From the NCBI RefSeq assembly GCF_016863115.1, contig NZ_BOOG01000027.1, positions 1 to 64,000 on the forward strand: DNA of 64,000 bases, given 5' to 3'. The notes under the pieces are model-generated. The model saw only the letters and a program-made list of their open reading frames with translations. It ran no database searches and was not told the origin of the DNA. The position numbers were made by a program, and so were the translations under genes. This document shows positions 1 to 64,000 of the stretch, piece after piece. This DNA is from Sphaerimonospora thailandensis. GTDB taxonomy: Bacteria > Actinomycetota > Actinomycetes > Streptosporangiales > Streptosporangiaceae. Each line of letters starts with the position of its first letter. The stretch's first letter is position 1.

Positions 1-2916
1 TGCCTCCTGGATGGCGGCCAACTCCCGGGCCGCCTTGTCCTCGGAACGCTTGTCCGCGGTCGCCCGTGCGATCACTATGGCCTCTCGGGCACAGGCCAAC
101 GCATCTTCCGGCCGATTGAGGAGCCAGTTGGCCTTGGCCAGCAGAGTGAGGCACTCCGGCTCGATATCGCGGTCCTTAGCTGCTCGGGTCAGGGCGAGCG
201 CCTCCTTAAGGTGGTGCTTCGCCGACCGCGGATCCTTGCGCTGGAGCCAGACTTTGGCCAGGAAACGGTGGGACGAGGCCTCCTGGAATCGGTCGCCCGC
301 CGCACGCGCCATCGACAGTGCCTCTTCCAGCATTGCAGTGGCGGACGTGAGATCACCGAGTCCCCGGTAGGCGCTACCGAGCATGCCAAGCGCATGCCGT
401 TCTCCTACAGCCGTACCGATCTCCCGGGCAATCGCCAGTTGTATCCGCGAGGATTCGAGGGCCTCCGCGTACCGCTCCAGGAGGAGGTAGGCGGCACTCA
501 GGTTGCCGAGCGCTCGCATCTCCGCGAATCGGTCCGCCCGGTCGCGGTGAAGCCCCAACTCGATTTCATGGTGGGCCACCGCCTCGGACGGGCGTCCCAC
601 CAGCCCCAACGCCATCGCGACATGGCCGTGGGCCAGTGCCGTGAGCTCCTGATCGCCGAGGCGCTGTCCAGTGCGGAGTGCCTGCTGATTGATCCACAGA
701 TTGTCGTTTCGATGGCCCGCGCGGTACAGGTGCCACATTAGCGAGAAACCTATGTATACGCCCATGCGGGCGACTGCGTCGTCCGCTGATGACATGGCAT
801 GCGAAGCGGCGGCCAGAATGTTCGCCCGCTCACGCTCCAGCCAGGCGTAGGCGGCCTGGCCATCGGTGAGTGGCACCGGTTCCTGCTCGACCTCGGGCCA
901 GGGAGCCAGGACACGGTGTGGGTCCAGCAGCGTCATGGCGAGACGCACTGTCGTTCCGTACTGGCCGAGCGTCCGTTTGAGCGCGTCCGACCGGAGCTGT
1001 TGTGACAGGTGGTCTTCCGCCAGCTCCATCGCGAACAGACGCACCAGATCGTGAAGCTGGAAGCGGTCGCATTCGTGCGACTCAATGAGGTGTGCCTCCA
1101 CGAGGCGTTCCAGCGCTCGCTCGGCGAGATCGACGGGGGCGTCGAGAAGCGCCGCGACGACGTGGGGGGTCACATCCGGCACGTGGAGGACGCCCAAGTG
1201 GGGCAGCGTACGAGCGGCCGTGCGATCGATCGGGCGGGAGCTGCGCGAGAGCGTGTCATGACTCAGCTCCAGGCTCGATCGTACGGCGATGTCCCCCGAC
1301 TCCAGCTCGTGCAGGATCCGGCCCCGGTCTTCGAGCCGCTCGACCAGGTGTCGTACCTCCCAATGCGGCCGGTCGATCAGGCGTGCCGCGGCCAGTCGCA
1401 GGGCCAGCGGCAGGCCGTCGCAGAGATCCACCAGCCGGGCCGCCGCGGCGGGGTTCGCCGCGACCCGCCTCGCACCGATCAGTTTGGCGAGCATGGTGAC
1501 CGCCTCCGAGCGGACCATCATGCCGAGACGTACCTGAGCGCAGTTGTCCACGGCCGCGAACGACTCCCGGCTCGTGATCAGGACCGCGTTCCCCGACGGC
1601 AGATCCAGCAGTGGGCGCACCTGATCGGGGCCGGACGCGTCGTCGAGCACGGCGAGGACGCGCCGCCCGGCCAGCGTGTCCCGCAGCATGGCCGCCGCCT
1701 CGTCGACCTCATGCGGCACGGCCTCGGCGCGCACGCCGAGCGCGCGCAGGAACCTGCCGAGCAGGTCGATCGGCTTCAACCGCTCGACCCCCGGCGTCGC
1801 GCCGAGCAGGTTGGCGTAGAGCAGGCCGTCCGGAAAGTGATCGCCGACGGCGTGGGCGGCCTGAACGGCCATCGCCGACTTGCCGGCTCCCGCGGGACCG
1901 GTGATGGCGACCACGGCCTGCGGCGGGCCGCCCTCCCAGGGAGCCAGCAGTGCACGCAGCCGCACCGACTCATCGGTCCGGCCCACGAACCCGTCCATGG
2001 CGCGGGGGAGTTGACGCGGCACCGGAACCTCGGGATCTCCCGCGTGAAGCGGTGACCGGGAGTCGAGCCTGATCTGTCCCTGATCGGGGTCGGCCGAGTC
2101 GAACGTCGGGTCGCTTCGCAGGATCGCGTGATAGCGCCTCTGCAGGCTCTCACCCGGATCCACCCCGAGCCGCTCCGCCAGGAGTCGGCGGAAGTCCAGG
2201 TAGGCGTCCAGCGCAGCGGCCTGCCGACCGGAGCGGTAGAGCGCCAGCATCAGCAGTTCCCGAGCCCGTTCCCGGAGGGGGTGTTCGCCGACCAGGTCAT
2301 GCAATGCCGGGAGAGCTTCCTGATGACGGCCCAGTCCGAGCAGGATGTCGGCGCGATCCTCAACCGTGATCAGGCGGAGCTCCTCCAGCCGGGCCCGTTC
2401 CGCCTCGGCGAATGGGCCGGGAATTCCGGACAGCGCCCGCCCAGTCCAGAGTTCCAGTGCGGCGTCCATTGCGCGCAGCGATTCTTGGCGGTCGTCTTCG
2501 GCGCGAAGTCGACGGGCCTTGGCGATGCCGTGCTCGAACTCCTCGGAGTCGATCTGAAACCGCCCCTGTGACAGCGTGTATCCTCCCGACCTGTTCACGA
2601 GCAGGGCGAAAGGACCGCGAGGTCCTCGATCCGGTTCCAGTTCTCGCCGGAGTCCGGCGATATAGGTATAGATGCTCTGGGATGCGGTTTTGGGGGGAGC
2701 CTCCCCCCATAATCCGCTGATGAGAGTTTCCTTCGCCACGATCTGACCCGGTCGGGCGGCCAGGATGCACAGGGTGGCCCGCTGGAGCGGAGCTCCGAGA
2801 TCCAGTCGGCGTCGCCGATGCCAGGCGGTCACGGGACCAAGTACATGGAAACGGTGGGCCGGATGCTGGGACTCTTCGTACTCGCCAGCCATATCCATAC
2901 GCCTGCGGATCTCCAT
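1..2916 (-). CDS. AfsR-like SARP transcriptional regulator, C-terminus outside the window
   Basis: The reading frame is open from ATG at 2916 to the window edge (972 codons). An OmpR-type winged-helix domain lies at about residues 20-110 and a bacterial transcriptional activation domain at about 115-265. An NB-ARC ATPase follows, with the P-loop GPAGAGKSAMA near residue 340. From about residue 680 there are TPR-like helical repeats. This is the AfsR layout: a DNA-binding SARP with an ATP-dependent switch, usually activating secondary-metabolite genes. The start is uncertain; ATGs at 2898 and 2892 are also in frame and no strong ribosome site marks any of them. It lies 317 bp downstream of, and on the same strand as, a small secreted-peptide gene, so it could be a target of the XRE-TPR switch. 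The target genes are not known. Confidence 0.88.
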   Translation of the reverse strand, partial: MEIRRRMDMAGEYEESQHPAHRFHVLGPVTAWHRRRRLDLGAPLQRATLCILAARPGQIVAKETLISGLWGEAPPKTASQSIYTYIAGLRRELEPDRGPRGPFALLVNRSGGYTLSQGRFQIDSEEFEHGIAKARRLRAEDDRQESLRAMDAALELWTGRALSGIPGPFAEAERARLEELRLITVEDRADILLGLGRHQEALPALHDLVGEHPLRERARELLMLALYRSGRQAAALDAYLDFRRLLAERLGVDPGESLQRRYHAILRSDPTFDSADPDQGQIRLDSRSPLHAGDPEVPVPRQLPRAMDGFVGRTDESVRLRALLAPWEGGPPQAVVAITGPAGAGKSAMAVQAAHAVGDHFPDGLLYANLLGATPGVERLKPIDLLGRFLRALGVRAEAVPHEVDEAAAMLRDTLAGRRVLAVLDDASGPDQVRPLLDLPSGNAVLITSRESFAAVDNCAQVRLGMMVRSEAVTMLAKLIGARRVAANPAAAARLVDLCDGLPLALRLAAARLIDRPHWEVRHLVERLEDRGRILHELESGDIAVRSSLELSHDTLSRSSRPIDRTAARTLPHLGVLHVPDVTPHVVAALLDAPVDLAERALERLVEAHLIESHECDRFQLHDLVRLFAMELAEDHLSQQLRSDALKRTLGQYGTTVRLAMTLLDPHRVLAPWPEVEQEPVPLTDGQAAYAWLERERANILAAASHAMSSADDAVARMGVYIGFSLMWHLYRAGHRNDNLWINQQALRTGQRLGDQELTALAHGHVAMALGLVGRPSEAVAHHEIELGLHRDRADRFAEMRALGNLSAAYLLLERYAEALESSRIQLAIAREIGTAVGERHALGMLGSAYRGLGDLTSATAMLEEALSMARAAGDRFQEASSHRFLAKVWLQRKDPRSAKHHLKEALALTRAAKDRDIEPECLTLLAKANWLLNRPEDALACAREAIVIARATADKRSEDKAARELAAIQEA

Positions 2917-3233
2917 GTGAAGGGTTGCGCATTCAGTGATGGTCGGGGAAGTCCATGGCCGCATCCGCCATAGAAGGAGATGACGGTTGGTGCGGAGTTA
3001 CCGTATTCCGTAGATCCAGATGCCGTCTAGTTTCTCGGGATGGTGTGGACTCCGGCATCGCAGGTGCGCACAATGAATCGGCGTAGGGCCTACGCGTGCG
3101 ACCAGATCGGAGTCGCGTGCAACCCGCCACGAATATCGCGGCGTTGACCCCGCCCCGGCATCTGCCCCCCGAGTAGGGCCAGCGGGTGAGCACGAGGCGG
3201 GGTGTCGTCCTTACGGGCAACGAGTCGGCTCGG
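2917..3233. other. Intergenic stretch without a convincing gene
   Basis: This 317-bp stretch separates the SARP regulator from the small peptide gene. I see no open frame with actinomycete codon bias or a ribosome site, no repeat and no obvious terminator hairpin. It may be the untranslated leader of the SARP gene. Confidence 0.5.
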
Positions 3234-3362
3234 TCAGCAGCAGGTCGTCACGGCGCTGAGGTGCATGGGTGACGTGGAGGCGCTGGCGGACGTAGCATTG
3301 CCTGCAGTAACCAGGCCAACCGATATCAGGGCAGTCAGGGCAAGCAGTGCGAAGCGGCGCAT
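3234..3362 (-). CDS. Small secreted peptide (42 aa), candidate signalling pro-peptide
   Basis: ATG at 3362 opens a 42-codon frame ending TGA at 3234, with AAAGAGA as a plausible ribosome site. The product starts MRRFALLALTAL, has a hydrophobic core of about 15 residues and an Ala-rich cleavage region (AGNATSASA), and ends SPMHLSAVTTCC. This is a textbook Sec signal peptide followed by only about 14 residues, too short for an enzyme or structural protein. It is divergent from an XRE-TPR regulator, 57 bp between start codons. In Rgg/PlcR-type (RRNPP) systems such a pro-peptide is exported, trimmed to a short C-terminal peptide, re-imported and bound by the TPR domain. That role is inference. 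It could also be a small lipoprotein-like or stress peptide of unknown function. Confidence 0.6.
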   Translation of the reverse strand: MRRFALLALTALISVGLVTAGNATSASASTSPMHLSAVTTCC

Positions 3363-3383
3363 GAGAGTCTCTTTCGTGAGGGA

Positions 3384-3394
3384 CTGACTGTCAG
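3384..3394. promoter_or_regulatory. Palindrome between the divergent peptide and XRE-TPR genes
   Basis: The perfect palindrome CTGACTGTCAG sits in the 57-bp gap between the divergent start codons (3362 and 3420). Its position suits an operator for the XRE regulator that would control both promoters. Function is inferred from position only. Confidence 0.4.
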
Positions 3395-3419
3395 ATCTAC
3401 ATTCTCTCTAGAGGTGCAT

Positions 3420-4718
3420 GTGACCAGTCAAGGTTTGGTCGGCGAGCGGATCAAGATGATCCGTCGGCAGCGCGGTCTCTCGCAGGCACAGCTCGCCCAT
3501 CCGGAACTGTCAGACAGCTACGTCTCCTTGATCGAGAGTGGAAAGCGGACGCCGACCCCCGCTGTCCTGGAACTGCTTGCCCAGAAACTGGACTGCTCGC
3601 TCACCTTCCTGGTCAACGGCGTCACGGCCGAGCAGATGGAGGACCTCGAGCTGGGGCTGCGCTTCGCGCGACTCGCTCTGGAGAACGGAGAGGTGACCGA
3701 GGCGAGGAGTCGGTACGCGGAGCTTCTGGAGGACAACAGCCTGGCGGGCCTGGCGTCGCTGAGGCAGGACGCCAGATACGGGTATGCACTGGCCGCCGAG
3801 GCCTGTGGAGACCTTCCGGAGGCGATCTCCGTTCTGAGTTCGCTCAGGGAGGACGAGACCGAGGGGCAGTCTCCGGAACGCCGTGTTCAGATCGCTCTCG
3901 CCCTCTGCCGCTGCCACCGCGAGTTCGGGGACTTCTCGGCAGCGGTGCGGATCGGCGAAGAGACGCTCGGGTTGGCCTCCAACAGCCCGCAGTGGAACGA
4001 CGACCTGATCGAGCTCGGGTCGACGCTTCTGTCGGTCTACCTCGATCGCGGTGACCTGCTTCGCGCCAGGCAGTTCGCGGCCGAACTTCTGTCGGCGGCC
4101 GAGCAACTGGGTACTCCCCGTGCCATCGTCGCCGCCTGCTGGAACGCCGCGGTGACGGCCGACCTGCTGGGGTCGGGTGAGGAGGCCATGGCCCTGGTGG
4201 AACGCGCGATGGCCATCCAGTCGGAGAACGGCGAGCCGCGCAACCTCGCCCGACTTCGCAGCGCCTATGCCATGTTGCTCTACCGCGTGCGACCGGCAGA
4301 GGTGGCAGCCGCCCGGGATCTGCTCCTGCGCGTGCTGTCGGAGTTGAAGGAGTCCGCTGCGGCCAGAGGGGACATCGCCCAGGCGTTGCTCTACCTCGCG
4401 CGAGCGGAGATGACGCTGGGCCACCCGGATGAGGCGGTCGATCATGCGCACGCCGCCTTCGTGATCGCGGCTGATGGGACGAGTAAGGCCTTGCTCGCCG
4501 AGGCGCACCTGGTGCTGGGGCAGGCGTATTGGATGCGACGCCAGGATGACGAGGCGGCCGCCGAGCTGGGTTCGGCCGCCGGATGCCTGGAGCGTCTCCC
4601 CGCGACGCGAAAGGCCGCCGAGACTTGGCAGGCCGCCGCGGAGACGTTTGGCCGCCTGGGCGATCACGAGGCGAGCGCGGCAGCCTACCATCGGGCCCTT
4701 GCCTGCGTGGGCCTTTGA
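3420..4718 (+). CDS. XRE-family HTH regulator with TPR domain (RRNPP-like)
   Basis: The product is 432 aa if it starts at GTG 3420, which has AGAGG five bases upstream; GTG 3414 is an alternative. Residues 8-65 form an XRE helix-turn-helix (GERIKMIRRQRGLSQAQLA, then YVSLIESGKRTP). The remainder is a series of helical pairs rich in A/L/E spaced like tetratricopeptide repeats (for example YGYALAAEACGDLPEAISVL). HTH plus TPR is the architecture of peptide-sensing RRNPP regulators such as PlcR, PrgX and Rgg, where the TPR groove binds a short peptide. The divergent secreted-peptide gene supports that reading. Plain XRE-TPR regulators without a peptide partner are also common in actinomycetes, so the ligand is inference. 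Confidence 0.85.
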   Translation: MTSQGLVGERIKMIRRQRGLSQAQLAHPELSDSYVSLIESGKRTPTPAVLELLAQKLDCSLTFLVNGVTAEQMEDLELGLRFARLALENGEVTEARSRYAELLEDNSLAGLASLRQDARYGYALAAEACGDLPEAISVLSSLREDETEGQSPERRVQIALALCRCHREFGDFSAAVRIGEETLGLASNSPQWNDDLIELGSTLLSVYLDRGDLLRARQFAAELLSAAEQLGTPRAIVAACWNAAVTADLLGSGEEAMALVERAMAIQSENGEPRNLARLRSAYAMLLYRVRPAEVAAARDLLLRVLSELKESAAARGDIAQALLYLARAEMTLGHPDEAVDHAHAAFVIAADGTSKALLAEAHLVLGQAYWMRRQDDEAAAELGSAAGCLERLPATRKAAETWQAAAETFGRLGDHEASAAAYHRALACVGL

Positions 4719-4754
4719 CGGACCGGCCACCGGGCTCGGTAGCCTGGGGGTGCC

Positions 4755-5363
4755 ATGAGAAAATACTCGTTCGCCACCGTCGCCGGGTTGATCGTGACGC
4801 TGACGCTGGGAGTGGTGCTCGCCCTCCCGGCGTGGGCCCATACTTCGCTCAGGAGCAGTGATCCGGCGAAGAACGCCCAGGTTCAGACCTTGAGCAAGGT
4901 GACCCTGGAGTTCACCGAGTCCGTGCGCTTCCCCGTCGTGGTCGTGCAGGGCCCGGGCGGCAAGCGGTACGAGAGCGGTGCTCCCGTCGTCGAGGGGCCG
5001 AAGGTGACCCAGGCGGTCCTGCCCTCGGTGCCCCCCGGCAAGTACACGATCGCCTGGCGGGTCGTCTCCACCGACGGGCACCCGGTGGAGGGGGAGATCC
5101 CCTTCACCGTGATCGGCTCGCCCGGTGCGTCGGAGGCCGTGCCGGATTCCGCGAGCTCCCAGGGGTCTGAAAGCCCACAGGGCGTCGAAGGCGCCCAAGG
5201 GGGCTCCGGCGAGGCCGCCCCGGCGGCCACGTCGGTGGCCCAGAACGCTCAGGACGCTCAGGACGCTCAGGAGACGACCATTCCCGGTTGGGCCTGGGCC
5301 GTGATCTTCGGGGTCGCCGGAGTCGGCATCGGACTGTTCCTCAGTCTGCGGAAGAGGCCGTGA
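4755..5363 (+). CDS. copC: CopC-domain copper-binding membrane protein
   Basis: This 202-aa protein has a signal peptide (LALPAWA) cut so that His29 becomes the mature N-terminus, the usual first copper ligand of CopC. The CopC beta-sandwich follows (HTSLRSSDPAKNAQ, then VSTDGHPVEGEIPF with a second His). After a low-complexity linker comes a C-terminal membrane segment at about 172-195, so the domain is displayed outside the membrane. CopC proteins carry copper in the periplasmic or wall space. It overlaps the next gene by four bases (GTGA), so the two are translationally coupled, and that gene encodes a CopD/CtaG fusion. Both would serve copper uptake or delivery to cytochrome oxidase. Confidence 0.9.
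   Translation: MRKYSFATVAGLIVTLTLGVVLALPAWAHTSLRSSDPAKNAQVQTLSKVTLEFTESVRFPVVVVQGPGGKRYESGAPVVEGPKVTQAVLPSVPPGKYTIAWRVVSTDGHPVEGEIPFTVIGSPGASEAVPDSASSQGSESPQGVEGAQGGSGEAAPAATSVAQNAQDAQDAQETTIPGWAWAVIFGVAGVGIGLFLSLRKRP
5241..5270 (+). repeat. Nine-base tandem repeat in the copC linker
   Basis: Three in-frame copies of the unit GCTCAGGAC encode the run AQDAQDAQ just before the membrane segment. The unit length keeps the frame when copy number changes. Confidence 0.7.
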
Positions 5364-7354
5364 ACCGGGCCGCGCGCCTGACCGTCGCTGCGCTGTGCGC
5401 GGCGGTCGGCGCCCTGGCGATCACGATGATCCTCAGCGGCGCGGCCACTCCGCGGATCATTCCCGGCCTGCCCGACGAGGGCATGGTCACCCGGTGGATG
5501 CTGCCCATCTCGAAGCTCACCGTGGACGTCTCCGGCGTGCTGACCGTGGGGCTGCTGGCCGCCGCCGCGACCTTCCTGCCCAGCGACAAGGGCCTGCTCG
5601 GCGAGGCCGCCCAGTTGTACGTCAGGGCCGCCTCCTGGACGGCGCTGGCCTGGGCGGCGGGGGCGGCCGGTGCGCTGGTCTTCGGCGCTTCGAACACGTT
5701 CGGCCAGCCGGTCAGCGAGCTCATCGACGGTGCCATGCTGACCAGCTACGCGAGCCAGACATCACAGGGTGTCGCGCTCACGCTTGTCGTTCTTTTCGGC
5801 GTCGCCATCGCCCTGTTCGCCCGGAACGCGATCACCGCGGGTGTCGCCGCCGGACTGCTGGCCCTCGCGCTCGTGACGCTCCTCCCGCCGGCCCTCACCG
5901 GTCACTCCGCCTCGTCGCCCAACCACGGGCTCGCCACCACCTCGGTCGCGTTCCACCTGCTGTTCCTGGCACCGTGGGTGGGTGGGCTGGCCGTCCTGTC
6001 CGTGCACGCGCTGCGTGGAGAACGTCACCTCGCCGTCGCGGCCGACCGGTTCTCCCGCATGGCGTTATGGTGCTTCATCGGCGTCGGAGTGTCCGGCCTC
6101 GCCAGCGTCGCCGCCCGGCTCGCCTCGGTCGACGCCCTGTTCACCTCGTCGTACGGCCTGATCCTGCTGGCCAAGATCGCCGCGTTCGTGCTGCTCGGCT
6201 TCGTGGGATGGCGGCATCGCAGGCGGACCCTGCCCCGCCTGGCCTCCGGCGAGCCGCACGCGTTCCTGGCACTGGCGCTCGGTGAGATCCTGGTGATGGC
6301 GGCCACGATGGGCCTGGCCGTCGCGCTGTCGCGCACCGCTCCGCCGCCGGTCGAGGTGCCGCTGGACCGGGCGTTCGAGCTGCTCGGCTACCTGGTGCCG
6401 CCTCCACTGACCTTGGGCAACCTGCTGGCGCTGTGGTGGCTCGACCTGTTCTTCGCCGCGCTCGCCGTCGTGCTGGCCGGGCTCTACGTCGCCGGAGTCG
6501 TACGGCTCTACCGCCGCGGCGACCGCTGGCCGTGGGGACGCACGGTCAGCTGGCTCCTCAGCATCGTGATCTTGGTGTTGACGACCCAGAGCGGTGTCGC
6601 GCGCTACGGGCCCGTGCTGTTCAGCGTGCACATGACCCAGCACATGATCCTCTCGATGCTGATCCCGATCTTCCTGGTGCTGGGCGCGCCCGTCACGCTC
6701 GCGCTGCGCGCGCTCAGGCCGGCGGTACGGAAGGGCGACCGGGGGCCCCGTGAATGGATCACGGTGATCCTGCACAGCCGGGTCGTCAAGTTCTTCACTC
6801 ATCCCGCCATCGCGACGGCGATCTTCATCGTCTCCACGTTCGCGCTGTACTTCACTCCGTTGTTCGCCTCCGCGATGCAGGAGCACATCGGGCACATCGC
6901 GATGATGGTGCACTTCCTGCTCAGCGGCAGCCTGTTCTTCTGGGTGATCATCGGGGTCGACCCCGCGCCGAACAAGTTGCCCCACTTCGGGCGTCTGCTG
7001 CTGCTCATGGTCACGATGCCGTTCCACGCGTTCTTCGGGATCGCCGTGATGAGCATGGGCGCCGTCCTGGCCGCCGACTACTACGGTCAACTCGGCCGGA
7101 CCTGGGGGGTCTCCTCCCTGGCGGACCAGGAGACCGGCGGAGCGATCGCCTGGGCCTTCGGCGAGGTCCCGACGCTGATCGTGCTGCTGGCGCTCGGCTT
7201 CCAGTGGTGGCGTGCGGACGATCGGGCGGCCCGCCGGGCCGAGCGGCGGGCCGACGCCGTCGCCGCGAAGACCGGCGGCACCGGTGACGCGGATCTCGAC
7301 GCCTACAACGACTACCTGGACAAGCTGAACAAGCGGGACGCGACGGCGGAGTAG
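5360..7354 (+). CDS. CopD / cytochrome c oxidase assembly (CtaG) fusion protein
   Basis: The GTG at 5360 overlaps the copC stop, giving 664 aa. The N-terminal half (about 1-320) is a multi-helix CopD-type copper permease domain. The second half (about 340-620) matches the caa3-type CtaG family, with the His-rich stretches VHMTQHMILSMLIP and EHIGHIAMMVHFLL in membrane helices. The tail is charged and cytoplasmic. Such CopD-CtaG fusions are common in actinobacteria and are thought to bring copper to cytochrome c oxidase. Coupling to copC supports a two-gene copper-delivery operon. No copper-responsive repressor gene is adjacent. Confidence 0.9.
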   Translation: MNRAARLTVAALCAAVGALAITMILSGAATPRIIPGLPDEGMVTRWMLPISKLTVDVSGVLTVGLLAAAATFLPSDKGLLGEAAQLYVRAASWTALAWAAGAAGALVFGASNTFGQPVSELIDGAMLTSYASQTSQGVALTLVVLFGVAIALFARNAITAGVAAGLLALALVTLLPPALTGHSASSPNHGLATTSVAFHLLFLAPWVGGLAVLSVHALRGERHLAVAADRFSRMALWCFIGVGVSGLASVAARLASVDALFTSSYGLILLAKIAAFVLLGFVGWRHRRRTLPRLASGEPHAFLALALGEILVMAATMGLAVALSRTAPPPVEVPLDRAFELLGYLVPPPLTLGNLLALWWLDLFFAALAVVLAGLYVAGVVRLYRRGDRWPWGRTVSWLLSIVILVLTTQSGVARYGPVLFSVHMTQHMILSMLIPIFLVLGAPVTLALRALRPAVRKGDRGPREWITVILHSRVVKFFTHPAIATAIFIVSTFALYFTPLFASAMQEHIGHIAMMVHFLLSGSLFFWVIIGVDPAPNKLPHFGRLLLLMVTMPFHAFFGIAVMSMGAVLAADYYGQLGRTWGVSSLADQETGGAIAWAFGEVPTLIVLLALGFQWWRADDRAARRAERRADAVAAKTGGTGDADLDAYNDYLDKLNKRDATAE

Positions 7355-7400
7355 CGGCTCCCCGATCTCACCGTCAGGGTCCACAGGCCCGAATGACCGG

Positions 7401-8249
7401 TCAGGGGAGCGTGAGGATCTCGCGGCCCGAGTCGGTGACCAGGATCGTGTGCTCGAACTGGGCGGTGCGCTTGCGGTCCCTGGTCACGGCCGTCCACTGA
7501 TCGGGCCAGATCTCGTAGTCGATGGTGCCGAGCGTGAGCATCGGCTCGATCGTGAACGTCATCCCCGGCACCATGGTCACCGGCAGGGACGGATCGTCGT
7601 AATGCGGGACGATCAGTCCGGAATGGAAGGCCGCGCCGATGCCGTGGCCGGTGAAGTCGCGGACCACGCCGTACCCGAAGCGCTTGGCGTAGGCCTCGAT
7701 CACCCGGCCGACGATGTTGAGCTGCCGTCCGGGGGCGACCGCCTTGATCGCCCGCATCATCGCCTCACGGGTCCGCTCGACCAGCAGCCGGGACTCCTCG
7801 TCGACCTCGCCCACCAGGAACGTCGCGTCGGTGTCGCCGTGCACGCCGCCGATGTAGGCGGTGATGTCCACGTTGACGATGTCGCCGTCCCGCAGCACGG
7901 TGTCGTCCGGGATCCCATGACAGATCACCTCGTTGATGGAGGTGCACAGGGACTTGGGATAGCCGCGGTAGCCCAGCGTCGAGGGGTAGGCATCGTGGTC
8001 ACAGAGGAACTCGTGGCCGATGCGGTCGAGCTCGTCGGTGGTCACGCCGGGGACGGCGTGTTTGCCGACCTCCTCCAGGGCCTGCGCCGCGATACGTCCG
8101 GCGATCCGCATCCTTTCGATGGTCTCCGGGGTCTGGACGTCGCTGTCGCCCCTCTTGGGTTCGGCCTTCCCCACGTACTCCGGCCGGACGATATGGGCGG
8201 GGACCTTGAGGGTGGGCGAGATACGCCCTGGGCGGAGCAGCGTCGTCAT
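7401..8249 (-). CDS. map: Methionine aminopeptidase, type I
   Basis: This 282-aa enzyme removes the initiator methionine from nascent proteins. All metal ligands and the substrate-handling His of the pita-bread fold are visible: His111 in CHGIPDD, Asp128, Asp139, His202 in FTGHGIG, Glu235 in FTIEPML and Glu266 in QFEHTI. The 40-residue N-terminal extension before the catalytic domain is typical of actinobacterial MetAP isoforms. The start is ATG at 8249; the frame stays open further upstream but that part lacks family similarity. It converges on the copper operon with a 46-bp gap. Confidence 0.95.
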
Positions 8250-8291
8250 GCGGACAAGTCTAGTTCCGCCGCGAGGGGGCACGATTAGGGC

Positions 8292-8471
8292 GTGAGCGAT
8301 CAATGGTGGTTCTGCCTGAAGCACATGCGAGTCGAACCCGAGAAGGGATGCCCCAACAAGGACCGGCTCGGCCCCTACGAGTCGGAGGACGTCGCCGCCC
8401 ATGCCCTGCGGCGGGCGGCGGAACGCGACAAGGCCTGGGCGGAGCAGGACAGGGAGTGGGAAGGAGACTGA
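8292..8471 (+). CDS. Small conserved actinobacterial protein (59 aa)
   Basis: GTG at 8292 opens a 59-codon frame. The product begins [20 protein letters not shown] and ends in a charged helix rich in Ala, Arg, Asp and Glu. It is hydrophilic, with two cysteines near the start that could bind metal. I recall similar short proteins in many actinobacteria, next to map or elsewhere, but know no function. It is divergent from map and converges on a small membrane-protein gene five bases away. Confidence 0.65.
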
Positions 8472-8475
8472 CCGG

Positions 8476-8754
8476 TCACGGGCCGGGCCGCCTCCCCGCC
8501 GCGTGCCCGGCCGCGCGTCTGGCCGCGACCCGGCCGATGGCCACGACCCCGACCCCGCCCCACACCATGTTGAGGATCGCGGACGGCCAGGCCGAATGGT
8601 ACGCACTGTTGATCATCAGTGCGATCCCGCCGCCGAGGTTGAGCAACTGGTACGGCAGCCCGTCCCCGGCCAGTTTCCGCGCCGACACCATCGCGTAGCC
8701 GTACAGGAGCACCACGGCCCCGATCATGCCGATGATCGTGATGAGAGTGGACAT
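8476..8754 (-). CDS. Small membrane protein, CBU_0592-like
   Basis: The 92-aa product consists of three predicted membrane helices: [20 protein letters not shown], a glycine-rich second helix ([18 protein letters not shown]) and [15 protein letters not shown]. This matches small integral membrane proteins of the CBU_0592 type (function unknown). ATG 8754 is preferred over GTG 8760 because AGGGAG lies seven bases upstream of it. The gene lies 20 bp downstream of the next minus-strand gene and is probably co-transcribed with it. Confidence 0.7.
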
Positions 8755-8774
8755 CGTCACGCTCCCTCACTCGC

Positions 8775-9356
8775 TCACTCGTTCACCCGCGGCCCGCTGA
8801 TCCGGTCGGCGAACCGGGCGAGCCGCTCCCGTAGGCCGAGCCGCCGAGTCTCCCCGGCCGCCATGCTGACGAGATGCTGAGCGCCGTCGAAGCTCAGCGG
8901 CCCGCCGCCGTCGGGCGGTAAGGCGATCGCGTCGTGGGCCAGCGACTCGAGATCCGGGTCACCGCCGTCCAGGGCGAGGATCGTCGCGCCGGTGCGCCGC
9001 GCGTCGTCGACCCGTTCCAGCAGCGGCACCGGGGCCTGCTGTTCAGTGACCACGAAGAGAGTCTCCCCGCGCCGGGCGTCCCGCAAGCGGTCCAGTCCGA
9101 CACGCAGGTGGGGCGGCGCGTTCACCGGCGGCTCCCAGCGCACGAGGGTGGGGGCGAGCTGGGGGAGCCCGGACAGCCCGGCTTCGTCGTCGAGGTGTGC
9201 GGCGACATGCCAGGGCTCCTCGTCGGGTGTGCCGACGACGAGCAGCCCGCCGGGTGACCGGGTGGCCTGTAGCGCCAGCCCCAGTTCGCGGGTGCGTTCC
9301 ACCCAGCCAGAGCCGGCGAGCAGATCGCGGAGCAGGCTCACGGATGCGGCGTCCAT
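8775..9356 (-). CDS. Conserved hypothetical protein (193 aa)
   Basis: This is a soluble protein with no signal peptide or membrane segment. It shows alternating beta/alpha character with a hydrophobic strand LLVVGTPDEEPW, then LFVVTEQQAPVPLLERVDDA and ATILALDGGDPDLESLAHDAI. The last segment resembles the part of SIS-type sugar-isomerase folds where an effector is read, but no catalytic motif is clear. Codon use is normal for the region. It probably forms an operon with the small membrane-protein gene 20 bp downstream. Function unknown. Confidence 0.7.
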   Translation of the reverse strand: MDAASVSLLRDLLAGSGWVERTRELGLALQATRSPGGLLVVGTPDEEPWHVAAHLDDEAGLSGLPQLAPTLVRWEPPVNAPPHLRVGLDRLRDARRGETLFVVTEQQAPVPLLERVDDARRTGATILALDGGDPDLESLAHDAIALPPDGGGPLSFDGAQHLVSMAAGETRRLGLRERLARFADRISGPRVNE

Positions 9357-9405
9357 GCGGCCATGGTGCCTGACAACACGGGGTGCGGTCCCGGCAATCG
9401 GGTTC

Positions 9406-9433
9406 TTGACAACGGGTTACCTGCAAGTAACGA
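9406..9433 (+). promoter_or_regulatory. Putative promoter with an operator-like palindrome for the lipase gene
   Basis: TTGACA at 9406 is followed 16 bases later by TAACGA at 9428. Between and over them lies the inverted repeat GTTAC-N6-GTAAC (9416-9431), placed so that a bound repressor would block polymerase. The lipase start is 54 bp further on. Assignment rests on consensus and spacing only. Confidence 0.4.
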
Positions 9434-9486
9434 TCGGCCCAACGGCGCGTCGTCGAACAGTAAACCAGTTGCCGGAAGGCAGGCAC

Positions 9487-10653
9487 ATGCACCTTCGCGT
9501 TCGCGCCGTCATGCCCATGATCGGGGCACTCCTACTCCTGCCGGCTCTCCTCGGCCCCAAGGTGGGCGGCGCCGCCGCTGAGGCGGCCTCGGCCGGAGAC
9601 GTCGTCGAGGCCGTTCCCACCACCGTCTATCTCGCGCCCGGGAAGCTGCTGGAGGTGCCGGTGAAGGCCTGGCACCTGCGCTACCGGTCCACCTCCGCGA
9701 CCGGCGCCGCCAACATCGTCTCGGGCACACTGCTGGTGCCCAGGTCGGCCCACTCGCTCGGCAAGCGGCCGATCGCCGGGTACGCCGTGGGGACCCACGG
9801 CATGGGCGACCAGTGCGCCCCCTCGGCGGCCATGGCGCGCGGCACCGAGGCCGAGCTCGCGATCATCAGCCTGATGCTGCTCAAGGGCTGGGCGGTCGCC
9901 GTGACCGACTACGAGGGGCTCGGCACGCCGGGTGACCACACCTACATGGTGGGCGTCTCCCAGGGCCATGCCGTACTCGACTCCATCAGGGCGGCGGCGA
10001 GGGTGCCCGGAGCGGGTCTGTCCGCGAATGCCCCCGTCGTGGTGATGGGCTACTCGCAGGGCGGCGCCTCGGCCGGGTGGGCGGCCCAGCTCCAGCCGTC
10101 GTACGCCCCTGAGCTGCGGCTCAAAGGCGTCGCGGCGGGCGGAGTGCCGGCGGACCTGCTGGCCGTGGGCGAGCACCTCGACGGCACCGCGGACTTCGGG
10201 CTCGCCGCGGCGGCCGGCGCCGGGCTCGACGCCGCCTACCCGGAACTGTCGCTGAACAGCCACCTCACCCCCGAGGGAGCCGCGCTGTTCGCCGAGGCGC
10301 GTAACGCCTGCGTCGCCGACCTGCGCGACCGGCTCGCCGGACGGCGCCTCGCCGAACTGACGACGACCGACGTCATGCACCTGCCGGAGTGGCAGGCGCG
10401 ACTCCAGGAGAACCGTCTGGGCGCATCCATGCCCCGGGTGCCGATGTTCCTCTACCACGCCAAGGGCGACGAGATCATTCCGTACGGCGTGGGGCGGACG
10501 CTGCGTGACGAGTACTGCGCGGGCGGCGCGAAGGTGCTGTGGGCCGGCCTGCCCGCCGGGAGCCACGTCCTGGGCGCGGTCGAGGGCGCGCCGCTGGCCG
10601 TCGGGTGGCTGGCCTCCCGCGTACTGGGACTCCCGGTGGTGGACAACTGTTAG
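9487..10653 (+). CDS. Secreted alpha/beta-hydrolase of the secretory lipase family
   Basis: This 388-aa protein starts with a long signal peptide (to about residue 35). The catalytic serine is Ser190 in GYSQGG, with Asp327 (YHAKGDEIIP) and His359 (AGSHVLG) in the order expected for the triad. The early motif GTHGMGDQC and the general layout match the fungal/actinobacterial LIP family (Pfam LIP). It should act outside the cell on esters or triglycerides. The upstream palindrome-bearing promoter suggests regulated expression. It is followed 22 bp later by an F420 oxidoreductase gene, which need not be functionally related. Confidence 0.88.
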   Translation: MHLRVRAVMPMIGALLLLPALLGPKVGGAAAEAASAGDVVEAVPTTVYLAPGKLLEVPVKAWHLRYRSTSATGAANIVSGTLLVPRSAHSLGKRPIAGYAVGTHGMGDQCAPSAAMARGTEAELAIISLMLLKGWAVAVTDYEGLGTPGDHTYMVGVSQGHAVLDSIRAAARVPGAGLSANAPVVVMGYSQGGASAGWAAQLQPSYAPELRLKGVAAGGVPADLLAVGEHLDGTADFGLAAAAGAGLDAAYPELSLNSHLTPEGAALFAEARNACVADLRDRLAGRRLAELTTTDVMHLPEWQARLQENRLGASMPRVPMFLYHAKGDEIIPYGVGRTLRDEYCAGGAKVLWAGLPAGSHVLGAVEGAPLAVGWLASRVLGLPVVDNC

Positions 10654-10675
10654 CGGGCTGGCATCATCTGGCCTT

Positions 10676-11374
10676 ATGGCTGAGCACAACATCGATCTCC
10701 CCGACGTCAGCGGGCTGACCATAGGCATCCTCGGCGGGACCGGCGACCAGGGCAGGGGACTGGCTCGCCGGTTCGCGCTGGCCGGTCACCCCGTTCTGAT
10801 CGGCTCGCGCAGCGCGGAGCGGGCCGAGGAGGCGGCCGGGAGCGTGGCCGCTCCGGGAGCGCGGACCCAAAGTAAGAATTTGAGGGGCGCGGAGAACGCG
10901 GTCGTCGCGGCCGAGGCCGACATCGTGATCGTCGCCGTTCCCTGGGACGGCCACCGAGCCCTGCTGGAGTCCCTTCGCGACGAGCTCGACGGCAAGATCG
11001 TGATCGACTGCGTCAACCCCCTCGGCTTCGACAAGCAGGGGGCCTACGCCCTGCCCGTCGAGGAGGGCAGCGCGGCCCAGCAGGCGGCCGCCGTGCTGAC
11101 CGGCAGCCGCGTGGTCGCGGCCTTCCACCACGTCTCGGCGGTGCTGCTGCTCGACCCGGCCGTCGACCGGATCGACCTGGACGTGCTCGTGCTCGGCGAC
11201 GACCGCGAGGCGACCGACACCGTGCGGGCGCTGGCCGCGCGCATCCCCGGGTTCCGCGGCGTGTACGGGGGCCGGTTGCGCAACGCCCACCAGGTGGAGG
11301 CGCTGACCGCGAACCTGATCTCGATCAACCGGCGCTACAAGGCGCACGCCGGCCTCCGCATCACCGACGTGTGA
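10676..11374 (+). CDS. npdG: NADPH-dependent F420 reductase
   Basis: The 232-aa protein carries the dinucleotide-binding motif GILGGTGDQGRGLARR at residues 17-32, followed by the NADP-phosphate pocket GSRSAERAEEAA, the usual start of F420H2:NADP oxidoreductases. The segment VAFHHVSA (as VVAAFHHVSAVLL) and the C-terminal LRNAHQVEALTANLISINRRYK are also family hallmarks. The enzyme moves hydride between NADPH and the deazaflavin F420, which supplies reduced F420 for actinomycete reductases. The start is ATG 10676; the frame is open upstream inside the lipase gene but that is coincidental. Confidence 0.92.
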   Translation: MAEHNIDLPDVSGLTIGILGGTGDQGRGLARRFALAGHPVLIGSRSAERAEEAAGSVAAPGARTQSKNLRGAENAVVAAEADIVIVAVPWDGHRALLESLRDELDGKIVIDCVNPLGFDKQGAYALPVEEGSAAQQAAAVLTGSRVVAAFHHVSAVLLLDPAVDRIDLDVLVLGDDREATDTVRALAARIPGFRGVYGGRLRNAHQVEALTANLISINRRYKAHAGLRITDV

Positions 11375-11398
11375 GGATCACGTCCTAGCCTTGACGGC

Positions 11399-12583
11399 AT
11401 GAGCCCTCTTCATCCGGAAACACGTGCGGTCCATCTCCCCCGACCCGATCTGAACGGCGGCAGGCCGATCTCGACGCCGATCTACCAGACCTCGGGATTC
11501 GCCTTGGCGGACCCGGAGGTCTTCGCGGACGGGATGAGCCGCCCCGACGGCGCTTTCGTCTACGGCAGGCACTCCAACCCCACGGTTCGGGCGATGGAGG
11601 AGGCCGTCGCCGGTCTGGAGGGCGGTGTGGCCGCAGTCGGGACCGGCTCGGGGATGGGCGCGATCAACTCGGTGCTGCTCGGCCTGCTCAGGCCGGGCGA
11701 CCATATGATCGCGCAGCGGGCGCTGTACGGCGGCACCGCCGCCATGCTGGCCGACCTGGCGGCGCGTTTCGGGATCGAGATCACCTACGTGCCGGAGGAC
11801 GACCCGGCGGCGGTGCGCGCCGCCGTACGGCCCACCAGCCGGTTGCTCTACCTGGAGACGATCGCCAACCCGATGACGCAGGTCGCCGACCTGCCGGGGA
11901 TGTGCGACGCGGCGCGCGAGGCCGGGCTCGTCACGGTCGTGGACAACACCTTCGCCTCGCCGGTGCTGTGCCGCCCGATCGAGCACGGCGTCGACGTGGT
12001 CGTCCACTCGGCCACCAAGTACCTGTCCGGCCACTCCGACGTCCTGGCCGGCGTCGCGGTCTTCGCCTCCGCCGAGCTGTACCGCGAGGTCTGGTCATAC
12101 GCGGTGAAGCTCGGAGTGACGGCCGACCCGTTCGCGGCGTGGCTGGTCCTGCGGGGTCTTCAGACGCTGCCGCTGCGCATGGAGCGGCACTGCGCCAACA
12201 CGCGGGTGCTGGCCACGCGGCTCGCCGAGCATCCCGCCGTGGCCGCCGTCCACTGGCCCGGACTGCCGTCCCACCCGTCGTACGGCCTGGCCGCCAAGCT
12301 GCTGCCCGATTTCGGCGGGGTCTTCTCGTTCGACCTGACCGGCGGGCGTGCCGCGGGGGAGGCCTTCATGCGTGCCGTACGGCTCGCGCTGCTGGCGCCC
12401 TCGCTCGGCGGCGTGGAGACGCTGGTCATGCACCCGGCGACGACGTCGCACCGGTCGCTCGGCCCCGCCGAGCTGGCCGCCGCGGGGATCGGTGAGGGGA
12501 CGGTCCGGGTCGCCGTGGGCATCGAGCACGCGGAGGACCTGTGGGCCGACTTCGACCAGGCTCTCGGCGGGGGTGCGGCGTGA
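11399..12583 (+). CDS. PLP-dependent trans-sulfuration enzyme (cystathionine gamma-synthase / gamma-lyase family)
   Basis: The 394-aa enzyme has the Cys/Met metabolism PLP fold. The cofactor lysine is Lys207 in HSATKYLSGHSDVLAG. Other family motifs are GRHSNPTVRAMEEAVAGLEGG, the phosphate-binding GTGSGMGAI and the C-terminal SLGGVETLVMHPATTSH. This family covers cystathionine gamma-synthase, cystathionine lyases and methionine gamma-lyase, and residues visible here do not separate them. It follows the F420 reductase gene by 24 bp and is probably co-transcribed with it. Its 3' end abuts a relic of a threonine dehydratase. Confidence 0.88.
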   Translation: MSPLHPETRAVHLPRPDLNGGRPISTPIYQTSGFALADPEVFADGMSRPDGAFVYGRHSNPTVRAMEEAVAGLEGGVAAVGTGSGMGAINSVLLGLLRPGDHMIAQRALYGGTAAMLADLAARFGIEITYVPEDDPAAVRAAVRPTSRLLYLETIANPMTQVADLPGMCDAAREAGLVTVVDNTFASPVLCRPIEHGVDVVVHSATKYLSGHSDVLAGVAVFASAELYREVWSYAVKLGVTADPFAAWLVLRGLQTLPLRMERHCANTRVLATRLAEHPAVAAVHWPGLPSHPSYGLAAKLLPDFGGVFSFDLTGGRAAGEAFMRAVRLALLAPSLGGVETLVMHPATTSHRSLGPAELAAAGIGEGTVRVAVGIEHAEDLWADFDQALGGGAA

Positions 12584-12590
12584 GCGCCCC

Positions 12591-12674
12591 GCTTACGTGC
12601 CCGGCGACGGCGAGAGGGTGGCCGTGATCGTGTGCGGTTCCAACACGGACCCGGCCACCCTGCTCGATCGGTGA
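12591..12674 (+). pseudogene. C-terminal relic of a serine/threonine dehydratase
   Basis: The frame reads AYVPGDGERVAVIVCGSN then TDPATLLDR and a stop. This closely resembles the last 25 or so residues of PLP fold-type II threonine dehydratases, whose C-terminus carries a VavVxxGGNtDPxxL motif. No start codon, catalytic domain or upstream coding sequence is present; the trans-sulfuration gene stops just before it. I read it as the tail of a gene whose body has been deleted. Confidence 0.5.
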
Positions 12675-12678
12675 CGAC

Positions 12679-13548
12679 TCAGCGGTAGCTGTGGTCGGGG
12701 GTGGGGAAGACGCCGGCGACGACCTCGTCGGCGTACGCCCGTACCGCCCGGTCCATCTCGCCGGCGAGGTCGAAGTACTTCTTGACGAACTTCGCCGGTT
12801 GCGGGGTGAGGCCCATGAGGTCCTGCCAGACGAGGACCTGGGCGTCGGTGTACGGCCCCGCCCCGATGCCCACGGTGGGGATGCTCAGCGAGGCGGTGAC
12901 CCGCTGGGCGAGGTCGGTCGGCACGCACTCCAGCACGACGGCGAAAGCGCCCGCGTGCTCCAGCGCCTTGGCGTCCGCCATGAGCTCGTCGCCGGCCTGG
13001 CCGCGGCCCTGCACACGGTAGCCGCCGAGCGCGTTGACCGACTGCGGGGTCAGGCCGAGGTGGGCCATGACCGGGATGCCGGCCGAGACGAGCAGCTCCA
13101 CCTGGGGGAGCACCCGGTGGCCGCCCTCCAGCTTGACGGCGTGCGCCCCGGCCTCCTTCATGAAGCGTGCGGCCGTCTCCAGGGCCTGCTGGGGGGAGGC
13201 CTGATAGGAGCCGAACGGCAGGTCGGCGACGACCATGGCGCGTGACGAGCCGCGGACCACCGCGGCGGTGAGCGGGATCAGGTCGTCGACGGTGACGGGC
13301 AGCGTCGAGTCGTAACCGTAGACGACCATCGCCGCCGAGTCTCCGACGAGCATCACCGGAATGCCCGCCTCGTCGAACACTCCGGCGGTCATCGCGTCGT
13401 ACGCGGTGACCATCGGCCACTTCTCGTGCCGTTCCTTGGCCGCCGCGATGTCGCGGACCGTGACCCTGCGCTTCGACGCACCGCCGTAGAGGGCGGCGGG
13501 CGGGCTGGAAACGGCTGGAACAGCGGAAACTGCGGATTCAGAGGACAT
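12679..13548 (-). CDS. panB: 3-methyl-2-oxobutanoate hydroxymethyltransferase
   Basis: This 289-aa enzyme transfers a hydroxymethyl group from methylene-tetrahydrofolate to ketoisovalerate, the first step to pantothenate. The TIM-barrel signatures are intact: [65 protein letters not shown] and [19 protein letters not shown] 25-residue Ser/Ala/Pro-rich N-terminal extension precedes the domain. GGAGG lies five bases before the ATG. It stands alone and is divergent from an MFS exporter. Confidence 0.96.
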
Positions 13549-13691
13549 GGTTACCTCCAGGCCTCGTGGCGCCCCTGTGGCGTCCCCGGACAGTCAGATC
13601 ATTGCATGTCGGCTATGGATAGAACACCCCCCGGTGTGACTGATGTGTCGGGTCCGCACGGCACAATGCCCTGCGGAGGTAAGTAACCAAC

Positions 13692-14903
13692 ATGGCAATT
13701 GAACCTTACCGGCGGGTGCTGGCACTGCCGGGCGTGCGCACACTGCTGCTGGTCGGCCTGGTCGCCAGGATTCCGCTGACCGGCACGGGCATGACCCTCA
13801 CGCTGCACGTGCTCAACACCCAGCGGCTGGGGTTCTTCCAGGCGGGCCTGGTCGGCGCGATGAGCATGCTCGGGGCCGCGGCGGGTTCGCCGCTCGCCGG
13901 CCGGTTCGTCGACCGGCGCGGCCTGCGGCCGGTGATGGCCGTCACCACGGTCGTCCAGCTGTGCTTCTGGTGCGCCGCCCCGGCTCTGCCGTTCCCCGCG
14001 CTGGTGTCCGGCGCGCTGGTGGCCGGGGTGTTCACCCAGCCCGTCTTCAGCGCGATCAGGCAGTGCCTGGCCGCGATGGTGCCACCCGAGCGTCACCAGA
14101 CCGGGTTCGCCCTCGACTCGATGGCCGTCGAGCTGTCGTTCATGGTGGGTCCCGCCCTCGCCGTCGCGTGCGTGACCGCGTTCTCCAGCACCGCGACGAT
14201 GTACGGGGTGGCGGCCGGTCTGGTCGGCTCCGGTGTGGGGCTTTACCTGCTGAACCCGCCCACCCGCTCGCCGGAGGAGTCCGCCGCCGGGGAGGCGGCG
14301 GTGCCGAGGCGGCAGTGGCTGCGGCCGGGCCTGGTCACGCTGCTCGGCGCGGTGTCCGCGCTGACGTTCGTGCTCACCGCGACCGAGCTGTCCGTGGTCG
14401 CGATGCTGAAGGCCGACGACGCGACCGCCTGGGCGGGCCTGGTGCTCGGCGTCTGGTGCGCCTACTCGCTGGTGGGCGGCTTCGTGTACGGCGGGCTGCC
14501 ACGAGGCCTGCCGCCGCTGGTGATGATGGGCGCGATGTGCGCGCTGACCGCGCCCGTCGGGCTGGTCGGCGGCCCGTGGTGGTGGCTGTTCGCGGCGCTG
14601 CTGCCGGCCGGGGTGCTGTGCGCTCCCGCGATGTCCGCGACGGTGGACGCGGTGAACCGGCGGGTTCCGGCGGCCGCGCGGGGGGAGGCGATGGGCCTGC
14701 ACGGCATGTTCCTGACCGTCGGCGGGGCGTGCGCCGGCCCGGTCGTCGGCGGGATCCTCGACGCGCACGGCCCGGCCTGGGCGCTCGGGGTCGCGGGAGC
14801 CGTCGGCGTGCTGCTGGTCCTGGTGGCCGTGCCGTTCCAGCGCGTGCGGGCCACGTCACCGGCCGACCCACATTATGAAACGGTCCCGTTGCGTATCGAA
14901 TAG
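13692..14903 (+). CDS. MFS transporter
   Basis: The 403-aa protein has about twelve hydrophobic helices. The loop between helices 2 and 3 reads GSPLAGRFVDRRGLRPVMA, the MFS signature with its D-R-x-G-R/L pattern. Helices are Gly/Ala-rich as in drug or metabolite exporters, but nothing visible identifies the substrate. A GGAGGT ribosome site precedes the ATG. It is followed 69 bp later by a second MFS gene and a TetR gene on the same strand. It may be part of that resistance unit or independent. Confidence 0.85.
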   Translation: MAIEPYRRVLALPGVRTLLLVGLVARIPLTGTGMTLTLHVLNTQRLGFFQAGLVGAMSMLGAAAGSPLAGRFVDRRGLRPVMAVTTVVQLCFWCAAPALPFPALVSGALVAGVFTQPVFSAIRQCLAAMVPPERHQTGFALDSMAVELSFMVGPALAVACVTAFSSTATMYGVAAGLVGSGVGLYLLNPPTRSPEESAAGEAAVPRRQWLRPGLVTLLGAVSALTFVLTATELSVVAMLKADDATAWAGLVLGVWCAYSLVGGFVYGGLPRGLPPLVMMGAMCALTAPVGLVGGPWWWLFAALLPAGVLCAPAMSATVDAVNRRVPAAARGEAMGLHGMFLTVGGACAGPVVGGILDAHGPAWALGVAGAVGVLLVLVAVPFQRVRATSPADPHYETVPLRIE

Positions 14904-14945
14904 CAGTTGCGCTACGCTCCCGTTGCGAAACTCATTCGTATCGAA
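14884..14945. promoter_or_regulatory. Repeated operator-like elements upstream of the EmrB-type exporter
   Basis: TCCCGTTGCG occurs at 14884 and again at 14918, and CGTATCGAA occurs at 14892 and 14937. The second lies in the palindrome TTCG-TAT-CGAA (14935-14945). The pairs flank the start of the exporter transcription unit, which also encodes a TetR repressor, so they are likely TetR operators. This is inferred from position and symmetry. Confidence 0.45.
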
Positions 14946-14972
14946 ATTTTGCAGCGAAGTAACGGGGGTTAC

Positions 14973-16541
14973 ATGGAACCGCATTCCGGGCACCCGCGCC
15001 GATGGCAGATCCTCGGCGTGATGGTGTTCAGCCTGCTGGCCGTCGTGCTGGACAACACGATCCTCAACGTGGCGATCAAGACGATCGCGGACCCGGTCCA
15101 CGGCCTGGGGGCCACCCAGAGCGAGCTGGAGTGGGCGATGAACTCCTACACGCTCGTGTTCGCCGGTCTGCTGTTCACCTTCGGGGTGCTGGGGGACAGG
15201 TACGGGCGTAAGAGGATGCTCATGACCGGCATGGCGATGTTCGGCCTCGCGTCGCTGGTCAGCGCCTACGCCCAGGACCCGATGCAGCTCATCGGCGCGC
15301 GGGCGCTGATGGGGCTCGGCGGCGCGGCCATCATGCCCGCCACCCTGGCGATCATCTCGAACGTCTTCCCGTTCCACGAGCGGGGCAAGGCCATCGGCAT
15401 CTGGGCGGGCGGCGTCGGCATCGCGATCGCGATCGGCCCGATCACCGGCGGTCTTCTGCTGGAGCACTTCTGGTGGGGTTCGGTCTTCCTGGTCAACGTC
15501 CCGATCGTGCTGGTCGCCCTGGCGCTGATCACCGCGCTGGTGCCGGACTCCAGGGACCCGGACAAGGTCGGCCTCGACCCGGTCGGCGTCCTGCTGTCCA
15601 TCGTCGGTCTGGTCAGTCTCGTCTACGGCATCGTGCGGATCAGCGATCTCGGCACGGTCGCCGACGTCTCCGTCGTCGTACCGTCGCTGGCGGGCCTGGC
15701 GATCCTCGCCGCCTTCGTCTGGTACGAGAGCCGGATCGATCACCCGGCCTTCGACGTGCGCCACTTCCGCAACCCGGCCTTCACGACCGCCATCTCCAGC
15801 GTCGGCCTGGTGTTCTTCTCGGCGATGGGCGTGATGTTCTTCCTGGCCTTCTACTGGCAGATCGTCCGCGGATTCTCCCCGCTGGAGTCCGGGGCGCTGG
15901 TGCTGCCGTTCGCGATCGCCCAGCTGATCTTCTCGCCGGCCAGTGCACGGATGGTGGACAGGTACGGCGCGAAGGCGCTGGGCACCGCCGCCATGGTGGT
16001 GATCACCCTGTGCCTGGCGGCGTACGCGCTGGTCGAGGTGGACACCCCGATCTGGATCCTGCTGGTCCTCGGGTTCGTCCAGGGCGCCGCGATGGCCAAC
16101 CTCATGCCCCCGGCGACCACCGCCATCATGAACGCCCTTCCCAGGGAGAAGGCCGGCGTGGGGTCCTCGATGAGCAACGTCGTCCGGCAGGTCGGCGGCA
16201 CGCTCGGCATCGCCGTCCTGGGCGCGATCCTGTCCGCGGTCTACCGGGGCGGCATGGAGGCCGGGGCGGGTGCCGTTCCCGAGCAGCTCCGCCACCTCGT
16301 GACCGAGTCGATCTCGGGGGCCGCGGGCGTGGCGGGCCGCCTCGGCCCGCACGGCGCGAGTCTGATGGACGCGGCGAACGACGCGTTCGTCGAAGGCGTG
16401 CACTGGGCCGCCCTCGGCTCCGCCGCGGTCGCTCTGATCGGCACGTTCGTGGTCGCCCGCTGGATGCCGGGCCGTACGGCTCAGGCCGTGTCGCCGGTGG
16501 TGACGAAGGCCGAACCCGAGAGAGAAGCGGCGGTAGTGTGA
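14973..16541 (+). CDS. EmrB/QacA-type MFS drug exporter (14 helices)
   Basis: The product is 522 aa from ATG 14973, which has GGGGG seven bases upstream. The frame is open further upstream but without similarity. Fourteen predicted helices, the motif [16 protein letters not shown] in helix 1 (DHA2 family motif D1, D-x-T-I/V-V-N-V-A) and [17 protein letters not shown] between helices 2 and 3 place it in the DHA2 drug:proton antiporter family. The TetR gene seven bases downstream is probably its repressor. Together they look like a regulated efflux cassette for a toxic organic compound; the substrate is not evident. Confidence 0.92.
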
Positions 16542-16548
16542 ACGGGCG

Positions 16549-17169
16549 ATGAACATGCGGCAGACGGCTGAAGGCACGGCCCGCCCGGCGGGCCGCCCGC
16601 GCAGCGAGAAGGCGGAGAAGGCGATCGTCGACGCCACCCTCGACCTGCTCGGCGAGGGCATCGGCGTGGCGGAGTTGTCCATCGAAGCGATCGCGGCACG
16701 CGCCGGCGTCGGGAAGACCACCATCTACCGGCGCTGGTCCAACAAGGAGGACCTGGTCGTCGACGCGCTGGCGACGCTCAAGCCGCCGATCCCGCCGCTG
16801 TCCGGCACGTCGGTCCGGGACGATCTGGTGACCTATCTCCGGGTGCTTCGCGAGGAGTCGAGCCACCAGCGCACCCGCTGCATCATGAACATCGCCATGA
16901 GCGACTCCGAGCGGCACCCCCGCCTGGCGGAGCGGTTCCGGGAGATCGCCCTCGAACCGCGCAGGACCGCCCTGCGCGGCGTCCTGCGCCGGGGGATGGA
17001 GACCGGCGAGCTGCGCGCGGACCTCGACGAGGAGATGGCGATGGCCATCCTCTCCGGGGCCATTATGTGGTACACGAAGTGGCACAGATCCGGCGTCGAG
17101 CCGCCCGAGGACGTGGCCGAACGCATAGTGGACGAAGCCCTCACCGGCTTTCGCGCCAGCGGTTGGTGA
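16549..17169 (+). CDS. TetR-family repressor of the adjacent efflux gene
   Basis: The 206-aa protein has an N-terminal TetR helix-turn-helix (SIEAIAARAGVGKTTIYRRW at about 45-64) after an Arg/Ala-rich arm. The ligand-binding half is helical and ends in IVDEALTGFRASGW. It starts seven bases after the exporter stop codon, so the two form one transcript, and the paired motifs upstream of the exporter are candidate binding sites. The 3' end overlaps the convergent nadE gene by 29 bases. Confidence 0.9.
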   Translation: MNMRQTAEGTARPAGRPRSEKAEKAIVDATLDLLGEGIGVAELSIEAIAARAGVGKTTIYRRWSNKEDLVVDALATLKPPIPPLSGTSVRDDLVTYLRVLREESSHQRTRCIMNIAMSDSERHPRLAERFREIALEPRRTALRGVLRRGMETGELRADLDEEMAMAILSGAIMWYTKWHRSGVEPPEDVAERIVDEALTGFRASGW

Positions 17170-18934
17170 TGGGCAGGCGGCGGTCCCGGCCGAAGTTCTT
17201 TGAGGTGATCTTGGGGCCCGGCGGGTACTGGCGGCGCTTGTACTCGGCCAGGTCCACCAGCCGGAGGATGCGCGCCACCAGTTCGGGGTCGTGGCCGGCC
17301 GCGACCAGCTCGTCGCGGCCCATGTCCCGCTCCACGTAGTCGCGCAGCAACGGGTCGAGCACGTCGTACGCCGGGAGCGAGTCGGTGTCGCGCTGGTCGG
17401 GCCGTAGCTCGGCGCTCGGCTCCTTGGTGATGGAGTTCTCCGGGATCGGCGGGTCGCCGGGCTGGGCGTTGCGCCACTCGGCAAGCTTCCAGACCAGGCT
17501 CTTGAGCACGTCCTTGATCGGCGCGTAGCCGCCGGCCGAGTCGCCGTACAGCGTGGAGTATCCGACGGCCAGCTCGCTCTTGTTGCCGGTCGTCAGCACC
17601 AGGTGGCCGTGCTCGTTGGACAGGCTCATCAGCAGCATCCCGCGCACCCGGGCCTGGAGGTTCTCGGCGGCCAGGCCGCTGAGGTCGATCTCCTTCTCGA
17701 AGGCGGTGACGATGTCCGCGATCGGAATGACGCGCGCGTTCAGTCCCTGACGGCGCACGAGCTCCTCGGCGTCGGCGAGCGAGTGGTCGGAGGAGTATCG
17801 CGATGGCATCAGCACCACATGGATCCGCGAGGGCCCGATCGCGTCGGCCGCGATCGTCGCGGTCAGCGCGGAGTCGATGCCGCCGGACAGCCCGAGGATG
17901 ACCGACCTGAAACCGTTCTTGGCGACGTAGTCGCGCAGGCCGAGAACCAGCGCCTGGTAGATCTCGGCCAGGTCGTCGAGGCGCTCGGCGATCAGCGGCG
18001 GCTCCGGCCGGTACGGTTCGACCGGCGCGGCCGACAGCACCAGCCGCTCGACGGTGATCTCGCTGTCGTCCCGCGGGCCCATCCGCGGATCGCCGGGCTC
18101 GGCGGCCCCCTCGGGCAACGCGGGCAACGCGGGCAATTCGGGCAACGCGGGCAGATCGAGATCGGTTACCAGCAGTTCCTCCTCGAACCGCCGGGCGCGG
18201 GCGACCAGCTCGCCGCGCGCGTCCACGATCAGCGAGTCGCCGTCGAAGATCAGCTCGTCCTGGCCGCCGACCATGTTCACGTAGGCGAGCGCGCAGCCCG
18301 CCTCCCTGGCCCGCCGCGCGCACAATTCCAGCCGCACGTCGTCCTTGTCCGTCTCGTACGGCGAGCCGTTCGGCACCACGAGCAGCCCCGCGCCGGCCTC
18401 GGCGACGACCGAGACCGGGCCGCCCTCCTGCCACAGGTCCTCGCAGATCGCGATGGCCACGTCGACCCCGTGCAGCCGGAAGATCGGTAACCGGTTGCCG
18501 CGCGCGAAGTAGCGGTGCTCGTCGAACACGCCGTAGTTCGGCAGGTGATGCTTGGCCGATCTCATCACCGCCTCGCCCCCGTGCAGGACGGCGGCCGCGT
18601 TGAGCGGCTTTCCTCCGCCGTCGGCCCGGTCGCCGTCGGTTCTGTCGCCGTCGGTCCGGTCGAGGTAGCCGACGACCACCGGCAGCCCGCCGAGACCCTC
18701 GGCCGCCAGCCGGGCCGCGACCGCCGTCAGCGCGGACCGCGACGCCTCGACGAACGACGAGCGCAGCACCAGGTCCTCGGCCGGATAGCCGGTCAGGAAC
18801 AGCTCGGGGAAGACGACCAGGTGGGCGTCGCGCTCCGCGGCCCGGCGGGTCCACTCGACGAGCTTGTCCGCGTTGCCGGTGAAGTCGCCGACGACGGGAT
18901 TGGTCTGGGCGAGCGCGATGCGAAGTTGAGCCAC
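17141..18934 (-). CDS. nadE: Glutamine-dependent NAD+ synthetase
   Basis: This 597-aa enzyme converts nicotinate adenine dinucleotide to NAD+ using glutamine nitrogen. The N-terminal nitrilase-type glutaminase has Glu44 (FPELFLTGYP), Lys128 (RSAKHHLPNYGVFDE) and Cys164 (AIAICEDLW). The synthetase domain has the ATP pyrophosphatase loop LGLSGGIDSALT and the segment TGNKSELAVGYSTLYGD. Two in-frame tandem repeats make loops at about residues 92-106 (DRTDGDRTDGDRADG) and about 265-280 (LPALPELPALPALPEG), absent from most homologues I know. The start is GTG 18934. A palindrome 27 bp upstream is shared with nadA. Confidence 0.95.
   Translation of the reverse strand: MAQLRIALAQTNPVVGDFTGNADKLVEWTRRAAERDAHLVVFPELFLTGYPAEDLVLRSSFVEASRSALTAVAARLAAEGLGGLPVVVGYLDRTDGDRTDGDRADGGGKPLNAAAVLHGGEAVMRSAKHHLPNYGVFDEHRYFARGNRLPIFRLHGVDVAIAICEDLWQEGGPVSVVAEAGAGLLVVPNGSPYETDKDDVRLELCARRAREAGCALAYVNMVGGQDELIFDGDSLIVDARGELVARARRFEEELLVTDLDLPALPELPALPALPEGAAEPGDPRMGPRDDSEITVERLVLSAAPVEPYRPEPPLIAERLDDLAEIYQALVLGLRDYVAKNGFRSVILGLSGGIDSALTATIAADAIGPSRIHVVLMPSRYSSDHSLADAEELVRRQGLNARVIPIADIVTAFEKEIDLSGLAAENLQARVRGMLLMSLSNEHGHLVLTTGNKSELAVGYSTLYGDSAGGYAPIKDVLKSLVWKLAEWRNAQPGDPPIPENSITKEPSAELRPDQRDTDSLPAYDVLDPLLRDYVERDMGRDELVAAGHDPELVARILRLVDLAEYKRRQYPPGPKITSKNFGRDRRLPITNRWRESR
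18112..18156 (-). repeat. Nine-base tandem repeat inside nadE
   Basis: Five consecutive nine-base units of the type CGGGCAACG (plus strand) code for a Leu-Pro-Ala/Glu run in a linker of NadE. They are in frame, so unit gain or loss would change only loop length. Confidence 0.75.
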
Positions 18935-18960
18935 GGGTCCACCCTAAATCGTGCGAATTG

Positions 18961-18981
18961 TTGTCGTCAAAGCGACGATAA
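18961..18981. promoter_or_regulatory. Putative NAD-regulon operator upstream of nadE
   Basis: The element TTGTCGTC-N5-GACGATAA is an inverted repeat 27 bp before the nadE start. The same element, 18 of 21 positions identical when read on the other strand, lies 21 bp before nadA at 63054-63074. Two NAD-biosynthesis genes 44 kb apart sharing a 21-bp palindrome suggest one repressor. The known classes of NAD repressor are NrtR, NadR, NadQ and NiaR; which one applies here cannot be told from this window. Confidence 0.65.
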
Positions 18982-18999
18982 GTCGGATTGTGATGCCGC

Positions 19000-20475
19000 T
19001 CAGGTCCCGGCCGAGTCGGGGCTGACCAGGCCCTTCTCGTAGGCGAGCACCACGAGTTGCGCCCGGTCGACCAACTCCAGCCGCCGCAGCAGGCCGGTGA
19101 TCTCGTGGGCTATCTCCCGCTCCGGCACGCCCAGTGTCATCGCGATCTGCCGGTTGGTGAAGCCCCGGGCGACCAGCTTGATCCGGTCGACGTCGGAGTC
19201 CGACAGGCCTTGGGGCACGCCGGGGTCGCTGCGCCCGGCGAAGGCGGCGATGAGGTGTGTGGTGACGGCGGGGTCCAGCAGCGCGTCGCCGGCGACGGCC
19301 GCCCGGATCGCGGCGATGAGCTGCTCGGGCGGCGACGTCTTCAGCATGAAGCCGCTCACCCCGGCCCGCAGCGCCGCGTAGAGGTTCTCGCCGGTGCCGA
19401 ACGTGGTCATCATGATCACCTTGGTCGGCGCTCCGGAGGCGAGGATCCGGCGGGCCGCGGCCAGGCCGTCCAGGCGTGGCATCTGGATGTCCATGAGCAC
19501 CACGTCCGGCCGGGTCGCCATGGTCAGCGCGATCGCCTGCTCGCCGTTCTCGGCCTCGCCCGCGAGCTCGAGGCCGGGCTCGCTCGCGAGGATCACTTTC
19601 AGCCCGATCCTGACCAGCCCCTGGTCGTCGGCGATCAGCACGCGCAGCGGCGCGCGCGTCTCCAGGTCCGGGGCCGGTTCCGGCGCGGGCGCAGGGGACG
19701 TGGCGGGGGTCAGGTGGGCGTCGTCGAGGTGCGGGGCCTGGGCGAGGATGTCCTGCTGGAGCCGCTGGAGCGCGGGCCCGGGATCCAGGCCCAGCTCCTC
19801 GCGCACCACCTCCCTGGCACGGTGCAGCGCGCCCAGCGCGTCCCCGCGCCGCCCTGCCCGGTAGAGCGCGAGCGCGAGCAGCCGCCAGGCCTCCTCACGG
19901 AGTGGGTGCGCCGAGGCGTGGGCCTCCAGGTCGGGAATGAGCGAGTCGGTACGGCCGAGCCGTACGGCGGCATCAGCACGCCGTTCCACCGCGAGCAGGC
20001 GGAGCTCGTCGAGCCGGTGCGCCTCCGCCTGCGCCCACGGCAGGTCCTGGAACTCGGCGAGCGCCGGGCCACGCCACAGAGCGAGCGCGCTCTCCATCCG
20101 ATCGAGCGTCTCGGCCGGATCGCCGCCGTGGTCGACTTTCACCAGGTTCTCGAACCACCAGCAGTCGACGTCCTCCGGCCGGGCGCGCAGCGCGTACCCC
20201 GGCGGCGCCGACACCAGGACGCCGGCCTCCTGCCGTGGCGCCCGATGCGGTTCCAGCACCCGCCGCAGACGCGAGACGTAACCCTGGATGGTCGACAGCG
20301 CCTGGGCCGGGGGCTCGCCCGGCCACAGCTCGTCGATCAGTATGCCGATCGGTACGGCACGCCCCCCGGCCACGAGCAACCGGGCGAGCACGGCTTGTTG
20401 CCGCAGCCCGCCCAGGTCGAGCGTCTCGCCCTCGACAATTACCTCAAGAGGCCCGAGAGCACGAAATATCACCAT
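19000..20475 (-). CDS. SARP - receiver - LuxR-type HTH fusion regulator
   Basis: The 491-aa protein begins with an OmpR-type DNA-binding domain (about 1-90: ALGPLEVIVEGETLDLGGLR) and a bacterial transcriptional activation domain (about 95-240), together a SARP. After a Pro/Ala linker there is a complete receiver domain (277-390): acidic pair in LIADDQG, phospho-acceptor Asp329 in LMDIQMPRLDG, Thr in MMTTF and Lys379 in FMLKTS. A C-terminal NarL/LuxR-like HTH (about 424-485) is recognisable but diverged in the recognition helix (VPEREIAHEITGLLRRL). The gene follows the histidine-kinase gene by 59 bp on the same strand, so phosphorylation by that kinase is likely. The start is ATG 20475; no strong ribosome site is present. 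Two DNA-binding domains plus a receiver in one chain is unusual. Confidence 0.88.
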   Translation of the reverse strand: MVIFRALGPLEVIVEGETLDLGGLRQQAVLARLLVAGGRAVPIGILIDELWPGEPPAQALSTIQGYVSRLRRVLEPHRAPRQEAGVLVSAPPGYALRARPEDVDCWWFENLVKVDHGGDPAETLDRMESALALWRGPALAEFQDLPWAQAEAHRLDELRLLAVERRADAAVRLGRTDSLIPDLEAHASAHPLREEAWRLLALALYRAGRRGDALGALHRAREVVREELGLDPGPALQRLQQDILAQAPHLDDAHLTPATSPAPAPEPAPDLETRAPLRVLIADDQGLVRIGLKVILASEPGLELAGEAENGEQAIALTMATRPDVVLMDIQMPRLDGLAAARRILASGAPTKVIMMTTFGTGENLYAALRAGVSGFMLKTSPPEQLIAAIRAAVAGDALLDPAVTTHLIAAFAGRSDPGVPQGLSDSDVDRIKLVARGFTNRQIAMTLGVPEREIAHEITGLLRRLELVDRAQLVVLAYEKGLVSPDSAGT

Positions 20476-20534
20476 GGCATCGGTAAGCGTACGGCCGGGG
20501 GACACCGCCCACGTCCGGCCCCGGGGTCGGCCGG

Positions 20535-22631
20535 TCAGCCGGTCAGCGGGAAGCGGGCCTCCACGACGGCGCCGCCGGTGTCGGGGGAGATCACCACGCA
20601 ACTGCCGCCCAGCTCGGCGGCCCGCTCCCGCATCGACGACAGGCCGACCCCCGCCTGGACGTGGTGCGGCAGGCCGATGCCGTCATCGGCGACCCGGACG
20701 CGCAGTTCGCCGTCGCTCCCCGCTGAGCCGTCGCTCCCCGTTGCGCCGTCGCTCCCCGCCCCGGCGGTCCCGCGCCGTTCCGCCGTGATCACCACCCGGG
20801 TGGCCCTCGCATGCCTGCGGATGTTGTTCAGCGCCTCCTGGACGATGCGGTAGACGGCGACCTCCACGGCGGCGGGCAGCTCGGTCATCTCGTCACCGAG
20901 CCGAACCTCGACCCGCGGCGCCTTCTCCGATCCCGTGGCCGACGCCGCGGGGAGAGAAGGCGCCGCGGGGAGAGTCTCCTCCGCCAGCGCCCGTACGGCT
21001 CCCGCCAGGCCGAGGTCGTCGAGGGCCGGCGGACGCAGGCCGTACACCAGCTCCCTGATGTCGCCGGTGACCGCGTCCATGCCGGCCCGCAGATCCCGTA
21101 GCAGCCCGTCGGCGGCGGAGGGGGAGCTGGTCAGGCTCATCCTGGCCATGTTGATCGTCATGGCCATCGCGCCGAGGGTCTGGCCGAGGCCGTCGTGCAG
21201 GTCGCGGCGCAGCCGCCGCCGCTCCTCCTCCCTGGCGGCGAGGATGCGTTCGCGTGACCGCTGCAGATCGGCCGCCATCCGTACGGCGTGGGCCACGTCG
21301 GCCACATGCGGAAGCAGTGTCGCGATCACCCGTTCGTCGTGGGCGGCGGCGAACCGCCGCGCCCCCGGCCTGCCGATCAGCAGCCGTCCCACCGGCTCGC
21401 CGTGCCAGACGAGCGGGATCCGTCTGGCGTCCGGGCCGACTTCGCCGCTTTCGACGTACCGCGGCCGTCCGTCGGCGATCTCGACGGCCACGCCGTCGAC
21501 GGCCAGGCCGTCCCGCACCACCGTGACCACCGCGGACAGCGCGTCGGCCGGGTCGGCCCGCCGCACCTCCTGCGTCAGCCGTTCGGCGAGCAGGGCCGGG
21601 TCGCCCACCCTGCCGTACAGCGCGCGGTCCATCACGCGCTGCAGGGTGCGGCGCAACGGCTGGAAGAAGGCGCCGGCGAACAGGGCCGCCGCGAGTCCGG
21701 CCACCTGGTGGTAGCCGGAGGCCACAAGGCTGGAGACGGCCCCCACCCCGAAGTAGACGGCGCTGATCATGGCCAGCAGCCCGGCCGCGATGAAGGTCCG
21801 GCTGATTACCGTGTCGATGCCGTACAACCGGTAGCGCAGCGCGGCGAACAGGATCGCGAACGGGATGAGCGCCGTCCACACCGTCGCCGGGATCCACCAG
21901 TCCGGACCCAGCAGGTAGAACACGACGTACCCGGCGAAGACGGTGAGGGGCCAGGCGATCTGCCGCCGCGTGACCGGGTCGGCGCGGCGCAGCCGCAGCG
22001 CCAGCGAGGCCAGCGAGGCGACCACGCAGAACCTGATGACGTACTGCAGGACCGTCTGGGCCGGCTGGTAGTAGGGGAGGAGGGCCCGGATCTCCAGCGG
22101 GTTGTGGATCACTTCCGGCCAGGGGTACGCGGCGGGGTCGGGGTCGGGCCGCAGCAGGGCGAGCCCGGCCTCGGCGGCGGTGGCGGCGACGCCCAGCACG
22201 GCGAGGGGGATCCAGCGGCGCGAGGGCAGCCGGCCGGTGGGCGAGCACAGCGGAACCAAGATGGCCAGCAGCAGGCCGGCCGCCGCCCAGCACACGAGCT
22301 GGACCGCCCGGGCGACGATGGCCGCCCGCATCTGGTCCTGCGCGGCCCAATGGAACATGAGCGCGGTGAAGGCCACGTTCCCCGACCCGAACAGGCCGCC
22401 CACGCAGATCAGCCAGGCCGTGCGGAACCGGGGCCGCTGGGACACCAGGACCGCCCCGGTGAGCGGGAACGTGAGCGCGACGCCGAAGTCCGGGTTCAGC
22501 GGCGGCCGGGGCTGCCACTCGGCGGGGATCCGGAGCTGGACCGAAATCCCCACGATCGTCAGGACCAGCGCGGCCGCGGCCATGACCCAGGCGACCGCCC
22601 GCGCGGGGAAAACCGGGGAGTTCTCGTCCAT
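20535..22631 (-). CDS. NarL-type membrane sensor histidine kinase
   Basis: The 698-aa protein has about eight membrane helices in its first 320 residues, a GAF-like domain at about 340-450, then a HisKA_3 dimerisation domain with His479 in RRDLHDGLGQTLG. The HATPase domain shows EALNNIRRHARA (N box), VADDGIGLP (G1) and GVGLSSMRERAAELGG (G2). A tandem-repeat loop (GSDGATGSDGSAGSDG) is inserted in the ATPase domain. It is the likely kinase for the SARP-receiver fusion encoded 59 bp downstream. An MFS gene ends 48 bp upstream, so exporter, kinase and regulator form one transcription unit. The signal is not apparent. Confidence 0.92.
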   Translation of the reverse strand: MDENSPVFPARAVAWVMAAAALVLTIVGISVQLRIPAEWQPRPPLNPDFGVALTFPLTGAVLVSQRPRFRTAWLICVGGLFGSGNVAFTALMFHWAAQDQMRAAIVARAVQLVCWAAAGLLLAILVPLCSPTGRLPSRRWIPLAVLGVAATAAEAGLALLRPDPDPAAYPWPEVIHNPLEIRALLPYYQPAQTVLQYVIRFCVVASLASLALRLRRADPVTRRQIAWPLTVFAGYVVFYLLGPDWWIPATVWTALIPFAILFAALRYRLYGIDTVISRTFIAAGLLAMISAVYFGVGAVSSLVASGYHQVAGLAAALFAGAFFQPLRRTLQRVMDRALYGRVGDPALLAERLTQEVRRADPADALSAVVTVVRDGLAVDGVAVEIADGRPRYVESGEVGPDARRIPLVWHGEPVGRLLIGRPGARRFAAAHDERVIATLLPHVADVAHAVRMAADLQRSRERILAAREEERRRLRRDLHDGLGQTLGAMAMTINMARMSLTSSPSAADGLLRDLRAGMDAVTGDIRELVYGLRPPALDDLGLAGAVRALAEETLPAAPSLPAASATGSEKAPRVEVRLGDEMTELPAAVEVAVYRIVQEALNNIRRHARATRVVITAERRGTAGAGSDGATGSDGSAGSDGELRVRVADDGIGLPHHVQAGVGLSSMRERAAELGGSCVVISPDTGGAVVEARFPLTG
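20710..20763 (-). repeat. Eighteen-base tandem repeat in the kinase gene
   Basis: Three near-identical 18-base units (CCGTCGCTCCCCG plus five variable bases) encode the GSDG-type loop within the HATPase domain. They are in frame. Confidence 0.75.
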
Positions 22632-22679
22632 AGTTGGATGGATTATGTACTGGCGCGTTCCATCCTGCCCACCGGAGGA

Positions 22680-23930
22680 TCACGCTTTCGTGGTCGCGTG
22701 CGTGGCGTCCGCGTCCTGGGCATCCTCGCGCGGCGCCGCGGCGGCGCCGCGGCGGCGGATGGCCCGCCCCAGCGCGAGCTGCCCGGCCGCGGCGAGCAGG
22801 GCGAGCCCTCCGATCACCGGCCACAGCAGTCCCGGGCCGACCGCGAGCAGCCGGGTCCCGGCGAGGGGCGCGAGCAGCGTGGCCGCCGACCAGGCGAAGC
22901 CGTACAGGCCGGAGTAGCGGCCGCGCAGGTGCGCGGGGGCCAGGGCGGCCACGATCGCCCCCGGGATCCCCGCGGTGAGGACCTCGCCCAGCGTCCAGAC
23001 CATGACGGCAGCCGCGTGTCCCGCCAGCGACGACATCAGGGCGTGCAGCATGAATCCGGCGCCCACGACGGCGTAGCCGGCGGCCAGCCACCTGGCCGGG
23101 TCGCGCCGCGCCAGCCAGGTGTTCATGATCGGTTGGACGACCACGATGAGCACCCCGTTCACCGCCATCGCCGTGCCGTACGCGCTGGTGGGCAGGCCCT
23201 GGCCGGTCATCGCCAGCGGCAGCGTGGTGTGCGCCTGGGTGTAGACCATGCCGTACAGCAGGCTGGTCAGCACGAAGGCGACCATGAGCCGGTCGCGCAG
23301 GACCTCGCGGAATCCTCCGCCCCGGGCCTGTGCGGTCGCCGGGCGGGTCTCCGGGACGGCCCGCCAGACCAGCACGCCGAAGACCAGACAGGTGACGGCG
23401 TCCACCCAGAAGAGCAGGGTGAAGCCGGAACGGGCGAGCCATCCGCCGGAGACCATGGCGATCGCGAACCCGAGGTTGACCGCCCAGAACAGCAGGCCGA
23501 ACGCCCGCGGCCGGTCCTCCGGGGACACCAGGTCGGCGACGAGCGCCTGGGAGGCCGGACGGTAGGCGTCGATCACGAGGCCGAGCACGAGCATCGCCGC
23601 GACGATGCCGGCGATGCTGGTCGTGTAGCCGAGGACGAGCATGGTGATCGCGGTGGCCGTCATGCCGCCGGTCAGGGTGACCCGGCGGCCGAAGTGGTCG
23701 GCGAGCCACCCGGCGAGGGGCTGGGACAGCATCGACCCCACGCCGAACATCGTCAGCACCAGGCCGGTCGCGGCGAGCGACAGACCACGGGTCTGAGTCA
23801 GATAGATGCCGATGAACGGCCCCACCATCGTGCCCAGCCGGTTGACCATGGTGCCGGCGAACAGCACCCAGAACGGCCGGGGAAGGCCGCCGAGCCTCGA
23901 CCGGAGGAAGCCGTCGATCACAGTCGTCAC
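22680..23930 (-). CDS. MFS transporter upstream of the two-component genes
   Basis: The 416-aa protein has twelve predicted helices and the MFS loop GWLADHFGRRVTLTGG between helices 2 and 3. The start GTG 23930 has AAGGA seven bases upstream and is preferred over TTG 23948. The last 20 residues are charged. It belongs to the multidrug or metabolite exporter branch by general look; the substrate is not evident. Being first in a likely operon with a histidine kinase and a SARP-type regulator, it may export a product of, or confer resistance to, the compound that system controls. That is inference. Confidence 0.85.
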   Translation of the reverse strand: MTTVIDGFLRSRLGGLPRPFWVLFAGTMVNRLGTMVGPFIGIYLTQTRGLSLAATGLVLTMFGVGSMLSQPLAGWLADHFGRRVTLTGGMTATAITMLVLGYTTSIAGIVAAMLVLGLVIDAYRPASQALVADLVSPEDRPRAFGLLFWAVNLGFAIAMVSGGWLARSGFTLLFWVDAVTCLVFGVLVWRAVPETRPATAQARGGGFREVLRDRLMVAFVLTSLLYGMVYTQAHTTLPLAMTGQGLPTSAYGTAMAVNGVLIVVVQPIMNTWLARRDPARWLAAGYAVVGAGFMLHALMSSLAGHAAAVMVWTLGEVLTAGIPGAIVAALAPAHLRGRYSGLYGFAWSAATLLAPLAGTRLLAVGPGLLWPVIGGLALLAAAGQLALGRAIRRRGAAAAPREDAQDADATHATTKA

Positions 23931-23999
23931 GGGCCCATCCTTGGTCAATCCGCTCAGGCGACGCCAATCGTTTTACGGCCGCTCAGGGGGAGCGGCTTC

Positions 24000-24015
24000 G
24001 TAACCCGCGCGAAAC
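24000..24015 (+). promoter_or_regulatory. Candidate GlnR box upstream of glnA2
   Basis: GTAAC-N6-GAAAC at 24000-24015 matches exactly the GTnAC-N6-GAAAC consensus of the actinomycete nitrogen regulator GlnR. It lies 55 bp before the TTG start of glnA2. Only one a/b pair is present. Confidence 0.55.
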
Positions 24016-24070
24016 ACGCGGAGGGCACACTGGTAGGAGACGCGACGTGTGATTTTCCGAGAGGTACGTC

Positions 24071-25432
24071 TTGGACCGCCAGCAGGAATTCGTCCTCCGC
24101 ACACTGGAAGAGCGGGACATCCGGTTCATCCGGCTGTGGTTCACCGACGTGCTCGGCTTCCTGAAGTCGGTGGCGATAGCGCCGGCCGAACTGGAGGGCG
24201 CCTTCTCCGAGGGCATCGGGTTCGACGGGTCGGCCGTCGAGGGCTTCTCCCGGGTATACGAGTCGGACATGCTGGCCAAACCCGACCCGTCGACCTTCCA
24301 GATCCTGCCGTGGCGCAGCGAGAACCCGGGCGCCGCCCGAATGTTCTGCGACATCCTCCTGCCGAACGGGTCGCCGTCCCACGCCGATCCCCGCTGGGTG
24401 CTGAAGCGGGCGCTGGCCAAGGCCGCCGACATGGGCTTCACCTTCTACACCCATCCGGAGATCGAGTTCTTCCTGCTGCGCGGCAGACCGGAGAAGGGCG
24501 GCCTGCCGGAGCCGATCGACGACGGCGGCTACTTCGACCACACGCCGCACAGCGCCGGCCACGACTTCCGCCGCCAGGCGATCATGATGCTGGAGTCGAT
24601 GGGCATCTCCGTCGAGTACAGCCACCACGAGGGCGCTCCCGGCCAGCAGGAGATCGACCTGCGGTATGCCGACGCGCTCACGACGGCCGACAACATCATG
24701 ACCTTCCGCCTGGTCATGAAGGAGGTCGCGCTGGAGCAGGGCATCTGGGCCTCGTTCATGCCCAAGCCGTTCACCAGGTATCCCGGCTCCGGCATGCACA
24801 CCCACATGTCGCTGTTCGAGGGCGACCGCAACGCGTTCCACGAGGCGGGCGCCGCCTATCAGCTCTCCAAGACCGCCAGGTCGTTCATCGCCGGCCTGCT
24901 GAGGCACGCCGCCGAGATCACCGCGGTGTGCAACCAGTGGATCAACTCCTACAAGCGGCTGTGGGGCGGGGCCGAGGCGATCGCCGGGGCGGGCGGCGAG
25001 GCCCCCTCCTACATCTGCTGGGGCCACAACAACCGGTCCGCGCTCGTCCGCGTGCCGATGTACAAGCCGCACAAGGGCGCCTCGACCCGTGTCGAGTTCC
25101 GCTCGCTGGACTCCTCGTGCAACCCCTATCTGGCCTTCGCGCTGATCCTGGCCGCCGGGCTGAAGGGCATCGAGGAGGGGTACGAGATGCCGCCCGAGGC
25201 CGAGGACGACGTGTGGGCGCTGACCAGCCGGGAACGGCGGGCCCTCGGCATCCAGCCGCTGCCGCAGTCGCTGGATGAGGCGATCTCGACGATGGAGCAC
25301 AGCGAGATGGTCGCCGAGACGCTGGGCGAGCACGTCTTCGACTACTTCCTGCGCAACAAACGGGCCGAGTGGCGGGAGTACCGCCGCCGGGTGACCCAGT
25401 TCGAGCTCGACCGCTATCTGCCCGTCCTCTGA
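24071..25432 (+). CDS. glnA2: Glutamine synthetase-like protein GlnA2
   Basis: This is a 453-aa type I glutamine synthetase fold: beta-grasp domain (FIRLWFTDVLGFLKSVAI), the latch GFDGSAVEGFSRVYESDM, metal-binding HPEIEFFLL and SHHEGAPGQQEIDLRYADAL, and the ATP loop SGMHTHMSLF. The position of the adenylylated tyrosine of GlnA is occupied by Trp (DDVWALTSRERRALG), so GlnE probably cannot modify it. GlnA2 proteins in actinomycetes are alpha-type relatives of uncertain substrate; some glutamylate polyamines. The start is TTG 24071 with GAGAGG seven bases upstream. It is immediately followed by glnE, a conserved pairing. Confidence 0.92.
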   Translation: MDRQQEFVLRTLEERDIRFIRLWFTDVLGFLKSVAIAPAELEGAFSEGIGFDGSAVEGFSRVYESDMLAKPDPSTFQILPWRSENPGAARMFCDILLPNGSPSHADPRWVLKRALAKAADMGFTFYTHPEIEFFLLRGRPEKGGLPEPIDDGGYFDHTPHSAGHDFRRQAIMMLESMGISVEYSHHEGAPGQQEIDLRYADALTTADNIMTFRLVMKEVALEQGIWASFMPKPFTRYPGSGMHTHMSLFEGDRNAFHEAGAAYQLSKTARSFIAGLLRHAAEITAVCNQWINSYKRLWGGAEAIAGAGGEAPSYICWGHNNRSALVRVPMYKPHKGASTRVEFRSLDSSCNPYLAFALILAAGLKGIEEGYEMPPEAEDDVWALTSRERRALGIQPLPQSLDEAISTMEHSEMVAETLGEHVFDYFLRNKRAEWREYRRRVTQFELDRYLPVL

Positions 25433-25441
25433 GGGGGCGGG

Positions 25442-28400
25442 GTGGGCGCCGGTCCGCGATTCCGGACGACGGCCGGGCGCCTGGCCGCACTCGGCTTCGC
25501 CGACGGCGCCAGGGCCGAGCGACTGCTGCGCGGTCTCGGCCCGGAGGCGGCCGATGACCTCGAACTGCTCGACGACCTCGCGACCGCGGCCGACCCCGAT
25601 CTCGCGCTCACCTCGCTGAGCCGCCTGACGGACAGAGAACCCGGCATATCGGCCGCTTTGCGGGCCGATCCCGGCCTGCGCCGCCGGCTCCTCCGCGTGT
25701 TCGGCCTGAGCGCCGCCCTCGCCGAGCACGTCGTACGGCACCCGGCCGACGTCGGGCGGCTGGGCGGCCCGGGCAGTCCGGGCAGTCCGGGCAGTGCGGG
25801 CGGTGCGGGCGGTGCGGGCGGTGCGGGCGGTGCGGGCAGTACGGCGCCGTCGTACGAGGAACTGCCGCGGGCCGTCCAGGCCGGCCACGAGCATCCCCTC
25901 GACGTGCTGCGCGTCGCCTACCGCGGCAGGTTGCTGCGGCTGGCCGCACGCGACGTCATGGGAGAGGCGTCGCTCATCGAGGTCACGGCGGGGCTGGCCG
26001 ATCTGGCGGCCGCCGCCCTCGAGGCCGCTCTCGCCATCGCCCGCGCCGAGACCGAGGACGCCGGAGACGTCCGGCTCGCCGTCATCGGCATGGGCAAGTG
26101 CGGCGCCCGCGAGCTCAACTACATCTCCGACGTCGATGTGATCTTCGTGGCCGAGCCGGCGGAGGGCGTCGAGGAGACCCACGCGCTTCGCGTCGCCACC
26201 CGGCTCGCCCAGGCCGTGATGTGGGCCTGTTCGGCGAGCACGGCGGAGGGATCCCTCTGGGAGGTGGACGCCGGGCTGCGGCCGGAAGGCAAGATCGGCC
26301 CGCTGGTGCGCACCCTCGACAGCCACCTGGCCTACTACCGGCGCTGGGCGAAGACGTGGGAGTTCCAGGCGCTGCTGAAGGCGCGGCCGGTCGCCGGCGA
26401 CCTCGAACTCGGCCACGCGTACGTCGCCGCGGTCGGCGAACTGGTCTGGCAGGCCTCGGCCCGGGACGGCTTCGTCGAGGACGTGCAGGCGATGCGCCGC
26501 CGCGTGGAGGCCCACGCGCGGACCAACGCCCGGGCCGGCGAGGCCGACAGGCAGATCAAACTCGGCCCGGGCGGGCTGCGGGACATCGAGTTCGCCGTGC
26601 AGTTGCTCCAGCTCGTGCACGGCCGCACCGACCCGCGGCTACGCCGCCGCGCCACGCTCCCGGCACTGGCCGCCCTGTCCGAGGGCGGATATGTCGCGCG
26701 GGACGACGCCAAGGCGCTCGCCGAGGCGTACACCTTCCTCCGCAGGGTCGAGCACCTGCTCCAGCTCCACCGGCTGCGCCGCACGCACGTGGTGCCCGAC
26801 GACGAGGCCGACCTGCGCCGCCTCGGCCGGGGCCTCGGCATGACGGCCGACCCGGCGGGGGAGTTCACCGAGACGTGGAAGCGCCACGCTCGCCAGGCGC
26901 GGCGGCTGCACGAGAAGCTGTTCTACCGGCCGCTGCTCCAGGCGGTCGCCCGGCTGCCGGAGACGCAGGCCCGGCTCTCTCCGGAGGCCGCCGCCGCCCG
27001 GCTGGAGGCGCTCGGCTACGCCGACCCCGAGGGCGCGCTGCGGCACATCGCCGCGCTGACCGGCGGCGTCTCCCGGCGGGCCGCGATCCAGCGGACGCTG
27101 CTGCCGGTCATGCTCGGCTGGTTCGCCGACGCGCCCGACCCGGACGCCGGCCTGCTGGGTTTCCGCCAGATCAGCGACAAACTCGGCTCGACGCCCTGGT
27201 ACCTGCGGCTGCTGCGCGACGAGACCGCCGTGGCCGAGCGCCTTGCCCACCTGCTCGGCACCGGCCGCTACGTGACCGGGCTCCTGCTGCACGCACCTGA
27301 GGCGGTCGCCATGCTCGGCTCGCCGGCCGAGCTCGCCGTACGGCCCGCCGCGGCGCTGGCCGCAGAGGCCGCCGCGGCGGTCGGCCGGCACGGCGCCCAC
27401 GCCGAGAGCGCGGTCGCCGCCGTACGCGCGCTGCGCCGCAGGGAGCTGCTCCGCACGGCGTGCGCCGACCTTTCCGGGCTGATCGACGTCGAAGAGGTCG
27501 GCCGGGTCCTGTCGTCACTGGCCGACGTGACGATCCAGGCCGCGCTGGACGCGGCGCTCAACGCGGTGCGCGACAAGATGCCGGGCGGCGCCGACCTCCC
27601 GACCAGGATCGCGGTGATCGCGATGGGCCGGCTCGGCGGCATGGAATGCTCCTACGGCAGCGACGCCGACGTGATGTTCGTGCATGAGCCCCGGCCGGGT
27701 GCCTCAGAACGGGAGGCGGCCCAGGCGGCCCACGCGGTCGCCGAGGAACTGCGCAGGCTGCTCGCGCTGCCGGCCCCCGATCCGCCCCTGCACGTCGACG
27801 CGGACCTGCGGCCGGAGGGACGGCAGGGCCCCCTGGTCCGTACGCTCGCCTCCTACCGCGCCTACTACAGCCGATGGTCGTCCCACTGGGAGGCCCAGGC
27901 GCTGCTGCGCGCCCGCTTCTGCGCCGGAGACGATGTGCTCGGCCGGGACTTCGTCGGCCTCGTCGACCCGCTGCGCTTTCCGGTGGGAGGCGTCTCGCCC
28001 GAGGCCGTACGGGAGATCCGCAAGCTGAAGGCGCGGATGGAGGCCGAGCGGCTGCCGCGCGGGGCCGACCCGGCCCTGCACACCAAACTGGGCCGGGGCG
28101 GCCTGGCCGACGTCGAATGGACGGCCCAGCTCATCCAGCTCCGGCACGCGGCAGCAGTACCGGAGCTGCGGACGACCCGCACGCTGGAGGCCCTGCGGGC
28201 GGCGGTCCGGGAGGGCCTGCTCGACCCGGCGGACGAGGCGGAGCTGGCACGGGCGTGGCGGCTGGCGTCCCGGATCCGCGACGCGATCATGCTGGTGCGC
28301 GGGCGGGCGGGCGACGGCGTGCCGACCCTGGTGAAGGAGCGCACGCTGGTCGCGCGGGCCCTCGGATATCCGCCCGACGGGTCGGAGGACTTCGTCGACG

Positions 28401-28462
28401 ACTACCGGCGGGTGACCCGCCGGGCCCGCGCGGTGGTGGAACGAGTCTTCTATGAGGACTGA
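25442..28462 (+). CDS. glnE: Glutamine synthetase adenylyltransferase / deadenylase
   Basis: The 1006-aa protein has two nucleotidyltransferase domains. The first (deadenylase) shows GMGKCGARELNYISDVDVIF at about 220, the second (adenylyltransferase) AMGRLGGMECSYGSDADVMF at about 723. Each is followed by its helical partner domain (LGPGGLRDIEFAVQLLQL and LGRGGLADVEWTAQLIQL). It sets the activity of GlnA by adding or removing AMP on a tyrosine according to nitrogen status. The start is GTG 25442, nine bases after glnA2. A Gly-rich linker near residues 107-133 is encoded by a nine-base tandem repeat and is not a normal family feature. Confidence 0.96.
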   Translation: MGAGPRFRTTAGRLAALGFADGARAERLLRGLGPEAADDLELLDDLATAADPDLALTSLSRLTDREPGISAALRADPGLRRRLLRVFGLSAALAEHVVRHPADVGRLGGPGSPGSPGSAGGAGGAGGAGGAGSTAPSYEELPRAVQAGHEHPLDVLRVAYRGRLLRLAARDVMGEASLIEVTAGLADLAAAALEAALAIARAETEDAGDVRLAVIGMGKCGARELNYISDVDVIFVAEPAEGVEETHALRVATRLAQAVMWACSASTAEGSLWEVDAGLRPEGKIGPLVRTLDSHLAYYRRWAKTWEFQALLKARPVAGDLELGHAYVAAVGELVWQASARDGFVEDVQAMRRRVEAHARTNARAGEADRQIKLGPGGLRDIEFAVQLLQLVHGRTDPRLRRRATLPALAALSEGGYVARDDAKALAEAYTFLRRVEHLLQLHRLRRTHVVPDDEADLRRLGRGLGMTADPAGEFTETWKRHARQARRLHEKLFYRPLLQAVARLPETQARLSPEAAAARLEALGYADPEGALRHIAALTGGVSRRAAIQRTLLPVMLGWFADAPDPDAGLLGFRQISDKLGSTPWYLRLLRDETAVAERLAHLLGTGRYVTGLLLHAPEAVAMLGSPAELAVRPAAALAAEAAAAVGRHGAHAESAVAAVRALRRRELLRTACADLSGLIDVEEVGRVLSSLADVTIQAALDAALNAVRDKMPGGADLPTRIAVIAMGRLGGMECSYGSDADVMFVHEPRPGASEREAAQAAHAVAEELRRLLALPAPDPPLHVDADLRPEGRQGPLVRTLASYRAYYSRWSSHWEAQALLRARFCAGDDVLGRDFVGLVDPLRFPVGGVSPEAVREIRKLKARMEAERLPRGADPALHTKLGRGGLADVEWTAQLIQLRHAAAVPELRTTRTLEALRAAVREGLLDPADEAELARAWRLASRIRDAIMLVRGRAGDGVPTLVKERTLVARALGYPPDGSEDFVDDYRRVTRRARAVVERVFYED
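25762..25842 (+). repeat. Nine-base tandem repeat inside glnE
   Basis: Nine units of the type GGGCGGTGC or GGGCAGTCC lie head to tail and encode a run of Gly, Ser, Pro and Ala. They keep the reading frame and lie between the N-terminal helices and the first catalytic domain. Confidence 0.85.
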
Positions 28463-28493
28463 GCGAGTCGAAGACCGAGTTGAGCGGGAGCGG

Positions 28494-29300
28494 TCAGAGC
28501 TTACGGCCCACGGCTCCGTACGCGCCGTGCGTACGGCGATAGGAGTCTTCGCCCGGAGCCGGACGCCAATGGGAGAGTCCCACCATGCCGGGCTCCACGA
28601 GTTCGAAGCCGTCGAAGAAGCGCATGATCTCGGCGCCGGTGCGCAGGGTGAGCATCTCGTGGGTGCTGTTGTAGGCCTCCGCGAAGGCCTCCAGGCTCTC
28701 GGGCTCGAAGTCGGCGGTGACGTGGGTGATCGCCAGGTGGCTGCCGGGCACGACCGCGTCCGTGTAGCGCTTGACGACGCCGAAGGCGTCTTCCTCGTCA
28801 TCGACGTACATCAGCGTGCCCACGATCACGACGGCGATCGGCTGGTCGAAGTCGAGGGTCGCCAGGGTGTCCGGATGCTTCAGGATGCTGTCGGGATCGC
28901 GGAGGTCGGCCTCGATGTAGGCGGTCCTGCCCTCCGGGGTGCTGCGTAGCAGCGCGCGGGCGTGGGCCATCACGATGGGATCGTTGTCGACGTAGACGAC
29001 CCTCGCGGCGGGGTTCACCGCCTGGGCGACCTCGTGGGTGTTGCCCTGGGTGGGAATGCCGGTGCCGATGTCCAGGAACTGAGTGATGCCCTGTTCCGCG
29101 AGGAATCGTACGGCCCTGCCCAGAAAGGCGCGGTTGTCCCGGACGCCCTGGAGGACCCCGGGGGAGGCGGCGACGGTGGCTTCGGCGACCTTGCGGTCGG
29201 CCTCGAAGTTGTCCTTGCCGCCCAGTAGGTAGTCATAGATGCGGGCGGGGTGTGGAACCGAGGTGTTGATCTTCGGGGGAGCGGGTGCGTCGTCGGCCAT
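28494..29300 (-). CDS. SAM-dependent methyltransferase, DUF574 (Methyltransf_19) family
   Basis: The 268-aa protein starts at ATG 29300 with GGAG eight bases upstream. The family N-terminus is clear (SVPHPARIYDYLLGGKDNFEADR), quoted here in part, followed by the SAM-binding loop FLDIGTGIPTQGNTHEVA and the acidic turn VVYVDNDPIVMAHARALL. This family is expanded in Streptomyces and relatives and often sits beside XRE/DUF397 regulators; its substrate is unknown. A truncated second copy lies 2 kb away at 30625-30815. The gene begins the accessory block between glnE and glnA. Confidence 0.88.
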   Translation of the reverse strand: MADDAPAPPKINTSVPHPARIYDYLLGGKDNFEADRKVAEATVAASPGVLQGVRDNRAFLGRAVRFLAEQGITQFLDIGTGIPTQGNTHEVAQAVNPAARVVYVDNDPIVMAHARALLRSTPEGRTAYIEADLRDPDSILKHPDTLATLDFDQPIAVVIVGTLMYVDDEEDAFGVVKRYTDAVVPGSHLAITHVTADFEPESLEAFAEAYNSTHEMLTLRTGAEIMRFFDGFELVEPGMVGLSHWRPAPGEDSYRRTHGAYGAVGRKL

Positions 29301-29408
29301 GCCGTACTCCAAGGGGGAGGTTTTACTTGATCTTACATATTCGGTGCGTAGCACCCATGCCGCTTTGATCAAAACGTTGCCGATGTGGTGCGGAGCGGTG
29401 TATCAACG

Positions 29409-30599
29409 GTGCGGGTGATCGCTTTGATCTCGTATTACGCGGACCTCGCCATCGGCCTCGTGCTGGCCTTCCTGCTGCTGTCGCTCCTGGTGAGCGGCAT
29501 CAACGAGGGCATCGTCCGGCTGCTGGCGATTCGCAGCAAGTTCCTGTGGGCGTACCTGCGCGACACGCTCGACGGCGCGGAGCGGCCGGATGGCGAGGCG
29601 CGGCCGGCCCGGCTGCTGGACCGCCTCCTGCGCGCGTTCAAGGGATTGGGCCGCAGGCTTCGGGCTCCCCTGATGGAACTGCTGCCGCCGCCGGCGCAGG
29701 GACGCTCCCGGTTGCCCGCGACCGTGCTCGGAGTCTTCGCGCGGCTGCCGTTCGGCAGGGACCCGCGGCCGCCGTTCACCCCGGGGCCCGCACCCGCTGA
29801 CGGGGAACGGGCCGGCAGGTCGCCGGCCGATCTCCTGCACGAGCGGCTGCGGGAGATCGACCACGTCAAGCGTGGTAGGACCACCATCGCCGACATCCCC
29901 CCGGTCCGGTTCGCGGTCGCGGTGATGGAGATCGCGACCGAGCACGGCGGGATCGAGGCGCTGATGCGGGACCTCGACCGCATGAAGAGCCCGATCTACC
30001 GCCCGCTCAAAGCGGTCTGGGACCGGGTGGAGCACGACGTCGAGTCGTTCCGCCGCGGCGTCGGCGAGTGGTTCGACGGCGAGATGGAACGGCTCAGCAT
30101 CCTCTACCGGCGCTACGTCCGCTGGGTGGTGGCCGCGCTCGGGATCGCCGTGACGCTGCTGTTCGGCATGGACGCCCTGGAGTACGGCAAGAACCTGCTC
30201 AGGGACAACGCCTACCGCAGCGAGGTGAGCGCGTTCGCCCAGTCGGGGCCGGTGGCGCTGGCCCCGATCCGGCAGGAGTGCGGGCCGGGGCAGGACACCT
30301 ATACCTGCGTCACCGACGTGCTGAGCACCCCGGCGTTCGTGAAGATCTTCGCCAACGCGCCCGTCGGCGTGACGATGGGCGACGGCGGCGACAGCCCGTC
30401 CTGGGCGTGGAACTGGGACGCATGGTGGCAGCGGTTGTCGACACCCGGGCACTGGCCCGGTTTCCTCATCACGGCCGTGGCTCTGCTGTTCGGCGCGCCC
30501 TTCTGGTGGGACATGCTGCGCCGTGTCGCCGGCCTGCGCTCCCGCGCCGGCGGCACCGCCGGCCCGACCGGAAAGCAGGGATCCGTCAGCCCCCGGTGA
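29409..30599 (+). CDS. Predicted membrane protein of unknown function
   Basis: The product is about 396 aa from GTG 29409; GTG 29385 is an in-frame alternative. An N-terminal membrane helix (LAIGLVLAFLLLSLLVSGIN) is followed by a charged cytoplasmic stretch of about 200 residues (EIDHVKRGRTTIADIPPVRF, DLDRMKSPIYRPLKAVWDRV), a second helix (WVVAALGIAVTLLFG), a loop with two cysteines (QECGPGQDTYTCVTDVL) and a last helix near 370 (FLITAVALLFGAPFWWDML). I do not recognise a family with confidence. It is divergent from the methyltransferase gene. Confidence 0.7.
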   Translation: MRVIALISYYADLAIGLVLAFLLLSLLVSGINEGIVRLLAIRSKFLWAYLRDTLDGAERPDGEARPARLLDRLLRAFKGLGRRLRAPLMELLPPPAQGRSRLPATVLGVFARLPFGRDPRPPFTPGPAPADGERAGRSPADLLHERLREIDHVKRGRTTIADIPPVRFAVAVMEIATEHGGIEALMRDLDRMKSPIYRPLKAVWDRVEHDVESFRRGVGEWFDGEMERLSILYRRYVRWVVAALGIAVTLLFGMDALEYGKNLLRDNAYRSEVSAFAQSGPVALAPIRQECGPGQDTYTCVTDVLSTPAFVKIFANAPVGVTMGDGGDSPSWAWNWDAWWQRLSTPGHWPGFLITAVALLFGAPFWWDMLRRVAGLRSRAGGTAGPTGKQGSVSPR

Positions 30600-30624
30600 C
30601 GCCGTCGGCCATCTCGCGGACCGG

Positions 30625-30815
30625 TCAGAGCTTTCTGCCCACGGCCCCGTACAAACCCGCCTGACGGGTCACCGGGGAGTGGCCCTCGTCCGGGTCGGGG
30701 CGACCTCGCGGTCGGCCTCGAAGTTGTCGTTGCCGCCCAGCCAGTAGTCGTAGATGCGGGCGGGGTGTGGCACCGAGGTATCGAGCTTCGGCGGAGTGGG
30801 CACGTGTTCGGCCAT
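30625..30815 (-). pseudogene. Truncated copy of the DUF574 methyltransferase gene
   Basis: The ATG at 30815 opens a 48-codon frame whose first 37 residues match the N-terminus of the methyltransferase at 28494-29300 (SVPHPARIYDYWLGGNDNFE here). It then runs out of homology and stops at 30669. At 30625-30654 the C-terminal end of the same protein reappears (GLYGAVGRKL and stop). The catalytic core of about 215 codons is missing. The flanking sequence on the upstream side is also a copy of the region upstream of the intact gene. It is a partial duplication that has lost its middle. Confidence 0.8.
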
Positions 30816-30944
30816 GCCGTACCCCAGGAGTCAGGTTCTGGTGTGATCTTACAGTACGTATTCGGTGAACCCATGGGTCATGGCCGGACCAGTCAAGCTC
30901 AAGCGGTAGACCACTCTCAAGATCCCACGTTATCCCCGATACGG

Positions 30945-31003
30945 TTACATCTTACGCATTCACGACGAGGCGCCCATGCCGTTTCGATCAAAGCGTTGCC
31001 CAT
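30945..31003. repeat. Second copy of the methyltransferase upstream region
   Basis: This segment resembles 29325-29378 upstream of the intact methyltransferase gene; both contain CATCTTAC or GATCTTAC, a CCCATGCCG block and a GATCAAAnCGTTGCC block in the same order. In the deaminase gene it provides the final codons (GQRFDRNGMGASS), so the duplication endpoint lies within that coding sequence. Confidence 0.6.
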
Positions 31004-31469
31004 GGAAGCGTCGATGCAGGGCGCGTACCTGCTCGGCGAGTTCTGGAACGGGGCCCTCCACCACGATGCCGGGGGCGACCTCCTGGATCGGCAGTGCTCG
31101 TACGGGCGCAGCGGGGACGCCCAGCTCGGCGAGCCAGGACACGAGCTGCTCGGAAGAGCTCGCGTACACTATGCGGCCCAGGCCGACCCAGGCGTGCGCG
31201 GCGGCGCACATCGGGCAGTGCTCGCCTGAGGTGAAGACCGTCGCCCCGGCTCGCTCCTCGGGGGTCATGTTCGCCGCGGCCCAGCGCGCCAGCGCGAACT
31301 CCGGATGCCGGGTCCGGTCGCCGCCGGCGACCCGGTTGTGGTCCTCAGCCAGCGAGGTCCCGTCCGCCGCGACCAACACGGAGCCGAACGGCTCGTCGCC
31401 GTCCTCCAGAGCCTCGGTCGCCAACTCCACACAGCGGCGCAGATGCCGCAGCTCAGCCTCGTTCACCAC
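30960..31469 (-). CDS. Nucleoside/guanine deaminase of the CDA fold
   Basis: The 169-aa enzyme has the zinc motifs of the cytidine deaminase superfamily: HPEFALAR (His ligand and catalytic Glu) and EHCPMCAAAH (paired Cys ligands). Spacing suits the guanine deaminase / tRNA adenosine deaminase branch; a free-nucleoside substrate is more likely given its short length and stand-alone context. The start is GTG 31469 with GGGAG six bases upstream. Its last 13 residues are encoded by a segment duplicated from the methyltransferase upstream region, so the natural C-terminus may have been replaced. Confidence 0.82.
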   Translation of the reverse strand: MVNEAELRHLRRCVELATEALEDGDEPFGSVLVAADGTSLAEDHNRVAGGDRTRHPEFALARWAAANMTPEERAGATVFTSGEHCPMCAAAHAWVGLGRIVYASSSEQLVSWLAELGVPAAPVRALPIQEVAPGIVVEGPVPELAEQVRALHRRFHGQRFDRNGMGASS

Positions 31470-31732
31470 GAACGTCTCCCAGCTTTGATCTGCGATTCGA
31501 CGCCGGACGACACCCTACGGGCCTGGCCCGTGGTCCGCGACGCCCCCTGGAGTCCGTCTTCTCGGATTGCACGAGATTACGCTCAAGGAGCCCCGAGCCG
31601 CGCAGACAGCCACTGAGAGCCTCTGGATAGCTGGGCAAACGCTGACCTGGACCTACGGCGGTCAATTGGCCGTGAGTCCCCGTGACTCCCCGGCGATCGC
31701 CAACCGTACGGGCACGCCATGACGGGTAGTCT

Positions 31733-32485
31733 TCAGCGGTCCGGTGCCCCGATAGGGACCTTGAGCTCTTCTTCGGCGGCCAGCACAATACCGCCGAACG
31801 CGAGTTGAGCTGCGGCCACGGAAGCGCCCCGGTCGTTGCCCGGCCAAAAATGGGTGAGCATCAGTCGGCGGGCACCCGCCCGGCTGGCCCAGTAACCGGC
31901 CTCGGCGGAGGTCAGTAGATTGCGCGTGGGGCGACTGGTCTCGCCATCCCGGTCGGTGGCCTCGACGATGAACAGGTCGACGCCGCGGCCGAGTTCGGCC
32001 AGCACGGGAGTTGGGCCGGTGTCCCCGGAGTAGGCCAAGGCGATCCCGCCGGCCTCTAAGCGGATTCCTGCATTGAGTACGTAGTGCGGGAGCGACAGTC
32101 CTGTCAGGTCAAAGGGACCCAACCGGTAGCTTCCGGGCAGCGGATGCACGTCGAAGACCGCGTGCAGGTCAACGTCGGGTTCCAGGCCGCCGATACGGTC
32201 GAGCACGCCGGGCGGGCAGTACAACGGTAACTTCGGTACACCGGTGTCACCGTAGAACCGCATCCGAAACAGCCCGTGCAGGTCGATGCAGTGATCAGGG
32301 TGCTCGTGGGTGATGACGACGGCGTCTATCGCACCGTCCGGCCAGTGCGCGAGCAGCCGAGGCAGCGTGGCATAACCGAGGTCGAGCACCAAGCGGTAAC
32401 CGTCCCAGTCCACTGCGAAACCACTACAGGCACGGCCTGGTTCGGGAAAGGCGCCACAACTGCCGAGCACGCTGACTTGCCGCAT
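31733..32485 (-). CDS. Metallo-beta-lactamase fold hydrolase, RNase Z-like
   Basis: The 250-aa protein has the metal motif HEHPDHCIDLHGL at about residue 61, then YSGDTGPTP (Asp bridging ligand) and a late His in MLTHFWPGN. The N-terminus VLGSCGAFPEPGRACSGFAV resembles the RNase Z / cAMP phosphodiesterase branch. It probably cleaves a phosphodiester, but tRNase Z proper has an extended exosite arm that is not evident here. ATG 32485 is preferred over TTG 32491. It stands alone in the accessory block. Confidence 0.82.
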   Translation of the reverse strand: MRQVSVLGSCGAFPEPGRACSGFAVDWDGYRLVLDLGYATLPRLLAHWPDGAIDAVVITHEHPDHCIDLHGLFRMRFYGDTGVPKLPLYCPPGVLDRIGGLEPDVDLHAVFDVHPLPGSYRLGPFDLTGLSLPHYVLNAGIRLEAGGIALAYSGDTGPTPVLAELGRGVDLFIVEATDRDGETSRPTRNLLTSAEAGYWASRAGARRLMLTHFWPGNDRGASVAAAQLAFGGIVLAAEEELKVPIGAPDR

Positions 32486-32523
32486 CTGCAAAGGATGTCA
32501 GAACCCGCGCTGTCAGCTTGCTG

Positions 32524-32571
32524 CCTCGCTCGGGACGTACGTGCATCCGCTGCCGCCCGGTCGGGAGCACA
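32524..32571 (+). repeat. 48-bp repeat, copy 1 (near vapBC)
   Basis: This 48-base segment recurs at 37616-37663 in the same orientation with 43 of 48 positions identical. The core CATCCGCTGCCGCC is invariant. Copy 1 lies 88 bp before the vapB start; copy 2 lies beside a truncated vapC. It is not inside a recognised gene. Confidence 0.75.
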
Positions 32572-32632
32572 GTGCCGGATCGTGTTGGCCGAGGTCGGCG
32601 ACGAGTGGAGCCGTGATATCTTAATCTGAGTT

Positions 32633-32642
32633 CGTATATACG
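32633..32642. promoter_or_regulatory. Palindrome in the vapBC promoter
   Basis: The perfect ten-base palindrome CGTATATACG lies 16 bp before the vapB start in an AT-rich patch. VapB-type antitoxins normally repress their own operon by binding such sites. Confidence 0.5.
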
Positions 32643-32658
32643 GAGAGGGTGGTGCGTG

Positions 32659-32883
32659 ATGGCCAAGACCGTGATCGACCTCGATGATGAGGCTCTGGCC
32701 GAGGCTGCTCGGCTGCTCGGCACCTCTACCAAGAAGGACACGGTCAACGCGGCCCTGCGGGAGATCGTCGACCGGCGCCGCCGGGCGGCGGCTGTGGCGC
32801 GGATGCGGGAGATGGTGGCCGCTGGAGAGGTGGACCTCTCGATCATCGAAAAGGGTGGCAGCGATCAGCGGGCTGTGGCGTGA
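32659..32883 (+). CDS. vapB: VapB-type antitoxin
   Basis: The 74-aa protein starts MAKTVIDLDDEALAEAARLL, the ribbon-helix-helix fold of the VapB family found in actinobacteria, and continues TKKDTVNAALREIVDRRRRA. The C-terminal tail (AGEVDLSIIEKGG) is the part that usually wraps the toxin. ATG 32659 follows a GGAGAGGG site; GTG 32656 is one codon earlier. It overlaps the vapC gene by four bases, the usual coupling in these modules. Confidence 0.88.
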   Translation: MAKTVIDLDDEALAEAARLLGTSTKKDTVNAALREIVDRRRRAAAVARMREMVAAGEVDLSIIEKGGSDQRAVA

Positions 32884-33281
32884 CCGAGCTTTACCTGATC
32901 GACACCAGTGCCCTGGTCCGTTTCTATCGAGGCCAGGTGGGGGCGGAGTGGGATCAGACTGTTTCTGCTGGGCTTGTCGGCATCTGTGAGCCGGTCAGAC
33001 AGGAGTTCCTTCGGGCGGTCGGCGGTCGTCCGGCCTTTTATGAGGTAGGGAACCTACTCCGGGAGACCTTCCCGTATTACGCAATCCGCGAGTCGGTCTG
33101 GGAGGAGACTGGTGAGTTGCAGCACGAACTGGCCGACAGGGGATGGCATCAATGTGCCTCTCCGGTCGACCTGCTCGTGGCCGTGACGGCTCGCCATCAC
33201 AAACTCACGCTGCTTCACGCGGATGGTGACTTCGAAACCATCGCCCGCTTGACCGGGCAGCCGGTGCGCTGGATTCGATGA
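32880..33281 (+). CDS. vapC: VapC-type toxin, PIN-domain ribonuclease
   Basis: The 133-aa PIN domain shows the expected acidic residues: Asp8 in LIDTSALVRF, Glu in VRQEFLRAV, Asp in SPVDLLVAVTA and Asp in LHADGDFETIA. VapC toxins cleave tRNA or rRNA and are held inactive by VapB. The GTG start overlaps vapB. Length and motifs look intact, so the module is probably functional. Confidence 0.9.
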   Translation: MTELYLIDTSALVRFYRGQVGAEWDQTVSAGLVGICEPVRQEFLRAVGGRPAFYEVGNLLRETFPYYAIRESVWEETGELQHELADRGWHQCASPVDLLVAVTARHHKLTLLHADGDFETIARLTGQPVRWIR

Positions 33282-33282
33282 T

Positions 33283-33402
33283 TTTCGGGTGGCCCGTCCC
33301 GCGCACACGGTCCTGCTCGCCGCCGGCATCCCGATCGTGGAGCACCTCACCAACCTCGGATCGCTCCCCGAGACGGGCGCCGGCTTCCACCGGGTGATGT
33401 GA
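33283..33402 (+). pseudogene. C-terminal relic of a cyclase / kynurenine formamidase-like gene
   Basis: One frame reads AHTVLLAAGIPIVEHLTNLG then SLPETGAGFHRVM and stops. This resembles the end of cyclase-family (Pfam Cyclase) hydrolases, where a conserved VExLxNLxxLPxxGxxF block precedes the last strand. There is no start codon and no catalytic HxGTHxDxPxH motif. It lies two bases after vapC, suggesting that a deletion or insertion near the toxin module removed the rest. Confidence 0.5.
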
Positions 33403-33573
33403 TCAATACAGGTCGTTGACCTGCCCATTCCTTGATTGCTAAGGGGTCTGTTCCGCCCCTGTTGCGGTTTCGGGATCCTCCAGCGGAACGCCCCGTCGAT
33501 CGCCTTCCGTATCCGGCCGTCACTGTCGGGCATCAGATGCGACCGGGCATCTTCTGTCGAGAAGAAGCCAGCG

Positions 33574-34143
33574 TCAACGGCCCTGCTGAGGGCTGCTGTG
33601 GCATAGCATCGTGATGATCATCTGCGTGAGCAGCTCGTAGCTGTCGTCCAGGTCGAGGGGGAGGCCGAACGCACCCGCGCTCTCCAGTACGGCGAAGCCG
33701 TGGACGGCGGCGCGTATGCACCTTGTCGCGTGGAGGGCGTCCTGCCCTTCCAGGCCGTACGCGCGAAGCACGGCGAGCGCAAGGTCGACCAGCCTCTCCC
33801 CGGCCTCGGCGAGCTCCGGCCGCGGGGTCTGGATCAATGCGGCGTACCGGCCGGGGCGCTCCTGGGCGTAGCCGCGCCAGGCATTCATGAAGGCGCGGAC
33901 CGCCTCATCTCTGGATCGGCCGAGCGCGGCCTCGCGCAACTGGTCCGCCAGTTCGTTCATGACCCGTATGGCGACCAGGGTGTTGAGCTCCGCAATATTG
34001 CGCACGTGCTTGTAAAGGGAGGGCGTGGCGACGCCGGCGCGGCCGGCCACCGCAGATAGTTTGACCGCGTCCGGGCCCTCCTCGTCGATGATCTGCAGCG
34101 CGAGATCGACGATCGCGTCGGCCGACAGGCCGGCCCTAGCCAC
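33574..34143 (-). CDS. TetR-family regulator with WHG-type C-terminal domain
   Basis: The 189-aa protein has an N-terminal TetR HTH (LSAVAGRAGVATPSLYKHV at about 29-47) and a C-terminal region with AAVHGFAVLESAGAFGLP, typical of the TetR_C_33 (WHG) group. Its ATG overlaps the end of the chimeric hydrolase frame by eight bases, so it was probably co-transcribed with the intact hydrolase that once stood there and regulated it. Confidence 0.86.
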   Translation of the reverse strand: MARAGLSADAIVDLALQIIDEEGPDAVKLSAVAGRAGVATPSLYKHVRNIAELNTLVAIRVMNELADQLREAALGRSRDEAVRAFMNAWRGYAQERPGRYAALIQTPRPELAEAGERLVDLALAVLRAYGLEGQDALHATRCIRAAVHGFAVLESAGAFGLPLDLDDSYELLTQMIITMLCHSSPQQGR

Positions 34144-34724
34144 GGGCGTGCTCTTTCAGGAACGGCAGCATCACCTCGGCGACCTCGGCCGGGAACTCCG
34201 CGTGTGGGTAATGGCCGGCGCCCTCGATCATGGCGATGGTGCCACGCCCCGTCGGCATGTCCGCGACGACGCCCTCCGCCTCGGCCCTGGGGTCGGCCCA
34301 GTCGGGGTCGAGCGTGCCCATGACGACCAGGGCTGGAACGCCGAGGTTCGGAAGCCGAGCACCGGCGTCTGTCGGCGTGGACATGCCCATCTTGCTGACC
34401 ACGGCCATCCGGCCCGGTCGGCGCAGTGCAGCCTCCAGCACGGTCAGGTACTCGTCGTAGTCGCCGGGCCTGACGCTCGGATAGGCGTGGTCGAGATAGC
34501 GCTTCCAAAACCTCACGCTGCGCAGCGCCCCGGCGGCCAGCAGCAACGCGACGCCCTTGCGGTGCCGGCCGTTGCGCAGCAGGCCGCCCAGGTCCGGCTT
34601 CTGAGGCCGGGTGAACGGGCCGATCTCGACCAGGGCGCTGACCAGATCGGGCTCCAGCGCCGCCGCGATGGTGGCCGCCCCGCCGGCGAAGGAGTGTCCG
34701 ACGATGACCGCCGGCCGGCCGGGG
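34136..34724 (-). pseudogene. 3' part of an alpha/beta-hydrolase gene (downstream half of a chimera)
   Basis: Reading upstream from the TGA at 34136, one frame gives the second two-thirds of a classical alpha/beta hydrolase: RPAVIVGHSFAGGAATIAAA with its nucleophile serine, then a lid region, VPALVVMGTLDPDWADPRAE with the acid, and MIEGAGHYPHAEFP with the catalytic His. The N-terminal strand-loop with the oxyanion hole is missing. Upstream the frame is fused, out of phase, to a different hydrolase gene at about 34707-34724. Confidence 0.72.
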
Positions 34725-35210
34725 GAGGCCGGCGTCCTTGATCGCGATCAGGAGGGCCAGGGCGAGACCGCCGCCGGCGGACTCGCCGCTGACGGCGATC
34801 GCTTCTGCCGGGATGCCACGGTGAAGTAGCCCGCGGTAGGCCGCGAGAGCGTCGTCGACAGCCGCCGGGAACGGGTTCTCCGGCGCGAGGCGGTAGTCCA
34901 CGGTGTAGACGGTGGCGCTGGAGTGGCGGGCGACGTCTGCGGCCAGGTTGATGCTGGCTGCGGCGGATCCGAGGGCGTAGCCGCCGCCGTGGAAGTACAA
35001 CACCGCTCCCGACGCCTCGCCGCTACCCGCCGTCACCGCGATGGCGCGGACGCCGCCGAGCTCGACGGTTATGGCGCGGACGTCCTCGGGGACGGGGTGG
35101 GAGCCGATCATCTCGTCGAAGACGGGGCGCATCTTGTGCGGGTCGCCGCCCATGTCGAGCGGGGAGCTGCGCAGCAGGTCGATGACCGCGCCGAGCTGGG
35201 ACTCAGCCAT
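34707..35210 (-). pseudogene. 5' part of an HSL-family esterase gene (upstream half of a chimera)
   Basis: ATG 35210 (MAESQLGAVIDLLRSSPLDM) opens an esterase of the hormone-sensitive lipase group: oxyanion motif LYFHGGGYALGS, YTVDYRLAPENPFPAA and nucleophile SGESAGGGLAL. Similarity ends after AIKDAGLPRPA, before the acid and His of the triad. The next bases belong to another hydrolase in a different frame. The esterase therefore has two-thirds of its triad missing and is unlikely to be active. Either a deletion between two hydrolase genes or an unequal recombination in the GC-rich GGCCGGCCGG stretch produced the join. Confidence 0.72.
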
Positions 35211-35249
35211 GATGATCTCGCTTTCTCGACAGGTTCGTAATGGCAGAGG

Positions 35250-35393
35250 GTCAGGCGCGGCGCAGTCCCAGGACCTCGCCGAAGTGGCCTTCTCGTTGCG
35301 AGCGGCCAGCGGATCCAGGATCTTGTACGCCTCAGCGACGGCGGTGTCGGCGGCACGGCCGGCCGACGCCGGTGATGAGAGCAGTGGACATGG
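35250..35393 (-). pseudogene. Degraded short open frame resembling a dehydrogenase fragment
   Basis: The minus strand begins MSTALITGVGR, like the nucleotide-binding start of a short-chain dehydrogenase, then loses frame. A second frame reads EAYKILDPLAARNEK and, after another shift, FGEVLGLRRA and stop. The pieces suggest one small gene with at least two frameshifts and a large internal deletion. The identity is uncertain. Confidence 0.35.
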
Positions 35394-35454
35394 GATCTCA
35401 CCTGCCATGCGGTGCGTGTTCTTGTTGATCGGTCGGTACGCCGGAGATCGGCGG

Positions 35455-36204
35455 TCAGGCGAGGCCGCCGTTGGTGAACAGGACCTGCCCGTTGACCCAC
35501 CGGCCGCCGGGGCCGGCCAGGAAGGTGACGGCGCGCGCGATGTCCTCGGGCGTGCCAAGCCGTTCCAGGGGTGAGGCGGCGGCGATCTGGTTGATCAGCT
35601 GCTCGCTCTTGCCTTCGGTGAAGAGCGGGGTCGCCGTGGGCCCGGGGGCCACGGCATTTACGGTGACGTCCCGGCCGCGTAGTTCGCGGGCGAGGATCAG
35701 GGTCATCGCCTCGACCGCGCCCTTGCTCGCCGCGTAGGCACCGTAGGTCGGCTGCTGGAGCCGGGTGATGGACGTGGAGAAGTTGACCAGTGCACCACCG
35801 GGGCGTAGCCGCCGGGCCGCGAGCTGGGAGACGACGAACGTGCCGCGCACGTTGACCCGGTGCATTCGGTCGAAGGCGTCGAGGTCCATCTCTGCCAGCG
35901 GGGCCAGTAGCATGATCCCGGCGGTGTTCACCACCACGTCGACTCCGCCGAAGCGCTCCTCGGCGGTGTCGAACAGGGCCGTCATCGCCGTCTCGTCCGC
36001 GACGTCGCCTGGTATGGCGACGGCCGTGCCACCGGCCTCCTGGATCGAGGCGACGACCTTCTCGGCACGCTCGGCGCTGCCGGAGTAGTGCACGAGCACG
36101 GACATGCCGTCGGCGGCCAGCGCGTGCGCGACCGCGCTGCCGATCCCGCCCGAACCCCCGGTCACGATCGCCACGCGGGCGGCGGACTGCTCAATGGTGG
36201 TCAT
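35455..36204 (-). CDS. Short-chain dehydrogenase/reductase
   Basis: The 249-aa enzyme has the NAD(P) motif VTGGSGGIGSAVAHALA, the NTAG strand (VVVNTAGIMLLAP), catalytic Ser in NFSTSITRLQ and the YAASKGA Tyr-Lys pair, then PGPTATPLF. The His-Tyr-rich loop HYSGSAERAEK following strand 2 suggests NADPH preference, as in 3-oxoacyl-ACP-like reductases. Substrate unknown. It is divergent from a TetR gene; two tandem palindromes lie between them, so the TetR protein probably controls it. Confidence 0.9.
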   Translation of the reverse strand: MTTIEQSAARVAIVTGGSGGIGSAVAHALAADGMSVLVHYSGSAERAEKVVASIQEAGGTAVAIPGDVADETAMTALFDTAEERFGGVDVVVNTAGIMLLAPLAEMDLDAFDRMHRVNVRGTFVVSQLAARRLRPGGALVNFSTSITRLQQPTYGAYAASKGAVEAMTLILARELRGRDVTVNAVAPGPTATPLFTEGKSEQLINQIAAASPLERLGTPEDIARAVTFLAGPGGRWVNGQVLFTNGGLA

Positions 36205-36251
36205 AGCGACCCCCTCTCATCTTTGTGGATGATGAGTACACTAACAGTATG

Positions 36252-36289
36252 TGGATCAAAGGTCCATATATATGTGGCCCACGGGTCCA
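36252..36289. promoter_or_regulatory. Two tandem palindromic operators between the SDR and TetR genes
   Basis: TGGATCAAAGGTCCA at 36252-36266 and TGGCCCACGGGTCCA at 36275-36289 share the pattern TGGnYC-N3-GGTCCA and are spaced 23 bp apart. They lie in the AT-rich 145-bp divergent intergenic region and are the best candidates for TetR binding. Confidence 0.62.
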
Positions 36290-36349
36290 TTTAATTGTTG
36301 TCGGAGGCCGCGCCAACCAGGCCGGCCGTGCCGGACGAGGAGGAGACGC

Positions 36350-36976
36350 ATGGAGCGAACAGACGCCGAGGCCCCCGGCCTGCTCAAGCCGGGGCGCGGA
36401 CGCCGCCGGGCGGAGGACGTCCGCCACGCGACGCTGACCGCGGCAGCCGAGCTACTGCTCGCCGAGGGAGTCCACGCCTTGACCTTCTCCAAGGTCGCCG
36501 CTCGCGCGGGCGTCAGCAAGATGACCCTCTACAAGTGGTGGCCCTCCCCCGGAGCCCTGGCCTTCGACGCCTACTTCAACGCCTTCCAGGCCACCCTCGC
36601 CTTCCCCGACACGGGCGACATCAAGGGCGACCTGACCACGCAGTTGCACGTGTTCGTCGACCTACTGAACCGCAACGGCTCCGTCATCGCCGGGATCATC
36701 GGAGCCGCCCAAGGCGACCCCGACCTGGCGGAGGCGCTCTCGACGCACTATGTCATACAGCGCCGCGCCCTCGCCGTCGAACGCCTCACGCGCGCGCAGC
36801 AAGCCGGCCAGATCCGCGCAGGGGTCGACCTGGAGACGATCGTCGACCAGCTCTGGGGCGCCGTCTACCACCGGCTGCTGCTGCCCGCGCAACCGCTGAC
36901 CAAGGAGTTCATTGATCAGTTGATCGCCAACCTCTTCCAGGGCGTTGCCCCGGGCTCTCTGGACTCGACGACGTAA
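36350..36976 (+). CDS. TetR-family regulator divergent from the SDR gene
   Basis: The 208-aa protein has an Arg-rich arm (KPGRGRRRAEDVRHATL) and a TetR HTH (SKVAARAGVSKMTLYKWWPS at about 48-67). The YKWW turn and following segment fit the subgroup with a TetR_C_11-like effector domain. GGAGGAG stands four to seven bases before the ATG. By position it represses itself and the SDR gene, through the two palindromes in the shared promoter region. The inducer is unknown. Confidence 0.88.
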   Translation: MERTDAEAPGLLKPGRGRRRAEDVRHATLTAAAELLLAEGVHALTFSKVAARAGVSKMTLYKWWPSPGALAFDAYFNAFQATLAFPDTGDIKGDLTTQLHVFVDLLNRNGSVIAGIIGAAQGDPDLAEALSTHYVIQRRALAVERLTRAQQAGQIRAGVDLETIVDQLWGAVYHRLLLPAQPLTKEFIDQLIANLFQGVAPGSLDSTT

Positions 36977-37045
36977 GGTACAGCAGTGGCAGCCTTCCCG
37001 ACCGACGTTGGCGCGTCGGCCTGCTTGAGATACCTGATCAGATTC

Positions 37046-37064
37046 GGGAAGGTACACCCTTCCC
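37046..37064 (+). terminator. Hairpin after the TetR gene
   Basis: GGGAAGG-TACAC-CCTTCCC forms a perfect 7-bp stem with a 5-base loop, 70 bp after the TetR stop codon. It lacks a U-tract but is suitably placed to end that transcript. Confidence 0.45.
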
Positions 37065-37164
37065 GTCAGATCCACAGGTTTCAAGCATTGCTCGTCCGGC
37101 CGAGCGGCTCCGACAAGGGCACTTTACTCATCCTGCCGATAGCCAATGAATCTGGTGTAACCGC

Positions 37165-37185
37165 GGTGTGACCAAGTGTCACGCC
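37165..37185 (-). terminator. Hairpin at the 3' end of the PIN-domain remnant
   Basis: GGTGTGAC-CAAGT-GTCACGCC forms a stem of seven or eight pairs overlapping the stop codon of the remnant. It may terminate that transcript or be coincidental. Confidence 0.35.
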
Positions 37186-37574
37186 GTCAAGGTGTCTACC
37201 GGGCAGCGGATGATTCCGCTGTGCGCCAGCGGCTCGAACTTCGCGTCTGTGGTCACCAAGGGTGCTCCCAGATCGTCGGCGAGCGCCGCGTACACCGCGT
37301 CGAACGGGTACATGTTGTGGCGCAACTCCCAGATGCGGGGCAGCAGGTGGGCGAAGGTGCAGCGGATCAGGGCCATGTCGGCCAGTTCGTCGATCGCCTG
37401 GGTGGCACGGCCCTCGTCCAGTTCCTTGCCGGACAGTCGTCGCAGAACCTTGGCTGCCTCGGCGTCGATGAGGGCGGGGGCATAGAGCTGTTCTCCGGCG
37501 GCCTCTTCGTCGAGCAGCCGGGCACGGTGACTGTGGGTAGTCAACTGTACTCTGAACTTGAGGTCAAGATCCAC
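37179..37574 (-). pseudogene. VapC-type PIN domain with a replaced N-terminus
   Basis: The frame (131 codons) reads as a VapC protein from about residue 20 on: LYAPALIDAEAAKVLRRLSG with the second acidic residue, PFDAVYAALADDLGAPLVTT and DAKFEPLAHSG. The first strand with the catalytic Asp (usually VVDASA at the very start) is absent; instead the product starts MDLDLKFRVQLTTHSHRA. No antitoxin gene is adjacent. It is probably an inactive remnant of a second vapBC module, with a 48-bp repeat just upstream of the break. Confidence 0.65.
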
Positions 37575-37615
37575 AAGCTCTGAACGAGAACTGGACCACC
37601 ACGACGACCCAGGTT

Positions 37616-37663
37616 CCTCGCTCCGGACGGACGCGCATCCGCTGCCGCCAGGTCAGGAGCACA
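37616..37663 (+). repeat. 48-bp repeat, copy 2 (near the truncated vapC)
   Basis: This is the partner of 32524-32571, with five mismatches in 48 positions and the same orientation. It ends eight bases before the glnA terminator hairpin and lies 42 bp from the broken 5' end of the PIN-domain remnant. Confidence 0.75.
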
Positions 37664-37670
37664 TGCGAAA

Positions 37671-37712
37671 GGCCATCGGCCGTACCCCTGACGAAGGGTA
37701 CGGCCGATGGCC
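37671..37712 (-). terminator. Strong hairpin terminator downstream of glnA
   Basis: GGCCATCGGCCGTACCC and its exact complement form a perfect 17-bp stem with an 8-base loop, 20 bp beyond the glnA stop codon. There is no T-tract, which is usual in high-GC actinomycetes. Confidence 0.85.
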
Positions 37713-37732
37713 ATTCGCGACGGATCGCCGGA

Positions 37733-39157
37733 CTAACAGTCGTAGTACAACTCGAACTCGTGGGGGTGCGGGCGGAGGCGGAGCGGCGTGATCTCGTGGT
37801 CCCGCTTGTAGGAGACCCACGTCTGGATGAGGTCGGGGGTGAACACCCCGCCTTCGAGCAGGTACTCGTGGTCGGCCTCGAGGTTGTCGAGCGCCTCCTC
37901 GAGCGAGGCGGGCACCTTGGCGACGCCGAGTGCCTCCTCGGGCGGCAGCTCGTACAGGTCCTTGTCGAGCGGCTCCGGCGGCTCGATCTTGTTGCGGACG
38001 CCGTCCAGACCGGCCATGAGCATGGCCGCGAACGCGAAGTACGGGTTGCACGACGGGTCCGGCACGCGGAACTCGATGCGCTTGGCCTTCGGGTTCGACC
38101 CGGTGATCGGGATGCGCACGCAGGCCGAACGGTTGCGCTGCGAGTAGAGCAGGTTGATCGGGGCCTCGTAACCGGGCACCAGGCGGTGGTAGGAGTTCAC
38201 CGTCGGGTTGGTGAGGGCGAGCAGCGACGGGGCGTGCTTGAGCAGGCCGCCGATGTAGTACCGCGCCGTGTCCGACAGCCCGGCGTAGCCGACCTCGTCG
38301 TAGAACAGCGGCTCGCCGTCCTTCCAGAGCGACTGGTGGCAGTGCATGCCCGAGCCGGCCTCACCGAAGAGCGGCTTCGGCATGAACGTGACGGTGTGGC
38401 CGTGCCGCATGGCCGTGTTCTTGACGATGTACTTGTACAGCATCAGGTTGTCGGCCGTCTTGAGCAGCGTGCCGAACCGGAAGTCGATCTCGGCCTGGCC
38501 GGCCGTGCCCACCTCGTGGTGCTGGATCTCGGTCTCGATGCCGGCCTCGATGAGGTTGCGGACCATCTCCGAGCGCAGGTCGGTGAAGTGGTCCATCGGC
38601 GGGACCGGGAAGTATCCGCCCCTGTAACGCGGCTTGTAACCCAGGTTGCCGCCCTCGGAGGCCTTGCCGGTGTTCCAGGCGCCCTCGACGGAGTCGATGA
38701 AGTAGTAACCCGCGTTCGCCCGGGTCTCGAAGCGCACGTCGTCGAAGATGTAGAACTCGGCCTCGGAGCCGAAGTAGGCGGTGTCCGCGATGCCGGTGCC
38801 CCGGAGATACTCCTCGGCCTTCCTGGCCACGTTACGGGGGTCGCGGCTGTAGGCCTCCCGGGTCAGCGGGTCGTGCACGAAGAAGTTGATGTTCAGCGTC
38901 TTGTGCTTGCGGAACGGGTCGAGCACTGCGGTGGACGGGTCCGGCAGCAGCAGCATGTCGGACTCGTGGATGGCCTGGAAACCGCGGATGGACGACCCGT
39001 CGAACATCAGGCCGTCGGTGAAGACGTTCGCGCCGAAGTTCTCGACGGGGAAGGTGAAGTGGTGCGTCGTGCCCGGCAGGTCGGTGAACCTGACGTCTAC
39101 GAACTGCACCCCCTCGTCCCGGATGAACTTGAGGACGTCATCGGCGGAGTTGAACAC
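37733..39157 (-). CDS. glnA: Glutamine synthetase, type I
   Basis: This 474-aa enzyme makes glutamine from glutamate and ammonia with ATP. Hallmarks are the latch [17 protein letters not shown], the metal site [28 protein letters not shown], the ATP loop [14 protein letters not shown] and the adenylylation site at Tyr402 in DLYELPPEE. GlnE, encoded 9 kb away, should modify that tyrosine. The start is GTG 39157 with GGAGG seven bases upstream. A four-part GlnR-type box lies 53 bp further up and a strong terminator follows, so it is a single-gene unit. In relatives glnA, glnE and glnA2 lie closer together; here accessory genes separate them. Confidence 0.97.
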
Positions 39158-39209
39158 TCTCGAACCTCCAAGGGTCATCGACCGGCAGACCCGAAAATAT
39201 GCGCGAGCC

Positions 39210-39247
39210 GTTTCCGTGCCATGTCTCGTTTGTTTCGCCGGTGTTAA
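39210..39247 (-). promoter_or_regulatory. Candidate four-part GlnR box upstream of glnA
   Basis: On the coding strand the order is TTAAC-N6-GAAAC-N6-GACAT-N6-GAAAC, with every spacer exactly six bases. This is the a1-b1-a2-b2 layout of GlnR sites before actinomycete glnA genes (consensus GTnAC-N6-GAAAC). The b sites are perfect and the a sites imperfect. It would allow activation of glnA during nitrogen limitation. Confidence 0.65.
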
Positions 39248-39304
39248 GGTCACCGGCCGTCCCCGCGCGCCACCCGGCGCGAAACGTGAATAGGCTGAGG
39301 AGCC

Positions 39305-39766
39305 ATGAACGAGCGCCAACCGCGATGGACGCAGACCTGGCTCGGCGGGGTCCGGGCCGCCGGCGTCGACCTGGGCCACCCAGGTGTACGGCTCGGCCTG
39401 CCGGAATCGGGCAGCGGCGCGGTCGCCGGATGGGGACGCAGGATCGGGGCCGTCCTGGTCGACTGGCTGATCTGCTCCTGGGCCATCGCCGCGGGCCTGC
39501 TGCGCCAGCAGGGACAGGACGTCGGCGTGGTCGGCCTCGGCGTATTCGCCTTGGAGTACGTGCTGCTGGTGAGCACGGTCGGGATGACGCTGGGCATGCG
39601 GCTGCTGCGCATCCGGGTCGCCGCCCTCAACGGCGGCCGGCCGTCGCTACCCGCGGTGCTGCTGCGCACGTTCCTGCTGTGCCTCGCCGTACCCGCTCTG
39701 ATCTGGGACCGCGACCGCCGGGGCCTGCACGACCGCGCCTCCGGCACCGTCGTGGTCAATCTCTGA
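39305..39766 (+). CDS. RDD-family membrane protein
   Basis: The 153-aa protein has the RDD signature: Arg in [20 protein letters not shown] and the Asp pair in [20 protein letters not shown] at the end, with three membrane helices between. RDD proteins are small membrane proteins of mostly unknown role; some act in ion transport. GAGGAG precedes the ATG. It is divergent from glnA, a conserved neighbourhood in actinobacteria, and its 3' end overlaps the convergent methyltransferase gene by 11 bases. Confidence 0.88.
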
Positions 39767-40544
39767 CGGTCCGGAAGATCGCCGTGCCGGGGAGGACGCG
39801 GCCGCGCAGCGGGCTCCAGCCGCCCCACACCCGGTCGTGCCCCGCGGGCCACTCCGGCTCGACCAGCCCGGTGAGGACCAGGCCGGACGAGGCGATCAGG
39901 CCCACCCAGTCGCCCATCGTCCGGTGGTGCTCGACGTAGGACGGCATGCCGTCGGAGAACTCGACGTACGGAGCCCGGTCGAAGTACGGACGGTCGGCCG
40001 TCAGTCCGCGCGGCCCGGGATCGTCGGGGAACGCCCACCGGATCGGATGGCTGACCGAGAACACGAACCGCCCGCCGGGCCGCAGCACCCGCCGCACCTC
40101 GGCGAGCACCGCCCCCGCGTCGGCGACGAACGGCAGCGCGCCGAAGGCCGAGCACGCCAGGTCGAACGAGCCGTCCCGGTACGGCAGGGCCTCGGCGTCC
40201 GCCTGCACGACGGGCAGGGCCGTACCGGCGGCGAGGTCGATCCGCCGCGAATGCTGCAACTGGCGGTACGACAGGTCGAAACCGGTGACGGTCGCACCCT
40301 GCGTGGCGAGCCACCGGCCGCACTGTCCGGCCCCGCAGCCGACCTCGAGGACGCGCCGCCCCGTGACGTCGCCGAGCAGGCGGGCGCCGGCCTCGTCGAG
40401 CCCCTCCGGGCACCAGATGAAGCCGTGGTCACGCAGGAAACCGCCGTGCTCGGCCTGGTAGTCGTCGGCCGCGCCGTCCCACCAGCCGCGGTTGGCCCGT
40501 GACGTCTCGGCGGGGGAGACGGGCCGCCTGCCGACGACGTCCAT
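39756..40544 (-). CDS. Class I SAM-dependent methyltransferase
   Basis: The 262-aa protein carries motif I VLEVGCGAGQCGRWLATQGA at about residue 67, the acidic loop VTGFDLSYRQLQHSRRI, motif II-like GSFDLACSAFGALPFV and LRPGGRFVFSVSHPIRW. It belongs to the UbiE/Methyltransf_11 type; the substrate is not evident. ATG 40544 has GAGGG nine bases upstream and is favoured over ATG 40553. It lies just downstream of the DUF4191 gene. Confidence 0.86.
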   Translation of the reverse strand: MDVVGRRPVSPAETSRANRGWWDGAADDYQAEHGGFLRDHGFIWCPEGLDEAGARLLGDVTGRRVLEVGCGAGQCGRWLATQGATVTGFDLSYRQLQHSRRIDLAAGTALPVVQADAEALPYRDGSFDLACSAFGALPFVADAGAVLAEVRRVLRPGGRFVFSVSHPIRWAFPDDPGPRGLTADRPYFDRAPYVEFSDGMPSYVEHHRTMGDWVGLIASSGLVLTGLVEPEWPAGHDRVWGGWSPLRGRVLPGTAIFRTVRD

Positions 40545-40550
40545 CCCGGT

Positions 40551-40586
40551 CATCCCTCAGTTCATCTCTCAGTTCATCTCTCAGCG
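40551..40586. repeat. Twelve-base tandem repeat between two minus-strand genes
   Basis: Three units of CATCTCTCAGTT type lie head to tail across the gap between the DUF4191 stop and the methyltransferase start. The last unit also includes the DUF4191 stop codon. Confidence 0.7.
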
Positions 40587-41252
40587 CGTCTTGGGGCCGC
40601 GCGGCATCCGGATGCCCTTCGGCAGCGGGCCCTTCGGCATCGGCACCGCGGGCGTCAGCGCGCGCATTCGGTTGTTGACCTCGGAGACGGCCGGCTTCTT
40701 GAGGTTGCGCGGCAGCTTCATCATGTGTCGTGACAGCTTGGCCAGCGGGATCTGCCCCTCGGCGTCGCCGCACTGGACGTCGTAGACGGGCACGTCGATG
40801 GCGACCCGCTGGACACGCTTCTTCTCCGCCACGAGCATGCGCTGGACGCGGCTCGACGGGCCCTCCGAGACCAGGATGACGCCGGGATAGCCGACGACAC
40901 GGAACACCAGGTCCTGGTCCCGGTTGACCGCGACGGGCTTCTCCTCCACATACCAGGTGCCGCGCAGCCCCTGCAGGATCGCGTACGTCGCACCGGCCTG
41001 TCCGTGCAGCAACGAGTACTGCGCCTTCTGCGCCAGCCGGCTGAATACGATCATGCCGACCAGCAGGGCGGAGAAGACGCCGAAGACGTACCAGGTCCAC
41101 CCGAAGAGCACTCCGAGCACGACGAACACCAGGAGCGTGCCCAACGCCGAGGCGTAGACGATCGGCATGCCCTTGGGGTTCGACCGCTTGATGATCTGGG
41201 CGACCATCCGGATCTGCTTGAGCCGGCCCGGAGTCGCTGCGTCTTTCGCCAT
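40581..41252 (-). CDS. DUF4191 membrane protein
   Basis: The 223-aa protein has two membrane helices near the start (ASALGTLLVFVVLGVLFGW and WYVFGVFSALLVGMIVFSR) and a basic cytoplasmic domain with LHGQAGATYAILQGLRGTWY and VSEGPSSRVQRMLVAEKKRV. This matches the actinobacterial DUF4191 family, which typically sits beside lipA, as here. Function unknown. The tail is rich in Pro, Lys and Arg. Confidence 0.88.
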   Translation of the reverse strand: MAKDAATPGRLKQIRMVAQIIKRSNPKGMPIVYASALGTLLVFVVLGVLFGWTWYVFGVFSALLVGMIVFSRLAQKAQYSLLHGQAGATYAILQGLRGTWYVEEKPVAVNRDQDLVFRVVGYPGVILVSEGPSSRVQRMLVAEKKRVQRVAIDVPVYDVQCGDAEGQIPLAKLSRHMMKLPRNLKKPAVSEVNNRMRALTPAVPMPKGPLPKGIRMPRGPKTR

Positions 41253-41306
41253 GGTGTGAAGGATACAAATTCCGTGGTGGATTAATGAAAACGAGACCCG
41301 CCGACG

Positions 41307-42248
41307 TCAGCCGGCGCCCCCGGTGGTGGTCCGCGCGGCGATGGCCTGCTGGTAGAGGCGGCCGGCGCGGTAGGACGAGCGGACCAGCGGCCCCGACATG
41401 ACGCCGGCGAACCCGATCTCCTCGGCCTCATGCTGAAGCTCGACGAACTCCTCCGGTTTCACCCAACGGTCCACGGGGTGGTGGCGCGGGCTCGGCCGCA
41501 GGTACTGGGTGATCGTGACGAGGTCGCAGCCGGCCTCGTGCAGGTCGCGCAGCGCCTGGCTGATCTCCTCGCGCTCCTCGCCCATGCCGAGGATGAGGTT
41601 CGACTTGGTGACCAGCCCCGCCTCGCGGGCCATGGTGATCACGGCAAGCGATCGGTCGTACCGGAACGCCGGGCGGATCCGCTTGAAGATCCGCGGCACC
41701 GTCTCGATGTTGTGCGCGAACACCTCGGGCCGGGCGGAGAACACCTCCTCGAGCTGCTCCCGGTGGCCGTTGAAGTCGGGCACGAGCAGCTCGACGCCGC
41801 AGCCGGGGACCATGTCGTGGATCCGCCGGGCGGTCTCCGCGTACAGCCAGGCGCCCCCGTCCGGCAGGTCGTCACGGGCGACGCCGGTCACCGTGGCGTA
41901 CCGCAGGCCCATTTGACGCACCGACTCGGCGACGCGGCGCGGCTCGTCCCGGTCGTAGTCGGCGGGCCTGCCGGTGTCGATCTGGCAGAAGTCACAGCGC
42001 CGGGTGCACTGGTCGCCGCCGATGAGGAAGGTCGCCTCGCGATCCTCCCAGCATTCGGAGATGTTGGGGCAGCCCGCCTCCTGGCAGACCGTGTGCAGCC
42101 CCGCGCCCTTCACCAACGACTTGATCTCGTTGAAGTTGGGGCCGTTGTGCAGCCGCGTCTTGATCCACGGCGGCTTCTTCTCGATCGGAGTCTGGCTGTT
42201 GCGGACCTCCAAGCGGAGGAGCTTCCGGCCTTCTGGTGCAACCGTCAT
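41307..42248 (-). CDS. lipA: Lipoyl synthase
   Basis: This 313-aa radical-SAM enzyme inserts two sulfurs into protein-bound octanoyl groups. Both iron-sulfur clusters are visible: the auxiliary motif [12 protein letters not shown] at about residue 55 and the radical-SAM motif CTRRCDFC at about 81. The C-terminal [10 protein letters not shown] serine motif is present too. It lies 102 bp downstream of lipB on the same strand and serves the E2 protein encoded 1.7 kb upstream. Confidence 0.96.
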
Positions 42249-42350
42249 GCGACAACCCTTGCCTTGTAGGCTCGCGCGCTTCGCTCGCTCACGGACCCCA
42301 GCCTATTACCCGCCCGCACCACGTGATCCGGGACGTCTTCCTCTCCGCCG

Positions 42351-43016
42351 CTACGAAAGATCCTCTTCGTACAGGTCGTACGGCTCGACGCCGAGGGCCT
42401 CGGCGAGGCGCTTCTCGGCGAAGGGGATGACCTCGTCGACCGTGATGCGGCGGCCGGTCTCCGCCGACAGCGACGTGACCCCGGCGTCGGCGTCGGCGCC
42501 CAGCATGATGCGGTTGTACCAGCTCAGGTCATTCACGCAGTTGAGTGCGAAGCCGTGCATGGTCACCCCGCGGGCGATCCGGACGCCGATCGTGCCCAGC
42601 CTGCGGTCGGGCAGCCCGTGCCCGGGGTCGCCCGGCGCCCAGATGCCGCCACGGCCCTCGACCCGCCGGGCGGCCAGCCCGAAGTCGGCGCAGACCTGGA
42701 TCAGGACCTCTTCCAGCAGGCGGAGGTAGCCGACGACGTCGTCGCCGACGCGGATGATGGGGTAGCCGACGAGCTGCCCCGGACCGTGCCAGGTGACCTT
42801 GCCACCCCGGTCGACGTCGATGACCGGGGTGTCGTCGGCCGGCCGCTCGTGCGGCAGCGTCCGCTTGCCCGCCGTGTAGACGGGCGCGTGCTCCAGCATG
42901 AGGCACAGATCCGAGATGTCGCCCGCCACCCGGCGCCCGTGCAGCACCCGCTGCAGGTTCCAGGCCTGCTCGTACGGAACGTCGACGCCCATGCGGACGA
43001 TGGCCAAGCCTTTCAC
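42351..43016 (-). CDS. lipB: LipB-like octanoyltransferase lacking its catalytic Cys and Lys
   Basis: The 221-aa protein is clearly of the LipB family: RGGKVTWHGPGQLVGYPI, GIWAPGDPGHG, IGVRIARGVTMHGFALNC and AGVTSLSAETGR. LipB normally transfers octanoate from ACP to lipoyl domains through a Cys-Lys dyad (in mycobacteria within IVPCGISDA and RKVAAIG). Here the Cys site reads IMLGADADAG, with Gly173 in its place, and the Lys site reads DRRLGTIG, with Arg139. The rest of the fold is complete, with no frameshift, and its ATG overlaps the upstream gene by four bases. It is either inactive, works by another mechanism (Cys160 in NCVND is nearby), or has a different role. Confidence 0.88.
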   Translation of the reverse strand: MKGLAIVRMGVDVPYEQAWNLQRVLHGRRVAGDISDLCLMLEHAPVYTAGKRTLPHERPADDTPVIDVDRGGKVTWHGPGQLVGYPIIRVGDDVVGYLRLLEEVLIQVCADFGLAARRVEGRGGIWAPGDPGHGLPDRRLGTIGVRIARGVTMHGFALNCVNDLSWYNRIMLGADADAGVTSLSAETGRRITVDEVIPFAEKRLAEALGVEPYDLYEEDLS

Positions 43017-43780
43017 GGCTCAAGGTTAGTGGACGTCAGCAGGCGGGGTTCGATGCGGAACTCCTTCACACCCGCACACTCCTTCACACCCGCACCGTCG
43101 CGCTCGATGCGGTAGGCGGCACCCGTGGGGGAGACGCTGACCGCCTGGATGAACTCCGTGCCGACATAGTGGAGCGCCACGCCCTCGTCGGCCGCGTACG
43201 CCTCCGGCAGCTCGCCGGAGGCCACCGACTCGTGCAGCAGCGTCCTGCGCTGCGGATCGGAGTCGTAGTGGACGCCGCACGAGTACGGCAGCAGCGCCAG
43301 GCCCTCGGCCCAGGGACGCAGCCTGGGCCCGAAGGAGTCGGTGTTGCCGCCGACGTGCCAGCACAGCGCCCCCGCGCTCTGCCCGGACAGGATGACACCT
43401 GACCGCCAGGCCTCGGCGAACGCCTCGTCCAGCCCGTGCAGCCGCCACAGTGCGGCGAGGTTGGCCACGCTGCCGCCGCTGACATAGATCGCGTCCTGCT
43501 CCAGAACCCACTCGCGCGGGTCGGCCACGTTGGGCATCGGGAAGACCGTCAGGTGGCTGACCTCGACGTCCCAGCGGCTGAAGGCTCCGTACATCTTCAG
43601 CAGCCAGTCGGAGTCGTCGCCGGTGGCGGTCGCGAGCAGCCCGAGCCTGGGCCGGTCCTGGCCGGTCAGATCGAGCACGTAGCGCAGGAGCGCGGTCGGC
43701 TCGATGAACCCGTACCGCTCCGATGGCCGAAACGACCCGCCCCCGATGGCGACGATGTGCGACTGCCCGATTCGGCTCAT
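43013..43780 (-). CDS. Peptidase E-like protein (S51 family)
   Basis: The 255-aa protein shows the S51 nucleophile GQSAGALCWH at about residue 134 and the strand VSGGSVANLAALWRLHGLD. The family covers Asp-dipeptidases and cyanophycinase-like enzymes, and specificity is not evident. No signal peptide is present, so it is cytosolic. It overlaps lipB by four bases and is probably expressed with it. A tandem 18-base repeat encodes the AGVKECAGVKE sequence near its C-terminus. Confidence 0.85.
   Translation of the reverse strand: MSRIGQSHIVAIGGGSFRPSERYGFIEPTALLRYVLDLTGQDRPRLGLLATATGDDSDWLLKMYGAFSRWDVEVSHLTVFPMPNVADPREWVLEQDAIYVSGGSVANLAALWRLHGLDEAFAEAWRSGVILSGQSAGALCWHVGGNTDSFGPRLRPWAEGLALLPYSCGVHYDSDPQRRTLLHESVASGELPEAYAADEGVALHYVGTEFIQAVSVSPTGAAYRIERDGAGVKECAGVKEFRIEPRLLTSTNLEP
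43061..43096 (-). repeat. Eighteen-base duplication at the end of the peptidase E gene
   Basis: Two copies of an 18-base unit (CTCCTTCACACCCGCAC plus one base) lie head to tail and encode the repeated AGVKE residues. The duplication is in frame. Confidence 0.75.
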
Positions 43781-43890
43781 GCCCCACTCCTGTGCTCACT
43801 CAGCTCGACGGTCTTCCCAGGGTACGGCGGGGCGCCGGAGAGGGATGGCCGAACCCGCGGAAACGGGCGGCCGCGCTGCTCCTGAACGGG

Positions 43891-43924
43891 CGTGGCCGTC
43901 CCGTGCGCGCACGGGACGGCCACG
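43891..43924 (-). terminator. Hairpin terminator downstream of sucB
   Basis: A 34-base perfect palindrome (CGTGGCCGTCCCGTG, CGCG centre, then its complement) lies 20 bp beyond the sucB stop. It should terminate the lpd-sucB transcript. Confidence 0.82.
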
Positions 43925-43943
43925 TCGAAACGAGGGGAGGACC

Positions 43944-45410
43944 TCAGGCGAGGCCGAGCTGGCTCTCGAAGTGGCCGTCCTCCAGGCGGCGCTTGATCGT
44001 GGTGAGGAAGCGGGCGGCGTCCGCACCGTCGACCAGACGGTGGTCGTACGTCAGCGCCAGGTACACCGTCGACCGGACCGCGATGACCTCGCCCTCGGGC
44101 GTGTCCACGACGACCGGGCGCTTGACGACCGCACCGGTGCCCAGCATGCCGACCTGCGGCTTGTTGAGGATCGGCGTGTCGAACAGCGCGCCGCGGCTGC
44201 CGGTGTTGGTCAGCGTGAACGTGCCGCCGGCGATGTCGTCCGGTGTGATCTTGTTGGTCCGGGTGCGCTCGGCCAGGTCGGCGATCTTGCGGGCGAGACC
44301 CGCGATGTTCAGGTCGCCCGCGCTCTTGATCACCGGGACGATCAGGCCGCGCTCGGTGTCGACCGCGATGCCGAGGTTCTCGACATCGTGGTAGGTCACC
44401 TCGTTGGTCTCATCGTCGATGACCGCGTTCAGCTTCGGGTGGACCTTCAGCGCCTCGACCGCCGCGAGCGCGAAGAACGGCAGGAACGACAGCTTCACGC
44501 CCTCGCGCGCCTCGAAGGCGCTCTTGGCCCGGGTCCGCAGCGCGGCGATCCGGGTCACGTCGACTTCGACGACGGTGGTGAGCTGCGCCGAGGTGTGCAG
44601 CGACTCCATCATGCGGTCGGCGATCACCTTGCGCAGCCGCGACATCTTCTCGGTGGTGCCGCGCAGCGTGGTGTCCGCCTGAACCGCCGCGGGTGCGGCC
44701 GGCTGGGCCGGAGCCGGGGCCTGCGCCGCGACAGGCGCGGGGGCCGCGGCGGGGGCCTGCGGCTGCGGCGCGGCGGCGGCGGCCGCCGCCGCGCGCTCGC
44801 GCTGGACGCGGGCCGCCTCGATCACGTCCTGCTTGCGGATCCGGCCGCCCACACCGGTGCCGGTCAGCGAGTCGAGGTCGACGCCGTGCTCGGCGGCCAG
44901 CTTGCGCACCAGCGGCGTGACGTACGGCGCCTCGCCGGGGGGCGGCAGCGGCGTCGGCTGGGCCACCGGGGCGGCCTGAGCGGGCTGGGCGGGCGGCGCC
45001 GGCGGGGCGGGCGGGGCGGGCGGCGCTGCCGGGGCCGGCTGCGGGATGGAGGAGATGGGCGGAGCCGGGGCCGGAGCGGGCTCAGGCGCGGGCGCCGCGG
45101 CCGGAGCCGGCTCGGGGGCGGGCTCGGGCGCCTGCTGGGGAGTTGGGGCCTGCTGCGGAGCGGCACCGGCGCCGTTGGCGTCGATCACGGCCAGTTCGGC
45201 GCCCACCTCGACCGTCTCGTCCTCGGCGACGAGGATCTTGGTCAGGTAGCCCGACGACGGCGACGGGATCTCGGTGTCGACCTTGTCGGTCGACACCTCC
45301 AGCAGCGGCTCGTCTGTCTCGACGTGGTCGCCTTCGTTCTTCAGCCAGCGGGTGACGGTGCCCTCGGTTACGCTCTCACCGAGCTGGGGCATGGTTACGG
45401 AGACCGGCAT
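43944..45410 (-). CDS. sucB: Dihydrolipoamide acyltransferase (E2) of a 2-oxoacid dehydrogenase complex
   Basis: The 488-aa protein has one lipoyl domain with the target lysine in [12 protein letters not shown] at about 43, a long Ala/Pro linker (about 85-155), an E1/E3-binding domain ([20 protein letters not shown]) and a catalytic domain ending [16 protein letters not shown] with the His of the acyltransferase. In actinobacteria this protein serves pyruvate dehydrogenase (DlaT) and possibly the 2-oxoglutarate complex. Start is ATG 45410. It follows lpd by 23 bp, so E3 and E2 are made together. Its lipoyl group depends on lipB and lipA nearby. Confidence 0.94.
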
Positions 45411-45433
45411 TTTTCGTCTTCTCTCGCGTTCGT

Positions 45434-46813
45434 TCAGTTGTGGACGTGGAGCGGCTTGCCGGCCAGGGCCAGCATCGCCTCGCCGAGAGCCTCGGACTGG
45501 GTCGGGTGCGGGTGGATCAACTGGGCGACGTCGTTCGCCGTGGCCTCCCAGTTGAAGATCAGCTGAGCTTCCGCGATGAGCTCGCCGACCCGGCCGCCCA
45601 CCATGTGCACACCCAGGACCCGGCCGTCGCGCTCGGCGACGACCTTGACCTCGCCCTGAGTCTGCAGGATCTTGCTCCTGCCGTTCCCGGCCAGGTTGTA
45701 GGTGAGCTCGACGACGTCGTGGCCGCGCTCACGGGCGACGGCCGTGCTGATGCCCACCGACGCGACCTCGGGCTCGGAGTAGGTGATGCGCGGCACGCCG
45801 TCGTAATCGATCGGCACGGGGCTCAGGCCGGCGATGTGCTCGGCGACCAGGATGCCCTCGGCGAAGCCGACGTGGGCGAGCTGGAGGGTGGGGATGAGGT
45901 CGCCCACCGCGTACACTCCGGGCACGCTGGTCCGGCAGAACTCGTCCACCTGCACGTGGCCGCGCTCCATACGGACGCCGGCCTCCTCGTAGCCCAGGCC
46001 GGCCGAGACCGGCCCACGGCCCACGGCGACCAGCATGAGCTCCGCGTCGAGCGTCTTGCCGTTCTCCAGCGTGACGACCACGCCGGTTTCGGTGGTCTTG
46101 ACGCTCTCGAACCTGACGCCCAGCTCGTACTTGATGCCGCGACGCCGGAAGGCCCGCTCGAGCAGCTTGGAGTTCGACTCGTCCTCGAGCGGCAGCAGGT
46201 GGGGGAGCGCCTCGACGATCGTCACCTCGGCGCCGAACGACCGCCACACGCTGGCGAACTCCACGCCGATCACGCCGCCGCCCAGGACGACGACCGAGGA
46301 GGGCACGCGGTCCAGGACCAGCGCGTGATCGCTGCTGATGATCTTGTCGCCGTCGATGTCCAGGCCGGGCAGCGACTTGGGGGTCGAACCGGTCGCCAGC
46401 ACGACGTGGCGGCCCTCGTAGACCTGGCCGCCCACCTCCACGCGGCCGGGGCCGGCCAGCCGGCCCTCACCCTCGACGACGGTGATCTTCTTGCTCTTGA
46501 TGAGACCGGCGAGGCCCTTCCAGAGCCCGCTGATCACCTTGTCCTTGTAGGCGTGGACGGCCGGCACGTCGATGCCCTCGAAGCTGGTCCGCACCCCGAA
46601 GGAAGCGCCCTCACGGGCCTGGTCGGCCAACTCGGCGGCGTGCAGCAGTGCCTTCGTGGGGATGCAGCCGCGGTGCAGGCAGGTGCCTCCGACCTTGTCC
46701 TTCTCGATGAGGACGACGTTCATGCCGAGCTCGGCCGCCCGCAGGGCACATGCGTAACCACCGCTACCGCCACCTAGGACGACGATGTCGAAGGGGCCGC
46801 TGCCATCAGCCAC
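45434..46813 (-). CDS. lpd: Dihydrolipoyl dehydrogenase (E3)
   Basis: This 459-aa flavoprotein reoxidises dihydrolipoyl groups with NAD+. The FAD site is [20 protein letters not shown], the redox disulfide is in [18 protein letters not shown], the NAD site is [20 protein letters not shown] and the C-terminal catalytic His-Glu pair lies in [13 protein letters not shown]. The start is GTG 46813 with GAGGAG eight bases upstream. It is the first gene of the lpd-sucB unit. Confidence 0.96.
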
Positions 46814-46938
46814 TGAATGCTCCTCGCTGGGTTTCCTGCCACCGGATGGGTCCGACAGCATCTTTTCATTTGTCCATGAAGATCGTGGTTCGGTCGCGGC
46901 GGCCGCCCGCGCGGACGGCCGCCGCGTCGCGGCACCCG

Positions 46939-48429
46939 TCAACGCCTGCCCGCGTACCGCTCGGCGATGCCGACGAGCGTACGGGTGGCCGCGCCGGTGC
47001 CGCCCTTCGGCGTGTAGCCGTACGGCTCGCCCTTATTGAACGCGGGACCGGCCATGTCGACGTGCGCCCAGCGGACGCCCTCGGGCACGAACTCGCGCAG
47101 GAAGATGCCCGCGGTGAGCATGCTGCCCCAGCGCTCGGGCTGCAGGTTGGCGATGTCGGCGACCGGGGAGTCGAGGCCCTTGCGCAGCTCCTCGGGAAGC
47201 GGCATCCCCCAGGCGCCCTCACCCTGCTCCGCGGCGATCTCCACGACCTCCTCACGGAGCGCGTCCTCGTTGGCCATCACGCCGGCCGTGCGCCAGCCGA
47301 GCGCGACGATCTGCGCCCCGGTCAGCGTGGCGACGTCCACGATCAGCTCGGGGTCGTCCTCGGCGGCGCGGGCGATGCCGTCGATCAGCACCAGGCGGCC
47401 CTCCGCGTCGGTGTCGAGCACCTCCACCGTCTTGCCGCTGTAGGTGTGCAGCACGTCGGACGGACGCTGGGCCGAACCCGACGGCATGTTCTCGGCGAGG
47501 CAGAGGTAGCCGACCACGTTGATCGGCAGGCCGAGCCCGGCGATCGCGAGGAGCGAGCCGAACACCGCTCCCGCGCCGCCCATGTCCGACTTCATCCAGT
47601 CCATGGACGCCGCGGGCTTGAGTGACAGGCCGCCCGAGTCGAACGTGATGCCCTTGCCCACGAACGCGATGGTCCGCGCGGCCTCCGGGTGCTCGTACGC
47701 GAGGCGGACCAGCCGCGGCGGGTTGGCCGAACCCTGGCCGACGCCGACGATGCCGCCGTAGCCGCCCTCCTTGAGTTCGGTCTCGTCGAGCACCTCGACC
47801 GACAGGCCGGCCTGGCCGCCCATCTCCCGGGCGATCTCGGCGAACCGGGCGGGCGACAGATCCGATGGCGGTGTGTTGACGAGGTCACGGACCAGGTTGA
47901 CCGAGGCCGCGATCTCCGTCGCGTGCCGGACGGCCTCCTCGGCCCCCGGGGCACCCGAAAGCACCACGAGCTCGCCCACGGGCGCCTTGCGCTCACCGTC
48001 GGTGCGATATCTGGTGAAGCCGTACGCCCCGAGCAGGCCGCCGATCGCGATGGCCTCGGCCTGTTCGGCGGTGGCGGCGGGCAGCGCGAAGGCGGCGGTG
48101 GCCGTGCCGGCGACGGAACGCGCGGCGGCGCCGGCGGCGCGGCGCAGGGTCTCCAGCCGGTAGTCTCCATCCGGGCGGTCACCGAGACCGACCACGACCA
48201 CGACCGGCGCGGACAGCGCGCCGAAGGTCGGGATCTTGGCGATCTCCTCCGCCTTCCCGGTGAAGCCCACCGCGTTGAGGATTTCGGTCAGCCGGCCGTC
48301 GAGGGCCTGGTCCAAGCCCTCGGAGCCGGGAGCCGGTGTGGGGCCGTCCGGAGTCGCGTGGACGCCCACTATGAGTGCACCGGTCTCGATGGAGACCGTC
48401 TCAGATGGATTGACGCGCACAGTGGTCAC
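46939..48429 (-). CDS. pepA: Leucyl aminopeptidase (M17)
   Basis: The 496-aa enzyme belongs to the M17 family: metal ligands in VGKGITFDSGGLSLKP and the signature DTDAEGRLVLIDGIARA, with KSDMGGAGAVFGSL between. It releases N-terminal residues from peptides in the cytosol. The start GTG 48429 gives the usual length; the frame is open further upstream without family similarity. The gene lies between cobS and lpd, a conserved order in actinobacteria. Confidence 0.94.
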   Translation of the reverse strand: MTTVRVNPSETVSIETGALIVGVHATPDGPTPAPGSEGLDQALDGRLTEILNAVGFTGKAEEIAKIPTFGALSAPVVVVVGLGDRPDGDYRLETLRRAAGAAARSVAGTATAAFALPAATAEQAEAIAIGGLLGAYGFTRYRTDGERKAPVGELVVLSGAPGAEEAVRHATEIAASVNLVRDLVNTPPSDLSPARFAEIAREMGGQAGLSVEVLDETELKEGGYGGIVGVGQGSANPPRLVRLAYEHPEAARTIAFVGKGITFDSGGLSLKPAASMDWMKSDMGGAGAVFGSLLAIAGLGLPINVVGYLCLAENMPSGSAQRPSDVLHTYSGKTVEVLDTDAEGRLVLIDGIARAAEDDPELIVDVATLTGAQIVALGWRTAGVMANEDALREEVVEIAAEQGEGAWGMPLPEELRKGLDSPVADIANLQPERWGSMLTAGIFLREFVPEGVRWAHVDMAGPAFNKGEPYGYTPKGGTGAATRTLVGIAERYAGRR

Positions 48430-48524
48430 GTGAGCCGATGCTATCCATGCTTTCTTCGCTGCGCACAAACGGGTGGTCATCGGATGAACCGATTGGTGCA
48501 TGCGGATTGTCGGCGGGCTGGTCA

Positions 48525-49325
48525 TCAGGGGAGAAGCATCGCGCAGCACAGCAGGGCGGCGGTCGTCGCGCACTCGCACAGCGCGCCGAGCACGTCGCCG
48601 GTGATGCCGCCCAGCCGCCGTACGGCCCGGCGGCGCAGCAGCGTGGCGGCCACCAGCCCCGCCGCCATGGCCACAAGCGGCTTGAGCGGTTCGACGGGGG
48701 GAAGTCCCGGACGCGTCATGACCACGACGCCGACGGAAACGCCGAAGGAGACGCCGACGGAGAAGAGGGTCGCCAGCAGAGCCCGGCTCAGCGGCACGGC
48801 CCGCGCGACGAGCGTGCCGAGACCCTCCGGCCGGGCGGCGGGCACACCTTGCCCGCATGCCCAGGTGATGGCGAGCCTGCCGGTCGTGCAGGCGGTGACC
48901 AGGCACGCTCCGGCCGAAAGAGGAGATGACTCCGTCAGCGCCGTGAGCGCCGCCACCTGCAGGAGCAAGGTGAACACCAGCGTGACGACGCCGAACGGGC
49001 CGATGTCGGATCGCTTCATGATGGCCAGCGCCCGCTCCGCGGGTTTGCCGCTGCCCAGGCCATCCGCGAGATCGGCGAGGCCGTCGAGATGGAGGCCGCG
49101 GGTGAGCCAGGCGAGCGTCCCGACCGCGAGAACGGCGGACAGCAGCGCGGTGCCGCCCGTCCAGCGGGCCACGACCAGGACCGTTGCGGCGGCGAGCCCG
49201 AGCAGCGCCCCCACCGCGGGGGCGAAGGTCATCGACCGGCGGGCGAGCCGCCGATCCACGACGGCGACGGCCCGCACGGGGAGCACGCTCAGCATTCCGA
49301 TCGCGAATCGCCACGCGGCGATCAC
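48525..49325 (-). CDS. cobS: Adenosylcobinamide-GDP ribazoletransferase
   Basis: This 266-aa membrane protein joins the lower ligand to adenosylcobinamide-GDP, the last assembly steps of cobalamin. Family motifs are RGLHLDGLADLADGLGS (metal-binding Asp), MKRSDIGPFGVVTLV and GGITGDVLGALCECAT near the end, among six or seven helices. The start is GTG 49325. In relatives cobU-cobT-cobS form one cluster; here a foreign segment and the absence of cobT separate it from cobU. Confidence 0.92.
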   Translation of the reverse strand: MIAAWRFAIGMLSVLPVRAVAVVDRRLARRSMTFAPAVGALLGLAAATVLVVARWTGGTALLSAVLAVGTLAWLTRGLHLDGLADLADGLGSGKPAERALAIMKRSDIGPFGVVTLVFTLLLQVAALTALTESSPLSAGACLVTACTTGRLAITWACGQGVPAARPEGLGTLVARAVPLSRALLATLFSVGVSFGVSVGVVVMTRPGLPPVEPLKPLVAMAAGLVAATLLRRRAVRRLGGITGDVLGALCECATTAALLCCAMLLP

Positions 49326-49600
49326 CTGACCGGTCGCCCGCGTGTGTTTTGGCGGTGCAATCTGTACGGGCAGGCCACGCGAACACGGCAGTGCTCACTC
49401 ATGCGACCCCACCTCCCAACAGTGAAGAACCCCGGCCGGCCACCTCAAAACGATCATAATCTCGATGGCCGCCCCCATGTTGCCTCCCTTCCCAGCCGCT
49501 CGCTCCTCAAAGATCACGACCTTCGGCCGTCGTGACGGAGCAGGGCTTTCCCGTTACCGAAAACGTGTTCGCATATGTTCGAAAGGCTGTGAGTGAACCC

Positions 49601-50160
49601 ATGACGATCAGCGTCCGGCTTATCCGTCCGGACGCGCCAACGTGCTGCCCTGATCACGGCCCTGATGCTGCCGCTCTCGCTCGTGAGCGCGCCCGCGATC
49701 GCCCAGGGCCCCACACCACCCCCGACCTCCTCCTCCTCCTCCGCCGCATCGGCAGCCGCATCGACAGCGCAACCGGATGCCACATCGGATCCGGCACTCA
49801 AGGCCGCCTGGGAGAAGGCGGCCACGTCCGGTAAGCCCGTGGAGGTGCCTGCCCGGTCCACCGAGAGGATGAAGGTCACGTGCTGACCTTGTCGGCTTCG
49901 TCGTTCCGTACAAGCAGGACCCGACCGTGGGCAGCACGACCAACGACTACTCGGTGCGGATCATTCTCGGGAGGGACAACTGTTCGTCAGGATCCCGTAC
50001 AAACTGGTTCTACCAGCGCAACCGCATCAGGCAGTACTCGCCCTTCTGGGTCGACGTGATTCTTCCTGGTGAATCCAGGCCGGTGAGCGGGACCCGCGGG
50101 AACATCGTGACCGACCCATTCCCCGAAGAGATCGAGGACTTCGACCTCTGTACGACTGGT
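49601..50160 (+). pseudogene. Relic of a secreted polymorphic-toxin-like protein
   Basis: ATG 49601 begins MTISVRL; if the A at 49622 is skipped the frame continues SVRTRQRAALITALMLPLSL then VSAPAIAQ, a clear signal peptide, followed by a Ser/Pro/Ala linker and SDPALKAAWEKAATSGKPVE. This resembles the start of large secreted repeat proteins with C-terminal toxin domains in Streptosporangiaceae. The frame stops at 49884, where the body should begin. From 49885 another frame carries what looks like a C-terminal domain (GFVVPYKQDPTVGS, NDYSVRIILGRDNCSSG, NWFYQRNRIRQYSPFWVDVI). The central repeat region is missing. Identification of the family is from memory. Confidence 0.5.
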
Positions 50161-50181
50161 GGGGGCGCGTCTCGCGCCCCC
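50161..50181 (+). terminator. Hairpin between the toxin relic and the DUF6461 gene
   Basis: GGGGGCGCG-TCT-CGCGCCCCC is a perfect 9-bp stem with a 3-base loop. It lies inside an uninterrupted frame that runs from the relic into the DUF6461 gene, which argues that the original stop codon of the relic has been lost. Confidence 0.6.
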
Positions 50182-50211
50182 ACTTCCGCCAATTCATCGA
50201 TCGGACTCGCC

Positions 50212-51315
50212 ATGAGCTCTTCTTTCGTCACGTATGAACGGTTGTGGCCCGTGTTCCCCAAACAGTGCTGTGTTACTTGGATCCGAACCGGCGAATCGGA
50301 TGCCGTGTTCGCCGATCTGGTCCGCCGTTTCGGTGGTGATCCCTCTGCCGTCCACCCGGCCACCTGGGCGGACGTGGAGGACGAGGCGTATGAGGACCTC
50401 GACGAGGAGGCAGATGGCGCCATGCTCACCGCCCGGCACGGCGTGTGGACGGTCGTGATGGAGCCGTTCAACGTCCGGGGGACCAGCGTGCGGATCCTGA
50501 GCGAGGTGGCGGCCGACAGCCAGGCATATAGCGTCCGTTGGACGGCGGACCGTCGGGTGAGGGTCACGTACGTGGCCGACGGTGAACTCATCGCAGCTTT
50601 CAATCCTTTTGATCTGGACGGCGTGACTCCGAGGTCCGGGCGCGACTGGCTGTCAGGGGTGGCGGTGACGGAGGAGCAGTGGCGGCGGAACGGGTTCGCC
50701 GCAGGGCTGGCCGTCGGCGAGGAACTGTCCGGGGTACGTGTGGACGGGCAGTGGCTGAAGCAGACGCATCTGGGCGTTCAGTTGTACCCGCTGCCGCTGC
50801 ACCCGGTGACGCCTGCGGATCTTCTGGATGCGGACATGCAGGCCATCGCCAGGAGCGATCCCCGGATCGGGGCGATCGCCGCCGAGCCCACCGCCGACAA
50901 GCTGCCGGAGATCATCCGTATCGCCGCCGAACTCGCCGTCGCCACCACTGGATTGGAGGGCTCGCTGATCGACGAGGCGATGCGGTTCGTCGCGGCCGGC
51001 GACCGTGGCGCGGCGGCACAGGACGTGCGTAGCCGCCTCTACCGTCTTCGGGACCAGTACCGGGCCGAGGCCGCGCGAGGAAACAACCCGATCCCGGGCC
51101 ATGACACCGAGCTGGGGCGCCTGCTGCTGAAGGAACGAGCCGTGCAGGCCCTCATTTACGCCCTCAAGAACGACGTGGATCTCGTCGCTGCCGTCGAGTA
51201 CACGGTCCAGGCCGCAGAAGAAACCCACCTGAGTGAGGAGAACGGCGACCGCGAGCGAGCACGCGTTCTCAATGTCGTTACCTACTACCTCCGCACCGGA
51301 ACAAGTCCGTGGTGA
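50212..51315 (+). CDS. DUF6461-like protein, possible immunity protein
   Basis: The product is 367 aa from ATG 50212. The N-terminal part (SSFVTYERLWPVFPKQCCVT, then SDAVFADLVRRFGGDP and DGAMLTARHGVWTVVMEPFN) fits the DUF6461 family, common in actinomycetes and often downstream of polymorphic toxins. The C-terminal half is helical and charged (EIIRIAAELAVATTG, ALIYALKNDVDLVAAVEYTV). No signal or membrane segment is seen, so it is cytosolic. Sitting directly after a toxin-like relic it may be an orphan immunity protein. The frame extends upstream without stop to 49885, so a longer fused product cannot be excluded. Confidence 0.72.
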   Translation: MSSSFVTYERLWPVFPKQCCVTWIRTGESDAVFADLVRRFGGDPSAVHPATWADVEDEAYEDLDEEADGAMLTARHGVWTVVMEPFNVRGTSVRILSEVAADSQAYSVRWTADRRVRVTYVADGELIAAFNPFDLDGVTPRSGRDWLSGVAVTEEQWRRNGFAAGLAVGEELSGVRVDGQWLKQTHLGVQLYPLPLHPVTPADLLDADMQAIARSDPRIGAIAAEPTADKLPEIIRIAAELAVATTGLEGSLIDEAMRFVAAGDRGAAAQDVRSRLYRLRDQYRAEAARGNNPIPGHDTELGRLLLKERAVQALIYALKNDVDLVAAVEYTVQAAEETHLSEENGDRERARVLNVVTYYLRTGTSPW

Positions 51316-51431
51316 GTAGCCGTCTGGCTTGCCTTCGGCGAGCACGCCATTCCATCGGGTCGGAAGGATTCGCCACGAGCCAGGATCGTAGGCGCCCGGC
51401 CGATCGAAGCCGTATGTACGGCGGCGGCAGG

Positions 51432-52556
51432 TCAGATCGGGAGAGGAAGCAGACGGCCCGCGATTACTATCGCGACGTCTTCGGACTCGCGGGCCAGTCG
51501 CTGGTTGAGGCGGCCCAGCTCGTCGCGGAACAGCCCTCCGGCGGCGGTGGCCGGGACGACGCCGAGGCCGACCTCGTCGCTCACCGCGACCACCCGGGCC
51601 CGGGTGCGCCGCCAGGCCGCCACGAGTTCGTCGCACCGCCGAGTCACCTCAGCCCGTGCCAGGCCGGGGTCGTGGTCCGAGCCCGGCCACGCCCCGCATT
51701 CGTCGAACATCGCGGCCAGCCACGTGCCGATGCCGTCGATCAGCAGTGTCCGGCCGGGGTCGTCCGTTGTGGCGAGGACGGAGGTGAGGTCGGTGGTCTC
51801 AAGGGTCCGCCAGTGCCGGGGACGGCGATCCCGGTGCAGCTTCACCCTGGCCAGCCACGAGGGGTCGTCGCCGGGGGAGGGGCCCGTGGCGACGTAGGTG
51901 ACGTCGGGGTCGGCGGCCACCCGCAGTTCGGCCTCCTCGGACTTGCCCGATCGGGCGCCGCCGAGCAGCAGCGTCCGCCTCGCCATGCCCGACGCCGGTG
52001 CCCCGGTGAGGGTGCTCACGCGCCTGTCCTGGGTGTGCAACACGGTCCCGTCCGGTACGGCTCTCGCTCTCCAGTGGGCGAGCCTGCGGGCCAGTTCGGT
52101 CTCGGAGGGGACACGGTGGTCGAGGTGTACGGCGATGATCTGCGTCTCGGGCGTGACCCGGCCGCGGCGGCGCAGATCGCCCAGGCGCTCCGGCTCGTCG
52201 AGTAGGTCGATGAGCAACAGGTCGAAGGGTTCCCGGGGACAGGGCTCATCGAGGCCGTCACCTCGCCGGGGGGCATCGGGGATGCCCGCATCGGACGGCG
52301 CGTAGAGCATCCGGCTCCGGTCGGGACCGGTGATCTCGTAGCCGTCGGGGCCGCGGGCGAGGAGATAGCCGTCCGGCACCACTCCGCCCTGTGCTGTGCC
52401 GGTACGGGACGGGAGTCGTACGAGCCCGTCGATCACGATCGATGCGGGTGCGCGGCGATCGGGGGCATCGGGGGCGAGGCGGCCGCAGGAGGCGCAGCCG
52501 CAGCCCGGCGCGGGCCAGCCCTCCGGGCCCCCGGTCCCCGCCAAGCGGACCTCCAC
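51432..52556 (-). CDS. cobU: Adenosylcobinamide kinase/guanylyltransferase with an N-terminal MBL-like domain
   Basis: The 374-aa protein starts at GTG 52556, which has AAAGGAG six bases upstream. Residues 1-185 resemble a PhnP-type metallo-beta-lactamase domain: VEVRLAGTGGPEGWPAPGCG and CASCGRLA, then VPSETELARRLAHWRARAVP, but the metal motif HxHxDH is absent. Residues 190-374 are CobU: P-loop LLLGGARSGKSEEAEL, then SDEVGLGVVPATAAGGLFRD and LNQRLARESEDVAIVIAGRL. CobU phosphorylates adenosylcobinamide and attaches GMP. The fused domain is probably structural. Confidence 0.88.
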   Translation of the reverse strand: MEVRLAGTGGPEGWPAPGCGCASCGRLAPDAPDRRAPASIVIDGLVRLPSRTGTAQGGVVPDGYLLARGPDGYEITGPDRSRMLYAPSDAGIPDAPRRGDGLDEPCPREPFDLLLIDLLDEPERLGDLRRRGRVTPETQIIAVHLDHRVPSETELARRLAHWRARAVPDGTVLHTQDRRVSTLTGAPASGMARRTLLLGGARSGKSEEAELRVAADPDVTYVATGPSPGDDPSWLARVKLHRDRRPRHWRTLETTDLTSVLATTDDPGRTLLIDGIGTWLAAMFDECGAWPGSDHDPGLARAEVTRRCDELVAAWRRTRARVVAVSDEVGLGVVPATAAGGLFRDELGRLNQRLARESEDVAIVIAGRLLPLPI

Positions 52557-52628
52557 CCGGCGCTCCTTTCGCATAGGGTCGATGAGACGTGCGTGTTCGA
52601 CTGGTTCGGCGGGAAGGGGCGGATGGGC

Positions 52629-52835
52629 ATGACATGGCGGTGGCGGTACGAGGACGCGAACGGCGCCGAGATGACGGACCGGGCGCTGCCGAGTGAGATC
52701 TTCACCAGCCAGTCGGACGCCGAGTCGTGGCTGGGAGAGTCGTGGCGTGACCTGCTCGAAAACGGGGTGGAGCAGGTCACGCTCCTGGAGGAGGACCGCG
52801 TCGAGTACGCGGGGATGTCGCTGCGCCCCGCCTGA
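52629..52835 (+). CDS. Small conserved protein (68 aa)
   Basis: The core begins MTWRWRYEDANGAEMTDRAL and continues EIFTSQSDAESWLGESWRDL, an acidic, Trp-rich small protein of a kind common in actinobacteria. Function unknown. Three in-frame starts exist: GTG 52593, ATG 52623 and ATG 52629; the last is chosen because similarity begins there and GGAAGGGG stands 11 bases upstream. It is divergent from cobU. Confidence 0.7.
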   Translation: MTWRWRYEDANGAEMTDRALPSEIFTSQSDAESWLGESWRDLLENGVEQVTLLEEDRVEYAGMSLRPA

Positions 52836-52850
52836 CGTGGTCCGAATCGG

Positions 52851-53849
52851 CTACGGCCGCTTGGCGGGGCTGACGGTCTTGGCCGGGTCCCGCTCGACCA
52901 CGTCGCCGAGCACTTCGTCGATCCGGCGCATGGTCTCGTCGTCGAGCCGGACCCCCGAGGCCTTCACGTTGTCGCGCACCTGCTCCGGACGTGTGGCTCC
53001 GACGATGGCGGACGACACGTTGGGGTTGCGCAACACCCAGGCCACCGCGAGCTGGGCCATGGTGAGCCCGAGGTCGGCGGCGATCGGCTTGAGCTCCTGC
53101 ACCCGGCGCAGCAACTCGTCGTCGAGCATCCGGCCGATGAAGCCGGAGCCGGTGGGGTCGGTGGCGCGCGAACCGGCGGGCGCCGGCCGGCCGGGCAGGT
53201 ACTTGCCGGTGAGCACGCCCTGTGCGATGGGCGACCAGACGATCTGGCTCAAGCCCTCCTTCTCGCACAGCGGCACGACCTCGGCCTCGATGACCCGCCA
53301 CAGCATCGAGTACTGCGGCTGGTTGGACACGAGCCGGTCGAAGCCCATCTCGTCGGCGATCTTCAGTGCCCGGGCGATCTGGTCGGCCGTCCATTCGCTG
53401 ACGCCCACGTACAGCACCTTGCCCTGCCGTACGAGATCGTCGAAGGCGCGGAGCGTCTCCTCCAGCGGCGTCTCGACGTCGAAGCGGTGCGCCTGGTAGA
53501 GGTCGACGTAGTCCGTCCGCAGGCGGCGCAGCGAGCCGTTGACGGACTCCATGATGTGCTTGCGGGACAGTCCGCGGTCGTTCGGCCCGGTCCCGGTGGG
53601 CCAGTAGACCTTGGTGAAGATCTCCAGGGACTCGCGGCGTACGCCCTCCAGCGCCCGCCCGAGCACCTCCTCGGCCCGTGTGCCGGCGTAGACGTCGGCG
53701 GTGTCGAACGTCGTCACGCCTTCGTCAAGGGCCGCGTGCACGCATGCGCGAGCCGCGTCCTCCTCGACCTGCGAACCGTGGGTGATCCAGTTTCCGTAGC
53801 TGATCTCGCTGACCATGAGGCCGCTGCGGCCGAGATGGCGGAATTCCAT
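52851..53849 (-). CDS. Aldo/keto reductase
   Basis: The 332-aa NADPH-dependent oxidoreductase shows FDTADVYAGTRAEEVLGRAL (Asp and Tyr of the tetrad), Lys in IFTKVYW, His in LYQAHRFDVETP and the cofactor-binding end IVGATRPEQVRDNV. It belongs to the KCNAB/YdhF-like AKR6-type branch that acts on aldehydes and ketones. The substrate is not evident. It stands alone between cobU and the ABC transporter operon. Confidence 0.93.
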   Translation of the reverse strand: MEFRHLGRSGLMVSEISYGNWITHGSQVEEDAARACVHAALDEGVTTFDTADVYAGTRAEEVLGRALEGVRRESLEIFTKVYWPTGTGPNDRGLSRKHIMESVNGSLRRLRTDYVDLYQAHRFDVETPLEETLRAFDDLVRQGKVLYVGVSEWTADQIARALKIADEMGFDRLVSNQPQYSMLWRVIEAEVVPLCEKEGLSQIVWSPIAQGVLTGKYLPGRPAPAGSRATDPTGSGFIGRMLDDELLRRVQELKPIAADLGLTMAQLAVAWVLRNPNVSSAIVGATRPEQVRDNVKASGVRLDDETMRRIDEVLGDVVERDPAKTVSPAKRP

Positions 53850-53947
53850 GCCCCCGACATTAGTGCGCCCTCAGCTGACGGTGTGACCGCGGTCATCGCG
53901 CATGGCGGCGAAACCCGGGGCCGGTGCGGGGTCCGACCGTACGGCGA

Positions 53948-54640
53948 TCAGCTCCTGGGCGGAGCGGTTCCCAGGTATGCCGAGGCGAGCGCGTCATCGG
54001 AGGCACGAAGCGGCTCGGGCGGGCCGCCGTAGGTGAGGGAGCCGTGCGCCAGTACGTACGCCGTGTCGGCGACCGTGAGGGCGGCGTGTGCGAACTGCTC
54101 CACGAGCAGCACCGCGCAGCCGCCGGCGGCGAGCCCGCGCAGCACCGGGAGCAGCCGCCGCACGATGGCCGGCGCCAGGCCGAGCGACATCTCGTCCAGC
54201 AGCAGTACGGACGGACCGCCCACGATCGCCCGGCCGAGGACGAGCATCTGCTGTTCTCCGCCCGACAGCAGTCCGGCGCGGACGTCGAGGCGCTTTTCCA
54301 GTTCGGGGAAGAGCTCCAGCGCCCGGTCGAGGGGTCCGACCAGTCGGATGTTCTCCCGCACGGTGAGGGTGGCGAAGACGGCACGGCCCTGTTCGACGTG
54401 GGCCAGGCCCTGCCGGGCCCGGCGAGGACGGGACCAGGACGTGATGTCCCGCCCGGCCAGCCGGATCCGGCCGCCGGCCGCCGGGAGGACGCCGGAGACG
54501 GCCTCCAGCAGGGTGGTCTTGCCCGCGCCGTTCGGGCCGAGCAGCACGGTGACCTGACCGGCCGCGGCGGTGAGCGAGACGCCGCGCACGACCGGCTGCC
54601 CGCCGCGCGCCACAGTGAGGTCGTCCAGGGCGAGCGTCAT
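53948..54640 (-). CDS. livF: Branched-chain amino-acid type ABC transporter ATPase (LivF)
   Basis: The 230-aa ATPase has Walker A LLGPNGAGKTTLLEAV, signature LSGGEQQMLVLGRAI and Walker B SVLLLDEMSLGLAP. Length and sequence fit LivF. The ATG overlaps the stop of the upstream fusion gene (ATGA). It is the last gene of a four-gene import operon: binding protein, LivH, LivM-LivG fusion, LivF. The real substrate could be branched-chain amino acids, urea, short amides or aromatic compounds. Confidence 0.93.
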   Translation of the reverse strand: MTLALDDLTVARGGQPVVRGVSLTAAAGQVTVLLGPNGAGKTTLLEAVSGVLPAAGGRIRLAGRDITSWSRPRRARQGLAHVEQGRAVFATLTVRENIRLVGPLDRALELFPELEKRLDVRAGLLSGGEQQMLVLGRAIVGGPSVLLLDEMSLGLAPAIVRRLLPVLRGLAAGGCAVLLVEQFAHAALTVADTAYVLAHGSLTYGGPPEPLRASDDALASAYLGTAPPRS

Positions 54641-56394
54641 GCGGCCATCTCCTCTCCAAGGTAGGCGCGAAGCACATGCGCCCGGGTGAAGACCTCGGCG
54701 GGAGGGCCCTCGGCGATGACCCGGCCGAAGTCGAGCACGGTCACCCTCGTGCACGCCCTGCGCACGAGGTCGAGGTCGTGCTCGATGAGCAGGACGGCCG
54801 AGCCGTAGCGGGCGGGTACGGATGCCAGCCACTCGCCCAGCCGGGCCGATTCGGCGTGACCGAGTCCCGCGGCGGGCTCGTCCAGCACGGCGACCGCGGG
54901 GCGGGCCAGCAGGGCCCCGGCGACCTCGAGCAGTCGCCGGGTGCCGACGTCCAGCGCGGAGATCGGCCCTTCCGGTCCGACTTCGACCAGCCCGGCCAGC
55001 GCCTCGGCGATGTCCGCGTCGCTGACCGGGCGGCGGGCCGCGAACCTGAGGTATTCCCGCACGGTCAGCCCCGTGGGCACCCTGTCCTGCTGGAACGTGC
55101 GGCGCAGCCCGGCGCGTGCGCGGCGGTGCACGGGCAGGCCGTCCACCCGGCCGCCGCTCACCGTGATCGTGCCGGCCGATCCCGGCAGGAAGCCGCTGAC
55201 CGCGTCGACCAGCGAGGACTTCCCCGCCCCGTTGGGCCCGACCAGTCCGACGACGGTTCCGGCGGGAACGGTCAGGCCGACCGCGTCCACCGCGGTGACC
55301 CGCCCGTAGCGCACGGTCAGTCCGGTGACCTCCAGTGCGCCGCCGGTCGTCTCCGGGCCGGCCGGTGCCGCGGCGTCGGCCGGCGCCTCCGCCGGAGCCC
55401 CGGCGGCCACCGGCACAGGCGTCCCGGCCGTGGCGGGGTGAGCGCGGCGCCCACGTGCCACCCCGTGCAGCAATCCCCGGATCGCGTCGCTCATCCCCGC
55501 TCCCTGGGTCAGGGCCTGTACGGCGCCGACCGCGAAGATCACGTTCGACCACTGCTGGGGGACACCGAAGCGGCGCAGCATCTCCGCGACCGCCACGCCC
55601 AGTGCGCCGCCGATCAGCGCGCCCTCGGGATGGTGCGCCCCCACCATGATCGCGACGGCGTACATGACGAGTGACTGGCCGGGGTCGAAGTTCTTCGAGA
55701 CGACCATGGCGAGCTGCCCGGCCAGCAACGCCCCCGACAGCCCGGCGACGAAGGCGCTGACCGCGAAGGCGCTGAGCTTGGCCCCCGGCACGCTGGTGCC
55801 GGCCGCGGCCGTGGCGCGCTCGGACTCGCGCAGCGCCCGCCAGGAGGCGCCGAGCCGGGTCCCCCTGACCAGCTTGAGCGCGATGCCGACGATCGCGAAG
55901 ACGGCGCAGCAGAACAGGAAGTACTGCCGGTCGGAGGTGAGACCGGCCGGACGCGTGACCGTGATGCCGTGGTCGGTCCCGGGGAAGGAGGTCGCGGCGA
56001 GCACCACGTCCACGGTGGCGGCGAAGCCCAGCGTGACGATGGCCAGGTGCACCCCGCGCAGCCGCAGTGCGGGCAGGCCGATCAGCAGGCCGAGCGGCAC
56101 CGCGGCGAGCCCGGCCAGCGGCGCCCAGACGTACAGCCCGCCGGGCACACCCCAGACGTGAAGCTGGGCGGTCGTCCACGCGCCGATCGCGGCGAACGCC
56201 ATCTGGCAGAGCGAGACCATGCCCGCGTGCCCGGCCACCACGCCGAGGCTCTGCAGCAGCACGCCGGAGATCACCGCGGACATGGCGAGGAAGACCCAGT
56301 ACGCGGGCAGCCCGGCGGCCAGCCCATAGCAGAGCCCGGCCAGGAAGACGCCGACGACCCCGGTCCTGACGAGATCGGTTCTAGCGCGCCGCAT
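54637..56394 (-). CDS. LivM permease fused to LivG ATPase
   Basis: The 585-aa protein joins an inner-membrane permease (about 1-310; GVVAGHAGMVSLCQMAFAAI, ALRLRGVHLAIVTLGFAATV) to an ATPase (about 345-585) through a Pro/Ala linker. The ATPase shows Walker A GLVGPNGAGKSSLVDAV, FQQDRVPTGLTVREYL and Walker B VAVLDEPAAGLG. The signature motif is LDVGTRRLLEVAGALL instead of the usual LSxGxQ, so its contribution to ATP hydrolysis may be reduced; the LivF partner has a standard signature. Such LivM-LivG fusions occur in several actinobacteria. It overlaps livH by 14 bases. Confidence 0.9.
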   Translation of the reverse strand: MRRARTDLVRTGVVGVFLAGLCYGLAAGLPAYWVFLAMSAVISGVLLQSLGVVAGHAGMVSLCQMAFAAIGAWTTAQLHVWGVPGGLYVWAPLAGLAAVPLGLLIGLPALRLRGVHLAIVTLGFAATVDVVLAATSFPGTDHGITVTRPAGLTSDRQYFLFCCAVFAIVGIALKLVRGTRLGASWRALRESERATAAAGTSVPGAKLSAFAVSAFVAGLSGALLAGQLAMVVSKNFDPGQSLVMYAVAIMVGAHHPEGALIGGALGVAVAEMLRRFGVPQQWSNVIFAVGAVQALTQGAGMSDAIRGLLHGVARGRRAHPATAGTPVPVAAGAPAEAPADAAAPAGPETTGGALEVTGLTVRYGRVTAVDAVGLTVPAGTVVGLVGPNGAGKSSLVDAVSGFLPGSAGTITVSGGRVDGLPVHRRARAGLRRTFQQDRVPTGLTVREYLRFAARRPVSDADIAEALAGLVEVGPEGPISALDVGTRRLLEVAGALLARPAVAVLDEPAAGLGHAESARLGEWLASVPARYGSAVLLIEHDLDLVRRACTRVTVLDFGRVIAEGPPAEVFTRAHVLRAYLGEEMAA

Positions 56395-57238
56395 CCCATA
56401 CCTCCCCGCGCTGGTTCCAGACGAGGATGAACAGGATGACGACGAAGGGCACCACGTCGCGGTACTGCTGGACGGTGGCCGAACCCGCCAGAGCGCCTTC
56501 GAGAAGGCCGAGGCCGAGCCCGCCGAGCAGCGCCCCGCTCAGCAGTCGCAGTCCGCCGACCAGCGCGGCGGCGCAGGCGGGCACGATGAGCATGCTGAGG
56601 GACAGGATGTCGCTCGACCGCACCGGCGCGACGAGCAGCAGCACGATCGAGGCCAGCGCCCCGGACAGACCCCAGACGGTCACCGTGAGCGCGCGGGTGC
56701 CGATGCCGAGCAGTTCGGTGGTGATCGGCCGCTCGGCCATCGCCCGCAGCCGGAGCCCCAGCGAGGTACGGGTGAGCAGGACATGGATGCCGGTGCCGAT
56801 CAGCACGGCGAGCGCGATCAGGATGACGGAGCCCATGGTGATGGTCACGCCGGCGACCGTGGCGACCCGCCCGTCCGCCGGGTTCGGCAGGACGCGGGGC
56901 TCGTCGCCGAAGCAGATGTAGGCCAGCGCGATGAGCCCGATGAGCTGCGCGATGGACACGGCGGTGCGGATCTGCGGGCCGCCGGTCGCGAACCAGCGGG
57001 TCATGATGAGCCCGCAGCAGACCGAGGCCAGCGCGCCCGCGACGATCCCGGCGAGCGCAGCCACGCCGTACGGCCATCCGGCCTGGACGAGCAGGGCCAT
57101 GACGTAGACCCCGACCACGCCCGTCGCCGCGATCGCCAGGTTGACGGTCGCGGTCAGCCGGTACATCACCGTGAGCAGCAGGCCGAGGGCGGCGAAGGTA
57201 CCGCCCCCGGCCAGCCCGGAGACGACGCCCTGGAGCAT
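56381..57238 (-). CDS. livH: Branched-chain amino-acid type ABC permease (LivH)
   Basis: The 285-aa permease has eight or nine hydrophobic helices; typical motifs are LGLLLTVMYRLTATVNLAIA near the start, RLRAMAERPITTELLGIGTR in the EAA-like loop and ALVGGLRLLSGALLGGLGLG. The ATG at 57238 overlaps the last base of the binding-protein stop codon (TGATG), so translation is coupled. It pairs with the LivM half of the downstream fusion. Confidence 0.92.
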   Translation of the reverse strand: MLQGVVSGLAGGGTFAALGLLLTVMYRLTATVNLAIAATGVVGVYVMALLVQAGWPYGVAALAGIVAGALASVCCGLIMTRWFATGGPQIRTAVSIAQLIGLIALAYICFGDEPRVLPNPADGRVATVAGVTITMGSVILIALAVLIGTGIHVLLTRTSLGLRLRAMAERPITTELLGIGTRALTVTVWGLSGALASIVLLLVAPVRSSDILSLSMLIVPACAAALVGGLRLLSGALLGGLGLGLLEGALAGSATVQQYRDVVPFVVILFILVWNQRGEVWDAAR

Positions 57239-58440
57239 CAGCCGAGCGTCCCCGGATAGCGGACCCAGTCGGGCGTGACGACCCGCCACTGCCCGCCCTC
57301 GAGCTGAACGATCTTCCCGGCCTTGTTCGACATGTGCCCGGCCGCGTCGCCGAACTCGTACGGGGTGCCGGTCAGCGGCGACTCGATCGGCTTCAGCTCC
57401 TTGAACGCCTTGGCGACCGACTCGCGAGTGATCGGGCCTTGAATGGACCTGAGGGTGTCCACCAGGTGGGTGGCCGCGAGGTAGCCGCCCTGGCCGAACG
57501 ACGTGAGCGGCACGTTCTTCTCGGTCATCAGCGACCGCCAGTCGGCCAGCGCGGAGGAGTCGGCCTGGGTGAACGGCTCAAACTCGGCATTGGCATACAT
57601 TCCGTCGCCGTCCGTGCCGAGCGCCTTGGCCACCGCGTCGGTGTAGGGCGCCGTGGTCATCAGCCAGTCGATGCCGGTGATGTTCTGCTGTTTGACGGCC
57701 TTCATCCACGCGATCGCCATCGGCTCGGTGCCGTTGTAGAGCACGGCCTGGCAGCCCTCCTTCTTGGCCCGCAGCACGAACGGCGTCGGGTCGGAGTCGG
57801 GCTTGACCGTGCGGTCGTCCACGACCGGGGTCTTCCCGGTGAGCTTGGTCCAGCTCGCGATGGCCTGGCCGTACGCGTCGTTGGTGTTGCCGAGGATGGC
57901 GAGGAACGAGCAGACCTTGTCCCGCTTGAGCACCTCCGAGGCGTAGTAGAGGTTGATCGCGGTGTTGAGGTACGGCCCGGCGTTGACCGGCGAGATCGCG
58001 GCGGAGCTGAAGCAGGTCGGGTCGACTCCGGTGCCCTGGACCGAGACGATGCCCGACTGCGTGTAGAACGGCGCGTTCACCGCGCAGTCGACCAGGCTGG
58101 CCGAGCCGGCGAGGGCCACGACACCCTGGTTGGTGACCAGGTCCCTGGCCGCCTGGGCGGCGGCCGCCGGGTCGCCCTTGTCGTCGGTGACGATGTACTC
58201 GATTTCGCGTCCGTTGATGCCTCCCTGGGCGTTGACCCGGTCGAACACCGCCTTGGCCGCCGACGAGGAGTCGGGGAAGGTGACCGGCCCGCTCAGGGCG
58301 TTCACACTGCCGATCTTGATGGTGCCCGAGTCTCCGGAGGAACCGGAGGCGGAGGCCGCCGGGGAGTCTTCGGACAGGCCGCAGCCCGATGTCAACGCGA
58401 TGGCGGCGAGCAGTGCGACGGCTGCCTTGGACGCGGTCAT
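57238..58440 (-). CDS. Solute-binding lipoprotein of the Liv-type ABC transporter
   Basis: The 400-aa protein has a lipoprotein signal (LLAAIALTSGCG, Cys20) and the LivK-type fold: IKIGSVNALSGPVTFPDSSS, VFDRVNAQGGINGREIEYI, DDKGDPAAAAQAARDLV. Near the end EFGDAAGHMSNKAGKIVQLE is typical for the family. It catches the substrate outside the membrane. ATG 58440 has GGAGG seven bases upstream. It heads the four-gene operon. The ligand cannot be told from the sequence. Confidence 0.93.
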   Translation of the reverse strand: MTASKAAVALLAAIALTSGCGLSEDSPAASASGSSGDSGTIKIGSVNALSGPVTFPDSSSAAKAVFDRVNAQGGINGREIEYIVTDDKGDPAAAAQAARDLVTNQGVVALAGSASLVDCAVNAPFYTQSGIVSVQGTGVDPTCFSSAAISPVNAGPYLNTAINLYYASEVLKRDKVCSFLAILGNTNDAYGQAIASWTKLTGKTPVVDDRTVKPDSDPTPFVLRAKKEGCQAVLYNGTEPMAIAWMKAVKQQNITGIDWLMTTAPYTDAVAKALGTDGDGMYANAEFEPFTQADSSALADWRSLMTEKNVPLTSFGQGGYLAATHLVDTLRSIQGPITRESVAKAFKELKPIESPLTGTPYEFGDAAGHMSNKAGKIVQLEGGQWRVVTPDWVRYPGTLG

Positions 58441-58608
58441 GTGTGGGCCTCCATGGGGGGACATAACGCCCGGAACACTTCGTATACGATTCCCGGGAGC
58501 GTATGGCCTCGAGTGGAAGCCCGGCAAGATCCTGGAGTAGATCGAAAACGCATCGATCGCCGACCTCCCGCACGTCACGGGTAGATCGGCCTCAATCGTC
58601 TTCTGGGC

Positions 58609-59226
58609 TCAGTCCTTGGGCGGAATGGGCACGCCGCCGGGGAGCAGCGTCGGCTTGGGGAAGCGCAGCCGGCGGATCTGGGTCGACCGCATCGCCGCGT
58701 AGAAGGCCACGCCCCGGAGGTTCTCGCCGGGGAACCTGGCGGCGGCCTCCTTCTTCACCCGGCGGCCGACGTAGAAGGCGCTGCCCAGTACGAGCACCAT
58801 CACCACAGGCAGGGACAGCGTGTAGACGAGAAGGACGACGCTCTGGATCGCCGGCGTGGCGGGCACCATCGACAGCAGCATGATGATGAAGACGACGGGC
58901 AGGAAGTACTGTCCGGGCAGACGCCGGGAGTCGACCCAGTCGCGGGCGAACTTCCGCACCGGGCCGCGGTCGCGCGCCGGCAGAGCCCGCTCGTCGCCGC
59001 GCAGCAGCGCCTCGCGATGCTTGGCGCGCAGCGCCTTGTCGCGCTCGCGCTGCATCCGGTAGGCCTCCTTGCGGTTGGCCGGGGCGGTGACGGGCGAGCG
59101 GCGGCGGCTCTGCGCCTCGCTCCGCTTCGGCGTGGGACGGCCCTTGCCGGGAGTCTGCCCGGGCTTAGGATCCTCTACAGAAGCGGGAGAGTCGTCGGCG
59201 GAGGTCTGGGTACGACGTCGGAACAC
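58609..59226 (-). CDS. DUF3043 membrane protein
   Basis: The 205-aa protein has a basic, Pro-rich N-terminal half (PKRSEAQSRRRSPVTAPANR, ALRAKHREALLRGDERALPA) and two membrane helices (FLPVVFIIMLLSMVPATPAI, VVLLVYTLSLPVVMVLVLGS). It matches the actinobacterial DUF3043 family; function unknown. The start is GTG 59226. It is divergent from the pspA operon, a conserved arrangement in this phylum. Confidence 0.9.
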   Translation of the reverse strand: MFRRRTQTSADDSPASVEDPKPGQTPGKGRPTPKRSEAQSRRRSPVTAPANRKEAYRMQRERDKALRAKHREALLRGDERALPARDRGPVRKFARDWVDSRRLPGQYFLPVVFIIMLLSMVPATPAIQSVVLLVYTLSLPVVMVLVLGSAFYVGRRVKKEAAARFPGENLRGVAFYAAMRSTQIRRLRFPKPTLLPGGVPIPPKD

Positions 59227-59337
59227 GGCGTCCAGCCTACCGGGAGTGCAACTTAGTGACGCCCTCGCGCGTTATGCGTAGGGTGAACCCAGGCGGTTTC
59301 GCCATGCATAACCTTGAGAAGGGGACGGCCGACGCGC

Positions 59338-60135
59338 ATGAGCGTGATGAAGAGACTTTCCATGATCTTTAAGTCCAAGGCCAACAAGGCCTTGGACAAG
59401 ATGGAAGATCCACGAGAGACGCTGGACTACTCGTACCAGCGGCAACTCGAGTTGCTGCAGAAGGTCCGCCGGGGTGTGGCCGACGTGGCGACCAGCCGCA
59501 AGCGGGTCGAGTTGCAGATCAACCAGCTTGAGGGGCAGGGCGCCAAGCTGGAGAACCAGAGCCGGCAGGCGCTCGCCGCCGGGCGGGAGGACCTTGCGCG
59601 CGAGGCGCTCACGCGACGCAACGGCCTGAACGCGCAGATCGCCGACCTCCGCCTCCAGTACAACAACCTCCATGGCGAGGAGGAGAAGCTCACGCTCGCC
59701 AGCCAGCGGCTGCAGGCGAAGGTGGACTCCTTCCGCACCAAGAAGGAGACCATCAAGGCCACCTACACGGCGGCGGAGGCGCAGACGCGGATCAACGAGG
59801 CGTTCTCCGGCATCTCCGAGGAGATGGGCGACGTCGGCCTGGCCATCCAGCGTGCCGAGGACAAGACCGCGCAGATGCAGGCGCGGGCCGGTGCGATCGA
59901 CGAGCTGCTGGCGAGCGGCGCCCTGGACGACTTCACCGGCCAGCGCGACGACATCCAGGCCGAGCTCGACCGCATGGGCGCCGGCAGCGACGTCGAGCTG
60001 GAGATCGCCAAGATGAAGGCCGAGCTCGGCCAGGGCCCCGCGCCGCAGGGCGCGATCGAGGCCGGACAGCCGGGCCAGGCGGGGCAGCCCGCGCAGCGGA
60101 CCCAGCAGCTGCGCCAGCCGGGGGAGGGCCTGTGA
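59338..60135 (+). CDS. pspA: PspA/IM30-family membrane-stress protein
   Basis: The 265-aa protein begins MSVMKRLSMIFKSKANKALD, the amphipathic helix that binds membranes, followed by the long coiled coil of PspA/Vipp1 (DYSYQRQLELLQKVRRGVAD, RKRVELQINQLEGQGAKLEN). A Gln/Pro/Gly tail follows. PspA proteins form ESCRT-III-like assemblies that stabilise a damaged cell membrane. It overlaps the next gene by four bases. With PspAA, an HtpX-type protease and PspAB it makes the four-gene actinobacterial/archaeal type of stress operon. Confidence 0.94.
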   Translation: MSVMKRLSMIFKSKANKALDKMEDPRETLDYSYQRQLELLQKVRRGVADVATSRKRVELQINQLEGQGAKLENQSRQALAAGREDLAREALTRRNGLNAQIADLRLQYNNLHGEEEKLTLASQRLQAKVDSFRTKKETIKATYTAAEAQTRINEAFSGISEEMGDVGLAIQRAEDKTAQMQARAGAIDELLASGALDDFTGQRDDIQAELDRMGAGSDVELEIAKMKAELGQGPAPQGAIEAGQPGQAGQPAQRTQQLRQPGEGL

Positions 60136-60410
60136 TCGTCAGAATCATGGGAGAGGGCCAGGTCGAGATCGCCGAGGCCGACATCGACGTGCTCAACGAG
60201 CTCGACGGCGAGCTCGAGGCCGCCATCGAGACCGATGACGAGGACGTGTTCCGCGTCAAGCTGCACGCGCTGCTGGACAAGGTCCGGCAGGTGGGCAAGG
60301 CACTGCCGGCGGATTCGCTCGAGCCGTCCGAGCTGATCCTGCCGCCCGCCGACGCTTCGATCGAGGAGGTGCGGGAGATGCTCGGCGACACCGGGCTCAT
60401 CCCTGGATGA
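60132..60410 (+). CDS. pspAA: PspA-associated protein PspAA
   Basis: The 92-aa protein starts VIVRIMGEGQVEIAEADIDV and continues LDGELEAAIETDDEDVFRVK, the PspAA domain that accompanies PspA in actinobacteria and archaea. It is a small acidic cytosolic protein thought to be an adaptor of PspA. It overlaps pspA (GTGA) and the htpX gene (ATGA), so translation of all three is coupled. Confidence 0.88.
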   Translation: MIVRIMGEGQVEIAEADIDVLNELDGELEAAIETDDEDVFRVKLHALLDKVRQVGKALPADSLEPSELILPPADASIEEVREMLGDTGLIPG

Positions 60411-61303
60411 TGGCTGCGACGCGATTCGCCCCGGACCGCGGCCTGACCGTGCGGATGACCGTGACGATGTTCCTGCTCGGGCTCGTCTACGTGGCGTTCA
60501 TGGCCGCGCTGGTGGCTCTCGGTGTGCGGGCGATCGCCGTGCTCGTGGTCGCCGCGGGGCTCCTGCTGGTGCAGTTCCTCCTGTCCGACAAGATCGCGCT
60601 TTTCGCGATGGGCGGGCGTGAGGTCTCCCCGCAGGAGGCCCCCGAGCTGCACGGGATCATCGACCGGCTCAGCGCGATGGCCGGAATGCCCAAGCCCCGG
60701 GTGGCGATCGCGGACACCGACATGCCCAACGCGTTCGCGACCGGGCGCGACCAGAAGAACTCGGTGGTGTGCGTGACCACCGGCATCCTGCGCAGGCTGG
60801 ACGCCCGGGAGCTGGAGGGCGTGATCGCGCATGAGATGTCGCACGTCGCCCACCGCGACGTCGCCGTCATGACGATCGCGTCGTTCCTCGGCATCGTGGC
60901 CGGGCTGATGACCCGGTTCGCGCTGTACACCGGCCTCGCGGGAGGCCGCCGCAGCAACAACGGCCCGCCCATCGGGGCGATCATCTTCCTCGTCTCCGGC
61001 CTGGTGTACGCGGTGAGCTTCCTGCTGACGAGAGCGCTGTCGCGCTACCGGGAGCTCGCCGCCGACCGCGCCGGAGCGCTGCTCACGCAGCGGCCCTCCG
61101 CGCTGGCGAGCGCGCTGACCAAGATCAGTGGGGAGATCGCCAGGATCCCGACGAGGGACCTGCGTGAGGCGCAGCCGTTCAACGCGTTCTTCTTCGCCCC
61201 CGCCGTCTCCGGGCAGAGCATAGCCTCGCTGCTCTCGACGCACCCGCCGCTGGAGCGCCGCCTGGAGCAGCTCGCCCGGATCTCCGCGGCGCTGAACCGC
61301 TGA
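60407..61303 (+). CDS. htpX: HtpX-like M48 membrane metalloprotease
   Basis: The 298-aa protein has two N-terminal membrane helices, the zinc motif HEMSHVAHRD at about residue 140, two further helices and the third ligand Glu in RYRELAADRAGALL. Such proteases degrade misfolded membrane proteins. Its place inside the pspA operon links proteolysis with membrane repair. ATG 60407 overlaps pspAA. Confidence 0.92.
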   Translation: MMAATRFAPDRGLTVRMTVTMFLLGLVYVAFMAALVALGVRAIAVLVVAAGLLLVQFLLSDKIALFAMGGREVSPQEAPELHGIIDRLSAMAGMPKPRVAIADTDMPNAFATGRDQKNSVVCVTTGILRRLDARELEGVIAHEMSHVAHRDVAVMTIASFLGIVAGLMTRFALYTGLAGGRRSNNGPPIGAIIFLVSGLVYAVSFLLTRALSRYRELAADRAGALLTQRPSALASALTKISGEIARIPTRDLREAQPFNAFFFAPAVSGQSIASLLSTHPPLERRLEQLARISAALNR

Positions 61304-61316
61304 TCGGCCGACGACA

Positions 61317-61865
61317 ATGGGATGGCTGGACGCACTGCTGGGGAGATCGAAGCCCGCCAAGCCCGATCTCGACGCGCTGTTCGCGCTGCCCGCCGCCGCC
61401 GTCACCCTTCAGGCGGCCACCGCTTTCACCCCGGTCGGCATCGGCTCGGTCTCCTTCCGCGCGGCCGAAGGCGGCGCGTTCGCCCGCCTCGAGCAGGACG
61501 TCCAGGCGCTGCTCGGCAAGTCCGAGTTGGTCCGCGACTCCTACGGTTACACCTGGGTCGTGGTGCGGGACCCGGACGTCTCCGCGCTCGTCACCGACCT
61601 CCACGCGGCCAACTCGTCGCTGGAGTCCGCCGGGTTCGGGCCGTCGCTGCTGTGCTCGCTGGTGACCTTCGCCGATCCGTCCGGCCGGCGGCTCGCGATC
61701 GTCTACCTCTACAAGCGCGGCACCTTCTACCCCTTCGCCCCGGCGGGGGACACCCGCCGGGACAACGCTCTGGAGCTTCAGGTGCGCGGGATCCTCGGCG
61801 AGGAGCTGAAGATCGAGCCGGACCTCGCGAGCTGGTTCCCCGTCTGGGGCGCACCGGGTCTGTGA
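61317..61865 (+). CDS. pspAB: PspA-associated protein PspAB
   Basis: The 182-aa protein begins MGWLDALLGRSKPAKPDLDA and contains VRDSYGYTWVVVRDPDVSAL and VTFADPSGRRLAIVYLYKRG, matching the PspAB family found next to PspA and HtpX. It is cytosolic, of unknown biochemical role, and closes the operon 13 bases after htpX. It converges on nadA. Confidence 0.85.
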   Translation: MGWLDALLGRSKPAKPDLDALFALPAAAVTLQAATAFTPVGIGSVSFRAAEGGAFARLEQDVQALLGKSELVRDSYGYTWVVVRDPDVSALVTDLHAANSSLESAGFGPSLLCSLVTFADPSGRRLAIVYLYKRGTFYPFAPAGDTRRDNALELQVRGILGEELKIEPDLASWFPVWGAPGL

Positions 61866-61881
61866 CGCCGGGCTGTGACGG

Positions 61882-63033
61882 CTAGGGCAGCGCCAGCATG
61901 CGGTCGAGGGCGACCTTGGCCCAGTGGGTGGTCTCGGGGTCGACCGTGATCTGGTTGACCACCTTGCCGTCGGCCAGGGACTCCAGCGCCCAGACCAGGT
62001 GCGGCAGGTCGATTCGGTTCATCGTCGAGCAGAAGCACACGGTCTTGTCGAGGAACGAGACGCTCTTGCCGGGGAACATCCCGGCGAGCCGCTTGACCAG
62101 GTTCAGCTCGGTGCCGATGGCCCAGGCCGAGCCTTCCGGGGCTTCCCGTACGGTGCGAATGATGTACTCGGTGGATCCGACGAAGTCGGCCTTGGTCACG
62201 ACCTCATGACGGCATTCCGGGTGAACGAGGATGTTCACTCCCGGGATGCGCTCACGGAACTCGTCGACGGCCGCGGGGCTGAACCTGCCGTGGACCGAGC
62301 AGTGTCCCTGCCACAGGATCATCTTCGCGTTCTTGAGCTGCTCATCCGTGAGTCCGCCGTTCGGCCGGTGCGGGTTGTAGACCACGCAGTCGTCCAGCGA
62401 CAGGCCCAGCTCCAGCACCGCGGTGTTGCGCCCCAGGTGCTGGTCGGGCAGGAACAGGACCTGCTGCCCCTGCTCGAACGCCCAGGTGAGCGCGCGCTCG
62501 GCGTTGGAGGAGGTGCACACGGCGCCGCCGTTCCGCCCGCAGAACGCCTTGATGTCCGCGCTGGAGTTCATGTAGGTGATCGGTACGACCCGGTCGGCGC
62601 CGGCGTCCTCGAGGACCTCCCAGCACTCCTCCACCTGGTCGAAGGTCGCCATGTCGGCCATCGAGCAGCCCGCGGCGAGGTCCGGCAGCACGACCTTCTG
62701 CGAGTCCGCCGTCAGGATGTCGGCCGACTCGGCCATGAAGTGGACGCCGCAGAACACGATGTACTCGGCTCCGGGCCGGGCGGCGGCCTCGCGGGCCAGC
62801 TTGAACGAGTCGCCGGTGACATCGGCGAACTGGATGACCTCGTCGCGCTGGTAGTGGTGCCCCAGCACGAACAGCCGGTCGCCGAGCCGTTCCTTGGCGA
62901 CGCGGGCGCGCTCTACCAGTGCCGGGTCGGACGCCGGCGGGAGCTCGCCGGGACAGTCGACCCCGCGCTCGCTGTCCGGGTCGGCGCCGCGACCCAGGGC
63001 GAAGAGCGGAACGCCGGTCTCAGTGATCGTCAC
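61882..63033 (-). CDS. nadA: Quinolinate synthase
   Basis: This 383-aa [4Fe-4S] enzyme condenses iminoaspartate with dihydroxyacetone phosphate in NAD synthesis. Conserved blocks are LGHHYQRDEVIQFADVTGDS, FCGVHFMAESADIL, GCSMADMA, YMNSSADIKAFCG, HPECRHEV and VCFCSTMNRIDL, including the cluster cysteines. GTG 63033 has GAGGGGG eight to nine bases upstream and is preferred over GTG 63039. nadB and nadC, which often follow, are not in this window. A palindrome shared with nadE lies 21 bp upstream. Confidence 0.95.
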   Translation of the reverse strand: MTITETGVPLFALGRGADPDSERGVDCPGELPPASDPALVERARVAKERLGDRLFVLGHHYQRDEVIQFADVTGDSFKLAREAAARPGAEYIVFCGVHFMAESADILTADSQKVVLPDLAAGCSMADMATFDQVEECWEVLEDAGADRVVPITYMNSSADIKAFCGRNGGAVCTSSNAERALTWAFEQGQQVLFLPDQHLGRNTAVLELGLSLDDCVVYNPHRPNGGLTDEQLKNAKMILWQGHCSVHGRFSPAAVDEFRERIPGVNILVHPECRHEVVTKADFVGSTEYIIRTVREAPEGSAWAIGTELNLVKRLAGMFPGKSVSFLDKTVCFCSTMNRIDLPHLVWALESLADGKVVNQITVDPETTHWAKVALDRMLALP

Positions 63034-63053
63034 GACCACACCCCCTCGGGGAC

Positions 63054-63074
63054 TTATCGTCGGATTGACGACTA
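63054..63074. promoter_or_regulatory. Putative NAD-regulon operator upstream of nadA
   Basis: Read on the coding strand it is TAGTCGTC-N5-GACGATAA, identical at 18 of 21 positions to the element before nadE (18961-18981). It ends 20 bp before the nadA start, where a bound repressor would block transcription or initiation. Confidence 0.65.
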
Positions 63075-63221
63075 ATCATTGCACACGCTCGTCGCGTCCC
63101 GGTGACCCACGTACCACCCCGCGGAATGTGTGACGGGCGGCGCGTGTTGGTAGCGTCTAGTAGAACCGAAGTAAACGACCGTCCCGGGTGGGCGGTTGGC
63201 GCAGACCGCGGGAGTCAGCAC

Positions 63222-63575
63222 ATGACGGTTGAGAGCAGCGAGACCACGCAGCAGGGCCTGATCCTGACTGACGGGGCCGCCGCCAAGGTCAAGAGCCTGC
63301 TGGAGCAGCAGGGCGAGGAGGGCCTGCAGCTGCGCGTCGCCGTGCAGCCCGGTGGCTGCTCCGGCCTGCGCTACCAGCTCTTCTTCGACGACCGCTCCAT
63401 GGACGGCGACATCGTGTCGTCGTTCGGCGGTGTGAGCGTCGTCACCGACAGGATGAGCGCGCCGTACCTGGGTGGAGCCACCATCGACTTCGTCGACACC
63501 ATCGAGAAGCAGGGCTTCACGATCGACAACCCCAACGCCGGGGGCTCGTGCGCCTGCGGCGACTCGTTCAACTAG
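63222..63575 (+). CDS. Iron-sulfur cluster carrier of the IscA/HesB/ErpA family
   Basis: The 117-aa protein has the three cluster-binding cysteines Cys46 (PGGCSGLRY), Cys110 and Cys112 (GSCACGDSF) of A-type carriers. It passes Fe-S clusters to apo-enzymes, possibly including NadA and LipA encoded nearby. GGAG lies eight bases before ATG 63222. It is transcribed away from nadA, and a strong hairpin follows its stop codon. Confidence 0.94.
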   Translation: MTVESSETTQQGLILTDGAAAKVKSLLEQQGEEGLQLRVAVQPGGCSGLRYQLFFDDRSMDGDIVSSFGGVSVVTDRMSAPYLGGATIDFVDTIEKQGFTIDNPNAGGSCACGDSFN

Positions 63576-63610
63576 GTCGTGCTGTCGACCGGGTGACAGA
63601 TCGATGCCTC

Positions 63611-63637
63611 GCCCCGTACGGGTCTCCCGTACGGGGC
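63611..63637 (+). terminator. Hairpin terminator after the IscA-type gene
   Basis: GCCCCGTACGGG-TCT-CCCGTACGGGGC is a perfect 12-bp stem with a 3-base loop, 35 bp after the stop codon. Confidence 0.82.
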
Positions 63638-63730
63638 GTCGTCATGCCGGAGACGGTACGCTTCGACGGATTGGGCGATCTAGATCCCCCCGGATCCCCC
63701 GCCCGCACTCCTTCCATCCCGAGATGCTGA

Positions 63731-64000
<270 letters not shown>

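Follow-up and report, generated by a model that had tools for sequence, protein, structure and literature searches.

In the literature that we searched, peptide signalling through intracellular TPR receptors appears as a trait of Firmicutes, with actinomycetes using mainly small-molecule signals. RRNPPA systems have been described for Lactobacillales and Bacillales (PMC9765709; PMC10075063), and neither RRNPP nor PlcR is mentioned in a review on quorum sensing in actinobacteria (PMC4748050). In the PlcR/PapR and NprR/NprX systems of Bacillales, both RRNPPA, a receptor with HTH and TPR domains has a neighbouring exported propeptide, the C-terminal residues of which serve as the signal. The Rgg/SHP and ComR/ComS systems of Lactobacillales have a small peptide gene next to the gene of an XRE-type TPR receptor, in many cases in divergent orientation, and SHP is exported without a cleavable Sec signal. 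Rap/Phr systems, including those with tandem-duplicated Phr propeptides, combine the TPR receptor fold with multi-copy precursors. Extracellular signalling in actinomycetes is represented by the gamma-butyrolactone systems of Streptomyces, which are often linked to SARP regulators.

The locus studied here lies in a window (the whole stretch of DNA that was analysed, 64,000 nucleotides) from Sphaerimonospora thailandensis, a close relative of Sphaerimonospora mesophila, the corresponding regulator of which is 80% identical to that of the window. It shares with PlcR/PapR and NprR/NprX the HTH-TPR receptor and the neighbouring exported propeptide, but it is found in actinomycetes, has a divergent gene order and encodes a peptide with a Cys-Cys or, in some relatives, a GWxxPD C-terminus, and its descent from RRNPPA has not been shown. 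Unlike those of Rgg/SHP and ComR/ComS, its peptides have a conserved Sec-like signal with an AxA site and a different C-terminus; whereas Rap has no HTH, the receptor here carries its own DNA-binding domain; and in contrast to the gamma-butyrolactone systems the signal would be a genetically encoded peptide and the receptor is of XRE-TPR rather than TetR type. We consider it likely, at a probability of about 0.84 and in the absence of any transcript, mass spectrum or binding data, that the two genes form an RRNPP-like cassette of a secreted peptide signal and a cytoplasmic HTH-TPR receptor. A point against this is that the Cys-Cys terminus is unlike known RRNPP pheromones. The features of the cassette are:

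3234..3362, minus strand: peptide precursor gene, 42 aa with C-terminal Cys-Cys, supported by orthologue conservation
3279..3362, minus strand: predicted Sec signal peptide, codons 1-28, supported by composition and by conservation in all orthologues (dN/dS 0.35-0.53)
3237..3278, minus strand: predicted exported tail STSPMHLSAVTTCC, the final CC being invariant in 69/69 unique Cys-Cys-class peptides
3363..3419, no strand: divergent intergenic region of 57 bp, holding both ribosome-binding sites
3420..4718 (alternative start 3414), plus strand: XRE (HTH_3) and TPR regulator, the proposed peptide receptor

The 42-codon frame translates as MRRFALLALTALISVGLVTAGNATSASASTSPMHLSAVTTCC, having a basic n-region, a hydrophobic core, a cleavage-like A-S-A site, after which cleavage was inferred by eye, and then 14 residues with CC last. 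A reading of the locus made without database searches (below, the sequence-only reading) had claimed a frame of this length with a Sec signal, about 14 residues after it and a double Cys end, which held; its remark that the C-terminal Cys-Cys was unusual can now be replaced, as Cys-Cys turned out to be the signature of a family. The C-terminal residues of STSPMHLSAVTTCC are probably the pheromone of the precursor, with neither mass spectrum nor binding data at hand. None of the Pfam and NCBIfam models gave a meaningful match to the peptides. A GGGAG or AGGAG resembling an SD precedes most of the 94 peptide genes, the site in the window being a weaker AAAGAGA. The dN/dS of the signal peptide was 0.53 in 36 close pairs and 0.35 in a clade with switched tails described below. 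As a minor observation, N-[AVG]-T is conserved just ahead of the presumed cleavage site in the window (3291-3299) and in orthologues from Streptosporangiaceae, and this motif was not seen in the peptides of other families.

The sequence-only reading had also described a regulator of HTH plus TPR architecture at 57 bp from, and divergent to, the peptide frame, and this held, with Pfam assigning HTH_3 (E 4e-11) and several TPR models. The regulator is likely to start at GTG 3420 rather than at 3414, because most orthologues start at an equivalent GTGACC following an SD-like AGGGG or AGAGG; start 3420 also reproduces the 57 bp gap of that reading. Promoters and operator are presumed to overlap within 3363-3419. 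The perfect palindrome claimed to lie between the two starts is indeed present (CTGACTGTCAG at 3384-3394, with 5-bp arms and a 1-nt centre), yet it is not conserved across the orthologous intergenic regions, whereby its importance is unsupported; we rejected it as an operator for that lack of conservation and regard it as a likely product of chance.

Homologues of the regulator, sought in 299 genomes of the same family, proved widespread. In a first set of oriented loci, all 30 close homologues, that of the window included, faced a divergent frame of 41-49 codons with a CC end. A second collection, with strains overlapping those of the first, comprised 80 loci from Sphaerimonospora, Planotetraspora, Microbispora, Acrocarpospora, Sphaerisporangium, Herbidospora, Microtetraspora, Sinosporangium, Nonomuraea, Streptosporangium, Planomonospora, Planobispora and other genera, and here a divergent small gene was found in 80/80, with a Cys-Cys tail in 72 and another tail in 8. 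Frames with a signal-peptide-like start and a CC end numbered 72 at this site and only one elsewhere in the 1,026,384 bases of the loci (about 1.03 Mb), a null scan that took in locus flanks and not whole genomes. That sole off-site frame sits at a tandem second cassette, i.e. a second copy of the system, and within the window the frame at 3234-3362 on the minus strand is the only one of its kind. The divergent Cys-Cys frame beside the regulator is more than chance, because it occurs at 72/80 orthologous loci as compared to one occurrence elsewhere in 1.03 Mb, and we take the small frame as a real gene because it is conserved in 80/80 loci, CC frames are rare elsewhere, SD-like sites precede it and its signal peptide is constrained. 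The pairing, the conservation of signal peptide and C-terminus, and the selection are shown, by computation. Absence of a conserved small frame next to orthologous regulators would have refuted the proposal of a peptide quorum-sensing pair; such a frame was present at all 80 close loci and at many distant loci, and both signal peptide and C-terminal residues were conserved across orthologues, so that the proposal is supported, with signalling activity itself remaining inferred.

Ahead of the invariant CC the residues vary between groups and are often common within a genus, as in YS[LI]ECC of Herbidospora, RADFLCC of Sphaerisporangium and DWCC of Microtetraspora. Peptides of Streptosporangium, Planomonospora and Planobispora have the same signal peptide followed by a longer linker and a GWxxPD-like tail without Cys, examples being LGWNHPD, LGWGYPD, SWSYPD, PWNGPA and GWGWPG. 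In this tail-switched clade dN/dS was 1.11 in the linker, i.e. neutral, 0.48 in the last seven codons, i.e. constrained, and 0.35 in the signal. One Streptosporangium precursor (G208, L142:1423-1698, plus strand of the locus) reads ...GGWNGPDSASTLGWNGPDFAGGWNGPDVVSSLGGWNGPDSA and holds four GWNGPD cores in a 27/60-base tandem array; these repeated cores are likewise shown by computation. Multi-copy pheromone precursors are a known feature (PMC11343458, PMC9765709), and RRNPPA propeptides may hold up to 6 pheromone copies (PMC9765709). The receptors belonging to the switched tails form one clade in the receptor tree (support 1.0), with no Cys-Cys-class receptor inside. The replacement of Cys-Cys by GWxxPD, matched by a change in the receptor, offers a ready case for the evolution of pheromone specificity.

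These data bear upon the alternative that the frame is a Cys-responsive leader peptide, in which ribosomes stalling at the CC codons control a downstream gene without any secreted product. Polycysteine short frames are known to act as attenuators in mycobacteria, and two neighbouring Cys codons immediately ahead of the stop would suit such a role. However, most loci have no close co-directional downstream gene, with a convergent PucR gene instead and a SARP gene in only 23/80; purifying selection acts on the signal peptide; the gene keeps its divergent orientation relative to the receptor; and one entire clade dropped the Cys codons yet kept the gene. At other loci, the genes commonly found beyond the peptide gene are a PucR regulator in convergent orientation and a xanthine dehydrogenase-like gene, so that the peptide gene usually stands alone, and this in turn speaks against a cysteine attenuator. 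We regard that alternative as highly unlikely.

The neighbouring genes in the window are:

1..2919, minus strand: AfsR/SARP-like regulator (BTAD, NB-ARC, TPR), start codon uncertain, downstream of the peptide gene on the same strand
4755..5363, plus strand: CopC-domain protein, 36 bp past the regulator, a neighbour conserved in Streptosporangiaceae only
5360..7354, plus strand: CopD/CtaG-like membrane protein, a neighbour conserved in Streptosporangiaceae only

The product of 5360..7354 is what we take to be CopD/CtaG-like, its name not being profile-based. The SARP gene had been placed by the sequence-only reading downstream on the same strand, which held, and had been suggested there as the output of the cassette, which is unsupported beyond a recurrent neighbourhood: an AfsR/SARP-like gene lies at most 6 kb away on the peptide side in 23/80 loci, plus the window. 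When the cassette intergenic region was compared with the region upstream of the SARP gene, the best 16-base matches equalled those of shuffles, giving no shared operator. As an output of the cassette the SARP gene is thus no more than possible, a view based solely on recurrent synteny.

On the regulator side, copC and the CopD/CtaG-like gene are found in nearly all of the 80 Streptosporangiaceae loci, which could point to a copper function wherein the Cys-Cys peptide binds Cu(I) outside the cell, the regulator responds to copper or to the metal-bound peptide, and CopC and CopD/CtaG are effectors. Binding of Cu(I) by vicinal Cys is conceivable. Neither gene, however, was adjacent to Cys-Cys pairs of the same type in other families, the tail-switched clade retains copC/copD though its tail has no Cys, and the Cys residues of the receptor are not invariant. 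A copper role is unlikely to be general because the genes are unlinked in other families and are kept by the clade that lost the cysteines, and we find the copper explanation very improbable. Separately, C165 and C167 of the receptor were considered as disulfide partners of the peptide and rejected, both being variable in orthologues.

Returning to the peptide-receptor reading, the receptor meets the RRNPPA trait of a TPR superhelix with an N-terminal HTH (the HTH being a trait of most subfamilies), and a further trait is present in the neighbouring gene for a short propeptide that carries an export signal (80/80 orthologous loci). The AF2 model of the window's regulator had a pLDDT of 91.5 and consisted of an HTH and a TPR superhelix. 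A profile search of the PDB returned NprR (3.5e-8) and PlcR (9.3e-8) besides generic or unrelated TPR proteins; in structure comparison Rap (Z 25.7) and NprR (Z 24.8) ranked near the top, behind LGN; and Foldseek matched PlcR-PapR7 (E 5.4e-8). The predicted fold, a computational result, is compatible with a peptide-binding receptor, being alone no proof of peptide sensing because the scores of generic TPR proteins such as LGN equal those of RRNPP receptors. Whether the regulator descends from RRNPPA, of which seven subfamilies are described, is undecided, no tree with Firmicutes receptors having been made.

One site in the receptor followed the class of the peptide tail (residues being counted from start 3414):

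4131..4145, plus strand: candidate peptide-specificity site, codons A240-N244 (AACWN), supported by covariation between residue and tail class, without binding data

Position 240 was Ala in 73/73 receptors of the Cys-Cys class and Leu, Met or Trp in 21/21 tail-switched receptors, which further showed N244 changed to mostly Gly or Ala, A284 to Asp, and A322 to Met or Leu. Counted by hand, distant receptors with a CC peptide had Ala240 in all but one, which had Ser. By TPR motif register, residue 240 is inferred to occupy position 2 of a helix A, a usual ligand-facing position. The covariation is shown computationally; its statistical weight is limited because the tail switch is a single evolutionary event. 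Binding of the peptide inside the TPR domain is inferred, with only the indirect support of the A240/N244 shift with tail class. We also tried partial Mantel tests given CopD/CtaG distance as a measure of coevolution (tail vs TPR r 0.41, tail vs HTH 0.10) and discarded them as not tail-specific, the signal peptide correlating equally with TPR (r 0.41).

It could also be argued that the product is a bacteriocin, toxin or surface peptide merely repressed by the neighbouring regulator, with no sensing involved. A short Sec-exported peptide adjoining an XRE regulator would agree with this, and tail variability could stem from antagonistic evolution. Against it, the peptide gene has, outside one family, no conserved neighbour for immunity or maturation, and the repeated cores, the constrained C-terminal core past a neutral linker and the receptor residues tracking tail class are better explained by a fit between ligand and receptor; we judge this alternative very unlikely.

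In the signalling mechanism that we favour, the small gene would yield a precursor exported via Sec, which signal peptidase, probably together with another protease, would cut to set free a short C-terminal fragment with Cys-Cys at its end; this maturation is inferred. The peptide would build up outside the cell and be re-imported, most likely via an oligopeptide ABC transporter. Re-import through an oligopeptide permease is a possibility only, inferred with 17 oligopeptide-binding proteins (SBP_bac_5) found in the genome. The peptide would then bind the TPR superhelix of the XRE-TPR regulator and alter the grip of the HTH on DNA, at least at the divergent promoter that both genes share and perhaps also at nearby regulator genes, the SARP gene among them; the sites on DNA, the direction of regulation and the sensing of population are inferences, too. 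A bolder reading, which we hold to be unlikely, is that of a pheromone family across many actinomycete families, for which a C-terminal Cys-Cys is the ancestral mark. Recognition would there be gated by the vicinal thiols, be it through their disulfide state or through a bound metal, letting cells gauge redox state along with kin density, and in several lineages the pheromone family would control a SARP activator of specialised metabolism that is linked to it.

No RRNPP-like system of actinomycetes was described in the open-licence literature searched (preprints and most subscription papers were outside its scope), and the family of Cys-Cys peptides and receptors in antibiotic-producing actinomycetes is, within that literature, likely to be so far undescribed. 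If the favoured reading is true, actinomycetes would gain a pheromone language with many natural variants and matched receptors, including in producers such as Nonomuraea gerenzanensis, where the standard arrangement with SARP, copC and copD was found, and cheap synthetic peptides would become candidate switches for silent antibiotic clusters.

With regards to the reach of the family, distant receptors paired with CC peptides span 33-45% identity overall. Those about 45% identical come from additional genera of the order; the peptides that they face end in CC again and have signal sequences of unrelated kinds, an identical GPRVHCC tail occurring in three genera. Homologues of 33-38% identity in other actinomycete families (f93, f94, f84, f89, f100) also have divergent CC peptides, with tails SPVDMCC, PGEFCC, PDWPGMCC, HPPTCC, AGPPVCC and so on. 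On the linear plasmid pSMg1-1 of Streptomyces sp. Mg1 (L276), WP_008741297.1, a protein of 71 residues with the end AHTKDIPLCC, is encoded immediately after the regulator WP_008741298.1, and a BTAD/SARP regulator lies farther along; this plasmid carries the same three gene kinds as the window in another order. A second receptor subfamily of Streptosporangium, of about 34% identity (L120:4752-6059, L178-L181), faces secreted peptides of 57-64 residues ending CCYE, and these receptors adjoin a tandem paralogue that has no peptide of its own.

Several homologues at 30-46% identity, in the order, at other Streptomyces plasmid loci and in some other families, had no recognisable peptide nearby, and those of about 45% still had none when rescanned under laxer rules. 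Such peptide-less homologues (L132, L133, L215-L217, L222, L223) often differ at position 240, having Trp, Val, Thr, Gln or Cys. The source genome itself has on contig 31 (L002) a regulator paralogue of 34% identity with Leu at 240 and no recognisable peptide, which might be an eavesdropper or else unrelated. A viral scan for phage-borne copies of the cassette gave none; a contig labelled bacteriophage from human faeces (MT836207.1, L283; an unverified record) has a partial regulator homologue of 36% identity with no peptide seen. Finally, tandem cassettes within one genome were seen at L117 and L118, two receptors each facing its own divergent Cys-Cys peptide, with tails that differ (KDIFCC/DAPRCC; KDIACC/GEPLCC).

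Follow-up and report, generated by a model that had tools for sequence, protein, structure and literature searches.

The solved SARP closest to the protein described here is that of AfsR from Streptomyces coelicolor, a SARP with NOD and TPR parts, which is 41-42% identical to it over ~250 residues. AfsR differs in its additional domains, an NTPase and TPRs on which Ser/Thr kinases act, where our protein has a receiver and a LuxR domain. EmbR of Mycobacterium tuberculosis (34-36% SARP identity) likewise places a phospho-signalling domain after the SARP, in this case an FHA domain according to the available text of PMC10936776; however, FHA domains read Ser/Thr phosphorylation, whereas our protein carries a His-Asp receiver. 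In GSU1771, a SARP-family protein of Geobacter sulfurreducens, a receiver is followed by the winged helix-turn-helix (wHTH) and the activator domain (available text of PMC10599522). Compared by description only, it shares the SARP and receiver parts with our fusion, but its receiver is N-terminal and that text mentions no LuxR domain, while the receiver of the fusion lies C-terminal of the BTAD. The premise of the sequence-only reading, that SARPs normally stand alone or carry NB-ARC/TPR parts, was thus incomplete, at least on this description of GSU1771. The available text of a SARP review (PMC10972967) distinguishes small, medium, large and SARP-LAL classes and names no receiver class; the medium, large and SARP-LAL proteins share with the fusion a SARP followed by a C-terminal extension, but theirs is NTPase-, TPR- or LAL-like. 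According to one survey (PMC10663231), 0.6% of the response regulators encoded in biosynthetic clusters contain a BTAD, so that BTAD response regulators have been counted before, without description in the available text of that survey.

From the other direction, the receiver and four-helix C-terminal domain of NarL, LiaR, VraR and DesR align end to end with the fusion, and their partner kinases are of the HisKA_3 type as well. The fusion differs from these regulators in the SARP added in front and in a recognition helix that appears to have lost its DNA-reading surface. Searches of the open-access literature with the combinations 'SARP-REC' and 'receiver and SARP' gave no papers, and a SARP preceding a complete NarL-type regulator with a blunted HTH of its own was not found there. 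The combination of SARP and receiver has a precedent in GSU1771, described in the opposite order; the SARP-first arrangement is a further variant of it.

The fusion is encoded in a 64,000-nucleotide stretch of Sphaerimonospora thailandensis DNA (hereafter, the window) by a single open frame of 491 codons with an ATG start (19000..20475, minus strand, as are all its parts). An OmpR-type wHTH (residues 1-98, 20182..20475; Pfam Trans_reg_C at residues 26-95 with 23.7 bits, just under the cut-off of 26.2) is followed by a BTAD activation domain (residues 103-250, 19726..20169; Pfam BTAD at residues 103-244, 145.7 bits), which is the domain order that defines a SARP, and residues 1-250 match the solved proteins AfsR and EmbR both in sequence and in structural alignment. 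After the BTAD, Pfam yields no NTPase module match in the protein; instead, a hypervariable disordered linker (residues 251-275, 19651..19725) leads into a NarL-type receiver (residues 277-392, 19300..19647; Response_reg at residues 279-391, 86.7 bits) and a LuxR/GerE-type four-helix domain (residues 424-484, 19024..19206; GerE at residues 432-478 with 22.3 bits, just under the cut-off of 23.5), with residues 276-485 matching LiaR, VraR, NarL and DesR. The AlphaFold2 model, built from 46 fusions, has a mean pLDDT of 81.2, falls below 50 in the linker (residues 253-273) and contains all four LuxR-domain helices (426-436, 441-448, 452-465 and 471-480); its pTM of 0.52 makes it uninformative on domain packing. 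Mean entropy over 80 aligned fusions is 0.44 bits for the wHTH, 0.73 for the BTAD, 2.14 for the linker, 0.53 for the receiver and 0.96 for the C-terminal HTH region. The proposal that a SARP, a receiver and a LuxR-type HTH reside in one protein is confirmed by the domain search and by the related loci.

These loci are the best 80 of 149 relatives found in a scan of named genomes, and the alignment of 80 fusions comprises the window and 79 of them. A single intact frame is present in 79/80 loci of this best-80 set, the remaining one (L129) ending at its contig end; in L120, L121 and L123 the aligned start lacks an ATG, which leaves their first residues uncertain. The linker varies from 13 to 110 residues among the 80 sequences, yet the frame is always preserved. 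Its longest form, 110 residues with Gly/Ala-rich repeats, occurs in L046 (genome G010) and L128. An ATG, GTG or TTG codon is found somewhere in residues 251-285 in 77/80 sequences, but an ATG in only 3/80; codon content alone would thus permit an additional internal GTG or TTG start. We reject both an assembly error joining separate orthologues and a pair of genes with an internal start as explanations of the frame: the fused state recurs in 79/80 loci from other genomes, with a linker that changes in length and stays in frame.

The fusion is a conserved protein of one family of soil actinomycetes. All 80 records of the best-80 set bear Streptosporangiaceae-type genus names, genera that, apart from Sphaerimonospora itself, we take to belong to this family. 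Among 59 other genomes, a set that partly overlaps with the 80 loci (for example, G001 and L050), 8 carry the full fusion, 7 as one match and G010 as two matches within one 582-aa frame. In a class-wide search of 394 genomes, the full-length matches numbered 14, at E 1.4e-266 or better; every one belongs to the family of S. thailandensis, and no further matches appeared between 1.4e-266 and 2.6e-102. A phylum-wide search of 396 genomes returned the full-length fusion only in the window genome itself. At the thresholds of both searches, a fusion that arose independently from unrelated SARP and receiver parts would go undetected. The translations of two long partial matches, L180 and L025, contain no receiver match.

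The SARP half looks functional when the DNA and sigma contact residues of AfsR (available text of PMC10936776) are transferred to it through a gapless alignment. In the recognition helix, AfsR S91, R92 and R94 correspond to S68, R69 and R71 of the fusion, identical in 80/80 sequences, and K95 to R72, an Arg in 79/80. Positions that contact sigma-R4 are kept as well: L192 in 78/80, E194, L228, L230 and D231 in 80/80 each, and E227 in 75/80, with Asp in the other 5. Other AfsR contacts are replaced, mostly by one fixed residue: S46, Q48, R87 and T88 by G23, R25, Q64 and G65 in all 80 fusions, R59 and T63 by A36 and A40, and E76 by G53 in 79/80. The DNA preference of the fusion SARP may therefore differ from that of AfsR. 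SARP-like direct repeats of 11 and 22 bp are not enriched upstream of the fusion gene, the only region searched (mean scores 5.47 and 5.47 versus 5.40 and 5.36 for shuffled sequence, in a shuffle of two-base blocks that keeps dinucleotides only approximately), and no repeat position is shared across loci. Periods of 12, 21 and 23 scored slightly higher (5.71, 5.68 and 5.65), without a prior reason to expect them.

The receiver retains the residue set of NarL/FixJ receivers (DD pair, phosphoacceptor Asp, Thr/Ser and Lys) in 80/80 fusions: D283, D284, D329, T357, T358, Y366 and K379 are all identical, and the intact receiver of the sequence-only reading is borne out in full. Alignment to LiaR identifies Asp329 (codon 19489..19491) as the predicted phosphoacceptor. 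The pocket is also complete in all 10 of the best-80 loci that lack an adjacent kinase. From its residues, the receiver is predicted to be kept ready for phosphorylation.

The C-terminal domain presents a mixed picture. Its last helix (residues 466-484, 19024..19080), which in NarL-type proteins makes the dimer contact, has seven residues identical in 80/80 fusions (R471, Q473, V475, A478, Y479, E480 and G482), and positions 441-444 (N, R, Q, I) are conserved. The former recognition helix (residues 452-465, 19081..19122), by contrast, has a mean net charge of -1.95 across the 80 fusions (range -4 to 0, never positive), whereas in free-standing relatives it is invariant, EATVKTHVARVLMK, with a net charge of +2, in 30/30. 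Lys at position 456 is present in 30/30 relatives and 0/80 fusions. With positions assigned from the NarL contacts, the six DNA-facing residues average 2.40 bits of entropy in the fusions, the buried ones 0.23, and the DNA-facing ones of the free-standing relatives 0.00. Eight genomes compared hold both the fusion and the closest free-standing regulator found, ranked by identity (56% to the receiver-LuxR part; others seen reach 44-46%) and encoded tens of kilobases away where both share a contig, such as 34 kb in G001. In these, mean pairwise identity of the recognition helix is 0.45 for the fusion versus 1.00 for the free-standing protein, compared with 0.80 versus 0.85 for the receiver and 0.81 versus 0.96 for the last helix.

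The C-terminal HTH is therefore best supported as the original output domain of the receiver, one that seems to have lost the ability to read DNA: the fold is predicted to be present, but the recognition helix is variable and acidic, unlike that of a DNA-reading HTH of the NarL/FixJ type. The sequence-only reading had called this domain a degenerating original output; the second part of the phrase stands, along with an apparent loss of DNA reading, but 'degenerating' is too strong given the four-helix fold, the buried core and a last helix strongly conserved in 80/80. Only the DNA-reading face seems to be gone, and the domain as a whole does not seem to be decaying. A conserved buried core and last helix, combined with the loss of the DNA-facing surface alone, point to retention of the domain for a different function. 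Taken together with the conserved SARP contacts, this suggests that DNA reading has probably moved to the SARP and that the LuxR domain persists for dimerisation or for control between domains.

In the window, a co-directional sensor histidine kinase gene (HK1; 698 aa, HisKA_3 plus HATPase_c; 20535..22631, minus strand) lies directly upstream of the fusion. The neighbouring kinase that had been pointed out is a general feature, as a co-directional histidine kinase adjoins the fusion in 70/80 of the best-80 loci (upstream in 61, downstream in 23, and on both sides in 14), with 69 within 325 bp and one ~2 kb upstream. A tree of 111 kinases resolves two groups: HK1, with 61 members including the window kinase (30 upstream, 21 downstream and 10 unlinked), and HK2, with 50 (29 upstream and 21 further away). 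HK2, a second conserved kinase paralogue, sits either past the MFS gene or on the opposite side of the fusion (L052:3312-5567 and 20 more loci; loci of the Streptosporangium type, e.g. L079). In the HDGLGQ box, 110/111 kinases retain the His-Asp and 94/111 the Gln; the D-x-x-x-Q motif of such kinases is linked with phosphatase activity. The flanking kinase matches in L120 and L121 are partial (residues 322-698 upstream and 17-388 or 17-532 downstream), and these kinases may be truncated or diverged.

HK1 is mostly kept when it is not linked. The genomes of 8 of the 10 loci without an adjacent kinase encode an HK1-grade kinase elsewhere (59-63% identity), as do 7 of the 8 genomes with an adjacent HK2-type kinase, so that HK1 is encoded elsewhere in 15/18 genomes where it is not adjacent and was not found in the other 3. 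Conversely, all 8 family genomes without the fusion lack an HK1-grade match (at 1e-100 nothing is matched in 7, and the match in the eighth is 42% identical). Of the 10 stretches fetched around unlinked HK1 genes, 9 contain no receiver match, and that of L200 has one ~5 kb off. In the window genome, no HK2 match is better than HK1 itself. We considered whether HK2 forms a separate pair with its own canonical response regulator and rejected this, because no such regulator lies beside HK2: a receiver-LuxR query of 81 sequences (the window and 80 loci) gave other matches in 5 loci only, at 44-46% identity, none of them next to HK2. Two kinases may feed one receiver.

The order MFS-kinase-fusion-nadE-TetR is common among the loci, and throughout the family the locus keeps its position. 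In three genomes that lack the fusion, the MFS gene adjoins nadE (36-272 bp between matches) with neither kinase nor fusion, and in a fourth the 1.6-kb MFS-nadE gap contains no SARP, receiver or kinase match; this adjacency indicates that the kinase-fusion pair is a cassette gained or lost at this site. Upstream of the MFS gene, a palindrome, TTTAG-N4to6-CTAAA, is conserved across four genus groups (e.g. L055, L098 and L089) and degraded in the window (near 23948-24070). A divergent ArsR-type regulator gene (DUF5937 plus HTH_20) lies upstream of the MFS gene in other genomes; in the window, glnA is found there.

The fusion gene probably has its own near-leaderless promoter. A -10-like box, TACGCT, ends 10 bp before the ATG (20486..20491, minus strand), and a TANNNT box occurs at -16 in 67/78 loci and at -15 in 9/78, which puts it 10 or 11 bp ahead of the ATG in 76/78. 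This spacing supports the annotated start and suggests that the fusion is probably transcribed alone, with a very short leader or none, even where a kinase gene lies upstream.

The expectation of a pathway-specific activator was not borne out by the surroundings. The window neighbours of the fusion are nadE, glnA, glnE and the MFS gene, together with panB, lipA, lipB and similar genes; among ~40 window ORFs scanned, there is no PKS- or NRPS-type Pfam match, the others belong to primary metabolism, and an antibiotic cluster was not observed. A pair of glutamine synthetase genes lies with glnE inside ~15 kb (24071-25432, plus; 25442-28462, plus; 37733-39379, minus), and the glutamine-dependent nadE (17141-18934) is close to them. 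Further along, a PspA/IM30 gene, an M48 peptidase gene and a PspAB gene stand in a row (59314-61865, plus).

The architecture, its conservation, the linkage and co-occurrence with the kinase, the loss of the C-terminal DNA surface and the retention of AfsR-type contacts are directly supported. On this basis we propose, with moderate confidence, that the fusion is a two-component regulator in which DNA reading would have moved from the C-terminal LuxR domain to an N-terminal SARP, operated as a kinase-controlled dimerising switch. The membrane kinase HK1 would sense a signal and phosphorylate Asp329, with the HK2 paralogue apparently joining or replacing it in many relatives. By analogy with other NarL-type regulators, the phosphorylated receiver and the last LuxR helix would favour a dimer, and two SARP halves, paired through the flexible linker, could then bind side by side over direct repeats in the -35 region of putative target promoters. 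There, as described for AfsR, the SARP pair would recruit sigma and RNA polymerase by adapting sigma, if the direction of the effect is the same.

We count for this model the receiver pocket conserved in 80/80, the adjacent kinase, the retention of HK1 elsewhere when it is unlinked and the absence of an HK1-grade kinase from all family genomes without the fusion. Against it count the replacement of some AfsR contacts, the lack of 11- or 22-bp repeats in the gene's own promoter, the low pTM, and the missing kinases (10/80 loci without an adjacent one, 3/18 genomes without HK1-grade). It also counts against a kinase-driven dimer that AfsR is hardly affected by in vitro phosphorylation and that its SARP dimerises on DNA unaided, as stated in the available text of PMC10936776.

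One rival reading concerns the kinase that acts on the receiver: HK1 might be tied to the fusion by position only. The immediate upstream position of HK2-type kinases at 29 loci in the tree, and kinases on both sides in 14 of the best-80 loci, would fit HK2 or another kinase as the partner, or several kinases converging on the receiver; the maintenance of unlinked HK1 in 15/18 genomes and the lack of a better HK2 match in the window genome speak for HK1, and we consider another partner doubtful, though quite conceivable. The sign of the switch could also be the opposite, with the unphosphorylated receiver-LuxR part holding the SARP off, for instance through the acidic ex-recognition helix covering its DNA-binding face, and phosphorylation setting it free. 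A helix that is neutral to acidic in 80/80 fusions would suit such a lock, and AfsR is inhibited by its own C-terminal domains in the available text of PMC10936776; however, the exposed residues of the helix are hypervariable, a poor fit to a specific interface, and interdomain packing cannot be read from the AlphaFold2 model. We regard this version as unlikely.

The remaining readings have much less room. Were the receiver-LuxR part an unused relic and the protein in effect a plain small SARP, the ten loci without an adjacent kinase would be readily explained, and SARP domains can act alone (available text of PMC10936776). Yet the receiver is about as conserved as the two SARP domains, and its phosphorylation residues are identical in every fusion, the kinase-less loci included, which makes a relic very improbable. 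Hardly more room is left for a protein that bridges two kinds of site with two DNA-binding HTHs: the intact predicted four-helix fold, the near-cut-off GerE score and the conserved 441-444 positions agree with it, but neither a recognition helix whose charge never exceeds 0, nor the loss of Lys456 from all fusions, nor DNA-facing positions of far higher entropy than the buried ones is what a second DNA-reading domain would be expected to show, and we give it scant credence.

By adapting sigma to weak promoters, SARPs activate antibiotic pathways and others, and the routes by which signals reach them are poorly known. With a SARP on one chain with a receiver and accompanied by a conserved kinase, a defined phosphorylation could control how active the SARP is. 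We further offer, tentatively and as a possibility, that the locus represents an output-domain takeover, in which a regulator's own HTH would have turned into an acidic, non-DNA-binding control module (a dimeriser or a DNA-mimic lock) and would now operate a sigma-adapting SARP attached ahead of it, across a family of antibiotic producers; no description of such a takeover switch was found in the open-access literature. As the closest free-standing regulator found, its DNA-reading helix unchanged, occurs in the same genomes as the fused one, in which that helix has apparently lost its DNA reading, the family may offer a readable case of one domain taking over from another.
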